64,000 bases of DNA from Prevotella sp. E2-28 (lineage in GTDB: Bacteria > Bacteroidota > Bacteroidia > Bacteroidales > Bacteroidaceae), in NCBI RefSeq assembly GCF_022024055.1, contig NZ_CP091788.1:310001-374000 (forward strand), written 5' to 3'. Under the pieces are notes generated by a model that was not told the DNA's origin, made no database searches, and was given only the letters and a program-made list of their open reading frames with translations. Shown piece by piece: positions 1 to 64,000 of the stretch. The stretch's first letter is position 1, and each line of letters begins with the position of its first letter. The position numbers were made by a program, and so were the translations under genes.

Positions 1-1
1 C

Positions 2-874
2 GACAATATCCTGTTGCCTGGCGATGATCGCGAGTATATGAACATTGCCGATCTTTACTATGTTGGTGACGGTTACTTTGATGTGATGGAAATCCCTTTG
101 GTTTCTGGTCGTACCTTTACGGAGCAGACTGATACCCTGCGCGAGGTGATGGTGAGCCGGAAGTTTGAAGAGCGCATGAAGGAACTGGCAGGCTGGGATC
201 AGGCTTTGGGCAAACAGATTATCTGTACCTCGTTTCAAGGACCATATACCATCGTTGGTGTTTTTGAGGATACCCGCATCGGCAGCATCACCAATCCAGA
301 TACCCGCCCCAGCGTCTGCTACTACAGCCGTAAGCCGGAACAGATGCACTATATCCTCATCCGCTTCCAGTCGATGGATGGCTTAGAGGCTGCCAATAAA
401 TTAGTGAAGGAACTGGTAACTGACAATCCAGATATCTCCATCGTGCCATACAATCAGATGGTAACTGAACTCTATACCGATGCCCACCGCTTCCGTACGA
501 CGGTGATGATTGGTGGTTTGGTGGCGCTGATTATTGCCCTCATCGGACTGATTGGCTACCTGGCAGGTGAGATAGCCCGTCGTCAGAAAGAGATTGCCAT
601 CCGAAAGGTGAATGGCGCAAGAATAGCGGATGTGCTCAAATTGTTCCATACAGATATTTTGCGTGTTGCCTTACCTGCAGTGATGATTGGTGCTATTGGT
701 GCTTGGTATGTAGCCCGTCTGTGGTTAGAGCAGTTCAGTGAAAAGACCACACTTTCGCCCATCATCCTTGTGGGCGGTGCTTTGGCAGTGATTATAGTCA
801 TCCTCAGTGTGGTATGTCTTGGTTGCTATCGTGTGGCCAGCAGTAATCCAGTTAATTATCTAAAAACAGAATAA
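2..874 (+). CDS. FtsX/MacB-type ABC transporter permease, C-terminal part (5' end outside the window)
   Basis: The reading frame is already open at the left edge, so this is the 3' part of a longer gene; the TTG at 14 is not a credible start. An extracytoplasmic domain comes first, followed by three hydrophobic segments (about residues 162-185, 212-232 and 244-268 counted from 14). After the first comes the FtsX-type cytoplasmic motif RQKEIAIRKVNGA, and the C-terminus SSNPVNYLKTE is typical of FtsX/MacB permeases. The ATPase gene starts 4 bp downstream, so the two form a transporter pair. Such permeases use ATP hydrolysis to drive work in the periplasm, for example lipoprotein release, efflux or peptide export. 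The substrate cannot be told from this part. Confidence 0.9.
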   Translation, partial: DNILLPGDDREYMNIADLYYVGDGYFDVMEIPLVSGRTFTEQTDTLREVMVSRKFEERMKELAGWDQALGKQIICTSFQGPYTIVGVFEDTRIGSITNPDTRPSVCYYSRKPEQMHYILIRFQSMDGLEAANKLVKELVTDNPDISIVPYNQMVTELYTDAHRFRTTVMIGGLVALIIALIGLIGYLAGEIARRQKEIAIRKVNGARIADVLKLFHTDILRVALPAVMIGAIGAWYVARLWLEQFSEKTTLSPIILVGGALAVIIVILSVVCLGCYRVASSNPVNYLKTE

Positions 875-878
875 GATT

Positions 879-1553
879 ATGATTAAGTTAGAAAACATTC
901 AGAAGGTGTTCCGCACGGAAGAGGTGGAGACCGTAGCATTGGGCGGCGTATCGCTCGAAGTAAAGAAAGGTGAGTTTGTGGCCATCATGGGGCCTTCGGG
1001 CTGTGGCAAATCGACCTTGTTGAATATATTAGGCTTGCTCGACAATCCCACCAGTGGCACCTATTACCTCGATGGTGAGGAAGTGGGTAAGTTGAAGGAG
1101 AGTCAACGCACGAAGGTTCGCAAAGGACAAATAGGTTTTGTATTCCAAAGCTTTAACCTGATCGACGAACTGAACGTGGAGGAGAATGTAGAGTTGCCTC
1201 TTACCTATTTGGGTGTGCCCAAGAAGGAGCGCAAGACGAGGGTAGAAGAGGTGCTGCGCCGTATGGCTATCTCGCATCGTGCCCACCACTTTCCTCAGCA
1301 GCTCTCTGGTGGACAACAGCAGCGTGTTGCCATTGCCCGTGCCGTGGTGATGAATCCCAAGCTCATCCTCGCCGACGAGCCTACTGGTAACCTCGACTCC
1401 AAGAATGGTCTCGAAGTGATGCAACTCCTGACACAGCTGAACCAAGAGGGCACTACCGTCGTGATGGTCACCCACTCTGAGCGAGATGCCGGTTACGCCC
1501 AGCGCATCATCAACCTCCTCGATGGCCAGGTCGTTCCAGAAGTTAGTCTTTGA
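879..1553 (+). CDS. ABC transporter ATP-binding protein (LolD/MacB type)
   Basis: This 224-residue ATPase has every ABC motif: Walker A GPSGCGKST (38-46), Q-loop in FVFQSFNL, signature LSGGQQQR, Walker B LILADEPTGNLD and H-loop VTHSERD. The TSGTYYLDGEEV region and overall length fit the LolD/MacB/FtsE group, which pairs with FtsX-type permeases. It starts 4 bp after the permease gene and is almost certainly its energy-coupling partner. It resembles the second ATPase at 23998. The function beyond energising the permease is not visible. Confidence 0.93.
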   Translation: MIKLENIQKVFRTEEVETVALGGVSLEVKKGEFVAIMGPSGCGKSTLLNILGLLDNPTSGTYYLDGEEVGKLKESQRTKVRKGQIGFVFQSFNLIDELNVEENVELPLTYLGVPKKERKTRVEEVLRRMAISHRAHHFPQQLSGGQQQRVAIARAVVMNPKLILADEPTGNLDSKNGLEVMQLLTQLNQEGTTVVMVTHSERDAGYAQRIINLLDGQVVPEVSL

Positions 1554-1574
1554 AGCATAACTCTCTCGTTGATA

Positions 1575-1612
1575 GCGGGCAGTTATCGGTCACCTTGACT
1601 GGTACTGTCCGC
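1575..1612 (+). terminator. Hairpin downstream of the ABC ATPase gene, possible terminator
   Basis: A 9-bp stem (GCGGGCAGT at 1575-1583 with ACTGTCCGC at 1604-1612, one G-U pair) lies 22 bp after the stop codon. No uridine tract follows, so it is either a weak terminator or an mRNA 3'-end structure. Confidence 0.35.
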
Positions 1613-1711
1613 AATAAAAGTGTCAGATTAAGAACATTTAACGCCCGACGATGCAGGATTTCCCGCTTCATGGCGTTTATATAGACAAAAACACGCCAAA
1701 AATATCGTGAA

Positions 1712-1747
1712 CGCCAAAAAGAAAAGGTGGCCGATTACTCGACCACC
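1712..1747 (-). terminator. Rho-independent terminator of the tRNA-Pro transcript
   Basis: On the minus strand GTGGTCGA-GTAA-TCGGCCAC forms an 8-bp stem with one G-U pair, followed by TTTTCTTTTT. It lies about 90 nt beyond the 3' end of tRNA-Pro, in the right orientation. Nothing else recognisable lies between the two. Confidence 0.6.
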
Positions 1748-1839
1748 ATGCTTTACAACGTACTGACTGTCAGGAGCTTATTGCCAGCTTGTTTTAAGCG
1801 GTTGCAGGGCCAACTCCTGCGATTGACAACCTTGCGTTG

Positions 1840-1912
1840 TCGGGATGAGGCGACTCGAACGCCCGACCCCTACGTCCCGAACGTAGTGCGCTACCAACTG
1901 CGCTACATCCCG
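1840..1912 (-). tRNA. tRNA-Pro (anticodon CGG)
   Basis: On the minus strand the acceptor stem CGGGATG pairs with CATCCCG. The D arm is GCGC/GCGC, the anticodon stem CTACG/CGTAG encloses the loop TTCGGGA (anticodon CGG, reading CCG), and the T arm is GGGCG-TTCGAGT-CGCCT with one G-U pair. The discriminator is A at 1840. CCA is not encoded and must be added after transcription. It has its own promoter and terminator. Confidence 0.95.
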
Positions 1913-1941
1913 ATAGCCTTTAGATGACCCTAAAAGCGGCT

Positions 1942-1974
1942 GCAAAGGTAGCGCTTTTTTGCCGATTAAGCAAA
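1942..1974 (-). promoter_or_regulatory. Promoter of tRNA-Pro
   Basis: On the minus strand TTTG (plus-strand 1971-1974), a 20-bp spacer and TACCTTTG (1942-1949) match the Bacteroidetes -33/-7 consensus. The tRNA begins 30 nt downstream. Confidence 0.75.
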
Positions 1975-2013
1975 TTTTTTGCTGAAAAGTTATGGTATGT
2001 CGAAAAAATGTTG

Positions 2014-2021
2014 TACCTTTG
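2014..2021 (+). promoter_or_regulatory. -7 element of the tRNA-Phe promoter
   Basis: TACCTTTG matches TAnnTTTG and lies 19 bp before tRNA-Phe. No clear -33 TTG is seen at the expected distance. Confidence 0.55.
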
Positions 2022-2039
2022 CAACCGCAAAAGGATAAT

Positions 2040-2112
2040 GGTGCCTTAGCTCAGTTGGTAGAGCATCGGACTGAAAATCCGTGTGTCCCCGGTTCGATTC
2101 CTGGAGGTACCA
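2040..2112 (+). tRNA. tRNA-Phe (anticodon GAA)
   Basis: The acceptor stem GGTGCCT/AGGTACC has one G-T pair. The D arm GCTC/GAGC, the anticodon loop CTGAAAA in a TCGGA/TCCGT stem and a TTCGATT T-loop give a complete cloverleaf. The anticodon is GAA. CCA is not encoded. Confidence 0.95.
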
Positions 2113-2120
2113 CAACGAGA

Positions 2121-2157
2121 AACGCTAATCTTTAGAAATGAAGGTTGGTGTTTTTTT
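2121..2157 (+). terminator. Rho-independent terminator of tRNA-Phe
   Basis: A 12-bp stem with three G-U pairs (AACGCTAATCTT at 2121-2132 with AAGGTTGGTGTT at 2141-2152) runs into seven T. It ends 19 bp before the pectinesterase start, and no TAnnTTTG promoter is visible in that gap, so how the pectinesterase is transcribed is unclear. Confidence 0.7.
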
Positions 2158-2176
2158 CATAAACTAATATCCAAAA

Positions 2177-3241
2177 ATGAAACACCTAAAACAAGTCATA
2201 CTAGTATTCATTTTGCTTGTAACAGTATCGTTGAAGGCCCAAATCGTAGTTGAGGCTGGCAATGTCGAGAGTCTGCTTGAGGCTATTGACAAGGCGAATC
2301 ATCAGAACGAAGATTCTGCATCTCAGCGTTTGTTCGTGTTTATTCCTAATGGAGTCTATGATTTGGGAGAGCGTACGCTGACTCAAATATGGGGGCATAA
2401 TATCGCATTGATAGGCGAGAGTATGGAGGGTACAATTATCAGGAATGCACCCAGTGTGGAGAATGAAAGTATTAGCAAAACAGCTACACTGCTGAATCGT
2501 GGGTGGAACACATACCTGCAGGACCTGACGCTTCAGAATGCGCTGGATTATTATCACTCAGGGGCTGCAGGGCGCGCCGTCTGTTGGCAGGATAAGGGTA
2601 ACTATACGATTTTCAAGCGTGTGAGGATGCTGTCATATCAGGACACCTATTATAGTCACAGCGAGGAGTGTAGTCATTATTTTGAGGACTCAGAACTGCA
2701 CGGCACCGTCGATTTCCTTTGTGGTGCTGGCGATGTATATTTTAATCGTTGCTTGATTGTTACGGAGAAACGAAATCTGGATGGTAGTGGCGAAAATGTG
2801 ATAGCTGCTCCACGTACATCAACGTCGAAGTGGGGCTATGTGTTTAATCATTGCACCATTCGTAATGATATGTCAACATTCGCCTTTGCCCGTGGCTGGC
2901 ATACTAATCCGCGCTGCGTGTGGCTGAACACCACGTTGGAAACGCCAGAGAAGTTGATGAGTACACGCTTTGATCCGAATGGCATCCGCTCTGTAGATAA
3001 TGCATTCTTTGAGTATAACACGATGGATGCCAATGGGCGTAATATCACCCCAAATTCGAATGTGGTGACATTCAAGGTCAACGACCAGCAATGTGAGGCC
3101 GAGACTATTATGGACAAAAAGCAGGCGAAGAAATTCGTGCTGAAGAATGTTTTTCCCAAGTGGCAGCCCGATAAGAAAACGCGCGCTCTGGAGAAGCAGA
3201 GCACGCGTATGAAGAAACAGTACCTAAAAACTGCGTTATAG
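2177..3241 (+). CDS. Pectinesterase (carbohydrate esterase family 8)
   Basis: This secreted 354-residue protein begins with a signal peptide (hydrophobic residues 7-19, cleavage near KAQ). It folds as a right-handed beta helix typical of pectin methylesterases, which remove methyl esters from homogalacturonan so that pectinases can act. The diagnostic motifs are present in order: GESMEGTII (80-88), GRAVCWQ (132-138), YQDTYYSH with the catalytic Asp156, GTVDFLCGAG with Asp179, and ARGW (238-241), which stands for the usual GRPW and supplies the Arg/Trp pair. Its 3' end overlaps the murF 3' end by 6 bp in convergent orientation. It is a lone pectin gene here, with no SusCD pair beside it. Confidence 0.93.
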   Translation: MKHLKQVILVFILLVTVSLKAQIVVEAGNVESLLEAIDKANHQNEDSASQRLFVFIPNGVYDLGERTLTQIWGHNIALIGESMEGTIIRNAPSVENESISKTATLLNRGWNTYLQDLTLQNALDYYHSGAAGRAVCWQDKGNYTIFKRVRMLSYQDTYYSHSEECSHYFEDSELHGTVDFLCGAGDVYFNRCLIVTEKRNLDGSGENVIAAPRTSTSKWGYVFNHCTIRNDMSTFAFARGWHTNPRCVWLNTTLETPEKLMSTRFDPNGIRSVDNAFFEYNTMDANGRNITPNSNVVTFKVNDQQCEAETIMDKKQAKKFVLKNVFPKWQPDKKTRALEKQSTRMKKQYLKTAL

Positions 3242-4573
3242 TAGTTCTGGTAACTGATAGAGCTTCGTTCCGTTGGAACCCTTAATAAGAATAAGGTGAC
3301 CCTCGGGACGATTTTTTTGTATCTCGGCCTTAACCTCTTCTACGTCTTTGAACTTACGGAACTGGGTGTCGGTCTTGCCAAACTCCTCGCCAACAAGCCA
3401 AACTTCCTTTAAGCTGGAAGCTGCCAGCAGGTCAACAGTCTTTTGGTGTTCCTCCATGCTGACTTCGCCCAGTTCACGCATATCGCCCAGGATAGCCATC
3501 TTGGTCTCGCCCTCGCGAGGTACTACCATCTGGAAGTTCTCCAAGGCAGCAGCCATACTTGATGGGTTGGCGTTATAAGCATCTACGATAAGACGGTTGT
3601 GTGCAGTTTCTGTTAACTGTGAACGGTTGTTGGTGGGTACGTAGTTCTCCAATGCGTGGTCTATCTGCTTACGATCTACATTGAAATTGATACCCACAGC
3701 GATAGCAGCCAACAGGTTGTCGATGTTATAAGCACCAATCAGGTTGGTCTGCACCTTATGCCACTTTTGTGAAGCGCCAGTCTCTTCCAATTCCATGAGG
3801 GGCTTGCGCCAACGGAATTTTAATAGTGGGTCGCAGCTAACTACCTCACCTGAGATGCAGGCATACTGCTTATCGGGATCGGTAGAGTAGGGGGTGCACC
3901 ACATCTCATCGGTCAGCATATCACACAGATAGTCATTGTCGGCATTGACAAATACAAGTCCGTCCTCACGGGTACGCAGATAATCATAGAGTTCGCCTTT
4001 TGTCTTGACGACACCTTCAAACGACCCGAAGCCCTGCAGATGGGCACGACCTACGTTGGTGATAAGTCCGCAGGTGGGCTCTGCCGTTTCAACAAGTGTC
4101 TTGATGTCGCCAGGATGGCTGGCGCCCATCTCAATGATGGCTATTTCGTGGTCTTTGTTCAGGCGGAACAGCGTCTTGGGCACACCTACATCGTTATTGA
4201 AGTTACCTTCAGTAGCCAGCACGTTGTATTTCTCAGACAAGACTGCCTTGATAAGTTCCTTAGTGGTGGTCTTACCATTTGTGCCAGTGATGCCAATCAC
4301 GGGGATGTTGAACTGGCGACGATGCTCGCGGGCCAGATCCTTATAGGTCTGCAAACAATTCTCGACGAGGATAAAACGGTCGTCTTTAGCTACCTCAGGA
4401 TTATCTACGATAGCATAGGCACAGCCCTTTTGCAAGGCTCCTTCTGCATACAGGTTACCATCAAACTTTTCACCTTTTAAAGCGAGAAAGATACTCCCCT
4501 CAGGGCAATCGCGACTATCCGTTGTGATACAAGGATGCTGCTGATAGAGTTTGTATAGTTCTTTAATGTCCAT
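3236..4573 (-). CDS. murF: UDP-N-acetylmuramoyl-tripeptide--D-alanyl-D-alanine ligase
   Basis: MurF is the last cytoplasmic amino-acid ligase of peptidoglycan precursor synthesis and adds D-Ala-D-Ala to UDP-MurNAc-tripeptide using ATP. The chosen start at 4573 (MDIKELYKLY) gives 445 residues, the usual length; the frame stays open upstream, but that extension is hydrophobic and covers the promoter. Visible motifs are the substrate-binding TTDSR near residue 18, the P-loop GITGTNGKTT (94-103), TEGNFNNDVGVP, and the central-domain EMGASHPGDI. A -7 element lies 21 bp upstream. The D-Ala-D-Ala supplier Ddl is encoded at 17128. Confidence 0.96.
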   Translation of the reverse strand: MDIKELYKLYQQHPCITTDSRDCPEGSIFLALKGEKFDGNLYAEGALQKGCAYAIVDNPEVAKDDRFILVENCLQTYKDLAREHRRQFNIPVIGITGTNGKTTTKELIKAVLSEKYNVLATEGNFNNDVGVPKTLFRLNKDHEIAIIEMGASHPGDIKTLVETAEPTCGLITNVGRAHLQGFGSFEGVVKTKGELYDYLRTREDGLVFVNADNDYLCDMLTDEMWCTPYSTDPDKQYACISGEVVSCDPLLKFRWRKPLMELEETGASQKWHKVQTNLIGAYNIDNLLAAIAVGINFNVDRKQIDHALENYVPTNNRSQLTETAHNRLIVDAYNANPSSMAAALENFQMVVPREGETKMAILGDMRELGEVSMEEHQKTVDLLAASSLKEVWLVGEEFGKTDTQFRKFKDVEEVKAEIQKNRPEGHLILIKGSNGTKLYQLPELL

Positions 4574-4593
4574 AAAGTTCTTGAATTTTGATG

Positions 4594-4601
4594 CAAAGAT
4601 A
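4594..4601 (-). promoter_or_regulatory. -7 element of the murF promoter
   Basis: TATCTTTG on the minus strand matches TAnnTTTG, 20 bp upstream of the murF start. No good -33 was found. Confidence 0.5.
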
Positions 4602-4642
4602 CAAAGAAATGGCAAAAGTGAATAGCTAAAAGTAAAAAAAAT

Positions 4643-4690
4643 GCTACCGCCAACAAAATTATCAATCATCAATTGTCAATTGTCAATCAA
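4643..4690. repeat. GCTACCGC box with adjacent short tandem repeats
   Basis: GCTACCGCC is followed by degenerate copies of a 7-8 bp unit (ATCAATC, ATTGTCA, ATTGTCA). The same box-plus-repeat design recurs at 9441, 9834, 19289 and 24772. Here the repeats lie on the opposite side of the box from most other copies. Confidence 0.6.
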
Positions 4691-4704
4691 AAGTAGTAAC
4701 TTTG
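4673..4704 (+). promoter_or_regulatory. folP promoter
   Basis: TTG (4673-4675), 21 bp and TAACTTTG (4697-4704) fit the Bacteroidetes consensus, 9 bp before the folP ATG, so the transcript would be nearly leaderless. The -33 TTG belongs to the tandem repeat. Confidence 0.6.
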
Positions 4705-4713
4705 TAGGCGATT

Positions 4714-5505
4714 ATGGAATATACACTGAATATCAAAGGACGATTGCTGGAATTGCGTGAACCGCAGGTGATGGGTATCCTGAATGCGACACCCGATTCT
4801 TTCTTTGCGGATAGTCGGAAGCAGACGGAACGCGAAATAGCCGAAAGGGCAGACGAGATTGTGGCACAAGGTGGTACTTTCATTGATGTGGGTGCCTATT
4901 CCACAAGGCCCGGCGCAGCAGAGGTCTCCGTTCAGGAAGAGATGGACCGTATGCGTATGGCCTTGAGCGTAGTCAGACGTGTACAGCCAGACGTGCCCTT
5001 GTCTATAGACACCTTTCGTGCTGATGTGGCAAAGATGGCTGTCGAGGAATTTGGAGCTGATATCATCAACGATGTGAGTGAGGGTGCCGATGAGGCTATG
5101 TTCCGTATGGTGGCCCGTCTTCGTGTACCTTATATATTGATGTCAGTACAAAAGGACTTGCACGACACGCTGATGGCCTTTGCAAAGAAGGTGCAGATAC
5201 TGCGTGATTTGGGACAGAAGGATATCATCCTGGATCCAGGCTTCGGCTTCGGAAAGACGCTGGAAGACAATTACCGCCTGATGAACGAGATGGAGAAACT
5301 GCAGGTGCTGGGATTGCCCCTGCTGGTGGGAATCTCACGAAAGTCAATGATATTCAAATTGCTGCAGTCAGATCAGAGTAAGGCGCTGAATGGCACAACG
5401 GTGCTGAACACTATATCCCTGATGAAGGGTGCCGATATACTGAGGGTTCACGATGTGAAAGAGGCCGTGGAATGTGTGAAGATTTTCAAGGCGCTTAACT
5501 CGTAA
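4714..5505 (+). CDS. folP: Dihydropteroate synthase
   Basis: FolP condenses p-aminobenzoate with dihydropterin pyrophosphate in folate synthesis and is the sulfonamide target. The 263-residue protein carries MGILNATPDSFF (20-31), DVGAYSTRPGAAEV (from 58; the common family form is DVGGESTRPGA), SIDTFRADVA, INDVS, the DPGFGFGKTLEDN loop and GISRKS near residue 207. The length is normal for the family. It starts after its own promoter, and cdaA follows 9 bp downstream, an arrangement that suggests co-transcription. Confidence 0.96.
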   Translation: MEYTLNIKGRLLELREPQVMGILNATPDSFFADSRKQTEREIAERADEIVAQGGTFIDVGAYSTRPGAAEVSVQEEMDRMRMALSVVRRVQPDVPLSIDTFRADVAKMAVEEFGADIINDVSEGADEAMFRMVARLRVPYILMSVQKDLHDTLMAFAKKVQILRDLGQKDIILDPGFGFGKTLEDNYRLMNEMEKLQVLGLPLLVGISRKSMIFKLLQSDQSKALNGTTVLNTISLMKGADILRVHDVKEAVECVKIFKALNS

Positions 5506-5514
5506 AGATAACGT

Positions 5515-6291
5515 ATGATTGAATTCGGAATCAAGGACATAATAGATATCCTGCTGGTAGCTATCATGCTGTTTTATACCTACAGGTTGATGCGAGAATC
5601 ACGCTCGCTGAATATCTTTGTGGGTATCATGATCTTCATATTGGTATGGGTTTTTGTGTCTCAGGTTCTGGAAATGAAACTGCTGGGTGCTATCCTTGAT
5701 AAACTGGTATCGGTAGGTGTCATAGCCATCATTGTGATTTTCCAGGAAGATATCCGTAAGTTCCTGTATAATCTTGGCGCCCATCGCCGTATGCGTCCGT
5801 TGATGCGTATGTTCTCGCTAAAGCATGCCGATGAGCACGACCTGGCTCAACGCAAAAAGAATGTCCTTCCTATTGTGATGGCTGCTATGCAGATGTCGAA
5901 AGGCAAGGTGGGCGCGCTGATAGTCATGGAGCGAAATGCTCCACTGGATGATATCGTGGCAACGGGTGATGTGATTGATGCAGAGGTAAACCAGCGACTG
6001 ATAGAAAACATCTTCTTCAAGAACTCTCCCCTGCATGACGGCGCCATGATTATCAGTAAGCATCGCATCAAGGCCGCGGGCTGTATCCTGCCCGTGAGTC
6101 ATGACTTGGATATCCCCAAAGAACTGGGATTGCGTCATAGGGCAGCACTTGGTATGTCGCAAGAGAGTGATGCGCTTTGTGTTATCGTATCAGAAGAGAC
6201 GGGTAGTATCAGTACGGCTCGTAACGGACAGTTCCATTTGCGCCTTTCGGCTGAGGAGCTGGAAGCAGAGTTGACAGAACAAATAAAGTGA
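5515..6291 (+). CDS. cdaA: Diadenylate cyclase (CdaA/DacA type)
   Basis: The enzyme makes the second messenger c-di-AMP from two ATP at the membrane. Three hydrophobic segments occupy about residues 10-22, 33-50 and 58-76, followed by the DisA_N (DAC) domain. The two catalytic motifs are intact: DGA (175-177) in SPLHDGAMII and RHR (207-209) in LRHRAALG, with SEETGSIS beyond them. The 258-residue length fits CdaA. It follows folP closely. c-di-AMP usually controls potassium and osmolyte balance and cell-wall state; no target gene is evident nearby. Confidence 0.95.
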   Translation: MIEFGIKDIIDILLVAIMLFYTYRLMRESRSLNIFVGIMIFILVWVFVSQVLEMKLLGAILDKLVSVGVIAIIVIFQEDIRKFLYNLGAHRRMRPLMRMFSLKHADEHDLAQRKKNVLPIVMAAMQMSKGKVGALIVMERNAPLDDIVATGDVIDAEVNQRLIENIFFKNSPLHDGAMIISKHRIKAAGCILPVSHDLDIPKELGLRHRAALGMSQESDALCVIVSEETGSISTARNGQFHLRLSAEELEAELTEQIK

Positions 6292-6330
6292 TTAGTATTA
6301 TTTATATAAAAATTAAAAGTTTTACAAACT

Positions 6331-7341
6331 ATGGGATTAATTGAACAAATCATTGCGCGTGCAAAGAGTAACAAGCAGCGCATTGTGCTCCCAGAAGCAG
6401 AGGAGGAGCGCACCCTGACTGCCGCTGACCGTGTGCTGGCAGATGACATTGCTGACCTAATTTTGATTGGTAACCCTGAGAAGGTACATGCTCTTGCAGC
6501 CGAGAAGGGCCTGAAAAACATCGACAAGGCAACCCTGATTGATCCGCTGAACTATGAGAAGAGCGAGGAACTGGCTCAGCTCTTGCAGAAGCTTCGCGAG
6601 AAGAAAGGCATGACTATTGAGAAAGCTCGTGAGCTGGTGAAGGATCCCCTTTATCTGGGTTGTATGATTATTAAGACCGAGGGTGCTGATGGCCAGATTT
6701 CTGGTGCGCTTTCAACAACGGGTGAGACCTTGCGTCCTGCTCTGCAGATTATTAAGTGTGCTCCTGGTATCACTTGCGTAAGTGGTGCTATGCTGATGAT
6801 TACTGATAAGCCTGAATATGGCGAGAATGGTGTGTTGGTATTTGGTGACGTAGCCGTAACGCCAATGCCCGATGCTAACCAGTTGAGCCAGATTGCAGTC
6901 TGCACAGCTCAGACCGCTAAGAGTGTGGCTGGTTTCGCTGATCCCCGTGTGGCTATGTTGAGTTTCTCTACCAAGGGTTCTGCTTCTCACGAGGTAGTTG
7001 ACAAGGTTGTTGAGGCTACGAAGCTGGCTAAGGAACTGGATCCTAACCTGAAGATTGATGGTGAGTTGCAGGCTGATGCAGCCCTTGTTCCTTCTGTAGG
7101 TTCTAAGAAGGCTCCTGGTTCTGATATCGCCGGTAAGGCCAACGTGCTGGTAATGCCTTGCCTCGAGGTAGGTAACATCGCTTACAAACTGGTGCAGCGT
7201 CTGGCTGGTGCTACTGCTATTGGTCCTATCCTGCAGGGTATTGCTCGTCCTGTAAACGACCTGAGTCGTGGTTGCTCTGTAGAGGATATCTACTATCTGG
7301 TAGCTATCACAGCTTGTCAGGCAATGGATGCAAAAAAGTAA
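6331..7341 (+). CDS. pta: Phosphate acetyltransferase
   Basis: Pta converts acetyl-CoA and phosphate to acetyl phosphate. With acetate kinase, encoded 31 bp downstream, it forms the ATP-yielding acetate fermentation branch. The 336-residue protein is the short single-domain type without the N-terminal DRTGG regulatory region. It shows RIVLPEAEEERTL near the N-terminus, SGALSTTGETLRPALQII, DGELQADAALVPSVGSKKAPGS and GPILQGIARPVNDLSRGC, all characteristic of the PTA_PTB family. No consensus promoter is clear in the short, AT-rich gap after cdaA. Confidence 0.96.
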   Translation: MGLIEQIIARAKSNKQRIVLPEAEEERTLTAADRVLADDIADLILIGNPEKVHALAAEKGLKNIDKATLIDPLNYEKSEELAQLLQKLREKKGMTIEKARELVKDPLYLGCMIIKTEGADGQISGALSTTGETLRPALQIIKCAPGITCVSGAMLMITDKPEYGENGVLVFGDVAVTPMPDANQLSQIAVCTAQTAKSVAGFADPRVAMLSFSTKGSASHEVVDKVVEATKLAKELDPNLKIDGELQADAALVPSVGSKKAPGSDIAGKANVLVMPCLEVGNIAYKLVQRLAGATAIGPILQGIARPVNDLSRGCSVEDIYYLVAITACQAMDAKK

Positions 7342-7372
7342 TACATTAAACATTAAAGATTAAACATTAAAT

Positions 7373-8563
7373 ATGAAAATCCTTGTATTAAATTGCGGTT
7401 CTTCGTCTATCAAGTACGCTCTGTACAACATGGACGACAAGAGTGTGATGACCAGTGGTGGTGCTGAGCGTGTAGGCTTGGACAACGCTTTCGTAAAGGT
7501 GAAGCTGGCTAATGGCGAGAAGAAGCAGATTATGCACGACATCCCTGAGCATACCGAGGGTGTGAAGTTTATCTTCTCTCTGCTTACTGATCCTGAGATA
7601 GGTGTTATTAAGAGTCTTGACGAGATTGATGCCGTTGGTCATCGTATGGTGCATGGCGGCGAGAAGTTCAATAAGTCAGTAGTGCTGACCGACGAGGTGC
7701 TGAAGGCCTTTGAGGAATGCTCTGACCTGGCTCCTCTGCACAACCCTGCTAACCTGAAGGGTGTGAATGCCGTGAAGGAGCTGATGCCAGGTCTGCCTCA
7801 GGTTGGTGTCTTTGATACCGCCTTCCATCAGACGATGCCTGCTAAGGCTTATATGTATGCTGTTCCTTACGAGCTGTACGAGAAGTATGGCGTACGCCGT
7901 TATGGTTTCCACGGAACCTCTCATCGTTATGTATCAGCTCGTGCTTGCGAATTCCTGGGCATCAAGGCTGAAGGAACCAAGATGATTACCTGTCATATCG
8001 GAAATGGTGGCTCTCTTGCTGCTGTGCTCGATGGCAAGTGTATCGATACCTCAATGGGTCTTACGCCTCTGGAGGGCCTCGTGATGGGTACCCGTTCTGG
8101 TGACATCGACGGTGGTGCTGTTACCTTCCTTGAGAAGAAACTTGGTCTCGATGCAGATGGTATGAGTAACCTGCTGAATAAGAAGAGTGGTGTAGCTGGT
8201 ATCACTGGCGGTTCAAGCGATATGCGCGATGTAGAGAATGCTGCTAAGGCTGGTGAGCCTCGTGCCGTACTGGCTCAGCAGATGTATTTCTATCGTATTA
8301 AGAAGTATATCGGTGCTTATGCTGCCGCTATGGGTGGTGTTGACGTGATTGTCTTCACAGCCGGTGTAGGTGAGAATCAGGTCTCTATGCGCTCTGAGGT
8401 TTGCAAGGGCCTGGAGTTTCTGGGCGTGAAGTTCGACGATCAGAAGAATCAGGTTCGTGGCGAAGAGGCTATCATCTCAGCCGACGATTCTAAGGTGAAG
8501 GTTGTTGTAATCCCCACCGATGAGGAGCTGATGATTGCTACTGATACGATGAACCTGCTGTAA
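7373..8563 (+). CDS. ackA: Acetate kinase
   Basis: AckA transfers the phosphate of acetyl phosphate to ADP, giving acetate and ATP. The 396-residue protein has the full set of family signatures: LNCGSSSIKYAL at the N-terminus, HRMVHGGEKF, FDTAFHQTMP, RRYGFHGTSHRYV, ITCHIGNGGSLAAV, TPLEGLVMGTRSGDID and FTAGVGENQ. It follows pta closely and precedes a strong terminator, so pta-ackA is a complete unit. Confidence 0.97.
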   Translation: MKILVLNCGSSSIKYALYNMDDKSVMTSGGAERVGLDNAFVKVKLANGEKKQIMHDIPEHTEGVKFIFSLLTDPEIGVIKSLDEIDAVGHRMVHGGEKFNKSVVLTDEVLKAFEECSDLAPLHNPANLKGVNAVKELMPGLPQVGVFDTAFHQTMPAKAYMYAVPYELYEKYGVRRYGFHGTSHRYVSARACEFLGIKAEGTKMITCHIGNGGSLAAVLDGKCIDTSMGLTPLEGLVMGTRSGDIDGGAVTFLEKKLGLDADGMSNLLNKKSGVAGITGGSSDMRDVENAAKAGEPRAVLAQQMYFYRIKKYIGAYAAAMGGVDVIVFTAGVGENQVSMRSEVCKGLEFLGVKFDDQKNQVRGEEAIISADDSKVKVVVIPTDEELMIATDTMNLL

Positions 8564-8592
8564 GTAGTAAAAGTTATTATATAAAAAATAAT

Positions 8593-8630
8593 GGTGTCGA
8601 GCATTTGCCCGGCACCTTTTATTTTTTTTT
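8593..8630 (+). terminator. Rho-independent terminator after ackA
   Basis: GGTGTCGAGC (8593-8602) pairs with GCCCGGCACC (8607-8616) around an ATTT loop, with one G-U pair and one mismatch, followed by a 14-nt run of T broken by one A. It may also serve the convergent lpxH gene, which ends at 8632. Confidence 0.8.
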
Positions 8631-8631
8631 C

Positions 8632-9396
8632 TTATACTTGGCTCTCTCCTTCGATATATTGCTGTAAGAACAGGTGTTGTCCGTCCCATACGGCATAGGT
8701 GAACTGACTGATCCAGTCGCCCAGAATGAGGATGCGGGCTTTTTTCGTCAATTGCAGGTCCAGTTCAATATGCCGGTGACCGTAGATGAAGAAATCTACA
8801 TTTGAGTGATACTGGATATATTTCTTGGTGTAAAGCACCAGATGCTCGCGGTCTTCACCCAGATAAGGGGGTGTTCCATTTGATTCGTGTTTGATGCGTG
8901 AGTGCTTAGCCCAGGTCAGACCAAACCAAATGCTCCAACGGGGATGTACCGTAGCAAGGGCAAACTGACAGAACTTACTATGGAAAAGCCAGCGAAGCAC
9001 TTTGAATTTCTTATCAGGATCTCCCAGACCGTCACCGTGAGCCAGATAAAACACCTTTCCATAGAGTTCTATCGTCTGTGGTTGTCTGTGGATAATGACG
9101 CCGCACTCCTTTTCGAGGTAATCGTAGGCCCAGATGTCATGGTTGCCTGTGAAGAAATGTACCTCAACGCCCATGTCGGTCAGTTCGGATATCTTGCCGA
9201 GGAAACGTGTGTAACCCTTTGGCACCACATATTTAAACTCGTACCAGAAGTCGAACATATCGCCCAGTAGATAGACGGCAGCGGCCTTATCCTTGATAGA
9301 GTCAAGGAAACGCACCAATCGGCGCTCCTGCATCCGCCTGTGGTCTATAGCCCAAGAGCCGAGGTGAGCATCAGATAAAAAATAAATCGATTTCAT
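8632..9396 (-). CDS. lpxH: UDP-2,3-diacylglucosamine diphosphatase (LpxH type)
   Basis: LpxH hydrolyses UDP-2,3-diacylglucosamine to lipid X and UMP in lipid A synthesis at the inner membrane. The 254-residue calcineurin-like phosphoesterase shows all metal-binding blocks: SDAHLGS (8-14), LLGDMFDFW (42-50), GNHD (83-86), HGDGLGD (119-125) and YGHRHIE late in the protein. The length is close to that of known LpxH proteins. The gene lies just outside one arm of the inverted-repeat cassette at 9410-9874, which separates it from any upstream promoter. Confidence 0.88.
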   Translation of the reverse strand: MKSIYFLSDAHLGSWAIDHRRMQERRLVRFLDSIKDKAAAVYLLGDMFDFWYEFKYVVPKGYTRFLGKISELTDMGVEVHFFTGNHDIWAYDYLEKECGVIIHRQPQTIELYGKVFYLAHGDGLGDPDKKFKVLRWLFHSKFCQFALATVHPRWSIWFGLTWAKHSRIKHESNGTPPYLGEDREHLVLYTKKYIQYHSNVDFFIYGHRHIELDLQLTKKARILILGDWISQFTYAVWDGQHLFLQQYIEGESQV

Positions 9397-9409
9397 CGCT
9401 TTCTTTTTT

Positions 9410-9874
9410 AGTGTAGAGTTCAGAGTGTAGAGTGTAGAGTTTGCTACCGCTCTTCTCTAATCTAAATGGTTATTCTTTTCTTTATTGTCTTAATTGATTG
9501 GACCAACATTTTTATCAGTTCGTCATTATCTTTTTTCATTGAGACAAAGCCCCGTTCGTCAATATAACCCGCATGGTGTAAGCGCGCCAGCCAATATTCT
9601 GTCTCGTTGGCCTCTTTGAGTGCAATGCTTAGCTTGTTGATAAAGTCTGCTTCGCTTTGAGCGTTTATGCTTTCGGCAATGTTAGCGCCGATACTTGTGC
9701 CGCTGCGGTATATCTGTTTTGACATGACATTTTCGCCTTGGCTGCCAACGAATTTCTGCAACTTGACTATACGGTCGGCAAACATTTCTGATTTATGACG
9801 CAAAATGCTCTCTTTTCTTGGCATAATATATGGGCGGTAGCAAACTCTACACTCTACACTCTAAACTCTACACT
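9410..9874. mobile_element. Four-helix-bundle gene cassette bounded by 41-bp inverted repeats
   Basis: Two 41-bp arms face each other, 9410-9450 and 9834-9874, differing at one position (9421 C versus its partner). Each arm has, from outside in, four copies of an AGTGTAGAG-like unit and then TTTGCTACCGC next to the gene. The enclosed 383 bp hold one gene and nothing else. Size and symmetry suggest a small mobile or mobilisable unit. No transposase is present inside and no target-site duplication was recognised. The possibility that the arms only act as RNA structures cannot be excluded. Confidence 0.6.
9462..9824 (-). CDS. Four-helix-bundle protein (23S rRNA intervening-sequence / S23 family)
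   Basis: The 120-residue, mostly helical protein carries the family signature: KSEMFADRIVKLQKFV, then KQIYRSGTSIGANIAES, then EADFINKLSIALKEANETEYWLARLHHAGYI. This matches the IVP/S23 family first seen encoded in 23S rRNA intervening sequences and related to the Avd accessory proteins of diversity-generating retroelements. The molecular role of free-standing members is unknown. The gene is enclosed by a 41-bp inverted repeat; GCTACCGC ends 9 bp upstream of the ATG. There is no rRNA or reverse transcriptase nearby. Confidence 0.88.
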   Translation of the reverse strand: MPRKESILRHKSEMFADRIVKLQKFVGSQGENVMSKQIYRSGTSIGANIAESINAQSEADFINKLSIALKEANETEYWLARLHHAGYIDERGFVSMKKDNDELIKMLVQSIKTIKKRITI

Positions 9875-9875
9875 A

Positions 9876-10196
9876 TCAGTCAAACCCCAATTCCACTCTA
9901 GCTTCTTCACTCATCATGCTTTGATCCCAAGCGGGTTCAAACACCAGGTTGACGTTAGCGCTTTTGACGCCCTCTACGCTTTCTACCTTGGTGCGCACAT
10001 CTTCGAGGATGAAGTCGGCAGCAGGACAGTTGGGGGCCGTAAACGTCATGTCCAGTTCTACGGATGAGTCGTCCTGTACGTCAATCTTGTAAATCATTCC
10101 CAAGTCATAGATGTTGACGGGAATCTCTGGGTCATAGACGGTCTTCAGCACATCCACGATCCGCTCTTCTATTTTTGTCTTTTCTTCTTGTAACAT
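9876..10196 (-). CDS. DUF59 / MIP18-family iron-sulfur assembly protein (SufT/PaaD-like)
   Basis: Start at 10196 (MLQEEKTKIEERIV) gives 106 residues, normal for a stand-alone DUF59 domain. Signatures are TVYDPEIPVNIYDLGMIY, DMTFTAPNCPAADFI with the conserved Cys, and VNLVFEPAWDQSMMSEEARVELG at the C-terminus. Members help mature Fe-S proteins in the cytosol. No suf genes are adjacent, so the partner is unknown. The ATG directly follows an 18-bp perfect inverted repeat that contains a -7 element, so its transcript would be leaderless or nearly so. Confidence 0.85.
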   Translation of the reverse strand: MLQEEKTKIEERIVDVLKTVYDPEIPVNIYDLGMIYKIDVQDDSSVELDMTFTAPNCPAADFILEDVRTKVESVEGVKSANVNLVFEPAWDQSMMSEEARVELGFD

Positions 10197-10250
10197 AATT
10201 GCTGCAAAGATACGCATTTTTTATTTAATACACGTATCTTTGCAGCAATT
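10197..10250. promoter_or_regulatory. Perfect 18-bp inverted repeat with oppositely oriented -7 elements
   Basis: AATTGCTGCAAAGATACG (10197-10214) is repeated as its exact reverse complement at 10233-10250, with an 18-bp AT-rich centre. Each arm contains TATCTTTG: on the minus strand at 10205-10212, aimed at the DUF59 gene, and on the plus strand at 10235-10242, aimed into the 3' end of the M3 peptidase gene. No good -33 elements were found. As RNA it would fold into a strong hairpin next to the DUF59 start codon. Confidence 0.65.
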
Positions 10251-10272
10251 TTCTAATTCTCACCTTTTATCT

Positions 10273-12414
10273 TTAGAGTCCACGCGCTTTCAGAAGACTG
10301 GAGGCATCGGGCTGCTCCATACCGGTGAAGTCAGAGAACATTTTCATGAGGTCGCCTGTATTACCACGACTCAGTATCTTGTCACGCATGTCTTGGCCAG
10401 TTGCGGGGTTCAATGCGCCACGTTGTGCAAAGACATCGGCGATGTTGACTGCCAGCACTTCGGTCCACAGATAACTGTAGTAGCCAGCTGCATAGCCGCC
10501 ACCCCATACGTGGTTGAAGTAGCTGGTGCGATAGCGTGGGGGAATCTGATTGTTGAGCAAGCCAATCTGGCGCAGGGCCTCGGTCTCGAACTGTGCAGCT
10601 TCTTCGGCAGATGGAACATCCTTAGAGGGCAGCATATGCCAAGCCAGATCCAGACAGGTGGCAGCCAGGTTCTCGCCAAGGGCATAGGCACTCTGGAAGT
10701 TGATGCTGCTCAGCATACGCTCCTTCAGGTCTGTAGGCATCGGCTCGCCTGTCTCATAATGACGGGCATAGTTGTCGAAGATCTCAGGGATAGAGGCAAA
10801 TGACTCATTGAACTGTGAGGGCATCTCCACGAAGTCGCGGGCTACGCTGGTACCACTCAACTTGTTATACTGACAGTCTGAGAGGATGCCGTGAAGGGCA
10901 TGGCCAAACTCATGGAACATAGTGGTTACCTCGTCCCAAGTCAGCAATGAGGGCTGACCATCGGGGGCCTTGGCGCTGTTACATACATTAAATATAATAG
11001 GTAACTGGTTCCACTGGCGACTCTGTTTCTGGAAACCATCCATCCAGGCACCGCCACGTTTTGTGGGGCGACGGAAATAGTCGGTATAGAAGAGGGCTTT
11101 AGTCTTGCCGTCCTTATCGATGACTTCGAAGGCTTTCATATCAGGATGGTAGAGGGGGATGTCTGTACGCTCCTTAAAGGTGAGTCCATAGACGCGGTTG
11201 GCAGCATAGAATACGCCATTAATCAGTACGCTATCTACATTGAAATAAGGCTTAACCTCATCCTCGGAGATGTTCAGCAGCTCCTTCTTCATCTTGGCAG
11301 AATAGTAGAAACGGTCGTAAGGCTCCAGGTTGAAGTTGGCACCTGCCGTCTTACGAGCATATTCCTCAATATCTTTCGTCTCAGCATCTGCCTTTGGTGT
11401 GTATTGTGCGATGAGGTCCTTCAAGAAGGCATAGACGTTTTCGGGTGTCTTTGCCATAGCCTTTTCCAGAGAATAGGCGGCATAGTTGGGATACCCCATA
11501 ATTTCAGCTTTCTCAGCACGAAGTTTAGCCATCTCACTCACAATAGCATAAGTGTTGTGCTTATTGGTGCCGTCAGCACGATGGATGCTGGCCTCATAGA
11601 CCTTCTTACGCAGGTCGCGATTGTCCAGATTGGTGAGGATGGCCTGCTGAGTGGTATTGACTATGACGATAGCATAGGGAGCCTTGCCGCCACGTGTCTC
11701 TGCATCCTTGGCGCACTGGGCGATGTCGGCCTCAGAGAGTCCTGCCAGGTCTTCTTTCTTATCGACCCATACCACAGCATCGTTTACGGCAGCTTGCAAC
11801 AAGTCGCCCCATTGCTGCTGCAGGTCAGAGATGCGCAGGTTGATTTCCTTCATACGCGCCATCTTGTCGTCAGACAAAAGAGCACCCTGGCGTACGAAGT
11901 CCTTGTAGATCTCCTCTGTCAGCTTGCGGTCTTCACTATTGAGACGTGCATACTGATTTTCAGATACATATTCGTGGTCGTACACCTTCTTGATGCGCTC
12001 GAAGAGAGGCTTATTGAAGGCAATCTCGTTTTGAAGGTCGGTCAGCATGGGTTGTACCTTCTTTTCTATCTCGCCGATCTCAGGTGTCTTGTCGGCCTCT
12101 GTCAGCGCGAAGAACACACGACTGACGCGGTCGAGCAGTCGTCCGCTTTCCTCGTAGGCAAGGATGGTGTTCTCGAACGTAGCCGAGTCTGTATTATCAA
12201 CGATAGCCTGGATGTTGTCGCGTGTCTGTTGGATGGCGAACTCGAAAGCAGGCAGATAGTCTTCTGTCTGAATCTTGGTGAAGTCAGGAGCACCAAAGGG
12301 GAGCTCACTCTCCTGCAACAGAGGGTTCTCACGTTGTGTCTGTTGACAGGCACTAAATGGCATCATCATAGCCGATGCGATTCCAAGTGTCATAATAGCT
12401 TTTGTTAATTTCAT
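10273..12414 (-). CDS. M3-family metallopeptidase, lipoprotein (peptidyl-dipeptidase Dcp-like)
   Basis: The 713-residue protein begins with a lipoprotein signal (MMMPFSAC, lipid-modified Cys23), so it probably sits in the envelope facing the periplasm. The zinc motif HEFGH is at about residues 501-505 in TMFHEFGHALHGI, followed by the third-ligand region FVEMPSQFNESFA. The family-wide EEIYKDFVRQGALL and GGAWMDGFQ blocks also mark it as M3A, close to Dcp and oligopeptidase A. Such enzymes cut dipeptides or short peptides, consistent with peptide use by a Bacteroidales. It is preceded by radC in the same orientation with a 35-bp gap. Confidence 0.92.
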   Translation of the reverse strand: MKLTKAIMTLGIASAMMMPFSACQQTQRENPLLQESELPFGAPDFTKIQTEDYLPAFEFAIQQTRDNIQAIVDNTDSATFENTILAYEESGRLLDRVSRVFFALTEADKTPEIGEIEKKVQPMLTDLQNEIAFNKPLFERIKKVYDHEYVSENQYARLNSEDRKLTEEIYKDFVRQGALLSDDKMARMKEINLRISDLQQQWGDLLQAAVNDAVVWVDKKEDLAGLSEADIAQCAKDAETRGGKAPYAIVIVNTTQQAILTNLDNRDLRKKVYEASIHRADGTNKHNTYAIVSEMAKLRAEKAEIMGYPNYAAYSLEKAMAKTPENVYAFLKDLIAQYTPKADAETKDIEEYARKTAGANFNLEPYDRFYYSAKMKKELLNISEDEVKPYFNVDSVLINGVFYAANRVYGLTFKERTDIPLYHPDMKAFEVIDKDGKTKALFYTDYFRRPTKRGGAWMDGFQKQSRQWNQLPIIFNVCNSAKAPDGQPSLLTWDEVTTMFHEFGHALHGILSDCQYNKLSGTSVARDFVEMPSQFNESFASIPEIFDNYARHYETGEPMPTDLKERMLSSINFQSAYALGENLAATCLDLAWHMLPSKDVPSAEEAAQFETEALRQIGLLNNQIPPRYRTSYFNHVWGGGYAAGYYSYLWTEVLAVNIADVFAQRGALNPATGQDMRDKILSRGNTGDLMKMFSDFTGMEQPDASSLLKARGL

Positions 12415-12449
12415 AGTTGTTGTTTGGTTTTATGTGAAAGTTACAAATA

Positions 12450-13169
12450 TCAAATCTTCCCTTCCTCGTTGTAGGAGTAATAGCATCCATCGGTAATGAT
12501 GACGTGGTCTAGGAACTTGATACGCATCACGTTGCAAGCCTGCTGGATGCTCTTGGTTAGGTTGTCATCATTGCGGCTAGGTCTGAGGTTGCCCGATGGG
12601 TGGTTATGACAGACTGCCAATATGGTGGCGTTGCAGAGCACGGCCTCGCGAATGATGATACGTATATCAACGCTAACCTCAGAGATGCCGCCGTGAGCAA
12701 TACGCAGCTTTTTGATGAGACGATAGTTCTGGTTCATCAGCAGAATCCAGAACTCCTCTACGTCCAAGTCCTGCATCACGGGATGCATGTGGTTGTAGAT
12801 TCTCGTGGCAGTACCCAGGTCGGGTCTCTCCTCTGCAGTTTCCATCTGTCGGCGCTTGCCCAGTTCGCAGGCAGCCATAATGGTGATGGCTTTCGCAGGT
12901 CCCACGCCATTGTATTGGCACAGGTCATGGATGCTTTTCTTGCCCAGCGTGTTCAGGTTGTTGTTGCAGTCGGCAAGGATGCGTTTCATCAGCGATACAG
13001 CATCTTCCTTAGGTGAACCAGAGCCAATCAGAATAGCCAACAGCTCAGCATCGCTTAATGACTGAGCGCCCAATCGCTCCATCTTTTCACGAGGTCGGTC
13101 TTCTTCGGCCCATTGGTTGATATTTAGTTTTGTATCTATTGCTTTCTCTACAGCGTTCGTTGGTTTCAC
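12450..13169 (-). CDS. radC: RadC-family JAB-domain protein
   Basis: The 239-residue protein has an N-terminal helix-hairpin-helix-like region (DAELLAILIGSGSPKEDAVSL) and a C-terminal JAMM metalloprotease-like domain with HNHPSGNLRPSRND, matching H-x-H-x7-S-x2-D. RadC was named for a DNA repair phenotype that did not hold up; its biochemical role remains uncertain. The length and motif are intact. A TAACTTTG element lies 22 bp upstream. Confidence 0.93.
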   Translation of the reverse strand: MKPTNAVEKAIDTKLNINQWAEEDRPREKMERLGAQSLSDAELLAILIGSGSPKEDAVSLMKRILADCNNNLNTLGKKSIHDLCQYNGVGPAKAITIMAACELGKRRQMETAEERPDLGTATRIYNHMHPVMQDLDVEEFWILLMNQNYRLIKKLRIAHGGISEVSVDIRIIIREAVLCNATILAVCHNHPSGNLRPSRNDDNLTKSIQQACNVMRIKFLDHVIITDGCYYSYNEEGKI

Positions 13170-13191
13170 GGCTTCTTCTTTGTTTTGCCTA

Positions 13192-13199
13192 CAAAGTTA
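13192..13199 (-). promoter_or_regulatory. -7 element of the radC promoter
   Basis: TAACTTTG on the minus strand matches TAnnTTTG; no TTG was found at the expected -33 position. Confidence 0.5.
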
Positions 13200-13214
13200 C
13201 ACATTATTTTTGGA

Positions 13215-14228
13215 TTACTTGTAGAAGTTCTTTTCGAAAGCAGTAAACTCGTCCTGCTTCAAGACGCAACGCTTCCACCACGACTCGATGAAACCAAAGC
13301 CGTAGCCCATGAGCTGAACAAAGGCAGCAGGGATGCTGAGAAGGCCTACCCAAAGACTCTTGTTAAGAATACTAGAGTCGATGCAAATAATGAGGCAGTA
13401 TAATATGATAGGTGATAGCGCTAGGAGTGATAAGCTGGGAACCAAGAATAGTAGGATGGCTGCACACAATAGCAGGCTAATAACGCCTAAGGTAAATACG
13501 GTGGGCAACAGGTGAACAATCTTGAGTGTGCCTGGATGGCGCTTCTCAAGGTTGATGCGGGCGATTCCGCTGTTATAGACCTGACGGAAGAACTTGCGGA
13601 AGTCGGTACGACGCTTGTGCCAAACCCAAGTCTCAGGGATGAGGGCAGTCTTATAGCCTGCCTCTACGATGCGATAAGAGAAGTCGATGTCTTCGCCAAA
13701 GCGCATCTTTGAAAAGCCTCCCAACTCCAGATAGACCTCACGACGGATGCCCATGTTATAGGAACGGGGGAAGAACTTATCGAGTTTCTTGCCTTTACCA
13801 CCGCGAATGCCACCTGTGGTAAAGAATGAGGTCATGCTATATGAAATAGCTTTTTGGACAGGGGTAAATGATGGGTGAGAGGCATCGGGGCCGCCGAAGG
13901 CATCAATCTGCGAGTTTAATCCTTCATCTACAGAAAGTAGATATCCTGCTGGTAGTACCACATCTGAGTCGAGCACGATGAGCCAATCGCCCTTGGCACG
14001 CTCTGATCCATAGTTGCGGCTCTGTCCTGGGCCGCTGTTTTCTTTGAAGTAATAATGCAAATCAAGGATGCCTGCGTACTTGTCGCAGACATCCTTGCAT
14101 GGTTTCTTCGATCCGTCTTCAACGATGACGACCTCAAAGTCTTTCACTTCCTGATGGCAGAGACTCTCTAAGAGTTCATCAACTTCATCAGGACGATTGA
14201 AGACTGGAACGATAATGCTATAGTTCAT
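13215..14228 (-). CDS. Family 2 glycosyltransferase with C-terminal membrane segments
   Basis: The 337-residue protein has a GT-A catalytic domain: SIIVPVFNRPDEVDELLESL at the N-terminus, VVIVEDGSKK, GPGQSRNYG, the DxD-type WLIVLDSDVVLP near residue 93, and FGEDIDFSYR late in the domain. Two or three hydrophobic segments follow (about 245-300), anchoring it in the inner membrane. It likely transfers a sugar from a nucleotide donor to a lipid-linked or surface glycan; the substrate is unknown. Its first codons, ATG AAC TAT, lie inside a run of 7-bp repeats that read ATGAACT, so the repeat supplies the start codon. Confidence 0.87.
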   Translation of the reverse strand: MNYSIIVPVFNRPDEVDELLESLCHQEVKDFEVVIVEDGSKKPCKDVCDKYAGILDLHYYFKENSGPGQSRNYGSERAKGDWLIVLDSDVVLPAGYLLSVDEGLNSQIDAFGGPDASHPSFTPVQKAISYSMTSFFTTGGIRGGKGKKLDKFFPRSYNMGIRREVYLELGGFSKMRFGEDIDFSYRIVEAGYKTALIPETWVWHKRRTDFRKFFRQVYNSGIARINLEKRHPGTLKIVHLLPTVFTLGVISLLLCAAILLFLVPSLSLLALSPIILYCLIICIDSSILNKSLWVGLLSIPAAFVQLMGYGFGFIESWWKRCVLKQDEFTAFEKNFYK

Positions 14229-14309
14229 AGTTCATAGTTCAAAATTCATAGTTCATAGTTTTCGCTCATCATTCATAAGATGGCGTAGCCCAACTATGAA
14301 CTATGAACT
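14221..14309. repeat. ATGAACT-type 7-bp repeats forming an inverted repeat
   Basis: Degenerate tandem copies of AGTTCAT run from 14221 to 14259, and AACTATGAACTATGAACT at 14292-14309 is their reverse complement, giving a long imperfect hairpin. The centre contains GGCGTAGCC, possibly related to the GGCGGTAGC box seen elsewhere. The left part overlaps the start of the glycosyltransferase gene and the right part ends 8 bp from the efp stop. Confidence 0.7.
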
Positions 14310-14316
14310 GAAAGGC

Positions 14317-14883
14317 TTATTCCTTAGCGCGAGCCAGGTAAGAACCGTCGCGGGTGTCAACCTGAATCAGGTCGCCCTCGTTGATGAACAGGGGAACGCG
14401 AACCTCAACACCAGTCTCCAGAGTAGCAGGCTTCAGGGTGTTGGTAGCGGTGTCGCCCTTGATGCCGGGCTCAGAGTGAGTAACGCGCAGGATGGTCTTC
14501 ACGGGCATTTCAGCATAGAGGATAGTACCATCGGTGGTGTCAGAAACAACCTCCACGATGTCGCTCTCCTTCATGTACTCATGACCGATAACCAAGTCGT
14601 TGTCGATGGGAATCTGCTCGAAAGTTTCCTGGTTCATGAAAATACGACCAGACTGATCCTCGTACAGGTACTGGTAAGGGCGACGCTCAATAACAACGTC
14701 CTCCAGCTTCTCACCAATGTTGAAACGACGCTCCAGCACGCGGCCATCGCTAACGTTCTTCAACTTGATAATCATGATGGTGTTACCTTTACCTGGCTTG
14801 CGATGCTGGAAATCGATGCAAACCCAAATGGCGCCGTCCATGCGTACGGCAACGCCTTTCTTAATGTCTTGTGAGTTAATCAT
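14317..14883 (-). CDS. efp: Elongation factor P
   Basis: EF-P binds ribosomes stalled at polyproline stretches and promotes peptide bond formation. The start at 14883 (MINSQDIKKGVAVRMDG) gives 188 residues, the normal length; the upstream in-frame extension is low-complexity repeat sequence. The modification loop is HRKPGKGNT, with Lys at the tip, and the KOW-like and two OB domains appear complete, ending near DTRDGSYLARAKE. A -7 element lies at 14920. Divergent rpmH begins 195 bp away. Confidence 0.96.
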   Translation of the reverse strand: MINSQDIKKGVAVRMDGAIWVCIDFQHRKPGKGNTIMIIKLKNVSDGRVLERRFNIGEKLEDVVIERRPYQYLYEDQSGRIFMNQETFEQIPIDNDLVIGHEYMKESDIVEVVSDTTDGTILYAEMPVKTILRVTHSEPGIKGDTATNTLKPATLETGVEVRVPLFINEGDLIQVDTRDGSYLARAKE

Positions 14884-14919
14884 ATAAATATAAATAATGT
14901 ATTTTGTTATTTTCGGGTG

Positions 14920-14927
14920 CAAAGGTA
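14920..14927 (-). promoter_or_regulatory. -7 element of the efp promoter
   Basis: TACCTTTG on the minus strand, 36 bp upstream of the efp start. Upstream lie ATTCATA/ATTCTTA repeats (14939-14964) rather than a clear -33. Confidence 0.5.
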
Positions 14928-14977
14928 CGAAATATTTCTTAATTCTTAATTCATAATTCATAATTTTTTGAGAAAAA

Positions 14978-15009
14978 TTTGTGTAATTAAAAAGAAATGT
15001 GTAATTTTG
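14978..15009 (+). promoter_or_regulatory. rpmH promoter
   Basis: TTTG (14978-14981), a 20-bp spacer and TAATTTTG (15002-15009) give a full Bacteroidetes promoter, leaving a leader of about 60 nt before the L34 ATG. Confidence 0.8.
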
Positions 15010-15078
15010 CAGCCCGAAATGTGGTATAGTGCCATGTTTTTAGTCTGAATAACAACAAAATAAACAAATAATAACGCA

Positions 15079-15234
15079 ATGAAAAGAACATTTCAGCCGC
15101 ACAATCGTCGCCGCGTAAACAAGCATGGTTTCCGCGAGCGTATGGCCACCAAGAATGGCCGTCGCGTCCTGGCTTCTCGCCGTGCAAAGGGCCGCAAGAA
15201 GTTGACCGTTTCTGACGAGCGCCACGGAAAGTAA
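15079..15234 (+). CDS. rpmH: 50S ribosomal protein L34
   Basis: A 51-residue, very basic protein beginning [20 protein letters not shown] and continuing with [20 protein letters not shown], which is the invariant L34 pattern. It has its own promoter and a strong terminator, so it is expressed as a single gene. The ATG at 15079 is the only sensible start. Confidence 0.97.
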
Positions 15235-15255
15235 ACCATTCCTTGGTACACGACC

Positions 15256-15300
15256 AATAAGCGGGATGAGGCATCATGCTTCATCCCGCTTATTTTATTT
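15256..15300 (+). terminator. Rho-independent terminator after rpmH
   Basis: A perfect 14-bp stem (15256-15269 with 15281-15294; core GCGGGATGA/TCATCCCGC) is followed by a T-rich tail. Confidence 0.9.
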
Positions 15301-15345
15301 ACTTACTTTTTTAAAGAAAAAGTATGGTTAATCGGATATTTTTTG

Positions 15346-15353
15346 TACTTTTG
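15346..15353 (+). promoter_or_regulatory. -7 element of the PASTA-gene promoter
   Basis: TACTTTTG lies 22 bp before the PASTA-gene ATG; it is the only candidate promoter before the five-gene run 15376-19951. Confidence 0.55.
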
Positions 15354-15375
15354 CAATCAGAAAGCATATATCATT

Positions 15376-16023
15376 ATGACAGTTAAGGAATTTTTCGAAA
15401 AATTCAAGGCCCCCATGTTCTGGGGAAATTTGTTGGCCATGCTGGTGGTCATTATCTTTCTATGCTTCGGCTTGAAGTGGTGGCTGGCTAGTTATACACA
15501 TCATGGTGAAGGTATAGAGGTGCCAAATCTTTACGGAATGACTCATCGCGTGGCCGTTCATAGGCTGGATTCTATAGGCTTGGTGGTAGTGGCTAATGAC
15601 TCTTCTTATGTAGAGGGTTTGCCCGCTGGTGCTATTATTCAGCAGAATCCTGCTCCAGGCATGAAGGTGAAGAGTGGCCGTATTATTTACGTGACTATTA
15701 ATTCGCTGACGATGCCATGTGAGCGAATACCTGACTTGATAGATAATTGTAGCTATCGTGAGGCGGAGGCCCGACTGAAGTCTCTGGGCTTTGAGTTGCT
15801 TTCACCAAAACTGATTGACGGTGAGAAAGATTGGGTGTATGGCATTCAGTATCATGGTAGAAACCTGGTGTCGGGCGAAAGCGTACCTCGTGAGTCTGAG
15901 TTGACGCTGGTTATTGGCAACGGATCTCTAGGAGAGGAAAAGGATTCGGAAGGCTCGGACAATGGCGATTCGGACGCTTTCTCTAGTGATGAAATAGATG
16001 ATTTCCTGGAAGTGTTAGAATAA
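15376..16023 (+). CDS. PASTA-domain membrane protein
   Basis: The start at 15376 (MTVKEFFEKFKAPMFW) gives 215 residues; an earlier in-frame ATG lies inside the promoter. One transmembrane segment (about 18-38) is followed by periplasmic PASTA repeats (VPNLYGMTHRVAVHRLDSIGL..., then IPDLIDNCSYREAEARLKSLGF...) and an acidic tail. PASTA domains usually bind peptidoglycan stem peptides and are found on kinases and penicillin-binding proteins; here no enzyme domain is attached. It lies 1 bp before an rluD-type gene and in the same run as ddl, so a role linked to the cell wall is plausible but not shown. Confidence 0.88.
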   Translation: MTVKEFFEKFKAPMFWGNLLAMLVVIIFLCFGLKWWLASYTHHGEGIEVPNLYGMTHRVAVHRLDSIGLVVVANDSSYVEGLPAGAIIQQNPAPGMKVKSGRIIYVTINSLTMPCERIPDLIDNCSYREAEARLKSLGFELLSPKLIDGEKDWVYGIQYHGRNLVSGESVPRESELTLVIGNGSLGEEKDSEGSDNGDSDAFSSDEIDDFLEVLE

Positions 16024-16024
16024 G

Positions 16025-17119
16025 ATGGGCATGGAAGAGGATTTGCTGATAGAAGATGATGAGCTGGAGTTGTTGGGAGGCGAGGAAAGTCCTGCCGGTG
16101 AACAGGAACTCTATGAGCATCTGCGGATAGAAGTAGACCGCGGACAGGTGCCCCTGCGTATTGATAAATACCTGACGGAGCATACGCAGCATTCTTCCCG
16201 TAACCGCATACAACAGGCTGCAGAAGCAGGTTTCTTGTTCGTGAATGACCGTCCGGTAAAGAGCAACTACAAGGTGCGCTCGGGTGATGTGATCACTCTG
16301 ATGCTAGACCGCCCACATTTCGATACGACAATAGAACCAGAGGACATACCGCTTGATGTGCGCTATGAAGATGACGACCTGATGGTAATTTATAAGCCGG
16401 CAGGCATGGTGGTGCATCCTGGTTGCGGAAACTTCCACGGTACGCTGGTACATGCTATTGCGTGGCATCTGCGTAATTTGCCATCGTATGATCCGAATGA
16501 CCCGCAGGTGGGACTCGTTCACCGTATAGACAAGGATACCAGTGGGTTGCTAGTGGTGGCAAAGACACCAGAGGCAAAGTCGAACTTAGGAAAACAGTTT
16601 TTCTATCATAATACGCATCGCAGTTATAATGCCCTTGTGTGGGGTAACTTCGTTGAAGACGAAGGACGCATAGAAGGTAATATTGGTCGCGACCCCAAAG
16701 ATCGTCTACGAATGGCGGTATTCCCACCTGATTCAGAAGTTGGAAAGCCTGCCGTGACTCATTATAAGGTGTTGGAACGTTATGGCTATACCACGCTGGT
16801 GGAATGTGTACTGGAAACGGGACGTACACACCAGATTCGTGCCCACATGAAGCATATCGGTCATCCGCTGTTTGCTGATGAGCGCTATGGTGGTGATCAG
16901 ATTTTGCGTGGTGAGCGCACGGCTTCGTATAAGGCTTATATCCAGAACTGCTTTAAACTTTGTCCACGCCAAGCACTTCATGCCCGCACCTTGGGTTTTG
17001 TTCACCCACGTACAGGGGAACAAATGGATTTTACCAGTCCGCTGCCAGAGGATTTGAACGCTGTGATTGAGAAATGGCGCAACCGACTGAAAAATAATGA
17101 ACTTAAAGAAATAATATAA
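16025..17119 (+). CDS. RluD-family 23S rRNA pseudouridine synthase
   Basis: RluA/RluD enzymes isomerise uridines to pseudouridine in large-subunit rRNA. The 364-residue protein has an S4 RNA-binding domain (about 40-95; LRIDKYLTE and VNDRPVKSNYKVRSGD), then the catalytic domain with HRIDKDTSGLLVVAK (166-180, catalytic Asp169) and the C-terminal TGRTHQIRAHMKHIGHPLFAD block. The N-terminal 30 residues are acidic, and the true start could be the ATG 6 bp later. It begins 1 bp after the PASTA gene and lies 8 bp before ddl. Confidence 0.94.
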   Translation: MGMEEDLLIEDDELELLGGEESPAGEQELYEHLRIEVDRGQVPLRIDKYLTEHTQHSSRNRIQQAAEAGFLFVNDRPVKSNYKVRSGDVITLMLDRPHFDTTIEPEDIPLDVRYEDDDLMVIYKPAGMVVHPGCGNFHGTLVHAIAWHLRNLPSYDPNDPQVGLVHRIDKDTSGLLVVAKTPEAKSNLGKQFFYHNTHRSYNALVWGNFVEDEGRIEGNIGRDPKDRLRMAVFPPDSEVGKPAVTHYKVLERYGYTTLVECVLETGRTHQIRAHMKHIGHPLFADERYGGDQILRGERTASYKAYIQNCFKLCPRQALHARTLGFVHPRTGEQMDFTSPLPEDLNAVIEKWRNRLKNNELKEII

Positions 17120-17127
17120 TAAATACT

Positions 17128-18117
17128 ATGCAACAGCAAAAACGCACAATTGCCATCGTTTGTGGTGGCGACTCTTCTGAGCACGATGTGTCATTGCGCT
17201 CGGCTCAGGGTCTTTATTCTTTCTTCGACAAAGAACGTTACAATGTCTATGTGGTAGAGATGAAAGGTACCGATTGGCAGGTGTTCCTGCATGATGGTAC
17301 TACTACACGTATGACGGTTCATGATTTCTCATTCAAGGAGGACGGAAAGAAACGTACATTCGACTATGTATATATCACCATTCATGGCACTCCCGGTGAG
17401 AATGGTATCCTGCAGGGCTTCTTGGAGATTCTGCATATCCCCTATAGCACCAGTGGCGTGTTGGTTGAGGCTCTGACATTCGATAAGTTCGTGCTGAACA
17501 ATTACCTGCGTGGCTTTGGTGTGAAGGTGGCTGATAGCGTGTTGGTACGTCGCGGACAGGAGAAGAAGATTAGCAAGAAGGAGATAATTGATATTGTAGG
17601 TATGCCTTGCTTCGTGAAGCCTGCTAACGATGGTAGTTCATTTGGTGTATCAAAGGTGGTGAAGCCCGATCAGTTGGCTGCTGCTATACGCAAGGCCAGC
17701 TTGGAGAGCGACGAGGTGATGATTGAGCAGTTCTTGGAAGGTACTGAGATTTCTATTGGTTGCTATAAGACCAAGAACAAGTCGGTGGTGTTCCCTGCTA
17801 CGGAGGTGGTTAGCGAGAATGATTTCTTCGACTATGATGCTAAGTATAATGGTCAGGTAAAGGAGATTACACCTGCTCGTATCCCAGAGGAGACGGCAAA
17901 GCGTGTGGCCGAGATTACCAGTCATATCTATGACATTCTGCATTGCAATGGTATCATCCGTATTGACTATATCATTTCGAAGGACCAGCAGATTTCAATG
18001 CTCGAAATCAATACCACACCTGGCATGACGCCTACAAGCTTCATTCCCCAGCAGGTGCGTGCTGCAGGATTGTCGATGACAGATGTTTTGACAGATATCG
18101 TAGAAAACCAGTTTTGA
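17128..18117 (+). CDS. ddl: D-alanine--D-alanine ligase
   Basis: Ddl joins two D-alanines for MurF to add to the peptidoglycan precursor. The 329-residue ATP-grasp protein shows CGGDSSEHDVSLRSA at the N-terminus, HGTPGENGILQGFLEILHIPYSTSG, FVKPANDGSSFGVSKV, and the metal-binding end RIDYIISKDQQISMLEINTTPGMTPTSFIPQQ. The length is normal. It sits between the rluD-type gene and an acyltransferase gene, 3 bp before the latter, in one operon-like run. Confidence 0.96.
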   Translation: MQQQKRTIAIVCGGDSSEHDVSLRSAQGLYSFFDKERYNVYVVEMKGTDWQVFLHDGTTTRMTVHDFSFKEDGKKRTFDYVYITIHGTPGENGILQGFLEILHIPYSTSGVLVEALTFDKFVLNNYLRGFGVKVADSVLVRRGQEKKISKKEIIDIVGMPCFVKPANDGSSFGVSKVVKPDQLAAAIRKASLESDEVMIEQFLEGTEISIGCYKTKNKSVVFPATEVVSENDFFDYDAKYNGQVKEITPARIPEETAKRVAEITSHIYDILHCNGIIRIDYIISKDQQISMLEINTTPGMTPTSFIPQQVRAAGLSMTDVLTDIVENQF

Positions 18118-18120
18118 TAT

Positions 18121-19281
18121 ATGGTAGAAGGAATAGAGCAGTTTAATGATATTAGGCCGTATGAGCCGGAGGAGATGAAGCAGGCGTTCAATGATTTGTT
18201 GAACGACCGCCAGTTTAATCTTATCATGAAGGGATTCGCGCCCTGGCTGCCTAAATTCCTTCGCAATGGCTTGCTGCGTCTGGCTTTTGTAGGGGTAAAG
18301 TCGCCCCTGGATTTCCAGAGGCGGTTTATGAAGCCTGTGGTCAACTATGTCATTCGCAAACATACGGATGGATGTACATTTGAGGGAAGTCTGTTGCCTG
18401 ATGATAAACGGGGGCCGCGCTATACGTTCGTCAGTAATCATCGTGACATCGTACTCGACTCAGCTTTTCTAGATTTGCTGTTGTTTAAGCATGATTATCC
18501 CACCACTGTAGAGATTGGTATTGGCGACAACCTGCTGATTTATCCTTGGATTAAGCGATTGGTGCGCATGAACAAGGCCTTCACGGTGCGTCGTGGCTTG
18601 TCTGCTCATGAAATGTTTGAGAGTAGTCAACTGATGAGCCGCTATATTCATTTTGCTGTTACTAAGAAGCGTGAGAATATATGGATTGCACAGCGTGAGG
18701 GACGTGCTAAGGATTCAGATGACCGTACGCAGGAGTCGGTATTGAAAATGATGGCTATGGGTGGTGACTTGAAAGAGTTGAACATTGTTCCTCTGACCAT
18801 CAGCTATGAGTTTGACCCTTGTGACTACCTGAAAGCACAAGAGTTTCAGCAAAAACGCGACAATCCAGCTTTCAAGAAAAGTAAACAAGATGATCTGGAT
18901 AATATGAAGACGGGCATCTTTGGCTATAAAGGACGAGTGACATATCATTGTGGTACGCCTATCAACCAATGGATAGGCGAACTTGATGGACTGCCGAAGA
19001 ATGAGTTCTATGCACAGTTGGCCCAACGTATGGATAAGGAGATTCATCGTGGCTATACGCTCTATCCCTGCAACTATATCGCCTTGGATGAGCTGAATGG
19101 TAATACGGAGCAGAGTGCTTATTATACCGCTGCTGACCGCCAGCGCTTTGAGGCTTATCTGAATGGACAGTTGGCAAAAATCAAACTGACTAATAAAGAT
19201 GAGTCATTCCTACGTCGTAAGATGTTGGAGATGTATGCCAATCCTGCTATTAATAAGGGTAAAGTGATAAGTGAATCGTGA
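18121..19281 (+). CDS. PlsC-like glycerolipid acyltransferase
   Basis: The 386-residue protein resembles Bacteroidales acyltransferases annotated as 1-acyl-sn-glycerol-3-phosphate acyltransferase. The catalytic region reads YTFVSNHRDIVLDSAFLDLLL, an H...D motif one residue longer than the usual HX4D, and the substrate-binding region WIAQREGRAKDSDDRTQESVLKM resembles the EGTRS block. No transmembrane segment is obvious. It probably acylates lysophosphatidate or a related lipid; the modified motif leaves the exact substrate open. It starts 3 bp after ddl. Confidence 0.78.
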   Translation: MVEGIEQFNDIRPYEPEEMKQAFNDLLNDRQFNLIMKGFAPWLPKFLRNGLLRLAFVGVKSPLDFQRRFMKPVVNYVIRKHTDGCTFEGSLLPDDKRGPRYTFVSNHRDIVLDSAFLDLLLFKHDYPTTVEIGIGDNLLIYPWIKRLVRMNKAFTVRRGLSAHEMFESSQLMSRYIHFAVTKKRENIWIAQREGRAKDSDDRTQESVLKMMAMGGDLKELNIVPLTISYEFDPCDYLKAQEFQQKRDNPAFKKSKQDDLDNMKTGIFGYKGRVTYHCGTPINQWIGELDGLPKNEFYAQLAQRMDKEIHRGYTLYPCNYIALDELNGNTEQSAYYTAADRQRFEAYLNGQLAKIKLTNKDESFLRRKMLEMYANPAINKGKVISES

Positions 19282-19288
19282 AAAGTCT

Positions 19289-19296
19289 GCTACCGC
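19289..19296 (+). repeat. GCTACCGC box at a start codon, with short repeats upstream
   Basis: AAGTGATAAGTGAATCGTGAAAAGTCT is summarised as degenerate AAGTG(A/T) repeats (19262-19288); it is followed by GCTACCGC, which ends 1 bp before the ATG at 19298. The box has the same orientation towards a gene start as at 24772 and in the four-helix-bundle cassette. Confidence 0.6.
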
Positions 19297-19297
19297 A

Positions 19298-19951
19298 ATG
19301 AAGAGAAGTCTTTTACTTTTTCCCCTTTTTACTTTCTTACCTTTTCTAACCTCCTGTACTCAGGATGCTTATGAGAAGGGTGAGGGCGAACTGTCGGCAA
19401 TGATAGCTGAAATGGGTGATGGTTTTACTACGTCAGATAAGAAGGTGACGCGCTTTGTGACCGATAATGGTGAGCAGTTTTCTGTAAGTAATCCTTTCTC
19501 TTCAAACATCATGCCAAAGGCCGATACGGTGTATCGCGCTATTTTCTATTATGTGAAAGATGGTACGAAGGCTGAGGTGAAAGGATTGAATAGGGTGGTG
19601 GTGGTTTCTCCTCAGAAGATGCAGGAAGTGAAAACGGATCCTGTGCGACTGGAAAGCGTTTGGATGGGTAAATCGAAACAATACCTGAATATGTCACTCT
19701 ATCTGATGCATGGCTATACGGATAATGAGGAGGCCAATCACAAGATTGGCTGCCGACGTGATTCTATACATCAGAATACCGATGGCACCAAGACGCTTCA
19801 TCTGACATTCTATCATGATCAGAACGGTGTGCCGGAATATTATTCACAGCGCATCTATTTAAGTATTCCGCTTCAATCGTTAGGTGTTGATTCCGTTAGG
19901 TTAAATGTCAATACCTATGATGGGATGTCAGAGAAGCGTATCAAGATTTAG
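19298..19951 (+). CDS. NigD-like lipoprotein
   Basis: The start at 19298 (MKRSLLLFPLFTFLPFLTSC) gives 217 residues with a lipoprotein signal ending in the lipobox Cys20. The rest is beta-rich (DNGEQFSVSNPF, YRAIFYYVKDGTKAEVKGL, a VESVWMG-like LESVWMGKSKQYLNMSLYL segment) and resembles the Bacteroidetes NigD-like two-domain proteins of unknown function. An upstream in-frame ATG overlaps the acyltransferase gene and adds nine residues that do not look like a signal peptide. It closes the 15376-19951 run. Confidence 0.68.
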   Translation: MKRSLLLFPLFTFLPFLTSCTQDAYEKGEGELSAMIAEMGDGFTTSDKKVTRFVTDNGEQFSVSNPFSSNIMPKADTVYRAIFYYVKDGTKAEVKGLNRVVVVSPQKMQEVKTDPVRLESVWMGKSKQYLNMSLYLMHGYTDNEEANHKIGCRRDSIHQNTDGTKTLHLTFYHDQNGVPEYYSQRIYLSIPLQSLGVDSVRLNVNTYDGMSEKRIKI

Positions 19952-19978
19952 TGCTATTTCTTGAGAAGGACAATAATC

Positions 19979-20992
19979 CTATTGTCCGCCGAGGCGTGAG
20001 AAATATTCTATGATATCTTCCCAGGTCTTGAAGGTGTCGGAACCAAACTCTAAGAGAGTGGCCATTGTGTCGCCCTCTTTTTTCTTACTGATAAGGTAAT
20101 CGCCATAAAGCAGATCGCGGCGAGGGGTGTAGATGGTATGTTGCCATGCTGGCACGTTGATGTATTCTTCAAGCCATTGCCCCCAATGGTTCTCTGTTGG
20201 GTAATCATCCTCACACACAAAGAACACTTGATAATTCTCGATAAGCAGACGTATGGCTTTCTGGCAGCTGCTGTTAGGTTTGTTATAGGTGTCAGCAAGC
20301 GTCTCTATACCTATATATATAATAGGACGCTGACGATGTTCCTGTTTATCATCAATCCAGCGAATAACCGGAACAACTGCATGCATAAACGAGCGGTCGT
20401 CCATGCGGTGTTCGCCGTGGAAGTGTGTGGCCAGTGGGTAGTGCTCGCGAAACATATCGAAAGTATCTACGAGGTTGTCCTTATCACCAAAGAGTCCGTA
20501 AACGCGATTTTCCTCCTTAATGCGTTCTTCGTTGCTGAGTCCTTCTAACCCCGAGAAGCGCAGTTCGGACACCTGACGATACTCTTTCACCAAGGCTTTA
20601 TCTACATAGAACTGCTGTATGCCGTCCAAGCGAGGGTTCTGAAAGGTTTGTGTGCCAGTCATGCCATGCTGTTGCATGGTGTCAGCCAGACAGAGAGCGG
20701 GATTCATACAGATGCGGTCGAAGCCATAAAGTTGCTCGGTGTACATGCCGCCCATGGAAGTTCCAAGAATCAGGTCGGTTTTTTCCTTCTCGCAGAGTTC
20801 ACGGAGTAAATCCTGAGCCTCGATGGGATGAATGGGAAGGTCGGGTGCGATAACTTTTGAATTGGGCAGGATGGTACGTAAACGAGTTACGGTGCCGCTC
20901 TGTCCACTACTGCCGAATCCGTGAAGATACATCACGGTTTTTCCCTTCATAAGGTCGGGAAATTGCTTAACGTATTGATTCTGTTGTTCCAT
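19979..20992 (-). CDS. YqiA-like alpha/beta-hydrolase fused to a HAD-like C-terminal domain
   Basis: Residues about 15-215 resemble the YqiA/UPF0227 esterases: MYLHGFGSSGQSGT (oxyanion region), ILGTSMGGMYTEQLYG with nucleophile Ser in GTSMGG, a FGDKDNLVD strand with a candidate catalytic Asp, and FHGEHRMDDRSFMH with a candidate His. The rest (about 220-337) reads IIYIGIETLADTYNK, VFFVCEDDYPTENHWGQWLEEYI, YGDYLIS and TLLEFGSDTFKTWEDIIEYFSRLGG, like the later half of 5'(3')-deoxyribonucleotidase-type HAD proteins, but without the DxD nucleophile motif. The fusion is unusual. Convergent with the NigD-like gene. Confidence 0.7.
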   Translation of the reverse strand: MEQQNQYVKQFPDLMKGKTVMYLHGFGSSGQSGTVTRLRTILPNSKVIAPDLPIHPIEAQDLLRELCEKEKTDLILGTSMGGMYTEQLYGFDRICMNPALCLADTMQQHGMTGTQTFQNPRLDGIQQFYVDKALVKEYRQVSELRFSGLEGLSNEERIKEENRVYGLFGDKDNLVDTFDMFREHYPLATHFHGEHRMDDRSFMHAVVPVIRWIDDKQEHRQRPIIYIGIETLADTYNKPNSSCQKAIRLLIENYQVFFVCEDDYPTENHWGQWLEEYINVPAWQHTIYTPRRDLLYGDYLISKKKEGDTMATLLEFGSDTFKTWEDIIEYFSRLGGQ

Positions 20993-21000
20993 ATATTTTG

Positions 21001-21008
21001 CAAAGGTA
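21001..21008 (-). promoter_or_regulatory. -7 element upstream of the YqiA-like gene
   Basis: TACCTTTG on the minus strand, 8 bp upstream of the ATG, so the transcript would be almost leaderless. Confidence 0.5.
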
Positions 21009-21121
21009 CAAAAAAGAATTGATAAGTGTCATATAATTGAATTGTTTTCTTTTTGAAGGTGTTAATTCAAATTGATTTATGTCAATTATATTCCAAACTG
21101 TAAGAAAAAAGCTAAAAAAAG

Positions 21122-21153
21122 TTTGCATCTGAAAGCAAAATGGTGTACTTTTG
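21122..21153 (+). promoter_or_regulatory. Consensus promoter of a candidate small RNA
   Basis: TTTG (21122-21125), 20 bp, TACTTTTG (21146-21153): a full match to the Bacteroidetes consensus, 43 bp before an intrinsic terminator and with no ORF between. Confidence 0.75.
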
Positions 21154-21157
21154 CATC

Positions 21158-21222
21158 GTGTTTTTCATAGTATTAGATTTAAGGTTAACAAAGGTTGGGT
21201 CACAGCGGTGACCCTTTTTTTT
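21158..21222 (+). ncRNA. Candidate small RNA or leader RNA with intrinsic terminator
   Basis: Transcription from the promoter at 21122-21153 would start near 21158-21160 and stop at the hairpin GGGTCAC-AGCG-GTGACCC (21197-21214) followed by eight T, giving an RNA of about 60-65 nt. No start codon opens a plausible ORF. The efflux operon downstream has its own -7 element at 21363, so this is either an independent sRNA or an attenuated leader. The family is not recognised. The 415-bp gap 20993-21407 holds nothing else clear. Confidence 0.5.
21197..21222 (+). terminator. Rho-independent terminator of the candidate small RNA
   Basis: A 7-bp perfect G+C-rich stem with a 4-nt loop and eight consecutive T. 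Confidence 0.85.
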
Positions 21223-21362
21223 GTTACCTACAACTAAAAATAAATTGCAAATGTTAGGAAACTTTTTTAACAGTTTGGTTTTTCGTATCGATGAATTGGC
21301 AGTTAAAATCTATTAACTGTCATTTTTTATCTATCTTATTTTTCTATATCAGATATAATTTC

Positions 21363-21370
21363 TATCTTTG
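21363..21370 (+). promoter_or_regulatory. -7 element of the efflux operon promoter
   Basis: TATCTTTG lies 37 bp before the TolC-like ATG at 21408; the -33 region is T-rich without an exact TTG. Confidence 0.55.
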
Positions 21371-21407
21371 CATCCTGAAAGAATGTAATAAATCAAATAA
21401 TATAATC

Positions 21408-22784
21408 ATGAATCAATTATTTTATAAGGTAAAGCTTAAAACCGGATGGATGAGTTTCATCTTCTTTTTTGTGTCTTTGCCTTTATGTGCCCAGAAACAA
21501 TGGACGATGCAGGAGTGTATTGATTATGCTATGCAGAATAATATAACCTTGCAGAAAGCTCGTCTCTCTCAACAGTCTGCCGTAGAGGATGTTAAAGGCT
21601 CAAAAGGTGCGTTACTGCCAACAGTGAGTGCATCGGCAAATCAGAGTTTGGGATATAGACCTTGGCAGAACTCTGGTATTACAACTGTTACGAATGGCAC
21701 GGTAAATACTAAAGTTGATAAAACGTATCTGAATGGCTCTTATGGCGTAAATGCGCAGTGGACGGTATGGAATGGTAATAAGAACACCAATAACGTAAAA
21801 TTGAGCAAACTATCTGGTCAACAGGCTGAACTGGAAGTGACTGAGACGGCAAACAGTATTCAGGAACGTATAGCCCAACTCTACGTACAAATACTATATT
21901 TGGATGAGAGTGTTAAAGTGAGCAAGGCCAGCTTGGAGACTAGTAAGAAGAACGAAGAGCGTGGAAAAGAAATGGTCGAAGTGGGCAAAATGTCTAAGGC
22001 CGACTTGGCCCAACTGACAGCGCAGCGTGCTACAGATGAATATAATGTGGTAGATGGTGAGGCACAGAAAGCTAATTATATATTGCAACTGAAGCAGTTG
22101 CTGGAGCTGACGGGCGATCAGGCCTTTAGTGTCGCCATTCCTCAAACCACTGATGAACAGGCTTTGGCTGAGATTCCCTCCTTGCAGAACGTTTATCAGC
22201 AGGCTTTATTAACTCGTCCTGAAATAGAGAACTCAAAGTTGGCTATTGAGAGTAGCGAACTGAATGTGAAGATTGCCAAAGCTGGCTGGCTGCCAAGTCT
22301 CAGTTTGTCGGGTGGATTCTCTACGAGCACCAACTCCCTTTCTGGAAGCGGTTGGGGTAATCAGATGAAGACCAATTTTAATTCACAGGCGGGGCTAACG
22401 CTGAGTGTTCCTTTGTTCGATGGCCGTCAGACCCGTACGTCGGTGAATAAAGCCAAAATTCAGCGCCAGCAGGCTCAACTCAATTTGCAGGATCAGCAGA
22501 AAACTCTTTATCAGACTATCGAGGGCTATTGGTTAGATGCTAATACTAACCAACAACGTTTCCGTGCCGCACAGACCACGGTAGAAAGTGAGCAGCAGAG
22601 CTATGATTTGTTGTCGGAAAAATTTAACCTGGGACTTACCAATATTATTGAACTGATGAATGGTAAGGATAAATTGCTGCAGGCACAACAGAATCGCTTG
22701 CAGTCAAAGTATCAGACTATTCTGAATCAGCAGTTGCTACGTTTTTATCAGGGCGATTTCTCAACATCAAGTATTACGAAATAA
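21408..22784 (+). CDS. TolC-family outer-membrane efflux protein
   Basis: The start at 21408 (MNQLFYKVKLKTGWMSFIFFF) gives 458 residues and a signal peptide cleaved near LCAQK; the in-frame extension upstream covers the promoter. Two outer_membrane_efflux repeats follow the first helix motif WTMQECIDYAMQNNITLQKARLS, with YGVNAQWTVWNGN and LTLSVPLFDGRQTRTSVNKAKI as beta strands and long Gln/Ala-rich helices. It forms the outer-membrane channel for the MacA/MacB-like proteins encoded directly downstream. Confidence 0.93.
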   Translation: MNQLFYKVKLKTGWMSFIFFFVSLPLCAQKQWTMQECIDYAMQNNITLQKARLSQQSAVEDVKGSKGALLPTVSASANQSLGYRPWQNSGITTVTNGTVNTKVDKTYLNGSYGVNAQWTVWNGNKNTNNVKLSKLSGQQAELEVTETANSIQERIAQLYVQILYLDESVKVSKASLETSKKNEERGKEMVEVGKMSKADLAQLTAQRATDEYNVVDGEAQKANYILQLKQLLELTGDQAFSVAIPQTTDEQALAEIPSLQNVYQQALLTRPEIENSKLAIESSELNVKIAKAGWLPSLSLSGGFSTSTNSLSGSGWGNQMKTNFNSQAGLTLSVPLFDGRQTRTSVNKAKIQRQQAQLNLQDQQKTLYQTIEGYWLDANTNQQRFRAAQTTVESEQQSYDLLSEKFNLGLTNIIELMNGKDKLLQAQQNRLQSKYQTILNQQLLRFYQGDFSTSSITK

Positions 22785-22798
22785 AAACAAAACAAGAT

Positions 22799-23992
22799 AT
22801 GAATAACAAAAAAACTTGGGCCATTGCCATAGTTGTCATTGCTATTGTGGCCGTTGCTGCCTATCTCTTCATGGGCGGCAAGAAACAGAATACGGTGTCG
22901 TTCGAAACGGCAAAGGTGGAACGCACCGCTATTAAGAGTTCTATTACTGCAACCGGAACTATTGAACCTGTTACTTCTGTTACTGTAGGTACACAGGTTA
23001 GTGGAATTGTCTCTAAGCTTTATGTTGATTATAACTCGGTAGTAAAAAAAGGTCAGGTCATTGCTGAACTTGATAAAACCAATTTGACCAGTGAATTGAA
23101 GACGGCACAGGCCAACCTATCGTCGGCGCAGAGCACGCTGAACTACGAGCAGAACAATTTCAACCGTTATCAAACCCTTTTCAACAAAGGACTGGTGAGT
23201 GCTGATGAGTACGAGACAGCTAAGCTATCGTATCTGAAGGCCAAGGAACAGGTGAATACTTCGCGTGAGAGCGTTCAGAAGGCTCAGACCAATCTGGGCT
23301 ATGCCACTATTACCAGTCCTATCGATGGTGTGGTATTGTCGAAAGCTGTGGAAGAAGGCCAGACCGTGGCAGCCTCGTTCAACACCCCTGAACTCTTCAC
23401 TATTGCCCAGGACCTGACCGATATGCGTGTCATTGCCGATATTGACGAGGCAGACATCGGTGGCGTAAAAGAAGGTCAACGTGTGACATTTACGGTTGAT
23501 GCCTTTCCTGAAGATCATTTCGAAGGACAGGTCACACAGGTACGCCAACAGGCAACAACAGAAAGTAATGTGGTGACCTACGAGGTGGTTATCTCAGCTC
23601 CCAACAACGATTTGAAACTGAAACCCGGTCTTACAGCTAATGTTACCATCTATACAATGGAGAAGAACGACGTACTTGCTGTGCCAGCCAAGGCCCTGCG
23701 TTTCACTCCCAACGAAGCCCTGCTTACTGAACAGCAGAAGGTAGAGGATTGTGAGGGCGACCACAAGGTGTGGACCAAGGAGGGAGAGACCTTTAAGGCT
23801 CACAAGGTAGAGATTGGTACAACCAACGGCTTACTGACAGAGATTGTAAGCGGCGTGAGCGAGGGTACTGATGTGCTTGTTGACTTCACTATTGATGGTG
23901 GTGATGCGCCCGCTCAGGACCAGCAGGCTCAGAACCCTTTCATGCCACGACCAAGAAACAATAATAAGAACGGCCAACAACAGAAAAAGTAA
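22799..23992 (+). CDS. Periplasmic adaptor subunit (MacA-like, HlyD/RND family)
   Basis: The 397-residue protein has an N-terminal signal anchor (about 7-25), a split lipoyl domain (VGTQVSGIVSKLYVDYNSVVKKGQVIAELD and GYATITSPIDGVVLSKAVEEGQTVAASF), a coiled-coil hairpin rich in Gln/Ala between them, a beta-barrel domain and a Gln-rich tail. This matches MacA-type adaptors that join a MacB ABC transporter to TolC. It lies 14 bp after the TolC-like gene and 5 bp before the ATPase gene. Confidence 0.93.
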   Translation: MNNKKTWAIAIVVIAIVAVAAYLFMGGKKQNTVSFETAKVERTAIKSSITATGTIEPVTSVTVGTQVSGIVSKLYVDYNSVVKKGQVIAELDKTNLTSELKTAQANLSSAQSTLNYEQNNFNRYQTLFNKGLVSADEYETAKLSYLKAKEQVNTSRESVQKAQTNLGYATITSPIDGVVLSKAVEEGQTVAASFNTPELFTIAQDLTDMRVIADIDEADIGGVKEGQRVTFTVDAFPEDHFEGQVTQVRQQATTESNVVTYEVVISAPNNDLKLKPGLTANVTIYTMEKNDVLAVPAKALRFTPNEALLTEQQKVEDCEGDHKVWTKEGETFKAHKVEIGTTNGLLTEIVSGVSEGTDVLVDFTIDGGDAPAQDQQAQNPFMPRPRNNNKNGQQQKK

Positions 23993-23997
23993 ACTGT

Positions 23998-24753
23998 ATG
24001 GCAGAGAATAAGAAAGTAGTCATTGAACTGCAGAACGTGAAGCGCTACTTCAAGGTGGGTAGCGAGACGGTGAAGGCTCTTCGCGGTGTCTCGTTCAAAA
24101 TCTATGAAGGCGAGTTTGTCACGATCCAAGGTACATCTGGCTCGGGCAAGTCAACGCTTCTGAATCAGTTGGGCTGTCTGGACACGCCCACCAGCGGGGA
24201 CTATTTCCTCGATGGTATTTCTGTGCGTGAGATGTCGAAGACCCAGCGTGCTCATCTGCGTAACCGTAAGATTGGCTTCGTGTTCCAGAACTATAACCTG
24301 TTGGCGAAGACCACGGCAGTAGAGAATGTAGAGCTGCCGTTGATGTATAACCCCGAGGTGTCAGCAACTGAACGGCGTGAACGTGCTATCAAAGCTCTGC
24401 AGGCCGTGGGACTAGGCGACCGCTTGGATCATAAGTCCAACCAGATGTCGGGTGGTCAGATGCAGCGTGTGGCCATCGCCCGTGCACTAGTCAATGAGCC
24501 CGCTGTGTTGCTGGCCGATGAGGCTACGGGTAACCTTGATACACGTACCTCGTTCGAGATGCTGGTACTTTTCCAAGAACTCTATCGTCAGGGCCACACC
24601 ATTATCTTTGTGACCCACAACCCTGAGATTGCCGAATACAGCAGTCGTAACATCAACTTACGAGATGGCAAAATACGTGAGGATACCTATAATGAGAACA
24701 TCAAGTCGGCAGCCGAGGCTTTGGCTGCGCTGCCGGTAACTAATGATGACTAA
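23998..24753 (+). CDS. MacB-type ABC ATPase (separate polypeptide)
   Basis: This 251-residue ATPase has Walker A GTSGSGKST, Q-loop FVFQNYNLL, signature MSGGQMQR, Walker B VLLADEATGNLD and H-loop FVTHNPE. In E. coli MacB the ATPase and permease are fused; here they are two genes, as is common in Bacteroidetes. It would energise the permease encoded 26 bp downstream. The C-terminal 25 residues beyond the ATPase core are a short tail. Confidence 0.94.
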   Translation: MAENKKVVIELQNVKRYFKVGSETVKALRGVSFKIYEGEFVTIQGTSGSGKSTLLNQLGCLDTPTSGDYFLDGISVREMSKTQRAHLRNRKIGFVFQNYNLLAKTTAVENVELPLMYNPEVSATERRERAIKALQAVGLGDRLDHKSNQMSGGQMQRVAIARALVNEPAVLLADEATGNLDTRTSFEMLVLFQELYRQGHTIIFVTHNPEIAEYSSRNINLRDGKIREDTYNENIKSAAEALAALPVTNDD

Positions 24754-24771
24754 GTGAAAAGTGATAAATTT

Positions 24772-24779
24772 GCTACCGC
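24772..24779 (+). repeat. GCTACCGC box directly at a start codon
   Basis: AAGTGAAAAGTGATAAATTT (24753-24771 region) precedes GCTACCGC, whose last base abuts the ATG of the permease gene at 24780. This fills the whole gap between the ATPase and permease genes. Confidence 0.6.
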
Positions 24780-25997
24780 ATGAATTTCTATAATTTATTT
24801 AAGATAAGTATCAGGGCCGTTGGCAATAACAAGATGCGTTCGTTCCTTTCCATGCTGGGTATCATTATCGGTATTGCAGCTGTCATTATCATGATGTCTA
24901 TTGGACAAGGCTCGAAAGAGAGCATCCGTTCAGAGCTCTCCACAATGGGAACTAACCTTCTTACTATCCGTCCTGGTGCGGATATGCGAGGCGGTGTGCG
25001 TCAAGACCCGTCAGCCATGCAAACCCTGAAGATGGCCGACTATGAGCGCATTATGCGCGAGAAGAAATTCGTAACAAAAGTGTCGCCAGAAGTGACAGCC
25101 AGTGGTCAGGTGGTCTATGGCAATAATAACACCACAACTACTATTTATGGTGAGTCAACAGACTATCTGGATATCAAGCAATGGCCAGTAGAAGAGGGCG
25201 ATTGTTTTACTGAAGAAGATATCAACAAGGCGTCCAAGAAAGTGGTGATTGGAAAAACCATTGTTACAGAACTTTTTGGCGAAGGTGCCGACCCCATTGG
25301 TAAGACCATCCGCTTTAAGTCAATCCCAATGACTGTTGTAGGCGTACTAAAAGCCAAGGGCTATAACTCATGGGGCATGGATCAGGACAATGTGGTTATT
25401 GCTCCCTATACTACTGTGATGAAACGTATTGCTGCCCAGACATGGTTCTCCAGTATTGTTTGTTCGGCTATTACTGAGGATCTCTCAGATGCAGCCATAG
25501 AAGAACTTACTCAGATGTTACGTGATAATCACAAACTGAAAGGTGAGACAGCAGATGATTTTACTATTCGTTCACAGGCAGAGATGATGGAGACAATGTC
25601 AACAACGATGGACATGGTAACACTCATCCTTGTTGTTGCGGCAGCTTTCTCATTATTGGTTGCAGGTATTGGTATCATGAATATTATGTTGGTATCTGTG
25701 ACAGAGCGTACAAAGGAAATAGGACTACGTATGGCAGTAGGAGCTACAGGCAGGGTGATTTCGTTGCAGTTCCTCGTTGAATCGGTTCTTATTTCTGTAA
25801 CAGGCGGATTACTTGGTGTGATGCTGGGGTGCTGTGTAAGTGAACTATTGCCAAAGTTTGGGTTGCCTAGTAGCGTACCAGCCTGGAGTATCTATGTGTC
25901 ATTTTTAGTATGTGTAGTTATTGGCGTGCTTGCAGGACTCCTTCCTGCCCTCAAAGCCGCTCGTATGGATCCCATAGAAGCGATAAGACATGAGTAA
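24780..25997 (+). CDS. MacB-type ABC permease
   Basis: The 405-residue permease has the classical MacB_PCD/FtsX layout: TM1 near residues 20-43 (SFLSMLGIIIGIAAVIIMMSIGQG), a large periplasmic domain (about 45-275), then three TMs (about 278-303, 325-355, 366-388) with the cytoplasmic ERTKEIGLRMAVGATGRVISLQFLVES motif. It ends PALKAARMDPIEAIRHE, the family's usual C-terminus. Together with the preceding genes it makes a tripartite efflux or export system; the exported compound is unknown. The 3' end overlaps the histidine kinase gene by 8 bp. Confidence 0.94.
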   Translation: MNFYNLFKISIRAVGNNKMRSFLSMLGIIIGIAAVIIMMSIGQGSKESIRSELSTMGTNLLTIRPGADMRGGVRQDPSAMQTLKMADYERIMREKKFVTKVSPEVTASGQVVYGNNNTTTTIYGESTDYLDIKQWPVEEGDCFTEEDINKASKKVVIGKTIVTELFGEGADPIGKTIRFKSIPMTVVGVLKAKGYNSWGMDQDNVVIAPYTTVMKRIAAQTWFSSIVCSAITEDLSDAAIEELTQMLRDNHKLKGETADDFTIRSQAEMMETMSTTMDMVTLILVVAAAFSLLVAGIGIMNIMLVSVTERTKEIGLRMAVGATGRVISLQFLVESVLISVTGGLLGVMLGCCVSELLPKFGLPSSVPAWSIYVSFLVCVVIGVLAGLLPALKAARMDPIEAIRHE

Positions 25998-27048
25998 GTT
26001 TTTCCAAATAAACAAACATTTAGCAGGTGCATGCCACATTGCGTTGTGGGCATTTCTTTTCCTGTCGCCCCTGACTTATTGGAGGGGAACGGGGTTCCAT
26101 GTGTTGCATTATCTGATGACATGTATGCAACCTCTATTCTTGATGATAGTGTTCTATCTCAATTATCTGGTTCTGGCTCCAAAGTTGTTTGTTGCTGGCA
26201 AACACCGCTATGACTTGCTAATTAATGTGGTTCTGCTGACGGTGCTAGGTGTTGCTCTGCATTACTGGATGCAATACACCAATGAGGTTTTCCCCATTGC
26301 TTCGAGAATAAAGGCTACGGCGTATGATACGATAGGTACGGTCTCGTATATTGTACGTGATAGTCTTAATTTGGCTGTATTTGCTGCTGGTGCTACGGCA
26401 TTGGCCCTTGCACGTCGTTGGGTTACTGCTGATCAGCAATTGAAAGAGGCAGAGGCTGAACGTGCACAGGCTGAGTTGAGCAATATGCGTAATCAGATGA
26501 GTCCTCACTTCCTGCTTAACACGCTGAACAATATCTATGCCCTCACGGCTATTGATGCGGAAAAGGCGCAAGAGGCTATTATGCAATTGTCAAAGATGCT
26601 CCGTCACATGCTGTATGATTACCAGCAACCTACAGTGGCGTTGAAGGATGAGGTGGATTTTATCAGAAACTATGTCAGTCTGATGAAGATACGTTTGCCG
26701 CAATCTGTTGATGTGTCTTTCTCCGTCAATTGTTCTTCATGTGACCTTACTGTAGCCCCGTTTCTTTTCATCTCTATCGTAGAAAATGCTTTCAAACATG
26801 GAGTCAGTCCTACTGAACCTAGTTTCGTGCATATCCAGATAGAGATTGACAAGGTGTTCAGACGGGTGACCCTTGATATCCGTAATTCAAATTTCCCCAA
26901 AACGGCGCAGGACCGTAGCGGACATGGTATAGGAATCATTCAAATGCGACGCCGACTTGATTTGTTGTACAAGGATCGCTATGTATGGGAACATGGAATT
27001 ACCGATGATGGAAATACTTATTATTCGCATATAGTTTTAAATACATAA
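25990..27048 (+). CDS. LytS/YehU-family sensor histidine kinase
   Basis: The 352-residue protein has four hydrophobic segments (about 14-33, 40-60, 74-95, 120-138), a short coiled linker (DQQLKEAEAERAQAELSNMRNQ) and the His_kinase domain with the phospho-acceptor in QMSPHFLLNTLNNIYAL, then the HATPase N-box ISIVENAFKHG and G-box GHGIGIIQMRRRLDLLY. It overlaps the permease gene and is followed by its LytTR partner, so the kinase probably senses the transporter's substrate or the resulting envelope state. Confidence 0.93.
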   Translation: MSKFFQINKHLAGACHIALWAFLFLSPLTYWRGTGFHVLHYLMTCMQPLFLMIVFYLNYLVLAPKLFVAGKHRYDLLINVVLLTVLGVALHYWMQYTNEVFPIASRIKATAYDTIGTVSYIVRDSLNLAVFAAGATALALARRWVTADQQLKEAEAERAQAELSNMRNQMSPHFLLNTLNNIYALTAIDAEKAQEAIMQLSKMLRHMLYDYQQPTVALKDEVDFIRNYVSLMKIRLPQSVDVSFSVNCSSCDLTVAPFLFISIVENAFKHGVSPTEPSFVHIQIEIDKVFRRVTLDIRNSNFPKTAQDRSGHGIGIIQMRRRLDLLYKDRYVWEHGITDDGNTYYSHIVLNT

Positions 27049-27062
27049 AAAATTAATGACGT

Positions 27063-27773
27063 ATGATGTTATCTTGTGCTATTATAGATGACGAACCGCT
27101 AGCTGCAGGTCTGCTGGAAGGTTATGTGAATAAAACGCCCTATCTGGAACTGAAGGGCACGTACAATAGTGCTGTTACAGCGATGCGCGACCTGCGTGAT
27201 AATCCTGTTCAGCTCTTGTTCTTGGATATACAGATGCCAGAGTTGAGTGGAATAGAGTTTGCCAAGATTTTGCCGCGTGATACGAAGATAATCTTCACTA
27301 CCGCTTTTTCGCAATACGCTATTGAGGGTTTCCGTGTTAATGCGCTCGATTATCTGCTGAAACCTATTAGCTATCAGGATTTTCTGAAATCAACAGATAA
27401 AGCCCTTGATTGGTTCTCTGTGCAAAAGAAACAAGATGCTTACTTACGTGACCGTTTCTTGTTTATTAAGAGTGATTATAAATTATTGCGCATTGATCTG
27501 GATGATATCCTTTATATTGAGGGACTCAAGGATTATGTTCGCTTCTATCTCACTTCGGGCGAGAAAATTATGTCTCTCATGTCTATGAAACGCCTTGAGG
27601 ATTATCTGCCACATCCAGAGTTCCTGCGTACTCATAGAAGTTATATTGTGCATATGCCTAAAGTTCATTCTGTAGACCGCTTGCGTATTGTTTTTGGCGA
27701 CCAGTACATCCCTGTATCTGACAACTACAAAGAAGAGGTGATGACTTATTTGGAACAGCATACGTTGGTGTAA
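27063..27773 (+). CDS. LytTR-family response regulator
   Basis: The 236-residue protein has a receiver domain (CAIIDDEPLAAGLLEGY; phospho-acceptor Asp in LLFLDIQMPELSG; conserved TTAFSQYAIEGF and LDYLLKPISYQDF) and a C-terminal LytTR DNA-binding domain (FIKSDYKLLRIDLDDILYIEGLKDYVRFYL... HPEFLRTHRSYIVHMPKV). LytTR proteins bind paired direct repeats near promoters; none was identified with confidence upstream of 21408. It lies 14 bp after the kinase gene and probably controls the efflux operon. A second ATG 3 bp later is an equally possible start. Confidence 0.94.
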   Translation: MMLSCAIIDDEPLAAGLLEGYVNKTPYLELKGTYNSAVTAMRDLRDNPVQLLFLDIQMPELSGIEFAKILPRDTKIIFTTAFSQYAIEGFRVNALDYLLKPISYQDFLKSTDKALDWFSVQKKQDAYLRDRFLFIKSDYKLLRIDLDDILYIEGLKDYVRFYLTSGEKIMSLMSMKRLEDYLPHPEFLRTHRSYIVHMPKVHSVDRLRIVFGDQYIPVSDNYKEEVMTYLEQHTLV

Positions 27774-27814
27774 GGGAGGTTTAGGGTGAAAGGCTACGTG
27801 GTGGCGAGTTTACT

Positions 27815-27950
27815 CGGGAATGGAATGAAAAGTGATAAGTGAGATTGACAAAATAAGACTTTGATGTTGTTGTCATTGCAAATTATCTTAAAAAAAAGGA
27901 GCCATGACCGCAATTTCTTCACACTTCACTCTTCACTCTTCACTTTTTTT
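27815..27950. repeat. Inverted pair of AAGTG(A)-type short tandem repeats between the regulator and fba genes
   Basis: AATGAAAAGTGATAAGTGAG (27822-27841) faces CACTTCACTCTTCACTCTTCAC (27923-27944, 22 nt, given here as four CACT(C/T)TT-like units), its approximate reverse complement, with about 80 bp between. The intervening sequence has GACCGCAATTT, partly like the GCTACCGC box. The 231-bp gap contains no ORF. Confidence 0.55.
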
Positions 27951-27952
27951 CG

Positions 27953-27960
27953 TAATTTTG
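27953..27960 (+). promoter_or_regulatory. -7 element of the fba promoter
   Basis: TAATTTTG, 44 bp before the fba ATG. The -33 region lies in the short repeats and has no exact TTG. Confidence 0.5.
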
Positions 27961-28004
27961 TGCTCGGAAAATTCAAACATTAATATTTATAAATCAAAAT
28001 TGTT

Positions 28005-29006
28005 ATGGTAAATTACAAGGATTTGGGTCTCGTAAATACCCGCGAGATGTTCAAGAGAGCAGTGGCTGGTGGCTATGCTATCCCCGCTTTCAACTTCAAC
28101 ACAATGGAGCAGATGCAGGCTATCGTTATGGCTGCTGTGGAGACAAAGTCACCTGTTATCATGCAGGTTTCAAAGGGTGCCCGTAACTATGCTAACGGCA
28201 CTATCCTCCGCAACCTTGCCAAGGGTGCCGTAGAGTATGCCAAGGAGCTCGGCTGCGAGCATCCCGAGATTGTGCTGCACCTCGACCACGGTGATACCTT
28301 CGAACTCTGTAAGGACTGTATCGACAACGGTTTCTCTTCAGTGATGATCGACGGTTCTTCACTCCCATACGAGGAGAATATCGCACTGGCAAAGAAAGTT
28401 GTTGACTACGCACATCAGTTCGACGTAACCGTTGAGGCTGAGCTTGGCGTGCTGGCCGGTGTTGAGGATGAGGTATCAGCTGCTGAGTCACACTACACCA
28501 AGCCCGAAGAGGTTATCGACTTCTCTACCCGCACAGGTTGCGACTCTCTGGCAATCTCTATCGGTACTTCTCACGGTGCTCACAAGTTCACTCCTGAGCA
28601 GTGTACACTGGTGAACGGCGTGCTGGTTCCACCCCCATTGGCATTCGACATCCTCGCTGAGATTGAGAAGAAGCTCCCCGGATTCCCCATCGTGCTCCAC
28701 GGTTCTTCTTCAGTTCCTATGGAAGAGGTTAACACTATCAACAAGTACGGCGGTAAGCTCGAGGCAGCTATCGGTATTCCCGAGGAGCAGCTCCGCAAGG
28801 CTGCAAAGAGCGCTGTTTGCAAGATCAACATCGACTCTGACAGCCGTCTGGCCATGACTGCTGCTATCCGTAAGCACCTGGCTGAGCATCCTGGAGACTT
28901 CGATCCTCGTCAGTACCTGAAGCCCGCTCGTGAGAACATGAAGAAGATGTACATCCACAAGATTGTGAACGTACTCGGTTCTGACGGCAAGCTCGCTCAG
29001 TGCTAA
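28005..29006 (+). CDS. fba: Class II fructose-bisphosphate aldolase
   Basis: The enzyme cleaves fructose 1,6-bisphosphate reversibly in glycolysis and gluconeogenesis using zinc. The 333-residue protein shows YAIPAFNFNTMEQMQAI, VLHLDHGDTFELCKDCIDNGFSSVMIDGS (zinc His and catalytic Asp region), VEAELGVLAG, SIGTSHGAHKF and VLHGSSSVPMEEVNTINKYGG with further metal and substrate residues. Codon use is strongly biased towards frequent codons, as expected of a highly expressed gene. It has its own promoter and a hairpin terminator. Confidence 0.96.
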   Translation: MVNYKDLGLVNTREMFKRAVAGGYAIPAFNFNTMEQMQAIVMAAVETKSPVIMQVSKGARNYANGTILRNLAKGAVEYAKELGCEHPEIVLHLDHGDTFELCKDCIDNGFSSVMIDGSSLPYEENIALAKKVVDYAHQFDVTVEAELGVLAGVEDEVSAAESHYTKPEEVIDFSTRTGCDSLAISIGTSHGAHKFTPEQCTLVNGVLVPPPLAFDILAEIEKKLPGFPIVLHGSSSVPMEEVNTINKYGGKLEAAIGIPEEQLRKAAKSAVCKINIDSDSRLAMTAAIRKHLAEHPGDFDPRQYLKPARENMKKMYIHKIVNVLGSDGKLAQC

Positions 29007-29027
29007 TACGTTGAGAAAAGATTATAA

Positions 29028-29063
29028 AAGAATCCCTGCCATTTAGGTAGGGATTCTTATGTT
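29028..29063 (+). terminator. Hairpin terminator after fba
   Basis: AAGAATCCCTGCC (29028-29040) pairs with GGTAGGGATTCTT (29046-29058), a 13-bp stem with one G-T pair, followed by a short T-rich tail. Confidence 0.75.
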
Positions 29064-29151
29064 TCTCCCCCTTATTATTTTAATAACATCTCATCAGAGT
29101 ATTTTTACCATTTCACTCTTGAAGAGAATTAATTTCGACTATTCATAGATT

Positions 29152-29934
29152 ATGAAGAAAATTGTAGATATTTGTGAATTGCGCCAGATTCAGATGGGAA
29201 TCCTTGATGAAGTGCATCGCTTCTGCGAGGCTCACGGCCTACGTTATTTTCTTTCTAGTGGTACGCTGATCGGTGCTGTGCGTCATAAGGGATATATCCC
29301 TTGGGACGATGATATTGATATCTATATGCCTCGTAAGGACTATGAACAGTTCTTGAAGATGTTCACTGACAAAGAGGGAACCTATCGCGTTATCAATCCT
29401 GCTACAGAGCCGCATTATTACTATACTTTTGCCAAGGTGGTAGATCAGCGTACCCGCATGGTGGAAAAGGAGACTGAAGGCTATGAGATAGGTGTCTACA
29501 TGGATATTTTCCCTGTGGATTTCGTGTCAGACAACCTGCAGGAGCGTGAACGTATCTTCAAACAAAAGAAATTGCTCTATAAGATTCGTCGTTGCAAAAT
29601 CTCACAGAGTAATCCCCTGCAGTCCAAATTGGCTTATCTGGTGTATAAGCATTGGCCGCTATCAGTAAAGCAGATAGAAAAAAGAATAAGACGGCTTATC
29701 GTTTTGGATCATCCTACATCAACTGTATGCAATATGACGGAAGCTGGTCCTTGTATCAAAGGTTGTTTCCCTGCAGAGGATCTGGCTTCGACTGTGGATA
29801 TTGAATTTGAAGGCAGACAGTACAAGACTATGGTGGGTTACAAGGATTATCTGGAACGTACTTATGGCGACTACATGACGCTTCCCCCTGTAGAGCAACG
29901 AGTTACTCACAAGTTCGAAGCATATTGGAAATAG
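29152..29934 (+). CDS. LicD-family phosphotransferase
   Basis: LicD proteins move phosphocholine or other phospho-alcohols from a CDP carrier to surface glycans, in the manner of nucleotidyltransferase-fold enzymes. The 260-residue protein has the signature FLSSGTLIGAVRHKGYIPWDDDIDIYMPRKDYEQF near residues 37-71, where GTLIGA and WDDDIDI form the active site, and GVYMDIFPVDFV further on. It ends 8 bp from the convergent OCD-family gene. A nucleotidyltransferase that could make its CDP-linked donor is encoded at 30902, which suggests one pathway. Confidence 0.9.
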   Translation: MKKIVDICELRQIQMGILDEVHRFCEAHGLRYFLSSGTLIGAVRHKGYIPWDDDIDIYMPRKDYEQFLKMFTDKEGTYRVINPATEPHYYYTFAKVVDQRTRMVEKETEGYEIGVYMDIFPVDFVSDNLQERERIFKQKKLLYKIRRCKISQSNPLQSKLAYLVYKHWPLSVKQIEKRIRRLIVLDHPTSTVCNMTEAGPCIKGCFPAEDLASTVDIEFEGRQYKTMVGYKDYLERTYGDYMTLPPVEQRVTHKFEAYWK

Positions 29935-29942
29935 CATGACCT

Positions 29943-30899
29943 TTACACCCAGATTTTTTTTGTCTGTTTCTTGTATTCGAAATTCAGCGAACTAGATTGG
30001 GCTTTCTCATAGATCTTTGAGGCAAAAACAATATCGTGGAGTGCGATGCCGTAGTTATAGCTGAGGATGCGCTCTTCATCGCTTGTGCGCCCAGGATTTT
30101 TACCTTGTAGTACGTGATGAATCTCATCGTATTCGTGGAATTGATTGAAGTACTTGAACTTCTGTATCTGGCCTGTATCATCGCCAAAGACTTTATCGAA
30201 GAACAAGTCGCAGTTTTGGAAACCACGCACGTGAACAGGAATTACGGTTACACCTTTTTTGTACAAGGAATTGTCAGGGAAAAGTAGTTCTGTGGCTACG
30301 GTAACGCAAGAGATTACGACATCGGCTTCTGATAGGAATACGGTGGTGTCGTCAATGATGTCGAATGTCACATTACTATAGTCCTTGAAGCGCTCAATAA
30401 ATTGCTCAGCTTGATTCTTATAGCGCATCAATCGGATCGTGATGTGTCGATCACTATTATCTGCAATTAGACAAAGGGCTACGGCACGTGCGATATTGCC
30501 CAAACCTATCATTGAATAGGTATCTACACCTGAGCGCTGAAAGGTCCTTGCTGCCAATGCTGCAACAGCACCTGTGCGCATTGCCGTAATCCAATCGCCA
30601 TCCATCACAGCTAGTAACTGTCCTGTCTCGGCATTATACAGGGTAATATCGCTCTTCAGAGTAGGCATCTGTCCTTCTACACGGCTCACGAGTTTAAGAC
30701 CGAAATATTTCTTCCCGTTGTGCTTGGGAAGTAGACAGGGCATAGAAGTCATGAAATCCTCGCCTTGAGGGTGAACGCTCAGTTTGGCGGGCATCTGTGC
30801 ATAATCTTTCATAAGAAAGCCTTGCTTGACCCATTCGATGCACTCCTTAGGACTGATATTCAGTTCGTCTATTTGCTGCTGTTGTATTACGGAAACCAT
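29943..30899 (-). CDS. Ornithine cyclodeaminase / mu-crystallin family protein
   Basis: The 318-residue Rossmann-fold protein shows the family pattern: MPAKLSVHPQGEDFMTSMPCLLP, KYFGLKLVSRVEGQ with substrate-binding Lys/Arg, LLAVMDGDWITAMRTGAVAALAARTFQR, SMIGLGNIARAVALCL (NAD(P) loop) and DVVISCVT. Members include ornithine and lysine cyclodeaminases, ketimine reductases and opine-type dehydrogenases, so the reaction is not fixed by sequence alone. It starts 2 bp after the nucleotidyltransferase-aminotransferase gene and must be co-transcribed with it. Confidence 0.85.
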   Translation of the reverse strand: MVSVIQQQQIDELNISPKECIEWVKQGFLMKDYAQMPAKLSVHPQGEDFMTSMPCLLPKHNGKKYFGLKLVSRVEGQMPTLKSDITLYNAETGQLLAVMDGDWITAMRTGAVAALAARTFQRSGVDTYSMIGLGNIARAVALCLIADNSDRHITIRLMRYKNQAEQFIERFKDYSNVTFDIIDDTTVFLSEADVVISCVTVATELLFPDNSLYKKGVTVIPVHVRGFQNCDLFFDKVFGDDTGQIQKFKYFNQFHEYDEIHHVLQGKNPGRTSDEERILSYNYGIALHDIVFASKIYEKAQSSSLNFEYKKQTKKIWV

Positions 30900-30901
30900 A
30901 A

Positions 30902-32743
30902 TTATTTTATTAATGTTTTGAGTCCCTCTACCAATCGTGTGTTGTCCTCATGGTCGCGTACGGCGATGCGCATGTATTGCTTCGTAGGGTCGAGACCAGG
31001 CTTCAGACTGCAATCGCGCGTGAGGATATTATGCTGCTTGAGCATATAGATTACTATCTCGCTGGCTTTATAAGGAGGCAGTACCTCACAAAGGAAATAG
31101 TTGGCCTGTGAGGGCATAACGTGGAAGAAAGTAATCTGGCGTAGCTGCTGTTCGAAGTCAGCACGTTCTGCTACGAACTTATCGCAGGCACGTAGATAGT
31201 CCTTCTCGTACTTGTTGTAAATCTGCATAAAGAACTCGGCAAAAGAGTTCATGTTCCAGATGCTCACTTCTTTCTTTATACGTGCGATGAGGTCTTTATC
31301 TGCAGAACATAGGATGCCAAGACGGAGGCCAGGTACACCGTAGCTCTTCGAGATACTCTTCATCACAGCCATGTGGGGATAAGTCTTCAGTATTTCATCA
31401 CACAAAAGTGAATTATTAGCGTAGTCCTCGCTGAAGTCCACGAAACTCTCATCGACAATCAGTCGGATATTCCTTTCTTCGCACCACTGAGCTAGGCGCA
31501 GGATGTCGTTCTTGGGAATGAAATTGCCTGATGGGTTGTCGGGGTTGATAACCATGAGTTGTTGAATCTCTTTATCAGCAAAGTACGTCATAAGGTCATC
31601 GGCCGTATAGCGATAGTCGGCGTTTTTGGGTTCAAAGGTTACCTGCTGATTCTTGTCATATCTGTTAGGATACTCTTCGAATGTAGGACGAATGAAACCA
31701 GTTCTGCCTAGTGTATCCTCCATCAACACCTTAATAAGTTCTGCGGCACCGTTACCAGGCACAATATAGGGCTCGCTGACGCCAAAACTCTTGCTGGCAA
31801 TGAGCGTGTTAACTTTCATGCCTGAGGGGTATTCTGTAAGCAGGGTATCAAAATTGGCACGTAACTCATCCTTCATGCGCTTGCTGGGGAAATAGGGGTT
31901 CACCAGATAGCAGAAGTCGAGCATTTGAGGAAAGCGCCAGAAGCCGCCATAGCGACCGTAGTATTTGCGTAGTACGTCTTTCTCATCGGCAAAGAGTGCT
32001 TCTGCAATGTCAAGATCCTGCTTGTCGTCAATCTCATACCATTTTTCATTGCCTATGGGTAGGGCCTTCATGTCGTGGTTGTTTAGGAGCGAGATAATGC
32101 GGAGCACGTTTTCGTAGTACTCGTTGTTGCCTACGGCCTTCGTGTAGGCATCTAAGAAGGGCACGTATTTCTGCTGTGAGAACTGTCGTGAAAGCTTGTA
32201 GATATTGACGGTCTTATAGTATGAGTCCACCTCGTTATAGTCAAAAGCGTCCTTCGAGATGAAGTTCACTATATTCTGATCGTCGTCGAGACGTACCATC
32301 GTGCCGTCCATCCATGTCTCATACTTGGCCACAAGGGCGAGGTTAGGATAAGGATTCTCAGCAATCATGGGGATGATACGGTCGCTGAAGATGAGGTCGC
32401 TCTCAATAAGCAGCGTATCGTCCTCTTGGAGCTTGTCCTTGACCAGTGCTAATGAGTAGATATTGTTAGTCTTGTCGTAGACAGGGTTTTCGGCAAACTC
32501 TATTTTAAGGGGTGAGTGGTGAGTTGAAGGTTTTAAGAGATATGTTGATTCTATATACTCGCGTAGCTCCTTGCCTTTATAGCCCACAACGATGATGACG
32601 CGATTTAAGGACTGTTTGGATAGCTGTCCCAAGAGGCGGTCAATGAGTCTGACACCATTTACAGGGACCATACATTTCGTATTGTCCTTCGTATATTCTC
32701 CTAACCTGCGACCCATACCAGCCGCTAAGATGATTGCTTGCAT
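30902..32743 (-). CDS. Bifunctional nucleotidyltransferase / PLP aminotransferase (HisC/CobD-like) fusion
   Basis: Residues 1 to about 235 form a sugar- or choline-phosphate nucleotidyltransferase: MQAIILAAGMGRRLGEYTKDNTKCMVPVNG (nucleotide-binding loop and Lys), then DTLLIESDLIFSD. Residues about 265-613 form a fold-type I PLP enzyme: NPDNPSGNFIP, IRLIVDESFVDFSE and SISKSYGVPGLRLGIL with the PLP Lys near residue 466, closest in pattern to histidinol-phosphate aminotransferase and threonine-phosphate decarboxylase (CobD). A fusion of this kind could make an amino-alcohol phosphate and activate it as a CDP derivative for LicD. PntC-type phosphonate enzymes are fused in a similar way, but no pepM gene is visible. 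Confidence 0.87.
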   Translation of the reverse strand: MQAIILAAGMGRRLGEYTKDNTKCMVPVNGVRLIDRLLGQLSKQSLNRVIIVVGYKGKELREYIESTYLLKPSTHHSPLKIEFAENPVYDKTNNIYSLALVKDKLQEDDTLLIESDLIFSDRIIPMIAENPYPNLALVAKYETWMDGTMVRLDDDQNIVNFISKDAFDYNEVDSYYKTVNIYKLSRQFSQQKYVPFLDAYTKAVGNNEYYENVLRIISLLNNHDMKALPIGNEKWYEIDDKQDLDIAEALFADEKDVLRKYYGRYGGFWRFPQMLDFCYLVNPYFPSKRMKDELRANFDTLLTEYPSGMKVNTLIASKSFGVSEPYIVPGNGAAELIKVLMEDTLGRTGFIRPTFEEYPNRYDKNQQVTFEPKNADYRYTADDLMTYFADKEIQQLMVINPDNPSGNFIPKNDILRLAQWCEERNIRLIVDESFVDFSEDYANNSLLCDEILKTYPHMAVMKSISKSYGVPGLRLGILCSADKDLIARIKKEVSIWNMNSFAEFFMQIYNKYEKDYLRACDKFVAERADFEQQLRQITFFHVMPSQANYFLCEVLPPYKASEIVIYMLKQHNILTRDCSLKPGLDPTKQYMRIAVRDHEDNTRLVEGLKTLIK

Positions 32744-32756
32744 ATATTGTCTTTAA

Positions 32757-34475
32757 CTAAAGATGCTTACGTACTTTCTTTGTTCCGTTTTCGTCAGTAT
32801 ATTGTTCTATCACAAGGCCACGATGCTTACTGCCTTTCTGTAGGCGACGTCCGCTCAGGTCATAGACCACCTTCTTGGCGTTAGCCTCTTTGGTGCTGAC
32901 AGTTTCTATACCTGTGGGGTCGTATTCCGTGAACTTCCAGGTGTCAAAACGCAGGTCGGTTCCTTCTGTACATACAAAGAAAATGTTCTTAACACCCTTT
33001 ACCTTGGTGCGGTCTAATGCAACAGTGTACTCTTTGTAGGTGGTTGACGATGCTTCAACGGTTCCAACAGCAGATGCCGCTGTGCCCAGGCGAATCTCAA
33101 TCTTGCCAGTACCTTTTAGTCTTAGCATGACGGAGTCAGGACCATTAGTGCCGAAACTCAGTTTGCGCACTTGTGTCCATTTTCCTGCTGCCATCTTGAT
33201 GTAAAGGTTCTCAGAAGCATCATTGCCAAGGGAACTCTTTGATGTGGTCTTGATATTCTTGAAATCCTCATAGCTGATACCACCAGAGGTAGCCATTGTC
33301 TCGGCCTGATGCAACTCATAAGGATTCATGTTCTTGAGAGTCGTAGGACCGCTCTTGGACATGTTTATCTTATTGAGTGTCTGCGTCTCTTCGTCAACAG
33401 TCAGTTTGTTGACGCAGAGTGAGCGATAACCTGAGGCACCGCTATCCATTCCCCCCTTATTCTTCATACTCTTCTCAAGTACATTACCGTGATAGAACAG
33501 GTAGTAGTTGCCATTGAATTTCTGTAGGTGGGTATGGTTGTTACCCCAGTCGGCACCTAAAGCACTGAAGCTGCCCTCGTTGGGCACATACTCACCACGA
33601 TATTCCCATGAATCGGGATCCAGTGGGTTATCGGTTACCATATAGCACATGCTGCACGACGACGGGGCGGGTTGCCCATTACGTTTCTCGTAAGAGTTCC
33701 ACTGGTTGCGGTCGCTCCACGAAGTATTATAGGTATAGACGAAACGTCCGTTCATGATGTTCAGTTCGCTGGCCTCGAAGAGATAGGGCGCAGGCAGGTT
33801 GACGGCAGCACCGTCGAGGGATGTCATCGAGGGCTTCAACTTGGCAATACGTGAGTTGCCAGGCATTAGCTTGTTGTTCCCATCCTGAGGGTCGCCACCT
33901 CCAAAAGCAATCCAGCCTGTACCAGTAGAATCGATGACCACACCAGGGTCGAACAACCAGTTACAGGGATCCACGCCTGCCATGCCGTGACGAATCATAG
34001 CTTGGGTGAGGGGTGAAGTAAAGGGGCCAAGGGGCGATTTTGTACTTTTCATCACGCCTACGCTACCGCCTCCATTAGCGAAATAGACAAAAAACTCCTT
34101 GGTTCCATCTGCTTTCTCGCGCCATACGGCAGAAGGTGCCCACGACTGTCCTGCCCAAGTACACACCTTACTCACATCGATGGTACCGTGAAAGGTCCAG
34201 TTCACCATGTCGTCGGTAGAGAAGACTACAAGCGACTTGATGTTGCCATAGCCATTGCTGCCTGTCTTGTTGTTGACAATATACTGCTGATGGTCGTTAG
34301 TACCATAGACATAAAGACGTCCTTCATATTCTATAGCGGTAGGGTCGGCGCAGAACACGCTTCCACTAATAGGGTTTCCATCGCTTGCACCTTTATAAGC
34401 GGTAGCAATGGTCTGTGCTTTTGTTTGAAGACATACCGTCATTAAAGCGGCAGCCATGATGATTGCTTTCTTCAT
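32757..34475 (-). CDS. Secreted GH43-family glycosidase with C-terminal carbohydrate-binding-like domain
   Basis: The 572-residue protein has a signal peptide (cleavage near TKAQT) and a five-bladed GH43 propeller with ADPTAIEYEGRLYVYGTNDH (catalytic base Asp), WAPSAVWREK, DPGVVIDSTGTGWIAFGGGD and LFEASELNIMNGRFVYTY (acid Glu). From about residue 395 a beta-sandwich domain resembles CBM6-like modules. The end, KKVVYDLSGRRLQKGSKHRGLVIEQY, resembles the C-terminal YDLsGRR-type tails common on Bacteroidetes secreted proteins. Likely substrates are arabinose- or xylose-containing plant polysaccharides. It is 49 bp downstream of another GH43 gene and 13 bp upstream of the nucleotidyltransferase gene. 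Confidence 0.88.
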   Translation of the reverse strand: MKKAIIMAAALMTVCLQTKAQTIATAYKGASDGNPISGSVFCADPTAIEYEGRLYVYGTNDHQQYIVNNKTGSNGYGNIKSLVVFSTDDMVNWTFHGTIDVSKVCTWAGQSWAPSAVWREKADGTKEFFVYFANGGGSVGVMKSTKSPLGPFTSPLTQAMIRHGMAGVDPCNWLFDPGVVIDSTGTGWIAFGGGDPQDGNNKLMPGNSRIAKLKPSMTSLDGAAVNLPAPYLFEASELNIMNGRFVYTYNTSWSDRNQWNSYEKRNGQPAPSSCSMCYMVTDNPLDPDSWEYRGEYVPNEGSFSALGADWGNNHTHLQKFNGNYYLFYHGNVLEKSMKNKGGMDSGASGYRSLCVNKLTVDEETQTLNKINMSKSGPTTLKNMNPYELHQAETMATSGGISYEDFKNIKTTSKSSLGNDASENLYIKMAAGKWTQVRKLSFGTNGPDSVMLRLKGTGKIEIRLGTAASAVGTVEASSTTYKEYTVALDRTKVKGVKNIFFVCTEGTDLRFDTWKFTEYDPTGIETVSTKEANAKKVVYDLSGRRLQKGSKHRGLVIEQYTDENGTKKVRKHL

Positions 34476-34524
34476 TTGAGGTTCTAGGTTTTTTGGCTCT
34501 ATATTATTTTAATCTTTTACTTTT

Positions 34525-36246
34525 TTACTTTTTCGTAATTCTTATCCAGTCGGCATCCACCCATCCACGATCAGCTTTGGCATTGGTTTCAACGGAGAGA
34601 AAACCAAATTTTGCGCCAATCCATTTGCCTTGACGCATCTTAAATAACTCACCGCAGTTCTGGAATTTCTTGCCGTTCAGACTATAGGAGAACTGCACCA
34701 TAGGTTTCCCACCATGGGCAGCACCAGCCTCAGCATTAGTCACCTGCAGGCGCAGGTAGATATCTTCGTGGATACCCGGCTTATAGTCTATCTTATCTTC
34801 TGCCGTTGGCTTCAGTGTAGCTAGGACGGTCTCATTCTGCTGCTTGCCTTTATCAGCATCCTTACAGGTGAGTTGTACCAGTTGGAATTCTTTACCTATA
34901 CGCTTCACTACGAGTGCAGAATAGTCGAGCCCCATCATGATAAGGCCACCTATCTGTCCGTCGGCCTTAGAGGTGAAGCGTATCTTCGCCGTTGCCGTAA
35001 ATTCATCGGCAGGTGTCTTCTGTAACAGCATGTTGGGTACCTCCCAGAAATTTTTCCAGCCCTCGGATAGTTTATAGTTATAGATACGATAAGTTCCAAA
35101 GGCGGTGGCAGTACCAAACTTTTCATCGTAGTTACCATGCCATTGCCATTGAAGCCCCAGTTTCGTATCGTTAAACTCATCGCTCTCAACGGGGTTCACG
35201 ATAGTCATGCTCGAAGCTTTCGGCTTGGCGAAAGTAGTTACAGGCTCCCCAGTGTATCGACTCCCCTCTCTGCTCAGAGAGGGGCTGGGGGTGAGTCGTC
35301 CCATCACCGGCCATCCTGTGCTCCAATCTACTGGGTTCAGATGTACCACGCGTCCGTAGGCTTCCTTATCTTGGAAATGCAGGAACCAGTCTTCACCATA
35401 TTTCGTGTGTACCCAACCGCCTTGATGAGGCCCGTTGATGGTAGTCTTGCCTTGCGCCAATACAATCTTATGCTCGTAGGGACCGTAGGGCGACTTAGAC
35501 CGCATGGCCAACTGAAAGCCCTCTGGCACACCACCAGCAGGACACATGATCCAGTACCAACCATCACGTTTGTAGAATTTAGGTCCTTCGCAGGTGCGGT
35601 TCTCCGTACCGTTACCGTCAAACACGATAACGGGCTGCCCGATAGCCTGCGTACCATCGGCATTCATCTCACGAACGGTGAGCACAGAGGCGTATTTCGA
35701 ACGAGAGTTAGCCCATCCATTTACCAGATAGCAACGCCCGTCTTCATCCCACAGCGGACAAGTGTCGATATAGCCCTCGCCCTTGATGACACACACGGGT
35801 TTCTCCCATTTGCCTACTGGATCTTGGGTCTTCACCATGAAAACGCCAAAGTCGGGGTCACCCCAGTAGATATAGTACCAGCCATCATGATAGCGGATGC
35901 TAGGTGCCCATACGCCGTTACCGTGCTGAGGGATACTGCTGAAGTGACGAGTCAGTTCCTCATCACCTTCATATAGATTCCCTATAGCATAATTGATAAT
36001 TTCCCAATTGACCAAATCCTTGGAGTGAAGGATTGGCAAACCAGGCGTACATTGAAACGATGAGGCTGTCATGTAGTAGTCCTCGCCACTGGCTCCTACG
36101 CAGACGTCGGGGTCTGAGTAGTCGGCATTAATCACAGGGTTAGTATAGGTGCCGTCACCATGATCGGGACACCACACCTGTGATTTGTACTGTGCCATTG
36201 CCAGCAAGGGCAACCACATGACAGTCAATAGAATCAGTCGTTTCAT
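34525..36246 (-). CDS. Secreted GH43-family beta-xylosidase / arabinofuranosidase with C-terminal beta-sandwich
   Basis: The start at 36246 (MKRLILLTVMWLPLLAMAQ) gives 573 residues with a clean signal peptide; the longer frame lacks one. The GH43 propeller shows NPVINADYSDPDVCVG (base Asp), WAPSIRYHDGWYYIYWGD, YIDTCPLWDEDGRCYLVNGWA and NRTCEGPKFYKRDGWYWI (acid Glu). A linker with the odd stretch LTPSPSLSREGSRYTGEP comes from a palindromic repeat inserted in frame (35258-35298). The C-terminal domain (about 375-573) is the beta-sandwich typical of xylosidases of this group. It lies 55 bp after metG. Confidence 0.9.
   Translation of the reverse strand: MKRLILLTVMWLPLLAMAQYKSQVWCPDHGDGTYTNPVINADYSDPDVCVGASGEDYYMTASSFQCTPGLPILHSKDLVNWEIINYAIGNLYEGDEELTRHFSSIPQHGNGVWAPSIRYHDGWYYIYWGDPDFGVFMVKTQDPVGKWEKPVCVIKGEGYIDTCPLWDEDGRCYLVNGWANSRSKYASVLTVREMNADGTQAIGQPVIVFDGNGTENRTCEGPKFYKRDGWYWIMCPAGGVPEGFQLAMRSKSPYGPYEHKIVLAQGKTTINGPHQGGWVHTKYGEDWFLHFQDKEAYGRVVHLNPVDWSTGWPVMGRLTPSPSLSREGSRYTGEPVTTFAKPKASSMTIVNPVESDEFNDTKLGLQWQWHGNYDEKFGTATAFGTYRIYNYKLSEGWKNFWEVPNMLLQKTPADEFTATAKIRFTSKADGQIGGLIMMGLDYSALVVKRIGKEFQLVQLTCKDADKGKQQNETVLATLKPTAEDKIDYKPGIHEDIYLRLQVTNAEAGAAHGGKPMVQFSYSLNGKKFQNCGELFKMRQGKWIGAKFGFLSVETNAKADRGWVDADWIRITKK
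35258..35298. repeat. Palindromic repeat inside the GH43 coding sequence
   Basis: CCCCTCTCTG-CT-CAGAGAGGGG (35263-35284) is a perfect 10-bp-arm palindrome, nested in a CGACTC...GAGTCG pair. It is in frame and encodes part of PSPSLSREGSRY. A related hairpin with CTCCCTTGAGAAGGGGG lies outside the gene at 36271-36287. Confidence 0.75.
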
Positions 36247-36301
36247 ATAGAAGTCTATTAGAAAGCTCCTCTCCCTTGAGAAGGGGGCATGGGCAGGCTC
36301 C

Positions 36302-38368
36302 TTATCCAACCTGTGAACCGGGCTTTACGTCCTTCGTTGTGGTTACAACGCTGAGGCTCTCATCAAAATCAACAGCACTGAGAATCATTCCCTGACTCTC
36401 GATGCCCATCATGTTACGAGGTGCGAAGTTAGCCACGAAAAGGATGCGCTTTCCAATCAATTCCTCAGGTTTCTCATAGAAGGCGGCGATACCAGAGCAG
36501 ATAGTACGGTCGATACCAGAACCATCGTCAATAGTGAACTGCAAGAGTTTCTTGCTCTTCTTCACCTTCTGGCAGTCCTTTACCAGACCCACGCGGATGT
36601 CGAGCTTTTCGAAGTCTTCGAAGCTTACGGTATCCTTAATCGGAGCTGCTTTATAAGCTGCTGCTTCATTGGCCTTCTTGGTAGCCTCGAGTTTATCGAG
36701 CTGCTTCTGAATAACCTCATCCTCTATCTTCTCAAACAGCAGCGCAGGTTCTCCAAGCTGATGACCAGCTTTCAGGAGGTCTGTGCTACCCAGTTGCTCC
36801 CACTCGAATGAGTCAATCGCAAGCATCTCGCGCAGTTTCTTGCTTGAGAATGGCAGGAATGGCTCGAAAGCAATAGCAAGGTTGGCTGTCAACTGCAAGC
36901 AGATGTTCAGAATGGTTTCGCAACGCTTTGGATCAGTCTTCCAAACTTTCCAAGGCTCGCACTCCGTGATATAGCGGTTACCGATACGAGCCAGGTTCAT
37001 AGCCTCGAACTGCGCATCGCGGAATTTAAACTGTTCCAGCAACTCTTCAATTTTATTTTTTACATTTTTAAATTCTTCAATTGCTTGGCGGTCAACGTCA
37101 AGCCACTCGCCACAAGCAGGAACTACACCGTTCCAATACTTCTTGGTGAGCTGGAGGGCACGATTCACGAAGTTACCATAGACAGCCACCAACTCATTGT
37201 TGTTACGATCCTGGAAGTCCTTCCAAGTAAAGTTGTTGTCCTTCGTCTCAGGTGCATTGGCTGTCAATACGTAGCGCAATACATCCTGTTTGCCTGGCAT
37301 ATCTACCAGATATTCGTGGAGCCATACGGCCCAATTACGAGAGGTGGAAATCTTATCGTTCTCAAGATTCAGGAACTCGTTGGCGGGCACGTTATCAGGC
37401 ATGATATATTTGCCGTGAGCTTTCATCATCACAGGGAAGATGATACAGTGGAACACGATGTTGTCCTTACCGATAAAGTGAACCAGTCGGGTATCCTCAT
37501 CCTGCCACCACTGCTCCCAGTTGCCCCACTTCTCAGGCTCCTTCTCGCAAAGTTCCTTGGTGTTTGATACATAACCGATAGGTGCGTCAAACCACACATA
37601 GAGCACTTTTCCGTCAGCTCCCTCAACGGGAACAGGAATACCCCAGTCCAAATCGCGGGTCATGGCACGAGGCTGCAGGTCCATATCCAGCCAGCTCTTA
37701 CACTGACCATATACATTTGAGCGCCACTCCTTGTGACCATCCAGAATCCACTGCTTCAGCCAGTCCTGATACTCGTTCAGAGGCAGATACCAGTTCTTGG
37801 TCTCTTTCAGTACGGGTGTAGAACCGCTGATGGTTGACTTTGGATTGATCAACTCGGTAGGACTCAGGTCGCGTCCGCACTTCTCACACTGGTCACCGTA
37901 TGCACCCTCGTTGTGGCAATAAGGGCACTCACCTACAACATAGCGGTCGGCCAAGAACTGCTTGGCTTCCTCGTCGTAGAGTTGAGCGGTGGTTTTCTCC
38001 ACCAGCTTGCCCTCGTCGTAAAGTTTCTTAAACCACTCGGCAGCAAACTTATGGTGGGTCTCACTTGTGGTGCGGCTATAAATGTCGAACGAGATTCCGA
38101 ACTCCTTGAACGAGTCCTTAATCATCTTATGATAACGATCTACTACATCCTGTGGGGTGATGCCTTCTTTGCGGGCACGAACGGTGATGGGCACACCGTG
38201 TTCGTCAGAACCACCGATAAACATTACGTCGCGTTTCTTCAGACGGAGGTAACGCACGTAGATATCAGCTGGTACGTAAACGCCAGCCAGGTGACCAATA
38301 TGCACGCCACCATTCGCATAGGGCAGGGCAGAGGTCACAGTTATTCTCTTGTATTTTTTCTGTTCCAT
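36302..38368 (-). CDS. metG: Methionyl-tRNA synthetase
   Basis: The start at 38368 ([20 protein letters not shown]) gives 688 residues; the longer frame covers the promoter. It shows the class I HIGH-type motif [16 protein letters not shown], the zinc knuckles [39 protein letters not shown], and [11 protein letters not shown] in place of KMSKS, as in relatives. From about 585 an appended tRNA-binding domain ([17 protein letters not shown] ... [15 protein letters not shown]) resembles Trbp111. It charges initiator and elongator tRNA-Met. The GH43 genes follow on the same strand. Confidence 0.97.
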
Positions 38369-38392
38369 ATATATTAATGTGTATTTTGGCTG

Positions 38393-38400
38393 CAAAGGTA
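38393..38400 (-). promoter_or_regulatory. -7 element of the metG promoter
   Basis: TACCTTTG on the minus strand, 24 bp before the metG ATG and just beyond the stop of the HAD gene. Confidence 0.55.
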
Positions 38401-38411
38401 CGAATTTTTCT

Positions 38412-39110
38412 CTAAATATATTTGAGAATATCGCTGAATTTCTCAATTTTTATCAGTCGTTCGTGGTCTATATCCTCAAAATGCTCCAGTTGCCACGTCA
38501 CGTGGAAGGGAATGTGGATAGCCCATGCACCGATGGCGAGGGCTGGCGCGCAGTCACTTTTCAGTGAGTTGCCTATCATTAGCAGTTCTGAAGGGTGTAT
38601 CTGCTGATGCTCACATAGAGCCAAGAATTCGCGTTGTGTCTTGTCAGAAGTGATTTCTACGTCGTCAAAGTATTTCAATAGACCAGAACGCTTCAGCTTA
38701 TTCTCCTGATCCTGCAATTCGCCTTTGGTGAAACATACCAATTTACGTCCTTCATCTTCCATCTTACCTCTTAACTTCTTCAACGTTTCCTCGACGCCTG
38801 GCAGCGGGGTGGCTGGAAGATGAAGCAGTCGCTTACAGTCCTTTAGCAAATCATCGAGTTGGGTGATTGAAAGGTCGTTGCCTGCAATACGCATGGCTGT
38901 TTCTAAAATACTGATGGTGAAAGCCTTGCATCCGTATCCAAGATCGGCCATATTGCCTGATTCTGTCTTGAAAAGTTCCTGCTTTGGATTCTCGCAATAA
39001 GGGGCTATCAGTCGGTACAGGTGTTCTTCTACTTCCTCGAAGTATCCTTGACAGTCCCACAATGTGTCGTCGGCGTCAAAAGCAATGACCTTTATCTTTT
39101 CTATGTTCAT
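38412..39110 (-). CDS. HAD-family hydrolase
   Basis: The 232-residue protein shows HAD motif [15 protein letters not shown] (nucleophile Asp near residue 11), motif II VCFTKGE (Thr in place of the more usual Ser/Thr position), motif III Lys in [10 protein letters not shown] and motif [28 protein letters not shown]. An alpha-helical cap lies between residues 15 and 100. It is probably a small-molecule phosphatase of the phosphoglycolate-phosphatase-like group; the substrate is unknown. A TATTTTTG element lies 17 bp upstream. Confidence 0.9.
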
Positions 39111-39127
39111 CTGTTCAAATTTTCGTG

Positions 39128-39135
39128 CAAAAATA
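39128..39135 (-). promoter_or_regulatory. -7 element of the HAD-gene promoter
   Basis: TATTTTTG on the minus strand matches TAnnTTTG. It faces the divergent element at 39159. Confidence 0.45.
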
Positions 39136-39158
39136 TAAAATTATTATGAATTAATTTG

Positions 39159-39166
39159 TATCTTTG
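39159..39166 (+). promoter_or_regulatory. -7 element upstream of the methyltransferase-like gene
   Basis: TATCTTTG, 22 bp before the ATG at 39189; it rules out the earlier in-frame ATG as the start. Confidence 0.55.
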
Positions 39167-39188
39167 CCAAAAAATAACCGAAAAAGCT

Positions 39189-39710
39189 ATGAACAGACTC
39201 AAGCAGGCATTAGTTTGGCTCAGCAGGCTGACGCATTGTAGGGGGTTCGGCATACAGTCGCCTACCGACTATCGTTTTGTGCGTTATGTCATCAACGAGC
39301 ACTGGCCGTATTATGCCTATGAGAGTCTGGATAAGCCTGATGACGACTGGTTGAAGCGAAAACTGGGGCATCTCTATTTCCGATTGGCTAACGAATGTCA
39401 GCCTCGCACTATCATCGATGGCGTTGGCTTCCGTCGTTATATGCAAGCTGGCTGCAAGAAGGCGCATATTACGGACGAGACAAAGGAAGTGGATCTGGCT
39501 GTGGTGCCTGTTCTGGCGGATTTTAACCAGTTGTTCCAAGCATGCAATGAACGTTCTATTGTGGTGCTTCAGGATATATACAAGCATCCTTCCTGTTGGC
39601 ACAATATTGCGCATGACCCTAGGGTCACCGTATCCTTTGACCTATATTACTGCGGTATCGTGATGTTTGATTCCAAACGCATCAAGCAGCATTACATTAT
39701 AAATTTCTAA
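39189..39710 (+). CDS. Protein related to Bacteroidetes SAM-methyltransferase-like family, shortened
   Basis: The start at 39189 (MNRLKQALVWLSRLTH) gives 173 residues. The opening RGFGIQSPTDYRFVRYVINEHWPYYAYE resembles the GxGVHSPF-type N-terminus of a Bacteroidetes family annotated as O-methyltransferase-like. No clear SAM-binding glycine motif (such as E/DxGxGxG) is present: the expected strand reads RTIIDGVGFRRYMQAG. It may therefore be catalytically inactive or belong to a different branch. The C-terminal part contains DLAVVPVLADFNQL and VVLQDIYKHPSCWHNI. It lies 21 bp before the adenosyltransferase gene. Confidence 0.6.
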   Translation: MNRLKQALVWLSRLTHCRGFGIQSPTDYRFVRYVINEHWPYYAYESLDKPDDDWLKRKLGHLYFRLANECQPRTIIDGVGFRRYMQAGCKKAHITDETKEVDLAVVPVLADFNQLFQACNERSIVVLQDIYKHPSCWHNIAHDPRVTVSFDLYYCGIVMFDSKRIKQHYIINF

Positions 39711-39731
39711 AAACCTCAAATCTTAAATCTT

Positions 39732-40298
39732 ATGAAACTGACCAAAATCTATACTCGTACAGGCGATAAGGGTATGACCAGCCTCGTGGGTGGTGTGCGT
39801 ATCAAGAAAAGCGATGCCCGACTGGAGGCTTATGGCACTGTTGATGAGCTTTGCTCACAGATAGGACTCCTTGTGGCTTATCTCAATCCAGAAGACAACG
39901 ATAGGAAATATCTCCTTCATATTCAGTCATGTCTCTTTATCGTCGGCTCTCATTTGGCCACCGATCAAAGCCAAACACCGCTTCATTCTTCAGGAATCCT
40001 GCCTTATGGCGAGACAGAGTCGCTCGAACAGCTCATTGATCAGATGCTTGCCCTTCTGCCAGAATCTCAGGGTTTTATCCTGCCAGGCGGTTGTGTGGCT
40101 GCAGCACAGTGTCACGTCTGTCGTTCCGTCTGTCGTCGTGCCGAGCGTCGTATTGATGCCCTTGCTGATGTTGCAGAGGTGGGTTCTGACATCATCAGAT
40201 ACGTCAACCGTCTGAGTGATTATCTGTTCGTTTTAGCAAAAAAAATAAATTTTAACGTAGGGCAAGACGAAATTATATGGCAAAAACCTTGCAAATAG
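39732..40298 (+). CDS. Cob(I)alamin adenosyltransferase (PduO type)
   Basis: The enzyme transfers the adenosyl group of ATP to reduced cobalamin, giving adenosylcobalamin. The 188-residue protein has the N-terminal KIYTRTGDKGMTSLVGGVRIKKSDARLEAYGTVDELCSQIG block and the C-terminal CRRAERRIDALADV and RYVNRLSDYLFVLAKKIN blocks of PduO-type ATRs. It may support methylmalonyl-CoA mutase or other B12 enzymes, which are not in the window. It follows the methyltransferase-like gene and probably shares its transcript. Confidence 0.94.
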   Translation: MKLTKIYTRTGDKGMTSLVGGVRIKKSDARLEAYGTVDELCSQIGLLVAYLNPEDNDRKYLLHIQSCLFIVGSHLATDQSQTPLHSSGILPYGETESLEQLIDQMLALLPESQGFILPGGCVAAAQCHVCRSVCRRAERRIDALADVAEVGSDIIRYVNRLSDYLFVLAKKINFNVGQDEIIWQKPCK

Positions 40299-40318
40299 AA
40301 AAATATTTACTACTTTTG
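40289..40318 (+). promoter_or_regulatory. Promoter of the DUF2795 gene
   Basis: TTG (40289-40291), 19 bp, TACTTTTG (40311-40318); the -33 overlaps the end of the preceding gene. Confidence 0.7.
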
Positions 40319-40360
40319 CGTCCAATTTAAGTAAACGACTAACATAAAATAATTAGAAAT

Positions 40361-40582
40361 ATGTATTGGACACTAGAATTAGCATCAAAATTGGAGGATG
40401 CTCCTTGGCCTGCTACCAAGGATGAGTTAATCGACTATGCCATCCGTTCGGGCGCTCCTCTCGAAGTGCTCGAGAACCTACAAGAGATTGAAGATGAAGG
40501 TGATGTCTACGAGAGCATCGAAGATATCTGGCCTGATTATCCTACGAAAGAGGATTTCCTCTTCAATGAGGACGAGTATTGA
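40361..40582 (+). CDS. DUF2795-family small acidic protein
   Basis: A 73-residue protein with the DUF2795 pattern: LASKLEDAPWPATKDELIDYAIRSG, then APLEVLENLQEIEDEGDVYESIEDIWP. The function is unknown. It is very acidic and cytoplasmic by appearance. It has its own promoter and a strong terminator, so it is expressed as a single gene. Confidence 0.82.
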   Translation: MYWTLELASKLEDAPWPATKDELIDYAIRSGAPLEVLENLQEIEDEGDVYESIEDIWPDYPTKEDFLFNEDEY

Positions 40583-40602
40583 TTATTTAAAATGCATAAA
40601 TG

Positions 40603-40638
40603 ACAAAGAGCCTCCATCACTGGGGGCTCTTTGTTTTA
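40603..40638 (+). terminator. Rho-independent terminator after the DUF2795 gene
   Basis: ACAAAGAGCCTCCA (40603-40616) pairs with TGGGGGCTCTTTGT (40621-40634), 14 bp with one mispair, followed by TTTT. Confidence 0.88.
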
Positions 40639-40715
40639 TGGTAGGAAGGGAGAATTACTTCTCAGGAAAAGACACAAAATTCAATATTCAGTATTCAGTT
40701 TCTTTGGAGGTAGGT

Positions 40716-40752
40716 ATGAAACATAAAAAGGAAGAATCGGTGGGACAGGTTC
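40716..40752 (+). pseudogene. 5' fragment of a small ORF interrupted by an IS3-family insertion
   Basis: An ATG after GGAGGTAGGT opens MKHKKEESVGQVL and is broken by the IS at 40753. Joining the sequence beyond 42196 (removing the IS and one GTTC copy) continues the frame as DSSNCEASDISES... for a total of about 48 codons to a TAA near 42301. No family is recognised, and it may never have been a gene. ATTCAGTATTCAGT repeats lie just upstream (40678-40699). Confidence 0.3.
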
Positions 40753-40778
40753 TGAAGTGAACCCCAAAGTTTGGACAG

Positions 40779-41567
40779 TTAAACAATCGAAGCAGTAAGC
40801 ATCTTCCTGTATTGTACGGGCGACATGCCATTAAGCCTCAGTTTTATTCTCTCGTTATTATAGTATTCTATATAATCTATCAGGTCTTTGATGAAGGCGT
40901 CTGCTGATGTGTACTTCCCAGAATACAGTAGTTCTGACTTCATGAGACCAAAGAAATTCTCCATCATGGCGTTATCCAGACAATTTCCCTTGCGAGACAT
41001 GCTTTGGATAATGCCATGTTTCTTTAGACTATTCTGGTAGGCTACGTGCTGGTAGTGCCATCCTTGGTCAGAGTGCAATACGACACCCTCAGGCAGCTTT
41101 ATACGCCTGTACATCTGGTTGAGCATACCGAGTACCATTTCCATGTTTGGCTTCTCTGTGATTGAATATGCAAGGATCTCACCATCGCACATGTCAAGTA
41201 TAGGTGACAGGTAAATCTTGCGTCCGCCTATCGTCATCTGGGTCACGTCTGTTGCCAGCTTCTGATAAGGTATTTCTGCTGTAAAATCCCTGTCTATAAT
41301 ATTAGGCGCAGTCTTGCCAACTTCTCCTTTATAGGAGTGAAATTTCACCTTCCTCACCTCGCTCTTCAGTTCCATTTCGTCCATAAGCTTCTTGACTGTC
41401 TTGTGATTGATAAGACTGCCATCTTTACGGAGTTCCAGCGTTATACGCCGGTATCCGTAACGTCCTTTATGCTTATGGAATATGATGTATATCATATCTT
41501 TTACTTCCTTGTACTTGTCTTGCTTCTTGTGATGCTTGAGGTGATAATAGAATGTACTACGCGCCAT
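40779..41567 (-). CDS. IS3-family transposase OrfB (DDE integrase domain)
   Basis: The 262-residue frame encodes the rve integrase core: an N-terminal HTH_21-like region (HKHKGRYGYRRITLELRKDG), first Asp in LATDVTQMTIGGRKIYLSPILDM, second Asp in VVLHSDQGWHYQH, and the Glu region GNCLDNAMMENFFGLMKSELLY. It is normally produced as an OrfAB fusion: a -1 slip in OrfA at A-AAA-AAG opens a frame that runs without stops into this ORF, so the ATG at 41567 is probably not the main start. Confidence 0.93.
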   Translation of the reverse strand: MARSTFYYHLKHHKKQDKYKEVKDMIYIIFHKHKGRYGYRRITLELRKDGSLINHKTVKKLMDEMELKSEVRKVKFHSYKGEVGKTAPNIIDRDFTAEIPYQKLATDVTQMTIGGRKIYLSPILDMCDGEILAYSITEKPNMEMVLGMLNQMYRRIKLPEGVVLHSDQGWHYQHVAYQNSLKKHGIIQSMSRKGNCLDNAMMENFFGLMKSELLYSGKYTSADAFIKDLIDYIEYYNNERIKLRLNGMSPVQYRKMLTASIV

Positions 41568-41614
41568 CTTCTTGAGCTCCAGCAGGACAGCTAAATCTGC
41601 ATGCTCATTACGCC

Positions 41615-42151
41615 TTAGTTCTTCGATGGCCCATGCCCAATCGCTCTGTTTCGAGCTTCTCTTTCCTCGACTAAGGCTCTCACTTTTTTTAGCAGGAGAT
41701 TCTCCAGCCTTAAGCGTTCGTTCTCCTTGCGAAGGCGCTCATTCTCCTTCTCGTACTCTTCTTTGGGTAGTCGTTTAATCATATGCTCACCAGTTTGGAG
41801 ATGCCTGGATCGTCGAGATTCCAGTGCTTCAAATCCATTTCGCTCAACCAATTTAACCCAATTGCCAATTATCGAGCTTGACAATTGATATTTAGCTGAA
41901 AGCTGGAACAAAGTTAATTCACTTTCTTGATATTCGCGAACAATTTTGCATTTTTCTTCATATGAGAGCCTCTTTTTCTTTTTCCGCTTGAATTTTAGAC
42001 CTTCAATGCCAAGGAGTTTGTAACTCTCTATCCACTCATATAGAATATGATGGCCTAAGTGGAGTCTACGGGACACGGAACGGGCTGACTCGCCTTGGAA
42101 CACAAAACCAATTGCGGACATCTTTTCTTCTAAACTAAATTCTTTTTTCAT
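41615..42151 (-). CDS. IS3-family transposase OrfA (helix-turn-helix protein)
   Basis: The 178-residue protein has two HTH units (SLEEKMSAIGFVFQGESARSVSRRLHLGHHILYEWIESY and SYEEKCKIVREYQESELTLFQLSAKYQLSSSIIGNWVKL) and a leucine-zipper-like helix ENERLRKENERLRLENLLLKK, as in IS150-type OrfA. A seven-A run on the minus strand (plus-strand T at 41694-41700), read CTA AAA AAA G, is a likely -1 frameshift site: after slippage the frame is open through IEELRRNEHADLAVLLELKK into OrfB. Confidence 0.92.
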   Translation of the reverse strand: MKKEFSLEEKMSAIGFVFQGESARSVSRRLHLGHHILYEWIESYKLLGIEGLKFKRKKKKRLSYEEKCKIVREYQESELTLFQLSAKYQLSSSIIGNWVKLVERNGFEALESRRSRHLQTGEHMIKRLPKEEYEKENERLRKENERLRLENLLLKKVRALVEEREARNRAIGHGPSKN

Positions 42152-42263
42152 TTGAACCTTTCAGTTGTGTCCAACTTTCTGGGTTCACTTCAGTTCTTGA
42201 TTCTTCGAACTGCGAGGCTTCCGACATATCGGAAAGCGTCGTGATTACCACGAGCGCATATCT

Positions 42264-42540
42264 TCATAATCTATATATCATTTCGTTCTCACGGATCTTG
42301 GAATAAAGCGGGTCTTCCTGTGCAGCGGGATACTGGGCAACGAAGGTCTTCACCTTGTCTGTGAAGGATGCCACGCTGTCGGCAGTAGCCACGGATAGTT
42401 GGCAGGACTCATCATAGTAAGCCTGCATTTCCTGATAACGCAAAACCTCCTTCTCACACGCGGTGCACAAGAAGGAGACTATCGGAAGAAAAACAGAAAT
42501 CGAGATAATGGACTTGTGTAACTTACTGATGCTCAGTAAA
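42264..42540 (-). pseudogene. Small lipoprotein without a start codon in its own frame
   Basis: The frame reads a signal sequence, SIISISVFLPIVSFLCTAC, with a lipobox-like Cys, then EKEVLRYQEMQAYYDESCQLSVATADSVASFTDKVKTFVAQYPAAQ and so on to a TGA at 42264, about 70 mature residues. No ATG, GTG or TTG precedes the signal sequence in frame before a stop. The promoter at 42628 and an ATG at 42609 drive a different frame that stops just before it. Deleting one G in the GGGTGG run would join them. It is either a frameshifted gene, a sequence error, or translation from an unusual start. Confidence 0.5.
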
Positions 42541-42609
42541 TTACCACCACCCTGTAGATTTTGGCGAAGATGCGCTAAAGGGCTTTGTAAAAAGTGTATG
42601 TTGCTTCAT
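42541..42609 (-). CDS. 22-residue leader-like peptide upstream of the lipoprotein frame
   Basis: ATG at 42609, about 12 nt after the predicted transcription start, encodes MKQHTLFTKPFSASSPKS followed by TGWW and a TAA. It ends exactly where the lipoprotein frame (shifted by +1) continues. It could be a regulatory leader peptide or the first part of a frameshifted gene. No Shine-Dalgarno is visible. Confidence 0.45.
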   Translation of the reverse strand: MKQHTLFTKPFSASSPKSTGWW

Positions 42610-42627
42610 TGTCTTAGAATTACGAGT

Positions 42628-42659
42628 CAAAAGTACGAAATAACTTTGGAAGTTCCAAA
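42628..42659 (-). promoter_or_regulatory. Promoter of the leader peptide / lipoprotein unit
   Basis: On the minus strand TTTG (42656-42659), a 20-bp spacer and TACTTTTG (42628-42635): a full consensus match. Confidence 0.75.
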
Positions 42660-42758
42660 TTTAAAACAGGGAAAAAGTCAACTTTCTTAGGAAAAGCGTC
42701 AATGTCTTATACTGATATAGGTTGACACATTTAGGAACTTAACAAATGTGTTAAACTT

Positions 42759-43115
42759 ATGAGAAGAACGTATCAAAGGACTCCAAAGGAGAAAAGAGAC
42801 GAGATTGTCTCAGTATTTTTAAGTGGTGACAACAGCGCAGAAGAGCTGGCCGAGTACTACAATGTTAACCCACATACGATAAGAACTTGGGTTAAGAGAT
42901 ATCGATATTCAAAAAAAGTTGTATCTTTGCAGACGGATACCAAACCGCTTGAAGATATGGCACGTAAGAAGAAAGAGGAAAAATCTCCTGAGGTACTGGC
43001 ACTTGAAGCCCGCATTCGCGAGCTGGAGTTGCAGAATCTGGCCCTGAACACTCTGATTGACGTGGCAGAAAGGAATGGAATTGATATCAGAAAAAAATCT
43101 GGGGCCAAGCAGTAG
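42759..43115 (+). CDS. IS3-family transposase OrfA
   Basis: The 118-residue protein has an N-terminal HTH (RRTYQRTPKEKRDEIVSVFLSGDNSAEELAEYYNVNPHTIRTWVKRY), a basic linker, and a C-terminal coiled helix EARIRELELQNLALNTLIDVAE. Near its 3' end the codons AGA AAA AAA TCT contain seven A (43091-43097). A -1 slip there leads into IWGQAVEELHGQHG and the OrfB frame, as expected for programmed frameshifting. Confidence 0.9.
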   Translation: MRRTYQRTPKEKRDEIVSVFLSGDNSAEELAEYYNVNPHTIRTWVKRYRYSKKVVSLQTDTKPLEDMARKKKEEKSPEVLALEARIRELELQNLALNTLIDVAERNGIDIRKKSGAKQ

Positions 43116-44032
43116 AAGAACTTCATGGGCAGCATGGCCTGACGATAACTGCTGCCTGTAATCTGCTTGGCCGAAGCAGGCAGGCCTATTACAAGAAGAA
43201 GACGGACGAAGTGGAACAGTTGGCCCGCGAGATACGTATTTTTGATGCAGTACGTGAGATACGTGATATTGATCCGGGGATTGGAGGAGTAAAACTCTGG
43301 TTGATGCTTGGTGTAATGTTTAATACGGGTTGGATGCCTGGGCGCGATAAATTTATGAATTTACTTCGTCGCCACAAACTGATGCAGAAGCCTCGCAAAA
43401 GCCGCTCTACAACGAACTCCAACCATCGATACCACAAATGGAAGAATCTTATTAAAGGTTTTATTCCTACAGCATCCAACCAACTCTGGGTGAGCGATAT
43501 TACTTACATTGAACTCAAGAGCGGATGCTGCTATTTGCATCTCGTAACGGATGCCTATTCAAAGAAGATTGTTGGCTGGCATCTGGCAGAATCTCTCTCA
43601 TCTGTATTTACGCTCAAGGCTCTCCGTATGGCTATAGAACAGACTGGCGGTGGCGACCTCTCCGGACTCATTCACCACTCTGACCGAGGCGTACAGTACT
43701 GCTGCGATTTGTACGTGGAAGAATTGCTAAAACATAACATATTAATATCCATGACAGAGGACTACAAACCTACTGATAACGGCATTGCAGAGCGTGTGAA
43801 CGAAACAATCAAGTACGAGAGCGTCTATCGTCAGGAAAGGCGATTCGCAACGTATGAAGAGGCTCTTGAGCAGATAAAGCGCTTCGTTGATTTCTATAAC
43901 AGCAGGCGTCCTCACTACAGCATCGGCATGCAGACTCCAAATGCTGCTCACGAACAGTCTGGTGAACAGAAAAAGATGTGGAAGAATAAAATATATCGCA
44001 AAAGAGAACAGAATCTGCAGATTAATCCATAA
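43100..44032 (+). CDS. IS3-family transposase OrfB, produced by -1 frameshift
   Basis: From the slippery site the frame is open as VEELHGQHGLTITAACNLLGRSRQAYYKKKTDEVEQ and on to the integrase core: WVSDITYIELKSGCCYLHLVTDAYSKKIVGWHLAE (first Asp), LIHHSDRGVQYCC (second Asp) and DNGIAERVNETIKYESVY (Glu). A GTG at 43211 could start a shorter form. The domain is complete to the TAA at 44030. The start given marks the frameshift exit, not an initiation codon. Confidence 0.88.
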   Translation, partial: WGQAVEELHGQHGLTITAACNLLGRSRQAYYKKKTDEVEQLAREIRIFDAVREIRDIDPGIGGVKLWLMLGVMFNTGWMPGRDKFMNLLRRHKLMQKPRKSRSTTNSNHRYHKWKNLIKGFIPTASNQLWVSDITYIELKSGCCYLHLVTDAYSKKIVGWHLAESLSSVFTLKALRMAIEQTGGGDLSGLIHHSDRGVQYCCDLYVEELLKHNILISMTEDYKPTDNGIAERVNETIKYESVYRQERRFATYEEALEQIKRFVDFYNSRRPHYSIGMQTPNAAHEQSGEQKKMWKNKIYRKREQNLQINP

Positions 44033-44115
44033 CTTTGCAGGCGGAATGCTGGAGGGCACTCTTTGGAGGCTTTGCGCCTCCAGCCGCTTGGCAAACCACC
44101 GCAGTGTTTTTCATA

Positions 44116-44257
44116 GTTGTCAACAGTTTCAGGAAAAAGACAACCTTTTCAGTAAAGGTGTCAACGTTTCTAGTAAATTGTCAACTAATTCAGGAAATCG
44201 ACTGTCAACTACATCAGGAAAAAAGCAATAAACTGTCAACCAAAATCAGGAAAAGAC
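44116..44257. repeat. Imperfect tandem repeats of TGTCAAC ... TCAGGAAA
   Basis: TGTCAAC occurs at 44118, 44159, 44179, 44203 and 44234, with GACAAC at 44139, each followed by TTCAGGAAA or a variant; spacing is 20-31 bp. A related pair, GTCAACTTTCTTAGGAAAAG, lies on the other side of the IS at 42677. The units are too variable for a CRISPR. Confidence 0.7.
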
Positions 44258-44357
44258 AGCCTACTTATTCAGTTATTCACTTATTCACTTTGGACATTAA
44301 GGTATTGCAATATGGTTTGCCTGTAGGATAGATTAAAGAGTAATATCCTAAATATTA

Positions 44358-44401
44358 TTTTATATTATATATATTATTATAATAATATATATAATATAAA
44401 A
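44358..44401. repeat. Perfect 44-bp AT-only palindrome
   Basis: Two 22-bp arms of only A and T meet at TTATTA|TAATAA (44379/44380) without a loop. It lies at the centre of the larger inverted repeat ATGTCCAAAGTGAATAA... . Such a sequence can extrude as a cruciform. Confidence 0.9.
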
Positions 44402-44642
44402 ATTCTATCAAGTAAAATTAAAAAAATATAGATGTCCAAAGTGAATAACTGAATAAGTGAATAACTTAAGAAAAAAAACATCTTACAATACCGCTGTGAG
44501 GAGCTCGCCATTTCACCCCCTCAAACTGCCATCTCCTGCCCCTCGAACTGCCTGCTCTTTAAAATTATTCCCATCGCTCAGCAATTCGTTTCCATTCTTT
44601 AAACTTTTTCTTTAAGGGCGGGGGCACGCAGAATCCATAATC

Positions 44643-44679
44643 TAATGTCACACAGAAATAAAAAATCTGTGTGACATTA
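44643..44679. repeat. 14-bp perfect inverted repeat (possible bidirectional terminator or operator)
   Basis: TAATGTCACACAGA (44643-44656) and its exact complement TCTGTGTGACATTA (44666-44679) flank nine bases, and are followed by AAAAAAA. It lies 30 bp before the leader peptide of the smalltalk gene. Confidence 0.65.
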
Positions 44680-44708
44680 AAAAAATAACCAATTAAAATC
44701 AAAGTACT

Positions 44709-44786
44709 ATGAAGATTTTGAGTCCCTTGATAAGGGACGGCTATAAAGCAGGGATAAAAAAGAAAGGAGGTATATATGAAGAATAA
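44709..44786 (+). CDS. 25-residue peptide overlapping the smalltalk gene
   Basis: ATG at 44709 opens MKILSPLIRDGYKAGIKKKG and ends GIYEE at a TAA (44784-44786). Its last codons overlap the Shine-Dalgarno sequence and ATG of the smalltalk gene, which suggests translational coupling. In other Bacteroidales an HU-like gene usually occupies this position; this may be a remnant or an independent leader. Confidence 0.4.
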   Translation: MKILSPLIRDGYKAGIKKKGGIYEE

Positions 44787-44874
44787 AGAATTTTGGAAGT
44801 TCGCTATTCAGACCGTTATCTCGGTTCTGTCAGCCATAGCAACTGCACTGGGAGTGACAAGTTGCATGGCGTGA
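44776..44874 (+). CDS. Smalltalk-family small membrane peptide
   Basis: The 32-residue peptide MKNKEFWKFAIQTVISVLSA continues IATALGVTSCMA and closely fits the Bacteroidetes smalltalk family: EFWKF, one hydrophobic helix, then GVTSCM with a Cys like a lipobox. Its function is unknown; family members often lie near HU-like and amidase genes in mobile regions. It has a strong Shine-Dalgarno (AAGGAGG at 44764-44770, 5 nt before the ATG), rare in this phylum. Neither an HU-like nor an amidase gene is present here. Confidence 0.82.
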   Translation: MKNKEFWKFAIQTVISVLSAIATALGVTSCMA

Positions 44875-44905
44875 GAGAGAGAGGGGGGAGAGAGGTGAGA
44901 GCAAG

Positions 44906-45316
44906 TTAATTGCGCACTAACAAGTCATAGCGGATATGATCCTCGGCTACAGGGCAACCTGTAGCCTTTTTTTGTGCTGCTGCCTTGCGAGGGCTGCGCT
45001 TCTGTATGGCGGCTTGCTGTGCGACGGCAGGCTGAACGGCGGGAGTCTCCTGAAGCACGGGCGCAGGCGCAGGCGTAGGCACTTTGATATAGACGGTATC
45101 GACCATGGCGGTGAGGGGAGCATCCTGCTGATTGCTGCTCTTTGTCCAGATGCCAAGGATGAAGCCGAGGAAGACGGCGGCAGGGATGGCCACAAGCCAC
45201 GAGGGGATGCGGAAATGACTGCGATGACGGTTCCACGGACGAATGGTCTGCTGTATGTTCTCTTCGTCACGTATTTGCTGGGCGGTGCGGATGATGTTTT
45301 CACTATCTATTTTCAT
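44906..45316 (-). CDS. Small single-pass membrane protein, putative partner of the adjacent ECF sigma factor
   Basis: The 136-residue protein has a charged cytoplasmic N-terminus (SENIIRTAQQIRDEENIQQTIRPW), one TM segment (about 38-60, IPSWLVAIPAAVFLGFILGIW) and a periplasmic Pro/Ala/Gln-rich region ending near TGCPVAEDHIRYDLLVRN. It overlaps the 3' end of the sigma factor gene by 14 bp, the usual place for an anti-sigma factor, but no known anti-sigma domain is recognisable. The repeated PAPAPV/QPAVAQQAA part may span periplasm or peptidoglycan. Confidence 0.6.
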   Translation of the reverse strand: MKIDSENIIRTAQQIRDEENIQQTIRPWNRHRSHFRIPSWLVAIPAAVFLGFILGIWTKSSNQQDAPLTAMVDTVYIKVPTPAPAPVLQETPAVQPAVAQQAAIQKRSPRKAAAQKKATGCPVAEDHIRYDLLVRN

Positions 45317-45863
45317 ATTTCTTAAGTTCTTGTTTGATGATGTTCATAGTCTTGTTTAGGCGCGATTTCACGGTACCTTCTGGCACTTCGGTGATTTGCG
45401 CTATCTGTGGGATGGTGAGTTCCTCCTCGTAATGGAGGGAAAAGAGCATTGCGTAGGGTTCGGGGAGATTTTTCAGGACCTCACGAAGGGCATCGTGGAG
45501 GATGCTCTCGTCGAGTTCAATTTCAATATCGGCTTCTGCGGGCATGTCCTTCTCGTCATCGCGAACGATGGTCAATTGATTGCGATGATGGTTTTTACAG
45601 AGGTTATAGGCGATGGAGTAGAGCCAAGCACGGAAGCTGTTGCCTTCGTGATATTTCTCGCGAGCTGCATAGAGGCGCAGAAAGGTGTCGTGCATGAAGT
45701 CGGCAGCCAGGTCGGCATCATTGCCAAGTCGCCTGACGAAGAAACCCTGCAACCGTCGGGCATGACGGTTGTAGAGTTCTTCGAAAGCTCGGTCGTTGCC
45801 TTGCGCCGCCCGCTTCATCAGTTGTTCGTCGGATTGTGCCGACAGTCTCAGGGGGAATAGCAT
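45303..45863 (-). CDS. ECF-type RNA polymerase sigma factor
   Basis: The start at 45863 (MLFPLRLSAQSDEQLMKRAAQ) gives 186 residues and lies 4 bp after the stop of the preceding gene; a longer frame would overlap that gene. Region 2 is DRAFEELYNRHARRLQGFFVRRLGNDADLAADFMHDTFLRLY and SFRAWLYSIAYNLCKNHHR; region 4 is YAMLFSLHYEEELTIPQIAQITEVPEGTVKSRLNKTMNIIKQEL. It directs RNA polymerase to specific promoters in response to an envelope signal. Order: secreted protein, sigma factor, membrane protein. Confidence 0.93.
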   Translation of the reverse strand: MLFPLRLSAQSDEQLMKRAAQGNDRAFEELYNRHARRLQGFFVRRLGNDADLAADFMHDTFLRLYAAREKYHEGNSFRAWLYSIAYNLCKNHHRNQLTIVRDDEKDMPAEADIEIELDESILHDALREVLKNLPEPYAMLFSLHYEEELTIPQIAQITEVPEGTVKSRLNKTMNIIKQELKKYENR

Positions 45864-45867
45864 GGTG

Positions 45868-47022
45868 TTACTTTTGAATGAGCAGGTTTCTGAATTCCTG
45901 TTTGCGTTCTTCACTCATGGAGGTGTTGTCAATGCCACTTACCAATAACCGCATCAGCCAGTCATAGCGTTTCTGGTCGTGCTTGGCGTAATAGGGCAAA
46001 AGGTCGGCCAGCAGCACGGCATAATTGGCTGAAAGACGCTGACCCGCAGTCCATTCAGGACGGAACGACACAAGCAGATACTCCAGCATGTAGCGTTCCT
46101 CCACATTGCGACGCTTCACGGCAAGGTTGTCGTAGGGCTTTGCTGAGTATTTCAAAGTGAGTCCCTCGTTGTAGAGCTGGTTCTCCCAAGGCTCCATTGA
46201 CGATGAAGGCGTGGTGGTTGAGAAATACACACGGCTGCCGTATTTGTCGATGATGTTTTGTAGCAAGGTGCGATCGTAGTCATCATACGACTTATAATCC
46301 CCACTTTCCCATTCAGGAAAGGTGATACCCAGTTTTTTGCCGAGCCACTGGCGATATTCTTTCACGGCGAGGAAGGGTATGCAGACAATGGTCTTGTCCT
46401 TGTGTAAGCCCATGCCCTCCTGTATGAGCCACTTGGGAATGATGGCTGCATCGCCGCTGCTGATGTAGATGCCTCCCTCATCCATGCCAGCCAACTCGTT
46501 ATAACTATAGCGCAGCACGGCCTCTGAGTAGATGCCACTGTCGAAATAGCGTTTCGCCATCTGCTTCATGCGATCCTCATATCCCTTCATAGCCAGGTAG
46601 CACACCCACTGGTCATAGTCGAAGAACTGCATATCGTCGGGTAGCTTTGCCAATGCAGCCTCGGCATATTTATCGCCATCCTTTTCATCGGAATGCCCAC
46701 TCACAACGGCACGGTAGGCACAAAAGTTGTAGGTGTAAGAATCAGGGATGGCCTGTTTCATCTCGCTTATCACCTCACGGACAATGCTGTCAGAATTGGT
46801 GCCCCACCAACCCATATAATGCGCTGCATGATAGTAGTTCAACCACGCTGTCTCGTTCTGAGGGTTCTGCTGCGTTTCAGCCTTCCACGCCTCCTTCTGT
46901 TCTGTGTACCACACGAAGTCCTTCTCTGATACGATGGGGCTCTCGACCCTTACTGCTTTCGTCTGTGCCATTGCACCCATGCTCAGCGCCATCAACGCCA
47001 TGCAGACTAATACTCTTTTCAT
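45868..47022 (-). CDS. Secreted protein of unknown function, first gene of a sigma-factor operon
   Basis: The 384-residue protein has a signal peptide (MKRVLVCMALMALSMGAMAQ). The mature part begins KAVRVESPIVSEKDFVWYTEQKEAWKAETQQNPQNETAWLNYYHAAHYMG, a TPR-like helical pair, followed by regions rich in Tyr and Trp. ETAWLNYYHAAHYMGWW and YDNLAVKRRNVEERYMLEYLLVSF are distinctive but not assigned to a family. The sigma factor gene starts 4 bp downstream, so they are expressed together. Confidence 0.7.
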   Translation of the reverse strand: MKRVLVCMALMALSMGAMAQTKAVRVESPIVSEKDFVWYTEQKEAWKAETQQNPQNETAWLNYYHAAHYMGWWGTNSDSIVREVISEMKQAIPDSYTYNFCAYRAVVSGHSDEKDGDKYAEAALAKLPDDMQFFDYDQWVCYLAMKGYEDRMKQMAKRYFDSGIYSEAVLRYSYNELAGMDEGGIYISSGDAAIIPKWLIQEGMGLHKDKTIVCIPFLAVKEYRQWLGKKLGITFPEWESGDYKSYDDYDRTLLQNIIDKYGSRVYFSTTTPSSSMEPWENQLYNEGLTLKYSAKPYDNLAVKRRNVEERYMLEYLLVSFRPEWTAGQRLSANYAVLLADLLPYYAKHDQKRYDWLMRLLVSGIDNTSMSEERKQEFRNLLIQK

Positions 47023-47043
47023 TCCTTTTTTATGTCTTAATGA

Positions 47044-47095
47044 TTAAACGATTTCTGTCTTCTAATAATGCATACACAGATAGACAGAAATCGTT
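47044..47095 (-). terminator. Hairpin between two sigma-factor modules
   Basis: AACGATTTCTGTCT (47047-47060) pairs perfectly with AGACAGAAATCGTT (47082-47095). On the minus strand it is followed by TTTAATCATT. It lies 41 bp after the stop of the lipoprotein gene and could end that transcript. Confidence 0.6.
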
Positions 47096-47136
47096 CACGG
47101 AATATGATTCTTTTAACAATCTTTTTACTAAAGAAC

Positions 47137-48267
47137 TTAACGTCGTTTCTTGCGGAAGACGAAAGTACCTATGGCGATAAGGATGACGAGGATGGTGACG
47201 ATGAAAGCCCAGACGTTCGTGACACGTGAAGAGGCATTGATGGTATAGCTGCCAGGAATCATACGTTCGCCACCAAGCCGATAGTGAATGACATTGCCGT
47301 CATACTGGCCCATGCCAGCATCGGTCACCGTGCCTGGCATATGGAGATCGTAGTTGGTGCCAAAGGAGAGTATTCCGTACGCTCCGAAACCACCTTCGTA
47401 GGTCTGCAGGAACTGCTTATAAGCATCACTCTGGAAGAGGTTGTCAATTTGGTTTGTGAGACTCTCGGCCTTGCCTTCGTTTTCATTGGCATTCAGTACG
47501 CAGGGCTGCATGACCAGCGAATCGCGCACGCTGCTGAAACGCTCCTTGCTGACGGGTGGGTTCTGAATCTTTTCGTAATTGGCAATAATCAAGTTACAGA
47601 TCTCGTAGAACCAGTTGGCATTCGTCCATTGATTGATTTTCTTCTCAATGCCGTCCAACACCTCTTTCTGCTCGGCACCACTCAGGTTTTGCGTCAGGTC
47701 GGGCTGACCTGTAAACCAGAAGGATACAGTGTCGGCACTCAGGAAACGATCAAGAGGAATGGGAAACAGAGCAGGACCGTCGTAAACGAATGATTCGCTG
47801 AAGGTGTAGTCGGTATAGAACCACTTGAAGTGCTTTTCCAGCGTGCTATTGGCCTTTATGTTGTCCACCTCTTTTAGATGATGTCGCTCCGCCCTATAGA
47901 GATGGGCACTCATCTCCTCCACGCATTGGTACTCCTTCTTGGCATGAACCATCAAGAGATTACCTAACGGCTTGCTGAGATCCAAAGCCTGCATGCTGTC
48001 CAGTTGAGCTTCGGTCAAAGGCACGGGATAGCGTACGGAGTCGGCACCAAGCACAGACCATGAGCGCTCCCACGTCTTATCCACGATGCTGTCGTAGTCC
48101 TCGTCGGGCGATGCACTCAACCATTGTTGGGTGGTGTGGAAGGTGTACTCACGACTGCAGGTTCCGTCTTCATTGATAACGGTGAGCATGCGGTCATCTT
48201 TGTTCTTACACGATGCCATGATGAGTACCAGCATCATCGCGGCTATGATTTTAATGATGACTTTCAT
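47137..48267 (-). CDS. Lipoprotein with a C-terminal membrane segment, unknown function
   Basis: The 376-residue protein has a lipoprotein signal (IAAMMLVLIMASC, Cys20), a large extracytoplasmic domain without a recognisable family and a C-terminal TM (about 351-370, NVWAFIVTILVILIAIGTFVF) ending in RKKRR. So it appears anchored at both ends. It overlaps the preceding small membrane protein gene by 17 bp, making it the last gene of a sigma / membrane protein / lipoprotein operon. It may sense or respond to an envelope signal. Confidence 0.7.
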   Translation of the reverse strand: MKVIIKIIAAMMLVLIMASCKNKDDRMLTVINEDGTCSREYTFHTTQQWLSASPDEDYDSIVDKTWERSWSVLGADSVRYPVPLTEAQLDSMQALDLSKPLGNLLMVHAKKEYQCVEEMSAHLYRAERHHLKEVDNIKANSTLEKHFKWFYTDYTFSESFVYDGPALFPIPLDRFLSADTVSFWFTGQPDLTQNLSGAEQKEVLDGIEKKINQWTNANWFYEICNLIIANYEKIQNPPVSKERFSSVRDSLVMQPCVLNANENEGKAESLTNQIDNLFQSDAYKQFLQTYEGGFGAYGILSFGTNYDLHMPGTVTDAGMGQYDGNVIHYRLGGERMIPGSYTINASSRVTNVWAFIVTILVILIAIGTFVFRKKRR

Positions 48268-48637
48268 AAATTCTCTTTTTGATTAAACTATAGGTTCCTG
48301 ATTGCTCCCTTTTCCGCTGCATGTAGCACGTATATATTTCCCCGGGTGTGCTGCCTTCGCAGAAGGAGGGGGCGTTTGGCGACTGATGAACGACGACAGG
48401 CGTTACGGGTGTCTCGTCGTTGACAACGAAGAACAGTCCTACCAGCCAGACAGCTGCTATAGAAGAGATGGCGCGCATCGTCAGAAGGAGCGCATGGGCC
48501 CTTTCGTCTTGCGTCTTCTTTGGAGCAGCTTGCTCGGGCAGGCTATTCATAATCAGATCGGTCAACGCATCGGGATTGTCGATGGCGGGCTGCTCGATGG
48601 CTGATAGTTTCTGGAGTATATCGTCTGTCTTATTCAT
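48251..48637 (-). CDS. Small single-pass membrane protein, putative anti-sigma-like partner
   Basis: The 128-residue protein has a cytoplasmic N-terminal region (TDDILQKLSAIEQPAIDNPDALTDLIMNSLPEQAAPKKTQDERAH), one TM (about 50-70, LLLTMRAISSIAAVWLVGLFFVV) and a short periplasmic tail. It overlaps the sigma factor gene upstream by 8 bp and the lipoprotein gene downstream by 17 bp. Position and topology match the gene at 44906, but the sequences are not obviously related. Confidence 0.6.
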   Translation of the reverse strand: MNKTDDILQKLSAIEQPAIDNPDALTDLIMNSLPEQAAPKKTQDERAHALLLTMRAISSIAAVWLVGLFFVVNDETPVTPVVVHQSPNAPSFCEGSTPGEIYTCYMQRKREQSGTYSLIKKRIYESHH

Positions 48638-49181
48638 ATCCTAAATCATTGAGTCGTTTGCGAATCGTTTGTCGGGCTACGTACAGGTTGCTTTTCATCT
48701 GACGGGCATCCAGTCCTGTAATCTGTTCCACCTCAGCGGAAGGAAGCCCCTCCAGTTGGCAGAGCGTAAATACCAGACGCTGCTTATCGCTCAGATTTTC
48801 GGCCAGCGTCCTGACGATGGATACCCACTCTTTATTCTCCAGCGACAGTTGCTCGTCGCCATCGGAAGCGAAACGTCTTAACACTAGTTCGTCTTCAGGC
48901 AGGGCTACAACTTTACGAGCCCGTTTCAGTCTGTCAATACAGAGTCGCGAGGCGATGGTGTAAACCCAAGTGGAGAAGGTCTTCTGCGTGTCGAAGCCTT
49001 TGATGCTTTGCCACACGCGGATAAAGGTTTCTTGCACCATGTCCTTTGCCTCTTCTTCGTCACACAACATCTTCAGTGCCAGTGAAAAGATCATCCGTTG
49101 ATGGGTTTGTAACACCCATCGGAATGCGTCTTTGTCGCCTTGTTGGCAGCGTGAAATGATATCGTGCTCAGTCTGTATCAT
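48630..49181 (-). CDS. ECF-type RNA polymerase sigma factor
   Basis: The 183-residue protein shows region 2 (DAFRWVLQTHQRMIFSLALKMLCDEEEAKDMVQETFIRVWQSIKGFD and FSTWVYTIASRLCIDRLKRAR) and region 4 (QRLVFTLCQLEGLPSAEVEQITGLDARQMKSNLYVARQTIRKRL). It heads a three-gene overlapping unit with a membrane protein and a lipoprotein. No consensus -7/-33 pair was seen in the 60 bp upstream; an ECF-type autoregulated promoter is possible. Confidence 0.93.
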   Translation of the reverse strand: MIQTEHDIISRCQQGDKDAFRWVLQTHQRMIFSLALKMLCDEEEAKDMVQETFIRVWQSIKGFDTQKTFSTWVYTIASRLCIDRLKRARKVVALPEDELVLRRFASDGDEQLSLENKEWVSIVRTLAENLSDKQRLVFTLCQLEGLPSAEVEQITGLDARQMKSNLYVARQTIRKRLNDLGYE

Positions 49182-49241
49182 ATTTTGTCGTTCTATCTAT
49201 AATACGACGAAGAAAGACAAAAGTCAAAAAGAGTAGAAGAA

Positions 49242-50234
49242 TTATTTCTTCACGCTGATATCAATTTTTGGAATGCGTCCGTCCTTCAGGCGTTTAAACT
49301 CGCGGAAGGCGGTGGTGCGACGGAAACCGTTGCCGCCTGAGGGTATGCCGTCGTGATAGAAGAGGTACGACTTCCCCTTGAAGTCGATAGTGCCACCGTG
49401 GATGGTAAACGAGCCGGGTGCCTCGTCGGTGATGCGTCCTTCATAGTGCCAGGGGCCGTGGATGCTCTTTGAGGTAGAGTAGGCCCAATGTTCAGGCACG
49501 CCACCTGCAGCATACTCCAAGAAATAGGTATCGCCAATCTTATAGATCCAAGGAGCTTCCTCGAAACCGGTCTTCATCACTCTCTTGTGGAGCTGATAGT
49601 CCATCTTCATACATTTTGGTCCGAACTGTGCCTCATCGTCGAGCATGGGGCGCATGTCGCAGATACCGTTGTTGGCAAAACTCTTATCTGTTGAGATCAT
49701 ATCCTCGTTCAGCTTCGCATACCAGCAGCCATTGTTGCCCCAGAAGAGCCACGCCTGTCCGTCGTCATCAATAAATACCGTGGGGTCAATAAAGCCCCAG
49801 TCGCCAGGAATCAACGGTTTGCCGATGGGGTCAGTCCAAGGACCTTCAGGACGATCGGCTACAGCTACGCCGATGCCATGCAGATGCTTGGTTGTATCCT
49901 CTGCAGCCACATACCAGTACCACTTCCCGTTGCGCTCGATAGCTTGCGAAGCCCAAGCGTTATCGCCCTGCTTAGCCCACTTGAAGTTGGCTGTTGACAT
50001 CACTACGCCGTGATCCGTCCAGTGCTCCATATCGGTAGTGGAGAACAACTGCCAGTCGGGCATACGGAAGTAGGTCGCTGTGTCCAAGTCGTGACCTGTA
50101 AAAACATAGAGACGGTCACCCGATACCACAGGAGCAGGGTCTGGGTTGTACATGTGGTTGTTTACACGTTTTTGCGCCCAGCCCGTCATTGCGATGAGGG
50201 CAAATAAAGTGATAAGGATAGTTTTCTTGTTCAT
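49242..50234 (-). CDS. Secreted GH43-family glycosidase
   Basis: The 330-residue protein has a signal peptide (MNKKTILITLFALIAMTGWAQ) and one GH43 propeller: NNHMYNPDPAPVVSGDRLYVFTGHD (base Asp), NAWASQAIERNGKWYWYVA, GFIDPTVFIDDDGQAWLFWGN (pKa-modulating Asp) and GFEEAPWIYKIGDTYFLEYA (acid Glu). It likely releases arabinose or xylose from plant polysaccharides. It is the third gene of an operon after the TlpA-like and CPBP genes (gaps 8 and 4 bp), an unusual setting for a glycosidase. The signal peptide is nearly the same as those of the neighbouring TlpA-like proteins. Confidence 0.9.
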   Translation of the reverse strand: MNKKTILITLFALIAMTGWAQKRVNNHMYNPDPAPVVSGDRLYVFTGHDLDTATYFRMPDWQLFSTTDMEHWTDHGVVMSTANFKWAKQGDNAWASQAIERNGKWYWYVAAEDTTKHLHGIGVAVADRPEGPWTDPIGKPLIPGDWGFIDPTVFIDDDGQAWLFWGNNGCWYAKLNEDMISTDKSFANNGICDMRPMLDDEAQFGPKCMKMDYQLHKRVMKTGFEEAPWIYKIGDTYFLEYAAGGVPEHWAYSTSKSIHGPWHYEGRITDEAPGSFTIHGGTIDFKGKSYLFYHDGIPSGGNGFRRTTAFREFKRLKDGRIPKIDISVKK

Positions 50235-50238
50235 TGGT

Positions 50239-51054
50239 TTAATATGTGTTTGTTCGTAGATAACGCTTTTGTTTATACCATCTCAAGCCTATCACCAACA
50301 GGGGAGGAAAGATGATGAGGAATAGCAGGCATATCTTTGTAGGAAGATCAGCGTTGGGATCTTCGCTGAATGCAGCGATAGCGAATGCCGTAGAGTTATT
50401 GGTGATATGGATGAGGATGCCTGGCAGTAGACTCTTTGTGCGCCAATAGAGCCAGCCACAGATGATGCCGAAGATGGCGGTGCCTACAAACTGCGTAAAG
50501 GTGCCGTGGAACAAGGCGAAGATGAGGGCAGGCACGACAATAGCCACCCAGGGCTTCTGTCGCATACGGAGCAGTCCGCCCACCAGCACACCACGGAATA
50601 CTATCTCCTCGACGATAGGTGCCAGTATGCCTCCCGCAATGAGTCCCAGAGGACTAGTCATCATTTTGACCATCATATCAAAATGCTCTTCCTCTTCTGG
50701 GAAGAGCTTGTTGATGCCTATGAGTTGCAGGAGAGCTGCTTCTGTGAACATCCAGCCCCAGGCAATCAACATAGCGTAACCCGCTGCCTTCTTAAAGTTA
50801 CTGCGTTCTATGCGTCCAGGTTTTATCTTGACATATCTCTTCTTCAGGAATACGGCTATCGTCAAAATACTGCATAATATCATGACGCATAATGCACCGT
50901 TTGATGTCATCAAAAGTTCCTGCATCGCCTCTCCCTTGTAGCCTTTGATGACACCATAAATCACTAAAGGAATCATCAACGGAAGTGCGACTCCCTGATC
51001 CAGTAAGAGGTAGAGCAGAAACTGCTTCACCATGATCCAAAATTGTTTCTTCAT
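50239..51054 (-). CDS. CPBP-family intramembrane metalloprotease
   Basis: The 271-residue protein has about seven hydrophobic segments and the CPBP (Abi) motifs: EEIVFRGVLVGGLL (EExxxR), FALFHGTFTQF (FxxxH) and HITNNSTA (HxxxN). Relatives include type II CAAX proteases and bacteriocin-immunity proteins. It lies between a TlpA-like gene and a GH43 gene. No prenylated or peptide substrate is visible in the window. Confidence 0.9.
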   Translation of the reverse strand: MKKQFWIMVKQFLLYLLLDQGVALPLMIPLVIYGVIKGYKGEAMQELLMTSNGALCVMILCSILTIAVFLKKRYVKIKPGRIERSNFKKAAGYAMLIAWGWMFTEAALLQLIGINKLFPEEEEHFDMMVKMMTSPLGLIAGGILAPIVEEIVFRGVLVGGLLRMRQKPWVAIVVPALIFALFHGTFTQFVGTAIFGIICGWLYWRTKSLLPGILIHITNNSTAFAIAAFSEDPNADLPTKICLLFLIIFPPLLVIGLRWYKQKRYLRTNTY

Positions 51055-51062
51055 ATGATGTA

Positions 51063-52808
51063 TTATTTCAAATTCTCCAATAGTTTTGCAAGACCTTCGA
51101 GGTCGCGAGGATCGGCATTAACATCGAGAACGGTACCATCGCGATTAATGAGGCGGTAATGGGGCCAAGCATGAACGCCAAGGAAACGTTCGATGGCACT
51201 CTGCTGGTCTATGGGTAGATTGTAATGGAAAATGTTCTCGCCAACGACATTATACTCTTTGATGACGTTCTTCCATGCCTCGTCAGTGCTGCGGTTGGCT
51301 AAATAGAGATACACGAGGTCGTAGTCCTTCAGTCGCTCGTATTCCTCCTTGCTGTGGGAGAGGGCTTCCTTGCAAGGACCGCACCAAGTGCCCCAGATGT
51401 CGAGCAGAACAAGGTGACCGCGATAGGGTTCTGTGAGTTTGCGGAGTATCTGCTCACCATCGCTCATGTTGGCAACCTCATCGGAAGACTTCAAACTTGC
51501 AGACTTTGAAATGTCACGCTTTTGAATGCTCTGCTGAAGGGCTGTGTATTTGTCGTTCTTCTTTTTAACTACAGCAAGTGCATACGGCATCTTTATCAAC
51601 TGTTGCTCGACAAGGGAAAGTGTCATGGAGTCGATGGGGTGGTGTGTACCCTCCATCATCTCGCAGAGCATGTGGGCAAAGAAAACGTCACGCAGTGGAT
51701 ATTCACATCCTACGGAGTCCAACAACGTCTGAATGGTTTCAAAATTGCCTTGGTCGGGTAAATAATATTCAAGGTAGTTGTTCATAAAATAGGGGAAGTC
51801 GTCATAGAGTGTGTAGGGCTTGCTGGCTTTCTGCCAGAATTCCTTACCCACGGTGTCCATATACTCCTGTGGCAGTTTGAAGTCAGGCATGTAGTATTTG
51901 GCTTGCGACATCGACTCACCCTGAATCATCTGATACTCACCTTCTACGTAGTCGATATACCGCTGTGAGAGCGTGGGGTGCTTAGTTATCAGTTCTTGCA
52001 GCTGATTCTCGCATCGGGCACGAGTGCTGTCCGTCTTCGCCTTGAAGTCCATCGCCTTCACCTTTCCGGCTTGGCTGCGGTCGATGCGGTCGTGCTTTCC
52101 ATTGGTTGGATAAGCCAACAGTTCGTTCTGTACACGCACATTTTCCCCCATCCATAGCGTTTTCCCCGTCTTGTAATCATGCAGGAAAAAATAGGTCTCG
52201 CCTGGTTCCACAAAGGTGATGATGTTGGTTCGATGCTCATCCAGCCATATTTCAGAGGTGTTGACAACTGGGAAACGGAGTGTGAAACGTCCCAGCGAGT
52301 CCATCTTAACAAAGAAATTCTCGGGTTCGTCCTTTACAATGCAGTTCCAGAATATTCCAAAATCTCTGCCTTTTTCCCATTCTTCTTGGGGCATATCTTT
52401 CAGCCAGCCAATGATGGTCACGCTATCACCATCCCTATAGCCATTGTCTACGAAGCCTGTGCGGAGGTCTTTCTTTGGATAGTCGGGTAGTGTAGCTGTA
52501 GTGATGAGACTACATTCTACGGGTTTCTGCTTGCCTACGGAAATCTTTCGTAGCCCCTTTCTCTCCTTCTCAACTTTGATAGACGTTCCATCATCGATGG
52601 TCAGTATGTAGGCATCTTTCTTTTCTGTCTTATTTGTGATGTCCCACACCTTATTGTTGTATATGACGTGTTTCTGGGTAAAGCCGATTATCCAGTCGCC
52701 AGTCTGTTCGTTACGCCAATAGGTGTCTGCAAGTTGATCTACAAATCTCTGTGCTTGCCCCGTCAAGACAACGAGGGCAAAGATAATGGTTAAGATGGTT
52801 TTCTTCAT
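51063..52808 (-). CDS. Secreted TlpA-like thioredoxin-domain protein (paralogue 1)
   Basis: The start at 52808 (MKKTILTIIFALVVLTGQAQ) gives 581 residues and a signal peptide. A long N-terminal part (about 20-440) contains an early TYWRNEQTGDWIIGF block, a region like DUF4369 and helical stretches. The C-terminal thioredoxin domain is LVLLDIWGTWCGPCKEALSHSKEEYERL with CGPC near residue 472, then NIFHYNLPIDQQSAIERFLGV and ending LEGLAKLLENLK. Members act as periplasmic thiol-disulfide reductases; the role of the large N-terminal part is unknown. The promoter carries the CTTGCCGATACCGGCAAG palindrome. CPBP and GH43 genes follow. Confidence 0.88.
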   Translation of the reverse strand: MKKTILTIIFALVVLTGQAQRFVDQLADTYWRNEQTGDWIIGFTQKHVIYNNKVWDITNKTEKKDAYILTIDDGTSIKVEKERKGLRKISVGKQKPVECSLITTATLPDYPKKDLRTGFVDNGYRDGDSVTIIGWLKDMPQEEWEKGRDFGIFWNCIVKDEPENFFVKMDSLGRFTLRFPVVNTSEIWLDEHRTNIITFVEPGETYFFLHDYKTGKTLWMGENVRVQNELLAYPTNGKHDRIDRSQAGKVKAMDFKAKTDSTRARCENQLQELITKHPTLSQRYIDYVEGEYQMIQGESMSQAKYYMPDFKLPQEYMDTVGKEFWQKASKPYTLYDDFPYFMNNYLEYYLPDQGNFETIQTLLDSVGCEYPLRDVFFAHMLCEMMEGTHHPIDSMTLSLVEQQLIKMPYALAVVKKKNDKYTALQQSIQKRDISKSASLKSSDEVANMSDGEQILRKLTEPYRGHLVLLDIWGTWCGPCKEALSHSKEEYERLKDYDLVYLYLANRSTDEAWKNVIKEYNVVGENIFHYNLPIDQQSAIERFLGVHAWPHYRLINRDGTVLDVNADPRDLEGLAKLLENLK

Positions 52809-52820
52809 TGGTTTTTGTTG

Positions 52821-52852
52821 CAAAGATACTGTTTCTTGCCGATACCGGCAAG
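52821..52852 (-). promoter_or_regulatory. Promoter with palindromic operator, upstream of TlpA-like paralogue 1
   Basis: On the minus strand TTG, 20 bp and TATCTTTG (52821-52828). The -33 TTG is the left end of CTTGCCGGTATCGGCAAG (plus-strand 52835-52852), a palindrome with 7-bp arms that fills most of the spacer. The same site occurs at 55017 and 62676. Confidence 0.8.
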
Positions 52853-52855
52853 TTT

Positions 52856-54073
52856 TTATTTCTTTTTCTTCTTTGAAGATTCAAACCGTATGGTGAGGGG
52901 CGTGTCGGTAATCGGAATCTTATTGATCCAATGCTGGCCATTAGACGCCGTTAGTGTGACACATGATTGAGACAGCCACGTGCGAGGCAACCAGAAGGCG
53001 AAATGTCCAGTGGAGTCGGAGGCCGTGCCTGAGCCCATCTGCGATTTTCCTTCCACATGAATCCAGACATCTGCCAATGGCTTGTCATCTTCGTTTAATA
53101 CATAACCCTCAACATAGCGACGTGACTCCATCAGCTCGGGATGTTGGCGGACGTAGGCATCGCATAGCGTATCGGGATAGGTCGTGTATTCCGCAATAGT
53201 GCCCTTTACCTTCACACCATATTTCTCTTCAATGGATTGTTTGTCCTTCTCATTATAATAATACCTGGTACTCCGAATTGTCTGCTGATGCCTGTTAAAA
53301 TACACGAGTTCGCCAATGGTGTTAGGCACGTTCTTGATGAAATCTACAGAATCGGGAAGTGGTGTGCCATTTATCACGATGAGTCTGCGCACGGTGCCTG
53401 GCTCCAAGACTTCTGGTGGCGGCGGAGTGGTCAGGCCAGTGATGACATTCAGGGATGCTTCAAAGAGAGAATCCTTGCGGCTCACGTTACCCGTACGGAC
53501 TGTTTCTGCCAGTTCGTTAGTAAACTTCACAAGCACGTTCTTATTACGATGTGACTTTGCAAACTTACCGTCTATGAAGTACTCCCACTTCGTGCCGTCC
53601 AAAAGAAAGACTTCCCTGTCCTCGGCAGCACCAACAGCAGTCCTCCATATTGCCCTTAACTGCTGCACCTGCTCATCGGAAATAGCAAGCGAGTAAGTCT
53701 TTGCCTCAGGAGCCACATAGTTCTTTGGACGCTTTCGTGGTATTGAATAATTCTTACCCTTGATCTTCTTCTTTTTATGCATAGCCCCGTACGTGCTATA
53801 CCAGATGCTTTTTTCTGCTACCTTATATACGAGAGCATGGGCCAATGAGTCGTAGGTCAGCGTCCATTCGGGCGAGAACGACGGAATACACTCCACGCCG
53901 AAGGCTGCGCCCTGCGGCATCAATAGCCGTGCCTTCTCACGGTCAAACATTTTTCTTTGCGAACTGGCCTTTCGCAAATCCTTTGATTCGCTGTCCACAC
54001 GGATGAGCCTGTCCTGCGCTGCCGCTGTAAGAGCTACGAGAGCGAGTAATGTGGTTAAGATGGTTTTCTGCAT
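52856..54073 (-). CDS. Secreted protein with C-terminal carboxypeptidase-regulatory-like domain
   Basis: The 405-residue protein has the signal peptide MQKTILTTLLALVALTAAAQ. The central part (about 75-300) is of unknown fold, with KTYSLAISDEQVQQLRAIWRTAV and REVFLLDGTKWEYFIDGKFAKS. The final 75 residues, VEGYVLNEDDKPLADVWIHVEGKSQMGSGTASDSTGHFAFWLP, form a CarboxypepD_reg-type beta-sandwich. It starts 2 bp after the Fic gene and is co-transcribed with it. The pairing of an intracellular Fic enzyme with a secreted beta-sandwich protein is unusual. Confidence 0.75.
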   Translation of the reverse strand: MQKTILTTLLALVALTAAAQDRLIRVDSESKDLRKASSQRKMFDREKARLLMPQGAAFGVECIPSFSPEWTLTYDSLAHALVYKVAEKSIWYSTYGAMHKKKKIKGKNYSIPRKRPKNYVAPEAKTYSLAISDEQVQQLRAIWRTAVGAAEDREVFLLDGTKWEYFIDGKFAKSHRNKNVLVKFTNELAETVRTGNVSRKDSLFEASLNVITGLTTPPPPEVLEPGTVRRLIVINGTPLPDSVDFIKNVPNTIGELVYFNRHQQTIRSTRYYYNEKDKQSIEEKYGVKVKGTIAEYTTYPDTLCDAYVRQHPELMESRRYVEGYVLNEDDKPLADVWIHVEGKSQMGSGTASDSTGHFAFWLPRTWLSQSCVTLTASNGQHWINKIPITDTPLTIRFESSKKKKK

Positions 54074-54075
54074 AG

Positions 54076-54963
54076 CTAATATGATATCTTGAAATAGTCG
54101 AGCAATGATTTATACTTGTCTTGGGTGGTGAGGCAGGTGTCCGTGAGAAAACCGTTAATGTGTCCCCACTCACGCAGACCACGATAATAAAATAGTTTGA
54201 GGTCATCGCTGATGATGAAAGGTACGATGCCGTTTGCCAGACATTCCTTGAACATCAGCAGGCGTCCCACGCGACCATTGCCGTCCTGAAAAGGATGAAT
54301 CTGCTCGAAGCGAACGTGGAAATCGAGGATGTCTTCCAGCGTCTTGTGTTTATTGCGATGATACTCGTTCAGCAAAGACTTTATTTGACGATGCACCTCT
54401 TTGGGAGGACAAGTCTCTTGACCACCCACTTCGTTGGCCAGTCGTTTGTACTCACCCACAGCAAACCAATCCTTGCGGCTATCTGATGTACCCGTCTTCA
54501 GAAGCAGATGAAGCTGCTTGACAAAGGTTTCCGTCACGGGTTCCTCAGCGTGGTCGATGATGTAGTCGATGCAGCGGAAATGGTTTACCGTCTCAACGAT
54601 ATCATCCACATTTATCGTTTCGTCAGTAATGCCGATAGTGTTCGTTTCAAAGATGTAACGTGTCTGGTCGTGCGTCAGCCGACTGCCCTCAATGTGGTTG
54701 GAGTTGTAGGTCAGGTCAATCTGCGTGCGATGATAGATACCACCCTTCAGTCGCGAGGCTTTTTGCTCTCGCAACGCCGTCAACAGGGGCGATACCTTCT
54801 TTTGGACGGCTCCTTTTTGTGGAAGGACTGCATCCGCAGGGATGTTCCACGTCTTTCCTGTGAGGAATGCCCCTTCAATCTTTCCGCTCGCACAGTAGTT
54901 GCGGGCTGTACGTTCCGAAATGCCGAATTTCTCGGCAAACTGCAAGACTGATATATACTCCAT
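54076..54963 (-). CDS. Fic-family protein with N-terminal helix-turn-helix
   Basis: Fic proteins usually transfer AMP from ATP to a target Ser, Thr or Tyr. The 295-residue protein starts with an excisionase/MerR-like HTH (MEYISVLQFAEKFGISERTARNYCASGKI, 1-30), then the inhibitory motif S-x-x-x-E-G (Ser88, Glu92, Gly93 in YNSNHIEGS), and the active-site loop HPFQDGNGRVGR at about 222-233, intact for catalysis. The inhibitory motif lies N-terminal to the Fic fold, as in class II. The HTH may recognise DNA; its own promoter bears a palindrome plus an extra half-site in the leader. The co-transcribed gene encodes a secreted protein. Confidence 0.92.
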   Translation of the reverse strand: MEYISVLQFAEKFGISERTARNYCASGKIEGAFLTGKTWNIPADAVLPQKGAVQKKVSPLLTALREQKASRLKGGIYHRTQIDLTYNSNHIEGSRLTHDQTRYIFETNTIGITDETINVDDIVETVNHFRCIDYIIDHAEEPVTETFVKQLHLLLKTGTSDSRKDWFAVGEYKRLANEVGGQETCPPKEVHRQIKSLLNEYHRNKHKTLEDILDFHVRFEQIHPFQDGNGRVGRLLMFKECLANGIVPFIISDDLKLFYYRGLREWGHINGFLTDTCLTTQDKYKSLLDYFKISY

Positions 54964-54971
54964 TTTCTTCT

Positions 54972-54980
54972 ATCGGCAAG
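54972..54980 (-). promoter_or_regulatory. Extra half-site of the palindrome in the fic leader
   Basis: CTTGCCGAT on the minus strand, 8 bp before the fic ATG, repeats one arm of the promoter palindrome. The same half-site, in the same position, precedes the thioredoxin gene at 60939 (62630-62638). Confidence 0.6.
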
Positions 54981-55001
54981 TTTTTAGCTTATTTTCTGCC
55001 G

Positions 55002-55033
55002 CAAAGATACTGATTTTTGCCGATACCGGCAAG
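55002..55033 (-). promoter_or_regulatory. Promoter with palindromic operator, upstream of the fic gene
   Basis: On the minus strand TTG, 20 bp, TATCTTTG (55002-55009), with the palindrome CTTGCCGGTATCGGCAA covering -33 and spacer (plus-strand 55017-55033). Identical in design to the sites at 52821 and 62661. Confidence 0.8.
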
Positions 55034-55046
55034 TTTTGGGTTGTTT

Positions 55047-57374
55047 TTATTTCATCTGATCCAATAGTTTTGCAAGACCTTCGAGGTCGCGAGGGTCGGC
55101 ATTGACATCAAGCACCTTTCCGTCGCGGTCGATGAGTTTGTAAGTTGGGAAACTGTGAACTTGCAGGAAATGCTCTACAGCACTCTGCTGATAGGCGGGC
55201 AGGTTGTAGTGGACGACGTTTTCGCCAACGACATTATACTCCTTGATGACGTTCTTCCATCCATCCTCAGGGCTGCGGTTGGCCAAATAGAGATACACGA
55301 GATTGTAGTCCTTCAGTCGCTCGTATTCCTCCTGACTGTGCGAGAGTGCTAATTTGCAAGGACCGCACCAAGTGCCCCAGATGTCGAGCAGAACAAGACG
55401 ACCGCGATAGGGTTCAGTAAGCTTGCGGAGTATCTGCTCACCATCGCTCATATTTGCCACATCGTCGTTAGTCTTCAGATTGCCCGACTTAGTGATGTCA
55501 CGTTGCTGTATTTCCAGATACTTGTTTTGCAGCGCCATAACGGCAGCTTTGGCAGAAGGCAGTTGCACTTCCAAATTCATCATGTTCATGGCAGCAGGGG
55601 GAAGGATGGTACGCTTCTCGTTGATGGCCCGACAGAACTGGCGTGCCAAAGAGATGTCACGCAGCGCGCGATCGCACCCCACAGAGTCGAGCACCTCCAT
55701 TGTCTGGCGGTAGCCGGTAAGATTCATCTCGTCCTGCAGTGGGTCTCCCATGCGGACTATCAGGGCGTTCAGCGTGGTGACGGTCTCGCTGGAGTTGAAG
55801 GCATTGATAAGGGAGTCGCGCTCCTGCTGTGAGATATCGTTCTTGACACCAGCCTTCAGTTGATTGTGCATGATGATATACTGATTCAACGCCTCACGTT
55901 CTTTGTCGGTCAGGGTCACCATACCTTGCTGTTCTAAACGCAGCACTGTGTTTCTGAAGTGTATGCCCCAGTCTCCTTGCTGCGTGTCTCTGAGGTGATT
56001 GAGATAGTCACGAACAAAGGTGCTGAAGTCTCTATAGAGCGTATAGGGCTTGCAGGCTTTCTTCCAGAGTTCGTTGCCCACATAGTCCATATATTCTTTG
56101 GGAAGATCGTACCCAGGAATGGAGTAGCGGGCCTGCATCATCGCTTCACCCTGACTGGTCAGATAATAGCCAGAAAGATAGTCGATGTATCGCTGTGAGA
56201 GGTTGGGATGCTGGGCCAGACAGTTCTGTAGCTTTGTCATGCTGGCAGCACGCGAGTCGTCTGTCCGAGCCTTGAACTGCATCGCAGTTACTTTACCTTC
56301 TTCCTTGTCCTCAATACGGTCGTTGTTCCAGTCGTGAGGATGCGCCAGCAGTTCGTTCTGCAACCTGACGTCATCGCCCATCCAAAGCGTCTGTCCTGTC
56401 AAGAAATCATAGAGGAAGAAGTAGGTCTTGCCTGGTTCCAGCAGGGTGCTCTTCGTTGTTCGTCCCCAGTCGAGGAACGCCTGCGAAGAGTTCAGAATCG
56501 GCATCTTAAACGAAAAACGTCCTAGGGAGTCCATCTTCGCATAAGAACTTTCCTCCTTGTCGCTGAAGATGTTTTCAATACCGATACCAAATTCTTTTCC
56601 TCGCTCCCACGCCACCTTGGGCATATCCTTCAGCCAGCCAATGATAGTCACGCTATCGTTTGTTCGGTAGCCGTTGTCAACAAAGCCCTTGCGTAGATCC
56701 TTCGTGGGATAGTCAGGCAGTGCTGCCGTAACGATAGGACTGCACGTCACAGCCTTCTCCTTGCCGATAGTGATGCTGCGCTTGCCTTTTTTCATCTTCC
56801 CGACCATGATGGCGGGACCATCAGCAAGCGTCAGCGTATAGGTGTCTTTTTTCTCCGTCTGACTCACGATGTCCCAAACCTTATTCTTATAGATGACGTG
56901 CTGAGGCGTGATACCGATGAGCCAGTCGCCTGTGGCTTCGTTGCGCCAGTAGGTGTGGGTGATACCTTCTGGTAAGCAGTTGGCATTGCGGATGTTCAGC
57001 AGTTGCAGACCATCGGGCGACATGAAGTCAAACTTCTGCGTTGTTACAGGCAGCGGCTCGAACGACATCGTCAGTTTCAGCGTGTCCTCCGTCATCATGT
57101 AGGGCTCGCCCAGTTTGATGACGGTAGCCTCCGTCACCTTGTATTCCTTGCCATCGGCTTTCAGGGCAGTTCCTGGCATAAAGCCTATCTGCTGACCTTT
57201 GCGGAAGTTAATTTGCAGGTCTACATCTGTACGGTCTGTGTACATAGCCACACGATTCACTTTGATGATGGGAACGTTGGCATACCCCATAACAATATCA
57301 TTCCAAATAATCTCTTGTGCCTGACTTGTCAGCGCGATGAGAGCGAGAAATGCGGAAAGGATGATTTTTTTCAT
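55047..57374 (-). CDS. Secreted TlpA-like thioredoxin-domain protein (paralogue 2)
   Basis: The 775-residue protein has a signal peptide (MKKIILSAFLALIALTSQAQ), an N-terminal beta-rich region (IIWNDIVMGYANVPIIKVNRVAMYTDRTDVDLQI), a HTYWRNEATGDWLIGITPQHVIY block shared with paralogue 1, a long helical middle and a C-terminal thioredoxin domain LVLLDIWGTWCGPCKLAL with CGPC near 667. The C-terminal half is nearly identical to the gene cut off at the right edge. It follows the gene at 57389 by 14 bp. It probably reduces disulfides or detects redox state in the periplasm. Confidence 0.88.
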   Translation of the reverse strand: MKKIILSAFLALIALTSQAQEIIWNDIVMGYANVPIIKVNRVAMYTDRTDVDLQINFRKGQQIGFMPGTALKADGKEYKVTEATVIKLGEPYMMTEDTLKLTMSFEPLPVTTQKFDFMSPDGLQLLNIRNANCLPEGITHTYWRNEATGDWLIGITPQHVIYKNKVWDIVSQTEKKDTYTLTLADGPAIMVGKMKKGKRSITIGKEKAVTCSPIVTAALPDYPTKDLRKGFVDNGYRTNDSVTIIGWLKDMPKVAWERGKEFGIGIENIFSDKEESSYAKMDSLGRFSFKMPILNSSQAFLDWGRTTKSTLLEPGKTYFFLYDFLTGQTLWMGDDVRLQNELLAHPHDWNNDRIEDKEEGKVTAMQFKARTDDSRAASMTKLQNCLAQHPNLSQRYIDYLSGYYLTSQGEAMMQARYSIPGYDLPKEYMDYVGNELWKKACKPYTLYRDFSTFVRDYLNHLRDTQQGDWGIHFRNTVLRLEQQGMVTLTDKEREALNQYIIMHNQLKAGVKNDISQQERDSLINAFNSSETVTTLNALIVRMGDPLQDEMNLTGYRQTMEVLDSVGCDRALRDISLARQFCRAINEKRTILPPAAMNMMNLEVQLPSAKAAVMALQNKYLEIQQRDITKSGNLKTNDDVANMSDGEQILRKLTEPYRGRLVLLDIWGTWCGPCKLALSHSQEEYERLKDYNLVYLYLANRSPEDGWKNVIKEYNVVGENVVHYNLPAYQQSAVEHFLQVHSFPTYKLIDRDGKVLDVNADPRDLEGLAKLLDQMK

Positions 57375-57388
57375 TAGTATTTTCTATT

Positions 57389-57982
57389 TTATAGTATCTT
57401 GATACCAAGGACAAAGAAATGGGGGATGTATTTCACAATGTCGGACGTGAGGTCGGGTTTGATGAAGTTATCGCCACAGAAACGGCAAGCGTTACAATCG
57501 GAATCGAACCAATAAGAGCCATAAAGGACGAGAGGAATGAATTTTCCTTTCTCGATAGGCGCAGTGAGTTCAAAGGGACGCGAATTATACATGTACCACT
57601 TTTCTTCTGGATGCTGCGGATCGCATATCGGCCTAAGATAGAGTCGACTGGAGAAACTACGGTCTTCTCTGAATTTAAAAACATATCTGGCTATTGAATC
57701 ATTGTCAGATGGTACGAAGCCAATGACAACTTTCTCGTCTAAGTCGACGGACATACTGAATCCAGAGACCTCTCTCGGCTCCTGGCCTTTGACATATTCC
57801 ATCACGACGGTCTGGGCTATTGCACCCTTAAACTCCTTCGTGTCGAAGCTGTAGGCCTTGAAGCCTTGAGCCTCGAGCAGGGGCAGATAGTCACTAATGG
57901 AAGGTTCGTTTACCTTAATTTGTTGTGCATGTGCCGTCAATGTTATGAGGGCGAGCATTGCGGAAAAGATGATTTTTTTCAT
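57389..57982 (-). CDS. Secreted protein of unknown function
   Basis: The start at 57982 (MKKIIFSAMLALITLTAHAQ) gives 197 residues and a signal peptide; the longer frame adds ten residues before it. The mature part shows QIKVNEPSISDYLPLLEAQGFKAYSFDTKEFKG and a Cys pair CNACRFCG near the C-terminus, ending VKYIPHFFVLGIKIL. No family is recognised. The cysteines might be a substrate or partner for the thioredoxin-domain proteins, but this is only a guess. Paralogue 2 starts 14 bp downstream. Confidence 0.7.
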   Translation of the reverse strand: MKKIIFSAMLALITLTAHAQQIKVNEPSISDYLPLLEAQGFKAYSFDTKEFKGAIAQTVVMEYVKGQEPREVSGFSMSVDLDEKVVIGFVPSDNDSIARYVFKFREDRSFSSRLYLRPICDPQHPEEKWYMYNSRPFELTAPIEKGKFIPLVLYGSYWFDSDCNACRFCGDNFIKPDLTSDIVKYIPHFFVLGIKIL

Positions 57983-58065
57983 AATTATTGTTTTATGGGC
58001 AAGACTTAACATTTGAAAGTTGTAATTTCTTTATTTTCAGTGGTTTATGCTTGAAAATGGGTGTC

Positions 58066-58268
58066 TAACACCTAACATAAGAGTTAACATAGAGTTAACA
58101 TAGACTTAACACGAACCTCATTTCCAGTCTTTTGTTAGGTCTTTTGTTAGGTCTTATGTTAGGTCTGTGTTAACTCTATGTTAAGTCCTATGTTAACTCT
58201 TGAAGGCCCTGGAATCGCTTGAAATGCCTTTAAACAGGGACTTTCTGATAATTTTATGTTAAGTCTTC
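58066..58268. repeat. 11-12 bp tandem repeats forming a large inverted repeat
   Basis: On the left, about four units like AGTTAACATAG (58070-58112); on the right, at least six of the reverse type, TGTTAGGTCTT, TGTTAACTCTA and similar (58131-58201). The two arrays could pair into a long hairpin. A partial copy TATGTTAAGTCTT lies at 58255-58267. No ORF is present. Confidence 0.75.
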
Positions 58269-58315
58269 GACAAAAATGCATTGTTATTATTTTAAAGTTT
58301 CGCAAACTCAACTTT

Positions 58316-58441
58316 AGGAGCAAGGGGCAAGGAGCAAGGGGCAAGAGATTACCTCCTTCTCTAAAAATGTATTTGCTTGCTTTTATTCTCTTTTCTATAG
58401 TTTTCAACTATTCTCTTGCTCCTTGCTCCTTGCCCCTAGAG
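58316..58441. repeat. Inverted pair of GGAGCAAGGGGCAA repeats
   Basis: GGAGCAAGGGGCAA twice in tandem (58317-58344) followed by GAG faces CTCTTGCTCCTTGCTCCTTG... (58413-58439), its approximate complement, with about 65 bp between. As RNA this would form a long purine/pyrimidine hairpin. Confidence 0.75.
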
Positions 58442-58445
58442 TATT

Positions 58446-58549
58446 ATTCCCAGCCTAGGACTATTTCGGTCCCAGCCTGGGACTGTTTTAGTCCCACCGT
58501 GGGAACAATTCAGTCCCAGCGTGGGAGCTAGCCATTCCTAAGGCAGGAA
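58446..58549. repeat. 22-bp periodic array of GTCCCAGCCTGGGAC-type palindromes
   Basis: Five small palindromes, TTCCCAGCCTAGGA, GTCCCAGCCTGGGAC, GTCCCACCGTGGGAA, GTCCCAGCGTGGGAG and a decayed TTCCTAAGGCAGGAA, begin exactly 22 bp apart (CCC at 58449, 58471, 58493, 58515, then CCT at 58537). The last copy abuts the stop codon of the gene at 58550. Confidence 0.85.
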
Positions 58550-60925
58550 CTACTTCATCTGCTCCAGCAGGCGAGCGAGACCTTCGAGGTCGCGAGGGTC
58601 TACCTTCAGGTCGAGCAGATTGCCGTTGCGGTCGAAGAGCTTGTAGGTGGGGAAGGAGTGAACGTCAAGATGGCGCTCGATGGCACTCTGTTGCTCCTGA
58701 GGCAGGTTGTAGTGAGCCACATTCGGTCCGCTGACGTTATACTCCTTGATGACGTTCTCCCATGAATTCTGAGGACTCTGGTTGGCCAGATAGAGGTACT
58801 GGATATCGTAGTCCTTCAGACGGGCGTACTCCTCGGTAGAATGACTGAGTGCCTCCTTGCAAGGGCCGCACCATGTGCCCCAGATGTCTAAGAGTACGAA
58901 CTTACCTTTGTACGGCTCAACGAGCTTCTTCAACAGGGCCTCGCCCTCGCTGAGGTCAGCCAGATTGTCTGACGATTTGAGCACCAGCTTGTCGAACTCA
59001 TGGTTCTCGATGGCTAGGTAGTGGTTGTTCTGCTTCTCCACCATCGCGATGCAGACGGGGTTGCTGACGAGGCTTTTCAGCGTGTCCAGCACCTCGGGGC
59101 ACAGCGAGCAGCGGCGGTTGTCAATATCCTTCCATACCATTCGTGCGAGATACATATCCTTGATGAAGGGAGTGGTCTTTAGTGAGTCGAGCAGCTTGAG
59201 GTGACTCTTCATGCTTTCCACTAGCATCTTTCCACTGACGAACTTCATGCCCTTCTGACCATTGAGAATCTTGCTCACCTGCGCTATCATGTCGGCATTC
59301 TTGGTGTTCAGCTCTTCGGCTACTTTCTGTTTCTCTTCATTCGTCGGGGCTTTCTCTACTGCTGCCGTAGCCTCAGCAATCCATTCTTTCCAGCGTTTGA
59401 GCAGTGCCATTTCCTCGTCGTTCGAGGCATATTCCTCAAGGTGATCTTGGGGATTAATGGATATCGATATCCTTATGTCATCGGCAGCATCACCCAGATA
59501 ATCTCTCAGGAAGGTGCTCAGGTCACGGTGCATGGTGACAGGCTCTGGCAGTCTTTTCCAGAACGTGTCATAGGCAAACTGTCGGGCATTCTCGGGGAGC
59601 GCAAAGCCCTTGGCCTTGAATCGCGCCTGTCCGAAGGCACGTGCCTGCTGCCAGAGCGTGTTGCCCTTTCGGAAGAGGTTGAAGCGCGTGGAGAGCGTGG
59701 GGTGCTGCTGGCAGAGCGCATCGATATAGGCATACTGCGCCGTGAGGAGGCTGTCGACCGAAACAATGTAGGGGTCGAAGAGCGACTCTTCGCCAGTTCC
59801 GTCCTGCCCATCGTCCAGGCTGACATACTTCCAGTCGAGCGGGTACTTGAAGAGTTCGTTCTGCAATCGGCAGTTGTCGCCCATCAAGTAGCGTCGCCCC
59901 TCCTTGAAGTCGTAGAGCATGAAGTAGGTCTTGCCAGGCTCGAACATCGTGCGGACGAAGCAACGCTCCCAGTCAATGAAGAACTCCGTACTGTTCAGCA
60001 CGGGAATTTTTGCTATGAAGCGTCCCTGCTCGTCCAAGTCGGCGCTGACAGACTGATGCTCGTCGGTGAGGACGTTTTCGTAGCCGAACTCAAAGGTCTT
60101 CAGGCTTTTGTAGTGCTCGGGCATATCCTTGAGCCATCCCACCACCGTAACCGTATCCATCTTATATCCGTTGTTGACGAAGTCGGTGCGGGTGTCCTTC
60201 GTGGGGTAGTCGGGCAGAAAGCGACTGGTAATCATCGTGTAGGCGCCCTTCTGATTGCCAATCTGAATCGTACGCGTCCCCTTTTTATCCTTGCCGACCA
60301 CGACCTTCAACTCGTCATTCCCATTGCTGAGTACCATCCTGGCCTCGCCCGTCTTAGGGTTTACCTCGCGCTGCTTGTAAGTCCAGAACTTACAGTCGTA
60401 GATGGCGCAATCATCAAGAAAAGCCATCTTCCAGTCGCCCTGCTCATCGCGCCAATAGGAGGGTAGCAGTTGTTTCCATCGTTCCTCCACGGGCTTGATG
60501 CCTTTGATTTGGAAAGCATTTTGTCCGTCGCCCTCGATGAAGTCGAACGATTTAGTGCCCTTTGGCAGCGGTGGGAAGTGGAATGCCATCTCGCGCTTGT
60601 TGTCCTTACCTGTCTGCACGAACTTGTTGAGCTCTATGCCGTCGGCCTTTACGAGCGGATAGCGCTGATTGTCTGCTTTCAGATAAGTATCGCCAGCAAA
60701 CTGGAAAGTGTAGTCGGGATAGTCGGAACGCTCTTGTGCGGTGATATATACCACCGTTTCGTCGGCTTTCAGTTCTACCTTCGTCACGTCGAGCGTGAGG
60801 TTGAAGAATCCGTCGCCGTAAGCGTTTCCAAACTCAGTGGTGGGGTTCTCCCAAACAATGTCTTTTGCTTGCCCCGTCAAGGCAACGAGGAAGAGTAATG
60901 CGGTTAAGATGTTTTTCTTATTCAT
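58550..60925 (-). CDS. Secreted TlpA-like thioredoxin-domain protein (paralogue 3)
   Basis: The start at 60925 (MNKKNILTALLFLVALTGQAK) gives 791 residues. It shares the layout of paralogue 2: an N-terminal region (DIVWENPTTEFGNAYGDGFF), a PSYWRDEQGDWKMAFLDDCAIYD block, a helical middle, and the C-terminal VLLDIWGTWCGPCKEALSHSTEEYARL with CGPC near 684. It lies 13 bp downstream of the gene at 60939 and must be transcribed from the promoter at 62661. Confidence 0.88.
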   Translation of the reverse strand: MNKKNILTALLFLVALTGQAKDIVWENPTTEFGNAYGDGFFNLTLDVTKVELKADETVVYITAQERSDYPDYTFQFAGDTYLKADNQRYPLVKADGIELNKFVQTGKDNKREMAFHFPPLPKGTKSFDFIEGDGQNAFQIKGIKPVEERWKQLLPSYWRDEQGDWKMAFLDDCAIYDCKFWTYKQREVNPKTGEARMVLSNGNDELKVVVGKDKKGTRTIQIGNQKGAYTMITSRFLPDYPTKDTRTDFVNNGYKMDTVTVVGWLKDMPEHYKSLKTFEFGYENVLTDEHQSVSADLDEQGRFIAKIPVLNSTEFFIDWERCFVRTMFEPGKTYFMLYDFKEGRRYLMGDNCRLQNELFKYPLDWKYVSLDDGQDGTGEESLFDPYIVSVDSLLTAQYAYIDALCQQHPTLSTRFNLFRKGNTLWQQARAFGQARFKAKGFALPENARQFAYDTFWKRLPEPVTMHRDLSTFLRDYLGDAADDIRISISINPQDHLEEYASNDEEMALLKRWKEWIAEATAAVEKAPTNEEKQKVAEELNTKNADMIAQVSKILNGQKGMKFVSGKMLVESMKSHLKLLDSLKTTPFIKDMYLARMVWKDIDNRRCSLCPEVLDTLKSLVSNPVCIAMVEKQNNHYLAIENHEFDKLVLKSSDNLADLSEGEALLKKLVEPYKGKFVLLDIWGTWCGPCKEALSHSTEEYARLKDYDIQYLYLANQSPQNSWENVIKEYNVSGPNVAHYNLPQEQQSAIERHLDVHSFPTYKLFDRNGNLLDLKVDPRDLEGLARLLEQMK

Positions 60926-60938
60926 AATCCTTACTTTA

Positions 60939-62618
60939 TTATTCATTCAACAGTTGATCCACCGTTACGTCATTGCGCTGCTTACCCTGCTTGTCGAAGA
61001 GTACGACGAAGGGAATGCCAGTGAACTGGAACTTCTCTTGCAGATAACCCCATTCAGAGCGCGAGATGTGGATGTGTTCGCCCTTGATGTTATTGGGTTC
61101 GAGGAACGACTTACACTTCTCAGGACTATCGTCGGTGACATAGAGATACTTCACGGGCTTGTCCTTGTTGGCTTCCAGCTCGTCGCGCATCTGGAGCATA
61201 CCACCTCGGCAAGGACCGCACGACATCTCCCAGAAATCGACATAGAGCACGTTGCCCTTGTAGGGTTCGATGATGCGCTGGAAGATAGAGTCGCCCTTGG
61301 TCATGGGCTTGTCCTCCACCACCTTAATCTCATTGTCCTTGATATATTCGCGGAAGGTCAAGAGTCCTTGGCGAATCAAGTCAGGATGAGACACTACGCT
61401 CATGGCTGCTGCTACCTCGTCGGCAGCCTGGTCATACCTATCGCCCAGCCACTTCAAGGTGCTGAAGGCGCTACGCAGATGGCACACCTGAGCACTGAAG
61501 TCGGTAGGGCTGACGTGCAGTTTCTCCTGCAACTCTTTCATCGTATTCATTCTGAACTCGCGAGGAGTCTGCGTCTTCTCTTTCGCTAAAGCATCGGCAA
61601 ATGCTTGGTTATAGTCAAAGGGCAAGTTCGCCATCGTTCTGCTCGCATTGATGGGTTCGAAGGCTGCATACTCTACTCGGTTGAAGAAGAAATCGTCGCC
61701 AGCAATCATCAGCAGGGGATTGTCTGTGAGGTATTTGGCACGTGGAGCCACAAAGCTGAAGTACTGCTGCCAGTAGGTCTTCATATCAGACGGGTCTTTC
61801 CAGCGAAAATTGCTCATGCCACGCATATAGTAGTCGCAGATATGCTCCAGACGCTGTGCAAGGATGTGGGTGCGCAGAATGTCGGAAGCCAAGGGTGAGC
61901 AGCCTGCTAACTCAGGCAGTCCATTGTTGGCCTTGCCGTCGTCTGTCACGACTCGACCATTCGTGCTAGCACGATGGCTCTCGCTGCTCCATCCGTTCAT
62001 CTGACGTATCAACTCGTCCAGCTGAGCCACCTGGTCGTCCTTCCATAGCATCAGCGAGTCGGGTCCCTTCTCATATACCTTGTTCGACCAGTCGGGCTTG
62101 CAGTATTTATCATCAACCACCTGCATCAGTCTGGTCACCTCGCCGCTCAGTCCCGTACCATCAAACGTCACAGCCTCCTCCTTGGTTTTCTTCGTGAGGT
62201 CAATGGCGACAGTGATGGTATCGCCAGGGCAGCCATATACCGTTCTTAACGGATAGATGAGCAGTTGCATGGGGTAAGGCACATAGACGTTCATAGAGAA
62301 CGTGCCGTCAGGTGTGAACTCGATAACGCTGGTCTTCTCCTTGCGCACGATGTAGTCGCGCATAATGACTGTGAAGCGGCCATTAATCTGGTCGAGCACC
62401 TCTTGAGGCACCTTCTCGCCTTTCGCCTCTTCAGGCACCACGAAGTGTCCCTGTACTACTACATTGCCACCATGCAGGCGGAATTCGCTAAGCTCTGCAC
62501 TTGGGTAGTTCATCATTTGTGGTACCTCGGACTCCTTCACTTTTTTCTTGGACTCTGCCTCTATACTCAGGGGTGCAAGGAGCAGAACAAAAATAATGGT
62601 TAGGATGGCTTTCTTCAT
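60939..62618 (-). CDS. Secreted TlpA-like thioredoxin-domain protein (paralogue 4)
   Basis: The 559-residue protein has a signal peptide (MKKAILTIIFVLLLAPLSIEAE), a different N-terminal region from the other paralogues (HGGNVVVQGHFVVPEEAK, a DUF4369-like beta-sandwich) and a C-terminal thioredoxin domain with VLYVDFWEMSCGPCRGGMLQMRDEL. Here the residues before the active site are WEMS instead of WGTW, and CGPC lies near 464. It is the first gene after the palindrome-bearing promoter at 62661, followed by paralogue 3. Confidence 0.87.
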   Translation of the reverse strand: MKKAILTIIFVLLLAPLSIEAESKKKVKESEVPQMMNYPSAELSEFRLHGGNVVVQGHFVVPEEAKGEKVPQEVLDQINGRFTVIMRDYIVRKEKTSVIEFTPDGTFSMNVYVPYPMQLLIYPLRTVYGCPGDTITVAIDLTKKTKEEAVTFDGTGLSGEVTRLMQVVDDKYCKPDWSNKVYEKGPDSLMLWKDDQVAQLDELIRQMNGWSSESHRASTNGRVVTDDGKANNGLPELAGCSPLASDILRTHILAQRLEHICDYYMRGMSNFRWKDPSDMKTYWQQYFSFVAPRAKYLTDNPLLMIAGDDFFFNRVEYAAFEPINASRTMANLPFDYNQAFADALAKEKTQTPREFRMNTMKELQEKLHVSPTDFSAQVCHLRSAFSTLKWLGDRYDQAADEVAAAMSVVSHPDLIRQGLLTFREYIKDNEIKVVEDKPMTKGDSIFQRIIEPYKGNVLYVDFWEMSCGPCRGGMLQMRDELEANKDKPVKYLYVTDDSPEKCKSFLEPNNIKGEHIHISRSEWGYLQEKFQFTGIPFVVLFDKQGKQRNDVTVDQLLNE

Positions 62619-62629
62619 TTCTTTTACCT

Positions 62630-62638
62630 ATCGGCAAG
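62630..62638 (-). promoter_or_regulatory. Extra half-site in the leader of TlpA-like paralogue 4
   Basis: CTTGCCGAT on the minus strand, 11 bp before the ATG, set in the same CTAAAAACTTGCCGATAG context as in the fic leader. Confidence 0.6.
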
Positions 62639-62660
62639 TTTTTAGTTCATTTTCATGTTA

Positions 62661-62692
62661 CAAAGATACTGATTTTTGCCGATACCGGCAAG
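62661..62692 (-). promoter_or_regulatory. Promoter with palindromic operator, upstream of TlpA-like paralogue 4
   Basis: On the minus strand TTG, 20 bp, TATCTTTG (62661-62668), with CTTGCCGGTATCGGCAA over -33 and spacer (plus-strand 62676-62692). The region is a diverged copy of the fic promoter and follows a duplicated upstream gene. Confidence 0.8.
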
Positions 62693-62705
62693 TTTCGGGT
62701 TGCTT

Positions 62706-64000
62706 TTATTTCATCTGATCCAATAGTTTTGCAAGACTTTCGAGGTTGCGAGGGTCGGCATTGACATCAAGCACCTTTCCGTCGCGGTCAATGAGTTTGT
62801 AGGTAGGCCAACTGTGGACTTGCAGAAAATGCTCTACAGCACTCTGCTGGTCGGCGGGCAGGTTGTAGTGTACGACATTCTCGCCCGTGACGTTGTACTC
62901 CTTGATGACATTCTTCCATCCATCCTCAGGGCTGCGGTTGGCTAAATAGAGATACACGAGATTGTAGTCCTTCAGTCGCTCATATTCCTCCTGACTGTGC
63001 GAGAGTGCTAATTTGCAAGGACCGCACCAAGTGCCCCAGATGTCGAGCAAGACGAGGCGGCCGCGATAAGGCTCAGTGAGCTTGCGGAGTATCTGCTCAC
63101 CATCGCTCATATTTGCCACATCGTCGTTAGTCTTCAGAATGCCCGACTTCGTGATGTCACGTTGCTGTATTTCCAGATACTTGTTTTGCAGCGCCATAAC
63201 GGCAGCTTTGGCAGAAGGCAGTTGCAATTCCAAATTCATCATGTTCATGGCAGCAGGGGGAAGGATGGTACGCTTCTCGTTGATGGCCCGACAGAACTGA
63301 CGTGCCAAAGAGATGTCACGCAGTGCGCGGTCGCACCCCACAGAGTCGAGCACTTCCATTGTCTGGCGGTAGCCAGTAAGATTCATCTCGTCCTGCAGCG
63401 GGTCTCCCATGCGGACTATCAGGGCGTTCAGCGTGGTGACGGTCTCGCTGGAGTTGAAGGCATTGATAAGGGAGTCGCGCTCCTGCTGTGAGATATCGTT
63501 CTTGATACCAGCCTCCAGTTGATTGTGCATGACGATATAATGATTCAACGCCTCACGTTCTTTGTCGGTCAGGGTCACCACACCTTGCTGTTCTAAACGC
63601 AGGGCCGTGTTTCTGAAAAGTATGCCCCAGTCACCTTGCTGCGTGTCTCTGAGGTGATTGAGATAGTCACGAATAAAGGTACTGAAGTCTCGATAGAGCG
63701 TATAGGGCTTGCAGGCTTTCTTCCAGAGTTCGTTGCCCACATAGTCCATATATTCTTTGGGAAGATCGTACCCAGGAATGGAGTAGCGGGCCTGCATCAT
63801 CGCTTCACCCTGACTGGTCAGATAATAGCCAGAAAGATAGTCGATGTATCGCTGTGAGAGGTTGGGATGCTGGGCCAGACAGTTCTGTAGCTTTGTCATG
63901 CTGGCAGCACGCGAGTCGTCTGTCCGTGCCTTGAACTGCATGGCGGTTATTTTGCCTTCCTCTTCCTTCTCAATACGGTCGCTGTTCCAGTCGTGCGGAT
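62706..64000 (-). CDS. TlpA-like thioredoxin-domain protein (paralogue 5), 5' end outside the window
   Basis: At least 431 residues are visible; the frame is open at the right edge (PHDWNSDRIEKEEEGKITA precedes the ATG at 63941, which is therefore internal). It is almost identical to the C-terminal half of paralogue 2, including the linker VKNDISQQERDSLIN-type region and LVLLDIWGTWCGPCKLALSHSQEEY. Differences are scattered substitutions, for example SWPTYKL for SFPTYKL and LESLAKLL for LEGLAKLL. Recent duplication or gene conversion is likely. Confidence 0.88.
   Translation of the reverse strand, partial: PHDWNSDRIEKEEEGKITAMQFKARTDDSRAASMTKLQNCLAQHPNLSQRYIDYLSGYYLTSQGEAMMQARYSIPGYDLPKEYMDYVGNELWKKACKPYTLYRDFSTFIRDYLNHLRDTQQGDWGILFRNTALRLEQQGVVTLTDKEREALNHYIVMHNQLEAGIKNDISQQERDSLINAFNSSETVTTLNALIVRMGDPLQDEMNLTGYRQTMEVLDSVGCDRALRDISLARQFCRAINEKRTILPPAAMNMMNLELQLPSAKAAVMALQNKYLEIQQRDITKSGILKTNDDVANMSDGEQILRKLTEPYRGRLVLLDIWGTWCGPCKLALSHSQEEYERLKDYNLVYLYLANRSPEDGWKNVIKEYNVTGENVVHYNLPADQQSAVEHFLQVHSWPTYKLIDRDGKVLDVNADPRNLESLAKLLDQMK

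Follow-up and report, generated by a model that had tools for sequence, protein, structure and literature searches.

REP/REPIN sequences are short palindromes scattered over a genome and flanking a single related gene, RAYT, and the DGR accessory protein Avd has a four-helix-bundle fold related to that of the IVP/S23 proteins. Among arrays of short tandem units, the cyanobacterial heptamer repeats are presumably those known as STRR. The nearest known system to the unit described here is the intervening sequence (IVS) of 23S rRNA. According to the available part of a study on Coxiella (PMC4990558), the terminal repeats of its IVS form a 28-bp stem, RNase III excises the insert, which encodes the protein S23p, and tandem heptamers lie upstream of the S23p gene; the same text argues that S23p is probably not made in Coxiella, and cites an older proposal in which the IVS reading frame served mobility. 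As far as the accessible sections of two further papers go, palindromic elements lie in frame in conserved genes of Rickettsia (RPEs; PMC10969869), and intergenic 7-nt arrays occur in Cyanobacteria, Beggiatoaceae and Bacteroidetes (TAACTGA; PMC4679880); the accessible main text of the latter makes no link to IVP ("S23" and "four helix" have 0 occurrences). Moreover, among the matches listed in the open-access literature we found no earlier link of the IVP family with mobile inverted heptamer arms.

In the window, that is, the whole stretch of 64,000 nucleotides analyzed here, an IVP/S23-family gene is enclosed by two facing arms in the spacer between a SUF-associated gene and an LpxH-like gene, outside 23S rRNA (Table 1). 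At the level of sequence the anatomy of this unit is clear. The arms are complementary at 41 of 42 nt (one mismatch) and stand 383 nt apart, closely matching the facing arms of 41 bp (40/41) of the original prediction, and their build from an outer tandem array and an inner tag was likewise correctly described: about four 7-nt units (AGTGTAG, AGTTCAG and similar, read inwards) are followed by TTTGCTACCGC. A second repeat search also read the inverted repeat as a longer 53-nt, 89% version. When positions 9405-9880 of the minus strand were taken as RNA, the predicted fold was a 42-bp stem enclosing the gene in its loop (MFE -156.7 kcal/mol; z -8.1 against 100 shuffles), while no known RNA family matched the unit. 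Its arm-to-arm score was 39.5, as compared with a 99th percentile of 17.5 and a maximum of 29.5 for 3481 mismatched pairs, and none of the 137 control genes in 224 kb of the same genome had arms scoring at least 18; a chance origin of these arms is therefore unlikely. Beside the SUF-associated gene, positions 10197-10250 hold a perfect 18-bp palindrome with TATCTTTGC, which we take to be a promoter motif, and may represent divergent promoters or a terminator; the palindrome (about 10195-10253) matched only microRNA families, far under the gathering score.

Table 1. Positions of the unit, its neighbors and the related boxes and gene-less arrays in the window.
Feature	Position	Strand	Remarks
Whole unit (arm, IVP gene, arm)	9409..9875	.	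467 bp
IVP/S23-family four-helix-bundle protein gene, 120 aa	9462..9824	-	PF05635, TIGR02436
Arm downstream of gene: about four 7-nt units, then TTTGCTACCGC	9409..9450	+	
Arm upstream of gene, same order on the minus strand	9834..9875	-	
Inner tag TTTGCTACCGC of downstream arm	9440..9450	+	also in elements of 6 other genomes
Inner tag TTTGCTACCGC of upstream arm	9834..9844	-	
Downstream neighbor, LpxH-like UDP-2,3-diacylglucosamine diphosphatase	8632..9396	-	below curated cut-off
Upstream neighbor, SUF-associated Fe-S assembly protein (SufT-like)	9876..10217	-	PF01883 78.3 bits; TIGR02945 just under cut-off
Degenerate hairpin with GCTACCGC (box 19289)	19258..19341	.	by eye
One-sided array and TTTGCTACCGC directly before ATG (box 24772)	24752..24779	+	
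Gene-less facing arrays, AGTTCAT units, loop 52	14222..14309	.	
Gene-less facing arrays, 8-nt units, loop 134	44265..44464	.	
Gene-less facing arrays, loop 45	58073..58195	.	
Gene-less facing arrays, 7-nt units, ends AGATTA / AGAATA	58323..58437	.	resembling arms of IVP gene L070 of another genome

The sole gene between the arms is an IVP/S23-family member, as originally predicted: 23S_rRNA_IVP (PF05635, 95.6 bits) is its only Pfam family, and TIGR02436 matched with 103.6 bits. The solved structure nearest by sequence is 2rld (E 1e-31), presumably from Bacteroides thetaiotaomicron, and a Xanthomonas IVP relative is, according to the accessible part of its description, a ring of five four-helix bundles. 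Defence or phage families gave no match to the protein at E<=0.001. Residues Q37, R40, E51 and E74 are near-invariant in 159 IVP sequences as well as 37 wider relatives; this conservation suggests a working site, not a passive scaffold. For S44 and N48 the same holds only within the 159 sequences, position 44 of the wider relatives being S in 24 and A in 13, and position 48 N in 16 and L in 20.

No catalytic domain or motif of a known type was found in the IVP protein, a result that, together with the abundance of gene-less copies described below, would suit a mobile unit carrying IVP as a passenger, with an IS transposase, a Y1/RAYT protein or a reverse transcriptase acting on the arms in trans. 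Another genome, G129, in which two IVP unit copies lie within a disrupted RAYT-like gene (the label is presumed), points in the same direction. On the other hand, PF01797 (Y1/RAYT) had no match at E<=1e-3 in the genome of the window, which is 99.5% complete, as compared with matches in 72 of the 120 genomes of the genus, so a RAYT/Y1 mover is not supported there; besides, the gene is linked to an arm type over unrelated sites (see below), unlike random cargo. We consider the passenger role rather unlikely. The analogy with REP sequences and RAYT that had originally been drawn fails in this one respect, since the genome has no Y1/RAYT match and the gene belongs to PF05635. The G129 copies (L168 and L169) are two 1070-bp stretches, 99.5% identical, with differing flanks beyond; the IVP gene, which has short facing arrays with an arm score of only 9, lies inside a broken gene that by translation we take to be RAYT/Y1 transposase-like.

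Arms proved to be the rule around IVP genes. All five IVP genes of the genome of the window have, by eye, facing short arrays with differing units, their arm scores being 39.5, 31.0, 28.0, 22.0 and 14.5; the last one (L010) is not significant by score, as it falls below the 99th percentile of mismatched partners (17.5). The comparison was extended to 159 IVP genes, a non-random sample of best-scoring and hand-picked loci among the matches listed, 5 of 164 having been left out for short flanks or a score under 40. Flanks matched at a score of at least 18 in 106 of them and of at least 15 in 122, leaving 37 genes with no arms at the latter score, while a score of 18 was reached by 2.0% of the mismatched IVP flank partners and matching arms were seen at 6 of 212 neighbor genes inside the IVP loci. 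The start codon was set at the nearest ATG, and the 60-gene table behind the mismatched-pair scores omits weak or partial matches, 7 of them above the Pfam cut-off. The best period in the 106 arm pairs was 7 in 31, 14 in 18, 8 in 27, 9 in 11, 10 in 10 and others in 9, against a flat distribution for shuffled arms. Arms had a median length of 40.5 nt, with an automatic median of 5.1 units (IQR 3.75-5.6), or about four and a tag by eye. In 224 kb of the genome of the window, the 3 gene-bearing facing array pairs enclosed no gene other than IVP.

The unit had been proposed to be small and mobile, and comparison of orthologous loci for presence and absence bears this out, as do the relatives with matching arms and the dispersed gene-less arms. 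In the genus, 110 of the 120 genomes yielded the SUF-associated gene; in the 30 best of these 110 loci, the SufT-LpxH spacer contained an IVP unit in 6, a single array in 12 and neither in 12. Spacers with the unit measured 461-483 bp, and the 24 without it 4-111 bp. The single arrays in 12 of these 24 have a period of 7 or 8, a finding made in 1 of 340 shuffled spacers. By eye, a few nt at most separate the upstream stop codon from the start of the left arm in 6/6 filled spacers, and filled and empty spacers, with their AT-rich flanks, displayed no recognizable target-site duplication. A unit lies between araD and araA in both Bacteroides faecis and a relative with 98.4% identity, while IVP was seen at none of 30 other best family loci, one of them 98.3% identical in AraD. 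Of these IVP-free spacers 27 measured 27-70 bp, and one of 101 bp had neither arms with a gene remnant nor a hairpin. Another one, of 104 bp (L441), showed arms and the apparent last bases of an IVP gene, suggesting a truncated copy; its loop scored 59, and none of 500 shuffles scored above 48 (their maximum), which is only moderate evidence because the loop is AT-rich. A 182-bp spacer (L433, genome G374) carries, by eye, a different, gene-less hairpin of the 9-nt type; the araD-araA spacer was thus hit by two element types, this hairpin and the Bacteroides faecis IVP unit. As far as sequence alignments go, these comparisons establish that the unit is present or absent at the same site between relatives.

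In most of the listed pairs, similar IVP loci have long flanks in common and thus represent orthologous sites, and TTTGCTACCGC...GCGGTAGCAAATTTTT is terminator-like in appearance (by eye); both observations would agree with static, old genes that were repeatedly lost and are flanked by bidirectional terminators or RNA-processing hairpins. This explanation is highly improbable in our opinion, considering that the same IVP clade occupies different sites, with four genomes having the window tag type in the SufT-LpxH spacer, two having it about 0.8 kb upstream of the SUF-associated gene and G067 having it elsewhere, and that there are relatives on plasmids and in other phyla as well as in-frame gene-less copies.

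IVP matches at E<=1e-12 were found in 94 of the 120 sampled genomes of the genus (among the matches listed), and PF05635 matches at E<=1e-15 in 80 of the 118 genomes sampled across the phylum. At the 30 best loci of this phylum set, arms scored at least 15 in 13 and at least 18 in 7, with 0.9% of mismatched pairs reaching 15; the arm signal is weaker phylum-wide than in the genus. The 80 best relatives in named genomes belong mostly to Bacteroidota, the others, according to record titles, to Campylobacterota, Brocadia, Opitutales, Clostridia, Acidobacteria, Beggiatoaceae and others. Three of these 80 loci were dropped, and 65 of the 77 usable ones had arms scoring at least 18, as did 12% of mismatched pairs, because many of these loci share an AATTGAC-like unit. 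We also sampled 10 of 28 plasmid and phage matches. Arms scoring at least 17.5 were present at 8/8 plasmid loci fetched (two Nostoc, Dolichospermum, Planktothrix, Euhalothece, Treponema, Bernardetia and Chlorohelix), the mismatched pairs having a mean of 9.4 and a maximum of 29.0, this maximum arising since the arms of different elements are alike there; the IVP genes on phage contigs had arms in 0 of 2 cases. At the level of sequence, arms around IVP relatives in other phyla are established. On four cyanobacterial and Chloroflexi plasmids (L454, L455, L458 and L459) the IVP gene is located beside helicase and/or DNA-methylase genes, the genes near IVP in L455 being annotated as DISARM DrmD and BREX PglX.

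The original prediction also drew attention to boxes at 4643, 19289 and 24772 with a short-repeat neighbor, which was recognized by eye at all three. The window has 9 occurrences of the motif GCTACCGC, where 1.1 would be expected (0/100 shuffles reach 9), and TTTGCTACCGC is found 17 times in the whole genome against 2 for the reversed pattern. At the GCTACCGC sites 34062, 34399, 55707 and 63366 no short-repeat neighbor was seen by eye; the sites at 55707 and 63366 lie in near-identical stretches 7.7 kb apart, an apparent gene duplication. For the 9 genomes whose protein match reaches at least 62% identity, the counts of TTTGCTACCGC were 2, 8, 15, 17, 24, 38, 42, 43 and 48 (median 24), as compared with a median of 1 in the 111 other genomes (rank test, p 1.6e-5, or p 1.7e-4 when the two boxes of the element itself are subtracted, kinship being uncorrected in both). 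At least 8 boxes without a close protein match were counted in 17 of these 111 genomes, and G037, with a match, has only 2, which argues that boxes persist or spread without the gene. Arrays were located outside the box, by eye, at 20/20 sites from other genomes, a non-random set hand-picked among the matches listed, 11 of them for facing pairs.

Gene-less facing array pairs numbered seven in 224 kb of the genome of the window, with loops of 45-134 nt, two of them repeating each other. We compared 11 such loops with IVP genes and none matched, so these hairpins are not plain deletion products of IVP units. At L109 (13712-14038) facing 9-nt arrays (CACAGATAA) are repeated about 197 bp further on, and L107 (758-2329) holds 69-nt inverted repeats, 1434 nt apart and lacking any short period, that may represent an insertion sequence. 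Copies also appear inside genes. An open frame runs right across the box at 16 of the 31 sites examined (mechanical reading), and 7 of the 10 frames tested across gene-less copies had a Pfam match, including glutaminyl-tRNA synthetase; for the ABC transporter and family 43 glycoside hydrolase frames the domain match spans the insert. Among the 30 best orthologues of the synthetase, 14 are longer at the place of the insert, 14 are without the stretch and 2 are intermediate, and 10 of the 14 longer ones contain, by eye, an array together with a box that is often degenerate. We conclude from these alignments that gene-less copies are dispersed, some of them in frame inside conserved genes. The glutaminyl-tRNA synthetase of L290 (G084) contains, by eye, a whole in-frame facing-array hairpin where its relatives have half an element.

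The frequency of gene-less hairpins, and the single arrays in 12 of 30 orthologous SufT-LpxH spacers, would also be compatible with arms that lie outside the unit, heptamer hairpins being common spacer material made symmetrical via template switching and IVP genes landing in their loops. This explanation is already weakened by the behavior of the arm types and seems unlikely to us. When loci were arranged in protein-tree order, arm unit and inner tag switched with the clade (by eye): the clade of the window protein has AGTGTAGAG arrays with the TTTGCTACCGC tag, its sister clade xxTGAGA-type arrays with the TATGATTA tag, and another clade 9-nt AGGAGTTAA units with the GACAAATGCTTT tag. A search of related genomes for flanking inverted repeats with the tag, which the original prediction had proposed, gave a consistent result: of the 9 genomes (that of the window among them) with a best match of at least 62% identity to the window protein, 7 carry TTTGCTACCG(C) on both sides, one arm among them with one mismatch, and the remaining 2, G043 (66%) and G037 (62%), carry the TATGATTA tag. 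Over 5380 pairs without detected flank homology, arm similarity correlated with protein identity (Mantel r 0.504; maximum of 1000 permutations 0.079), and in G053 two IVP clades near one gene each carry their own arm type. These comparisons establish, for the alignments at hand, a linkage of arm type and protein clade at unrelated sites. In elements of the TATGATTA type the array varies from one to another and both arms of one element agree, the identity between own arms being 0.793 against 0.551 (sd 0.033) with permuted partners (0/5000; 15 elements); for the window's own type the corresponding values, 0.807 and 0.784, did not differ significantly (p 0.11; 5 elements). This agreement within elements implies that the two arms evolve together, either via selection for pairing or by copying of one from the other. 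An IVP protein that spreads or binds the boxes would fit the linkage of clade and arms, which common descent of gene and arms would explain as well. The original interpretation is partly supported.

We estimate a probability of roughly 70% that the gene and its two arms constitute one selfish, RNA-stem-forming mobile cassette. Each arm would consist of about four short tandem units (7, 8 or 9 nt depending on the clade) and a clade-specific inner tag. Upon transcription of the host operon, base pairing of the arms would give a long RNA stem whose loop contains the IVP gene; such pairing would allow RNase III to excise the insert from the message, thereby limiting harm, as in the 23S rRNA IVS, from which this cutting is proposed by analogy. 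The IVP protein would recognize the repeated units of its own arm type, presumably by binding the arms, and assist the copying of the unit, or of any gene-less form bearing these arms, to further spacers or, in frame, to the inside of genes, perhaps through an RNA or single-stranded DNA intermediate. Points against this reading are the lack of a recognizable target duplication or known catalytic domain, the 37 IVP genes below an arm score of 15, the weaker phylum-wide signal, the high scores of some mismatched pairs in the named and plasmid sets, the arm-less phage contigs, the boxes in genomes lacking a close protein match, the non-significant arm comparison in the window's own type, the loops unlike IVP genes, and the argument that S23p is probably not made in Coxiella.

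The finding of gene-plus-arms units at changing places and in several phyla suggests that a common IVP protein belongs to overlooked jumping DNA. More tentatively, and at somewhat less than even odds in our judgment, these units could form a new class of transposable elements across phyla, having a ring of four-helix bundles as the sole protein and ends of about four 7-9-nt units and a clade tag, moving their own gene as well as gene-less copies in trans; the rRNA IVS would be members stuck in rRNA, and the class would be a source of the heptamers of Cyanobacteria, Beggiatoaceae and Bacteroidetes. If so, Q37, R40, E51 and E74 would make up a nucleic-acid-handling or catalytic site. Small genes for a "four helix bundle protein" are very common yet unexplained, and if IVP belongs to a mobile hairpin cassette, three old puzzles, namely the role of the S23/IVP protein, the reason for ribosomal IVS and the origin of intergenic heptamer arrays, become one testable question. 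In-frame palindromes, described for Rickettsia in the accessible part of PMC10969869, would then also exist in another group, here with a candidate gene for their spreading.

As regards the known systems, the unit resembles REP/REPIN sequences in its short palindromes, dispersed and cognate to a gene (the 17 of 111 genomes with at least 8 boxes being exceptions), and differs from REP/RAYT in that its arms are tandem arrays and its own genome has no Y1/HUH transposase match. RPEs are likewise in-frame palindromes in conserved genes, a likeness that concerns only the gene-less copies described here; RPEs differ in host and build, and the arms of the present copies are also found on a form that carries IVP. 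MITEs share the inverted ends, small size, dispersal and gene-less copies; here no parent IS was seen, in the 3 gene-bearing array pairs of the 224 kb, and no target duplication when filled and empty spacers were compared by eye. In contrast to the setting of DGR Avd, a reverse transcriptase is absent among the five genes around and including the unit. The heptamer repeats of PMC4679880 occur, according to its accessible text, in some of the same host groups as the IVP units. The IVS of 23S rRNA, as in Leptospira and Coxiella, has in common with the unit an S23p/IVP protein, a size of about 430-480 bp, terminal inverted repeats and a long stem, while the unit resides in spacers of protein genes, with many arm types and with gene-less copies that are dispersed and also found inside genes. 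This parallel, originally set aside, turned out to be the closer one, the Coxiella IVS having tandem heptamers of its own upstream of S23p in the available part of PMC4990558, and that IVS looks like an rRNA-resident form of the cassette.
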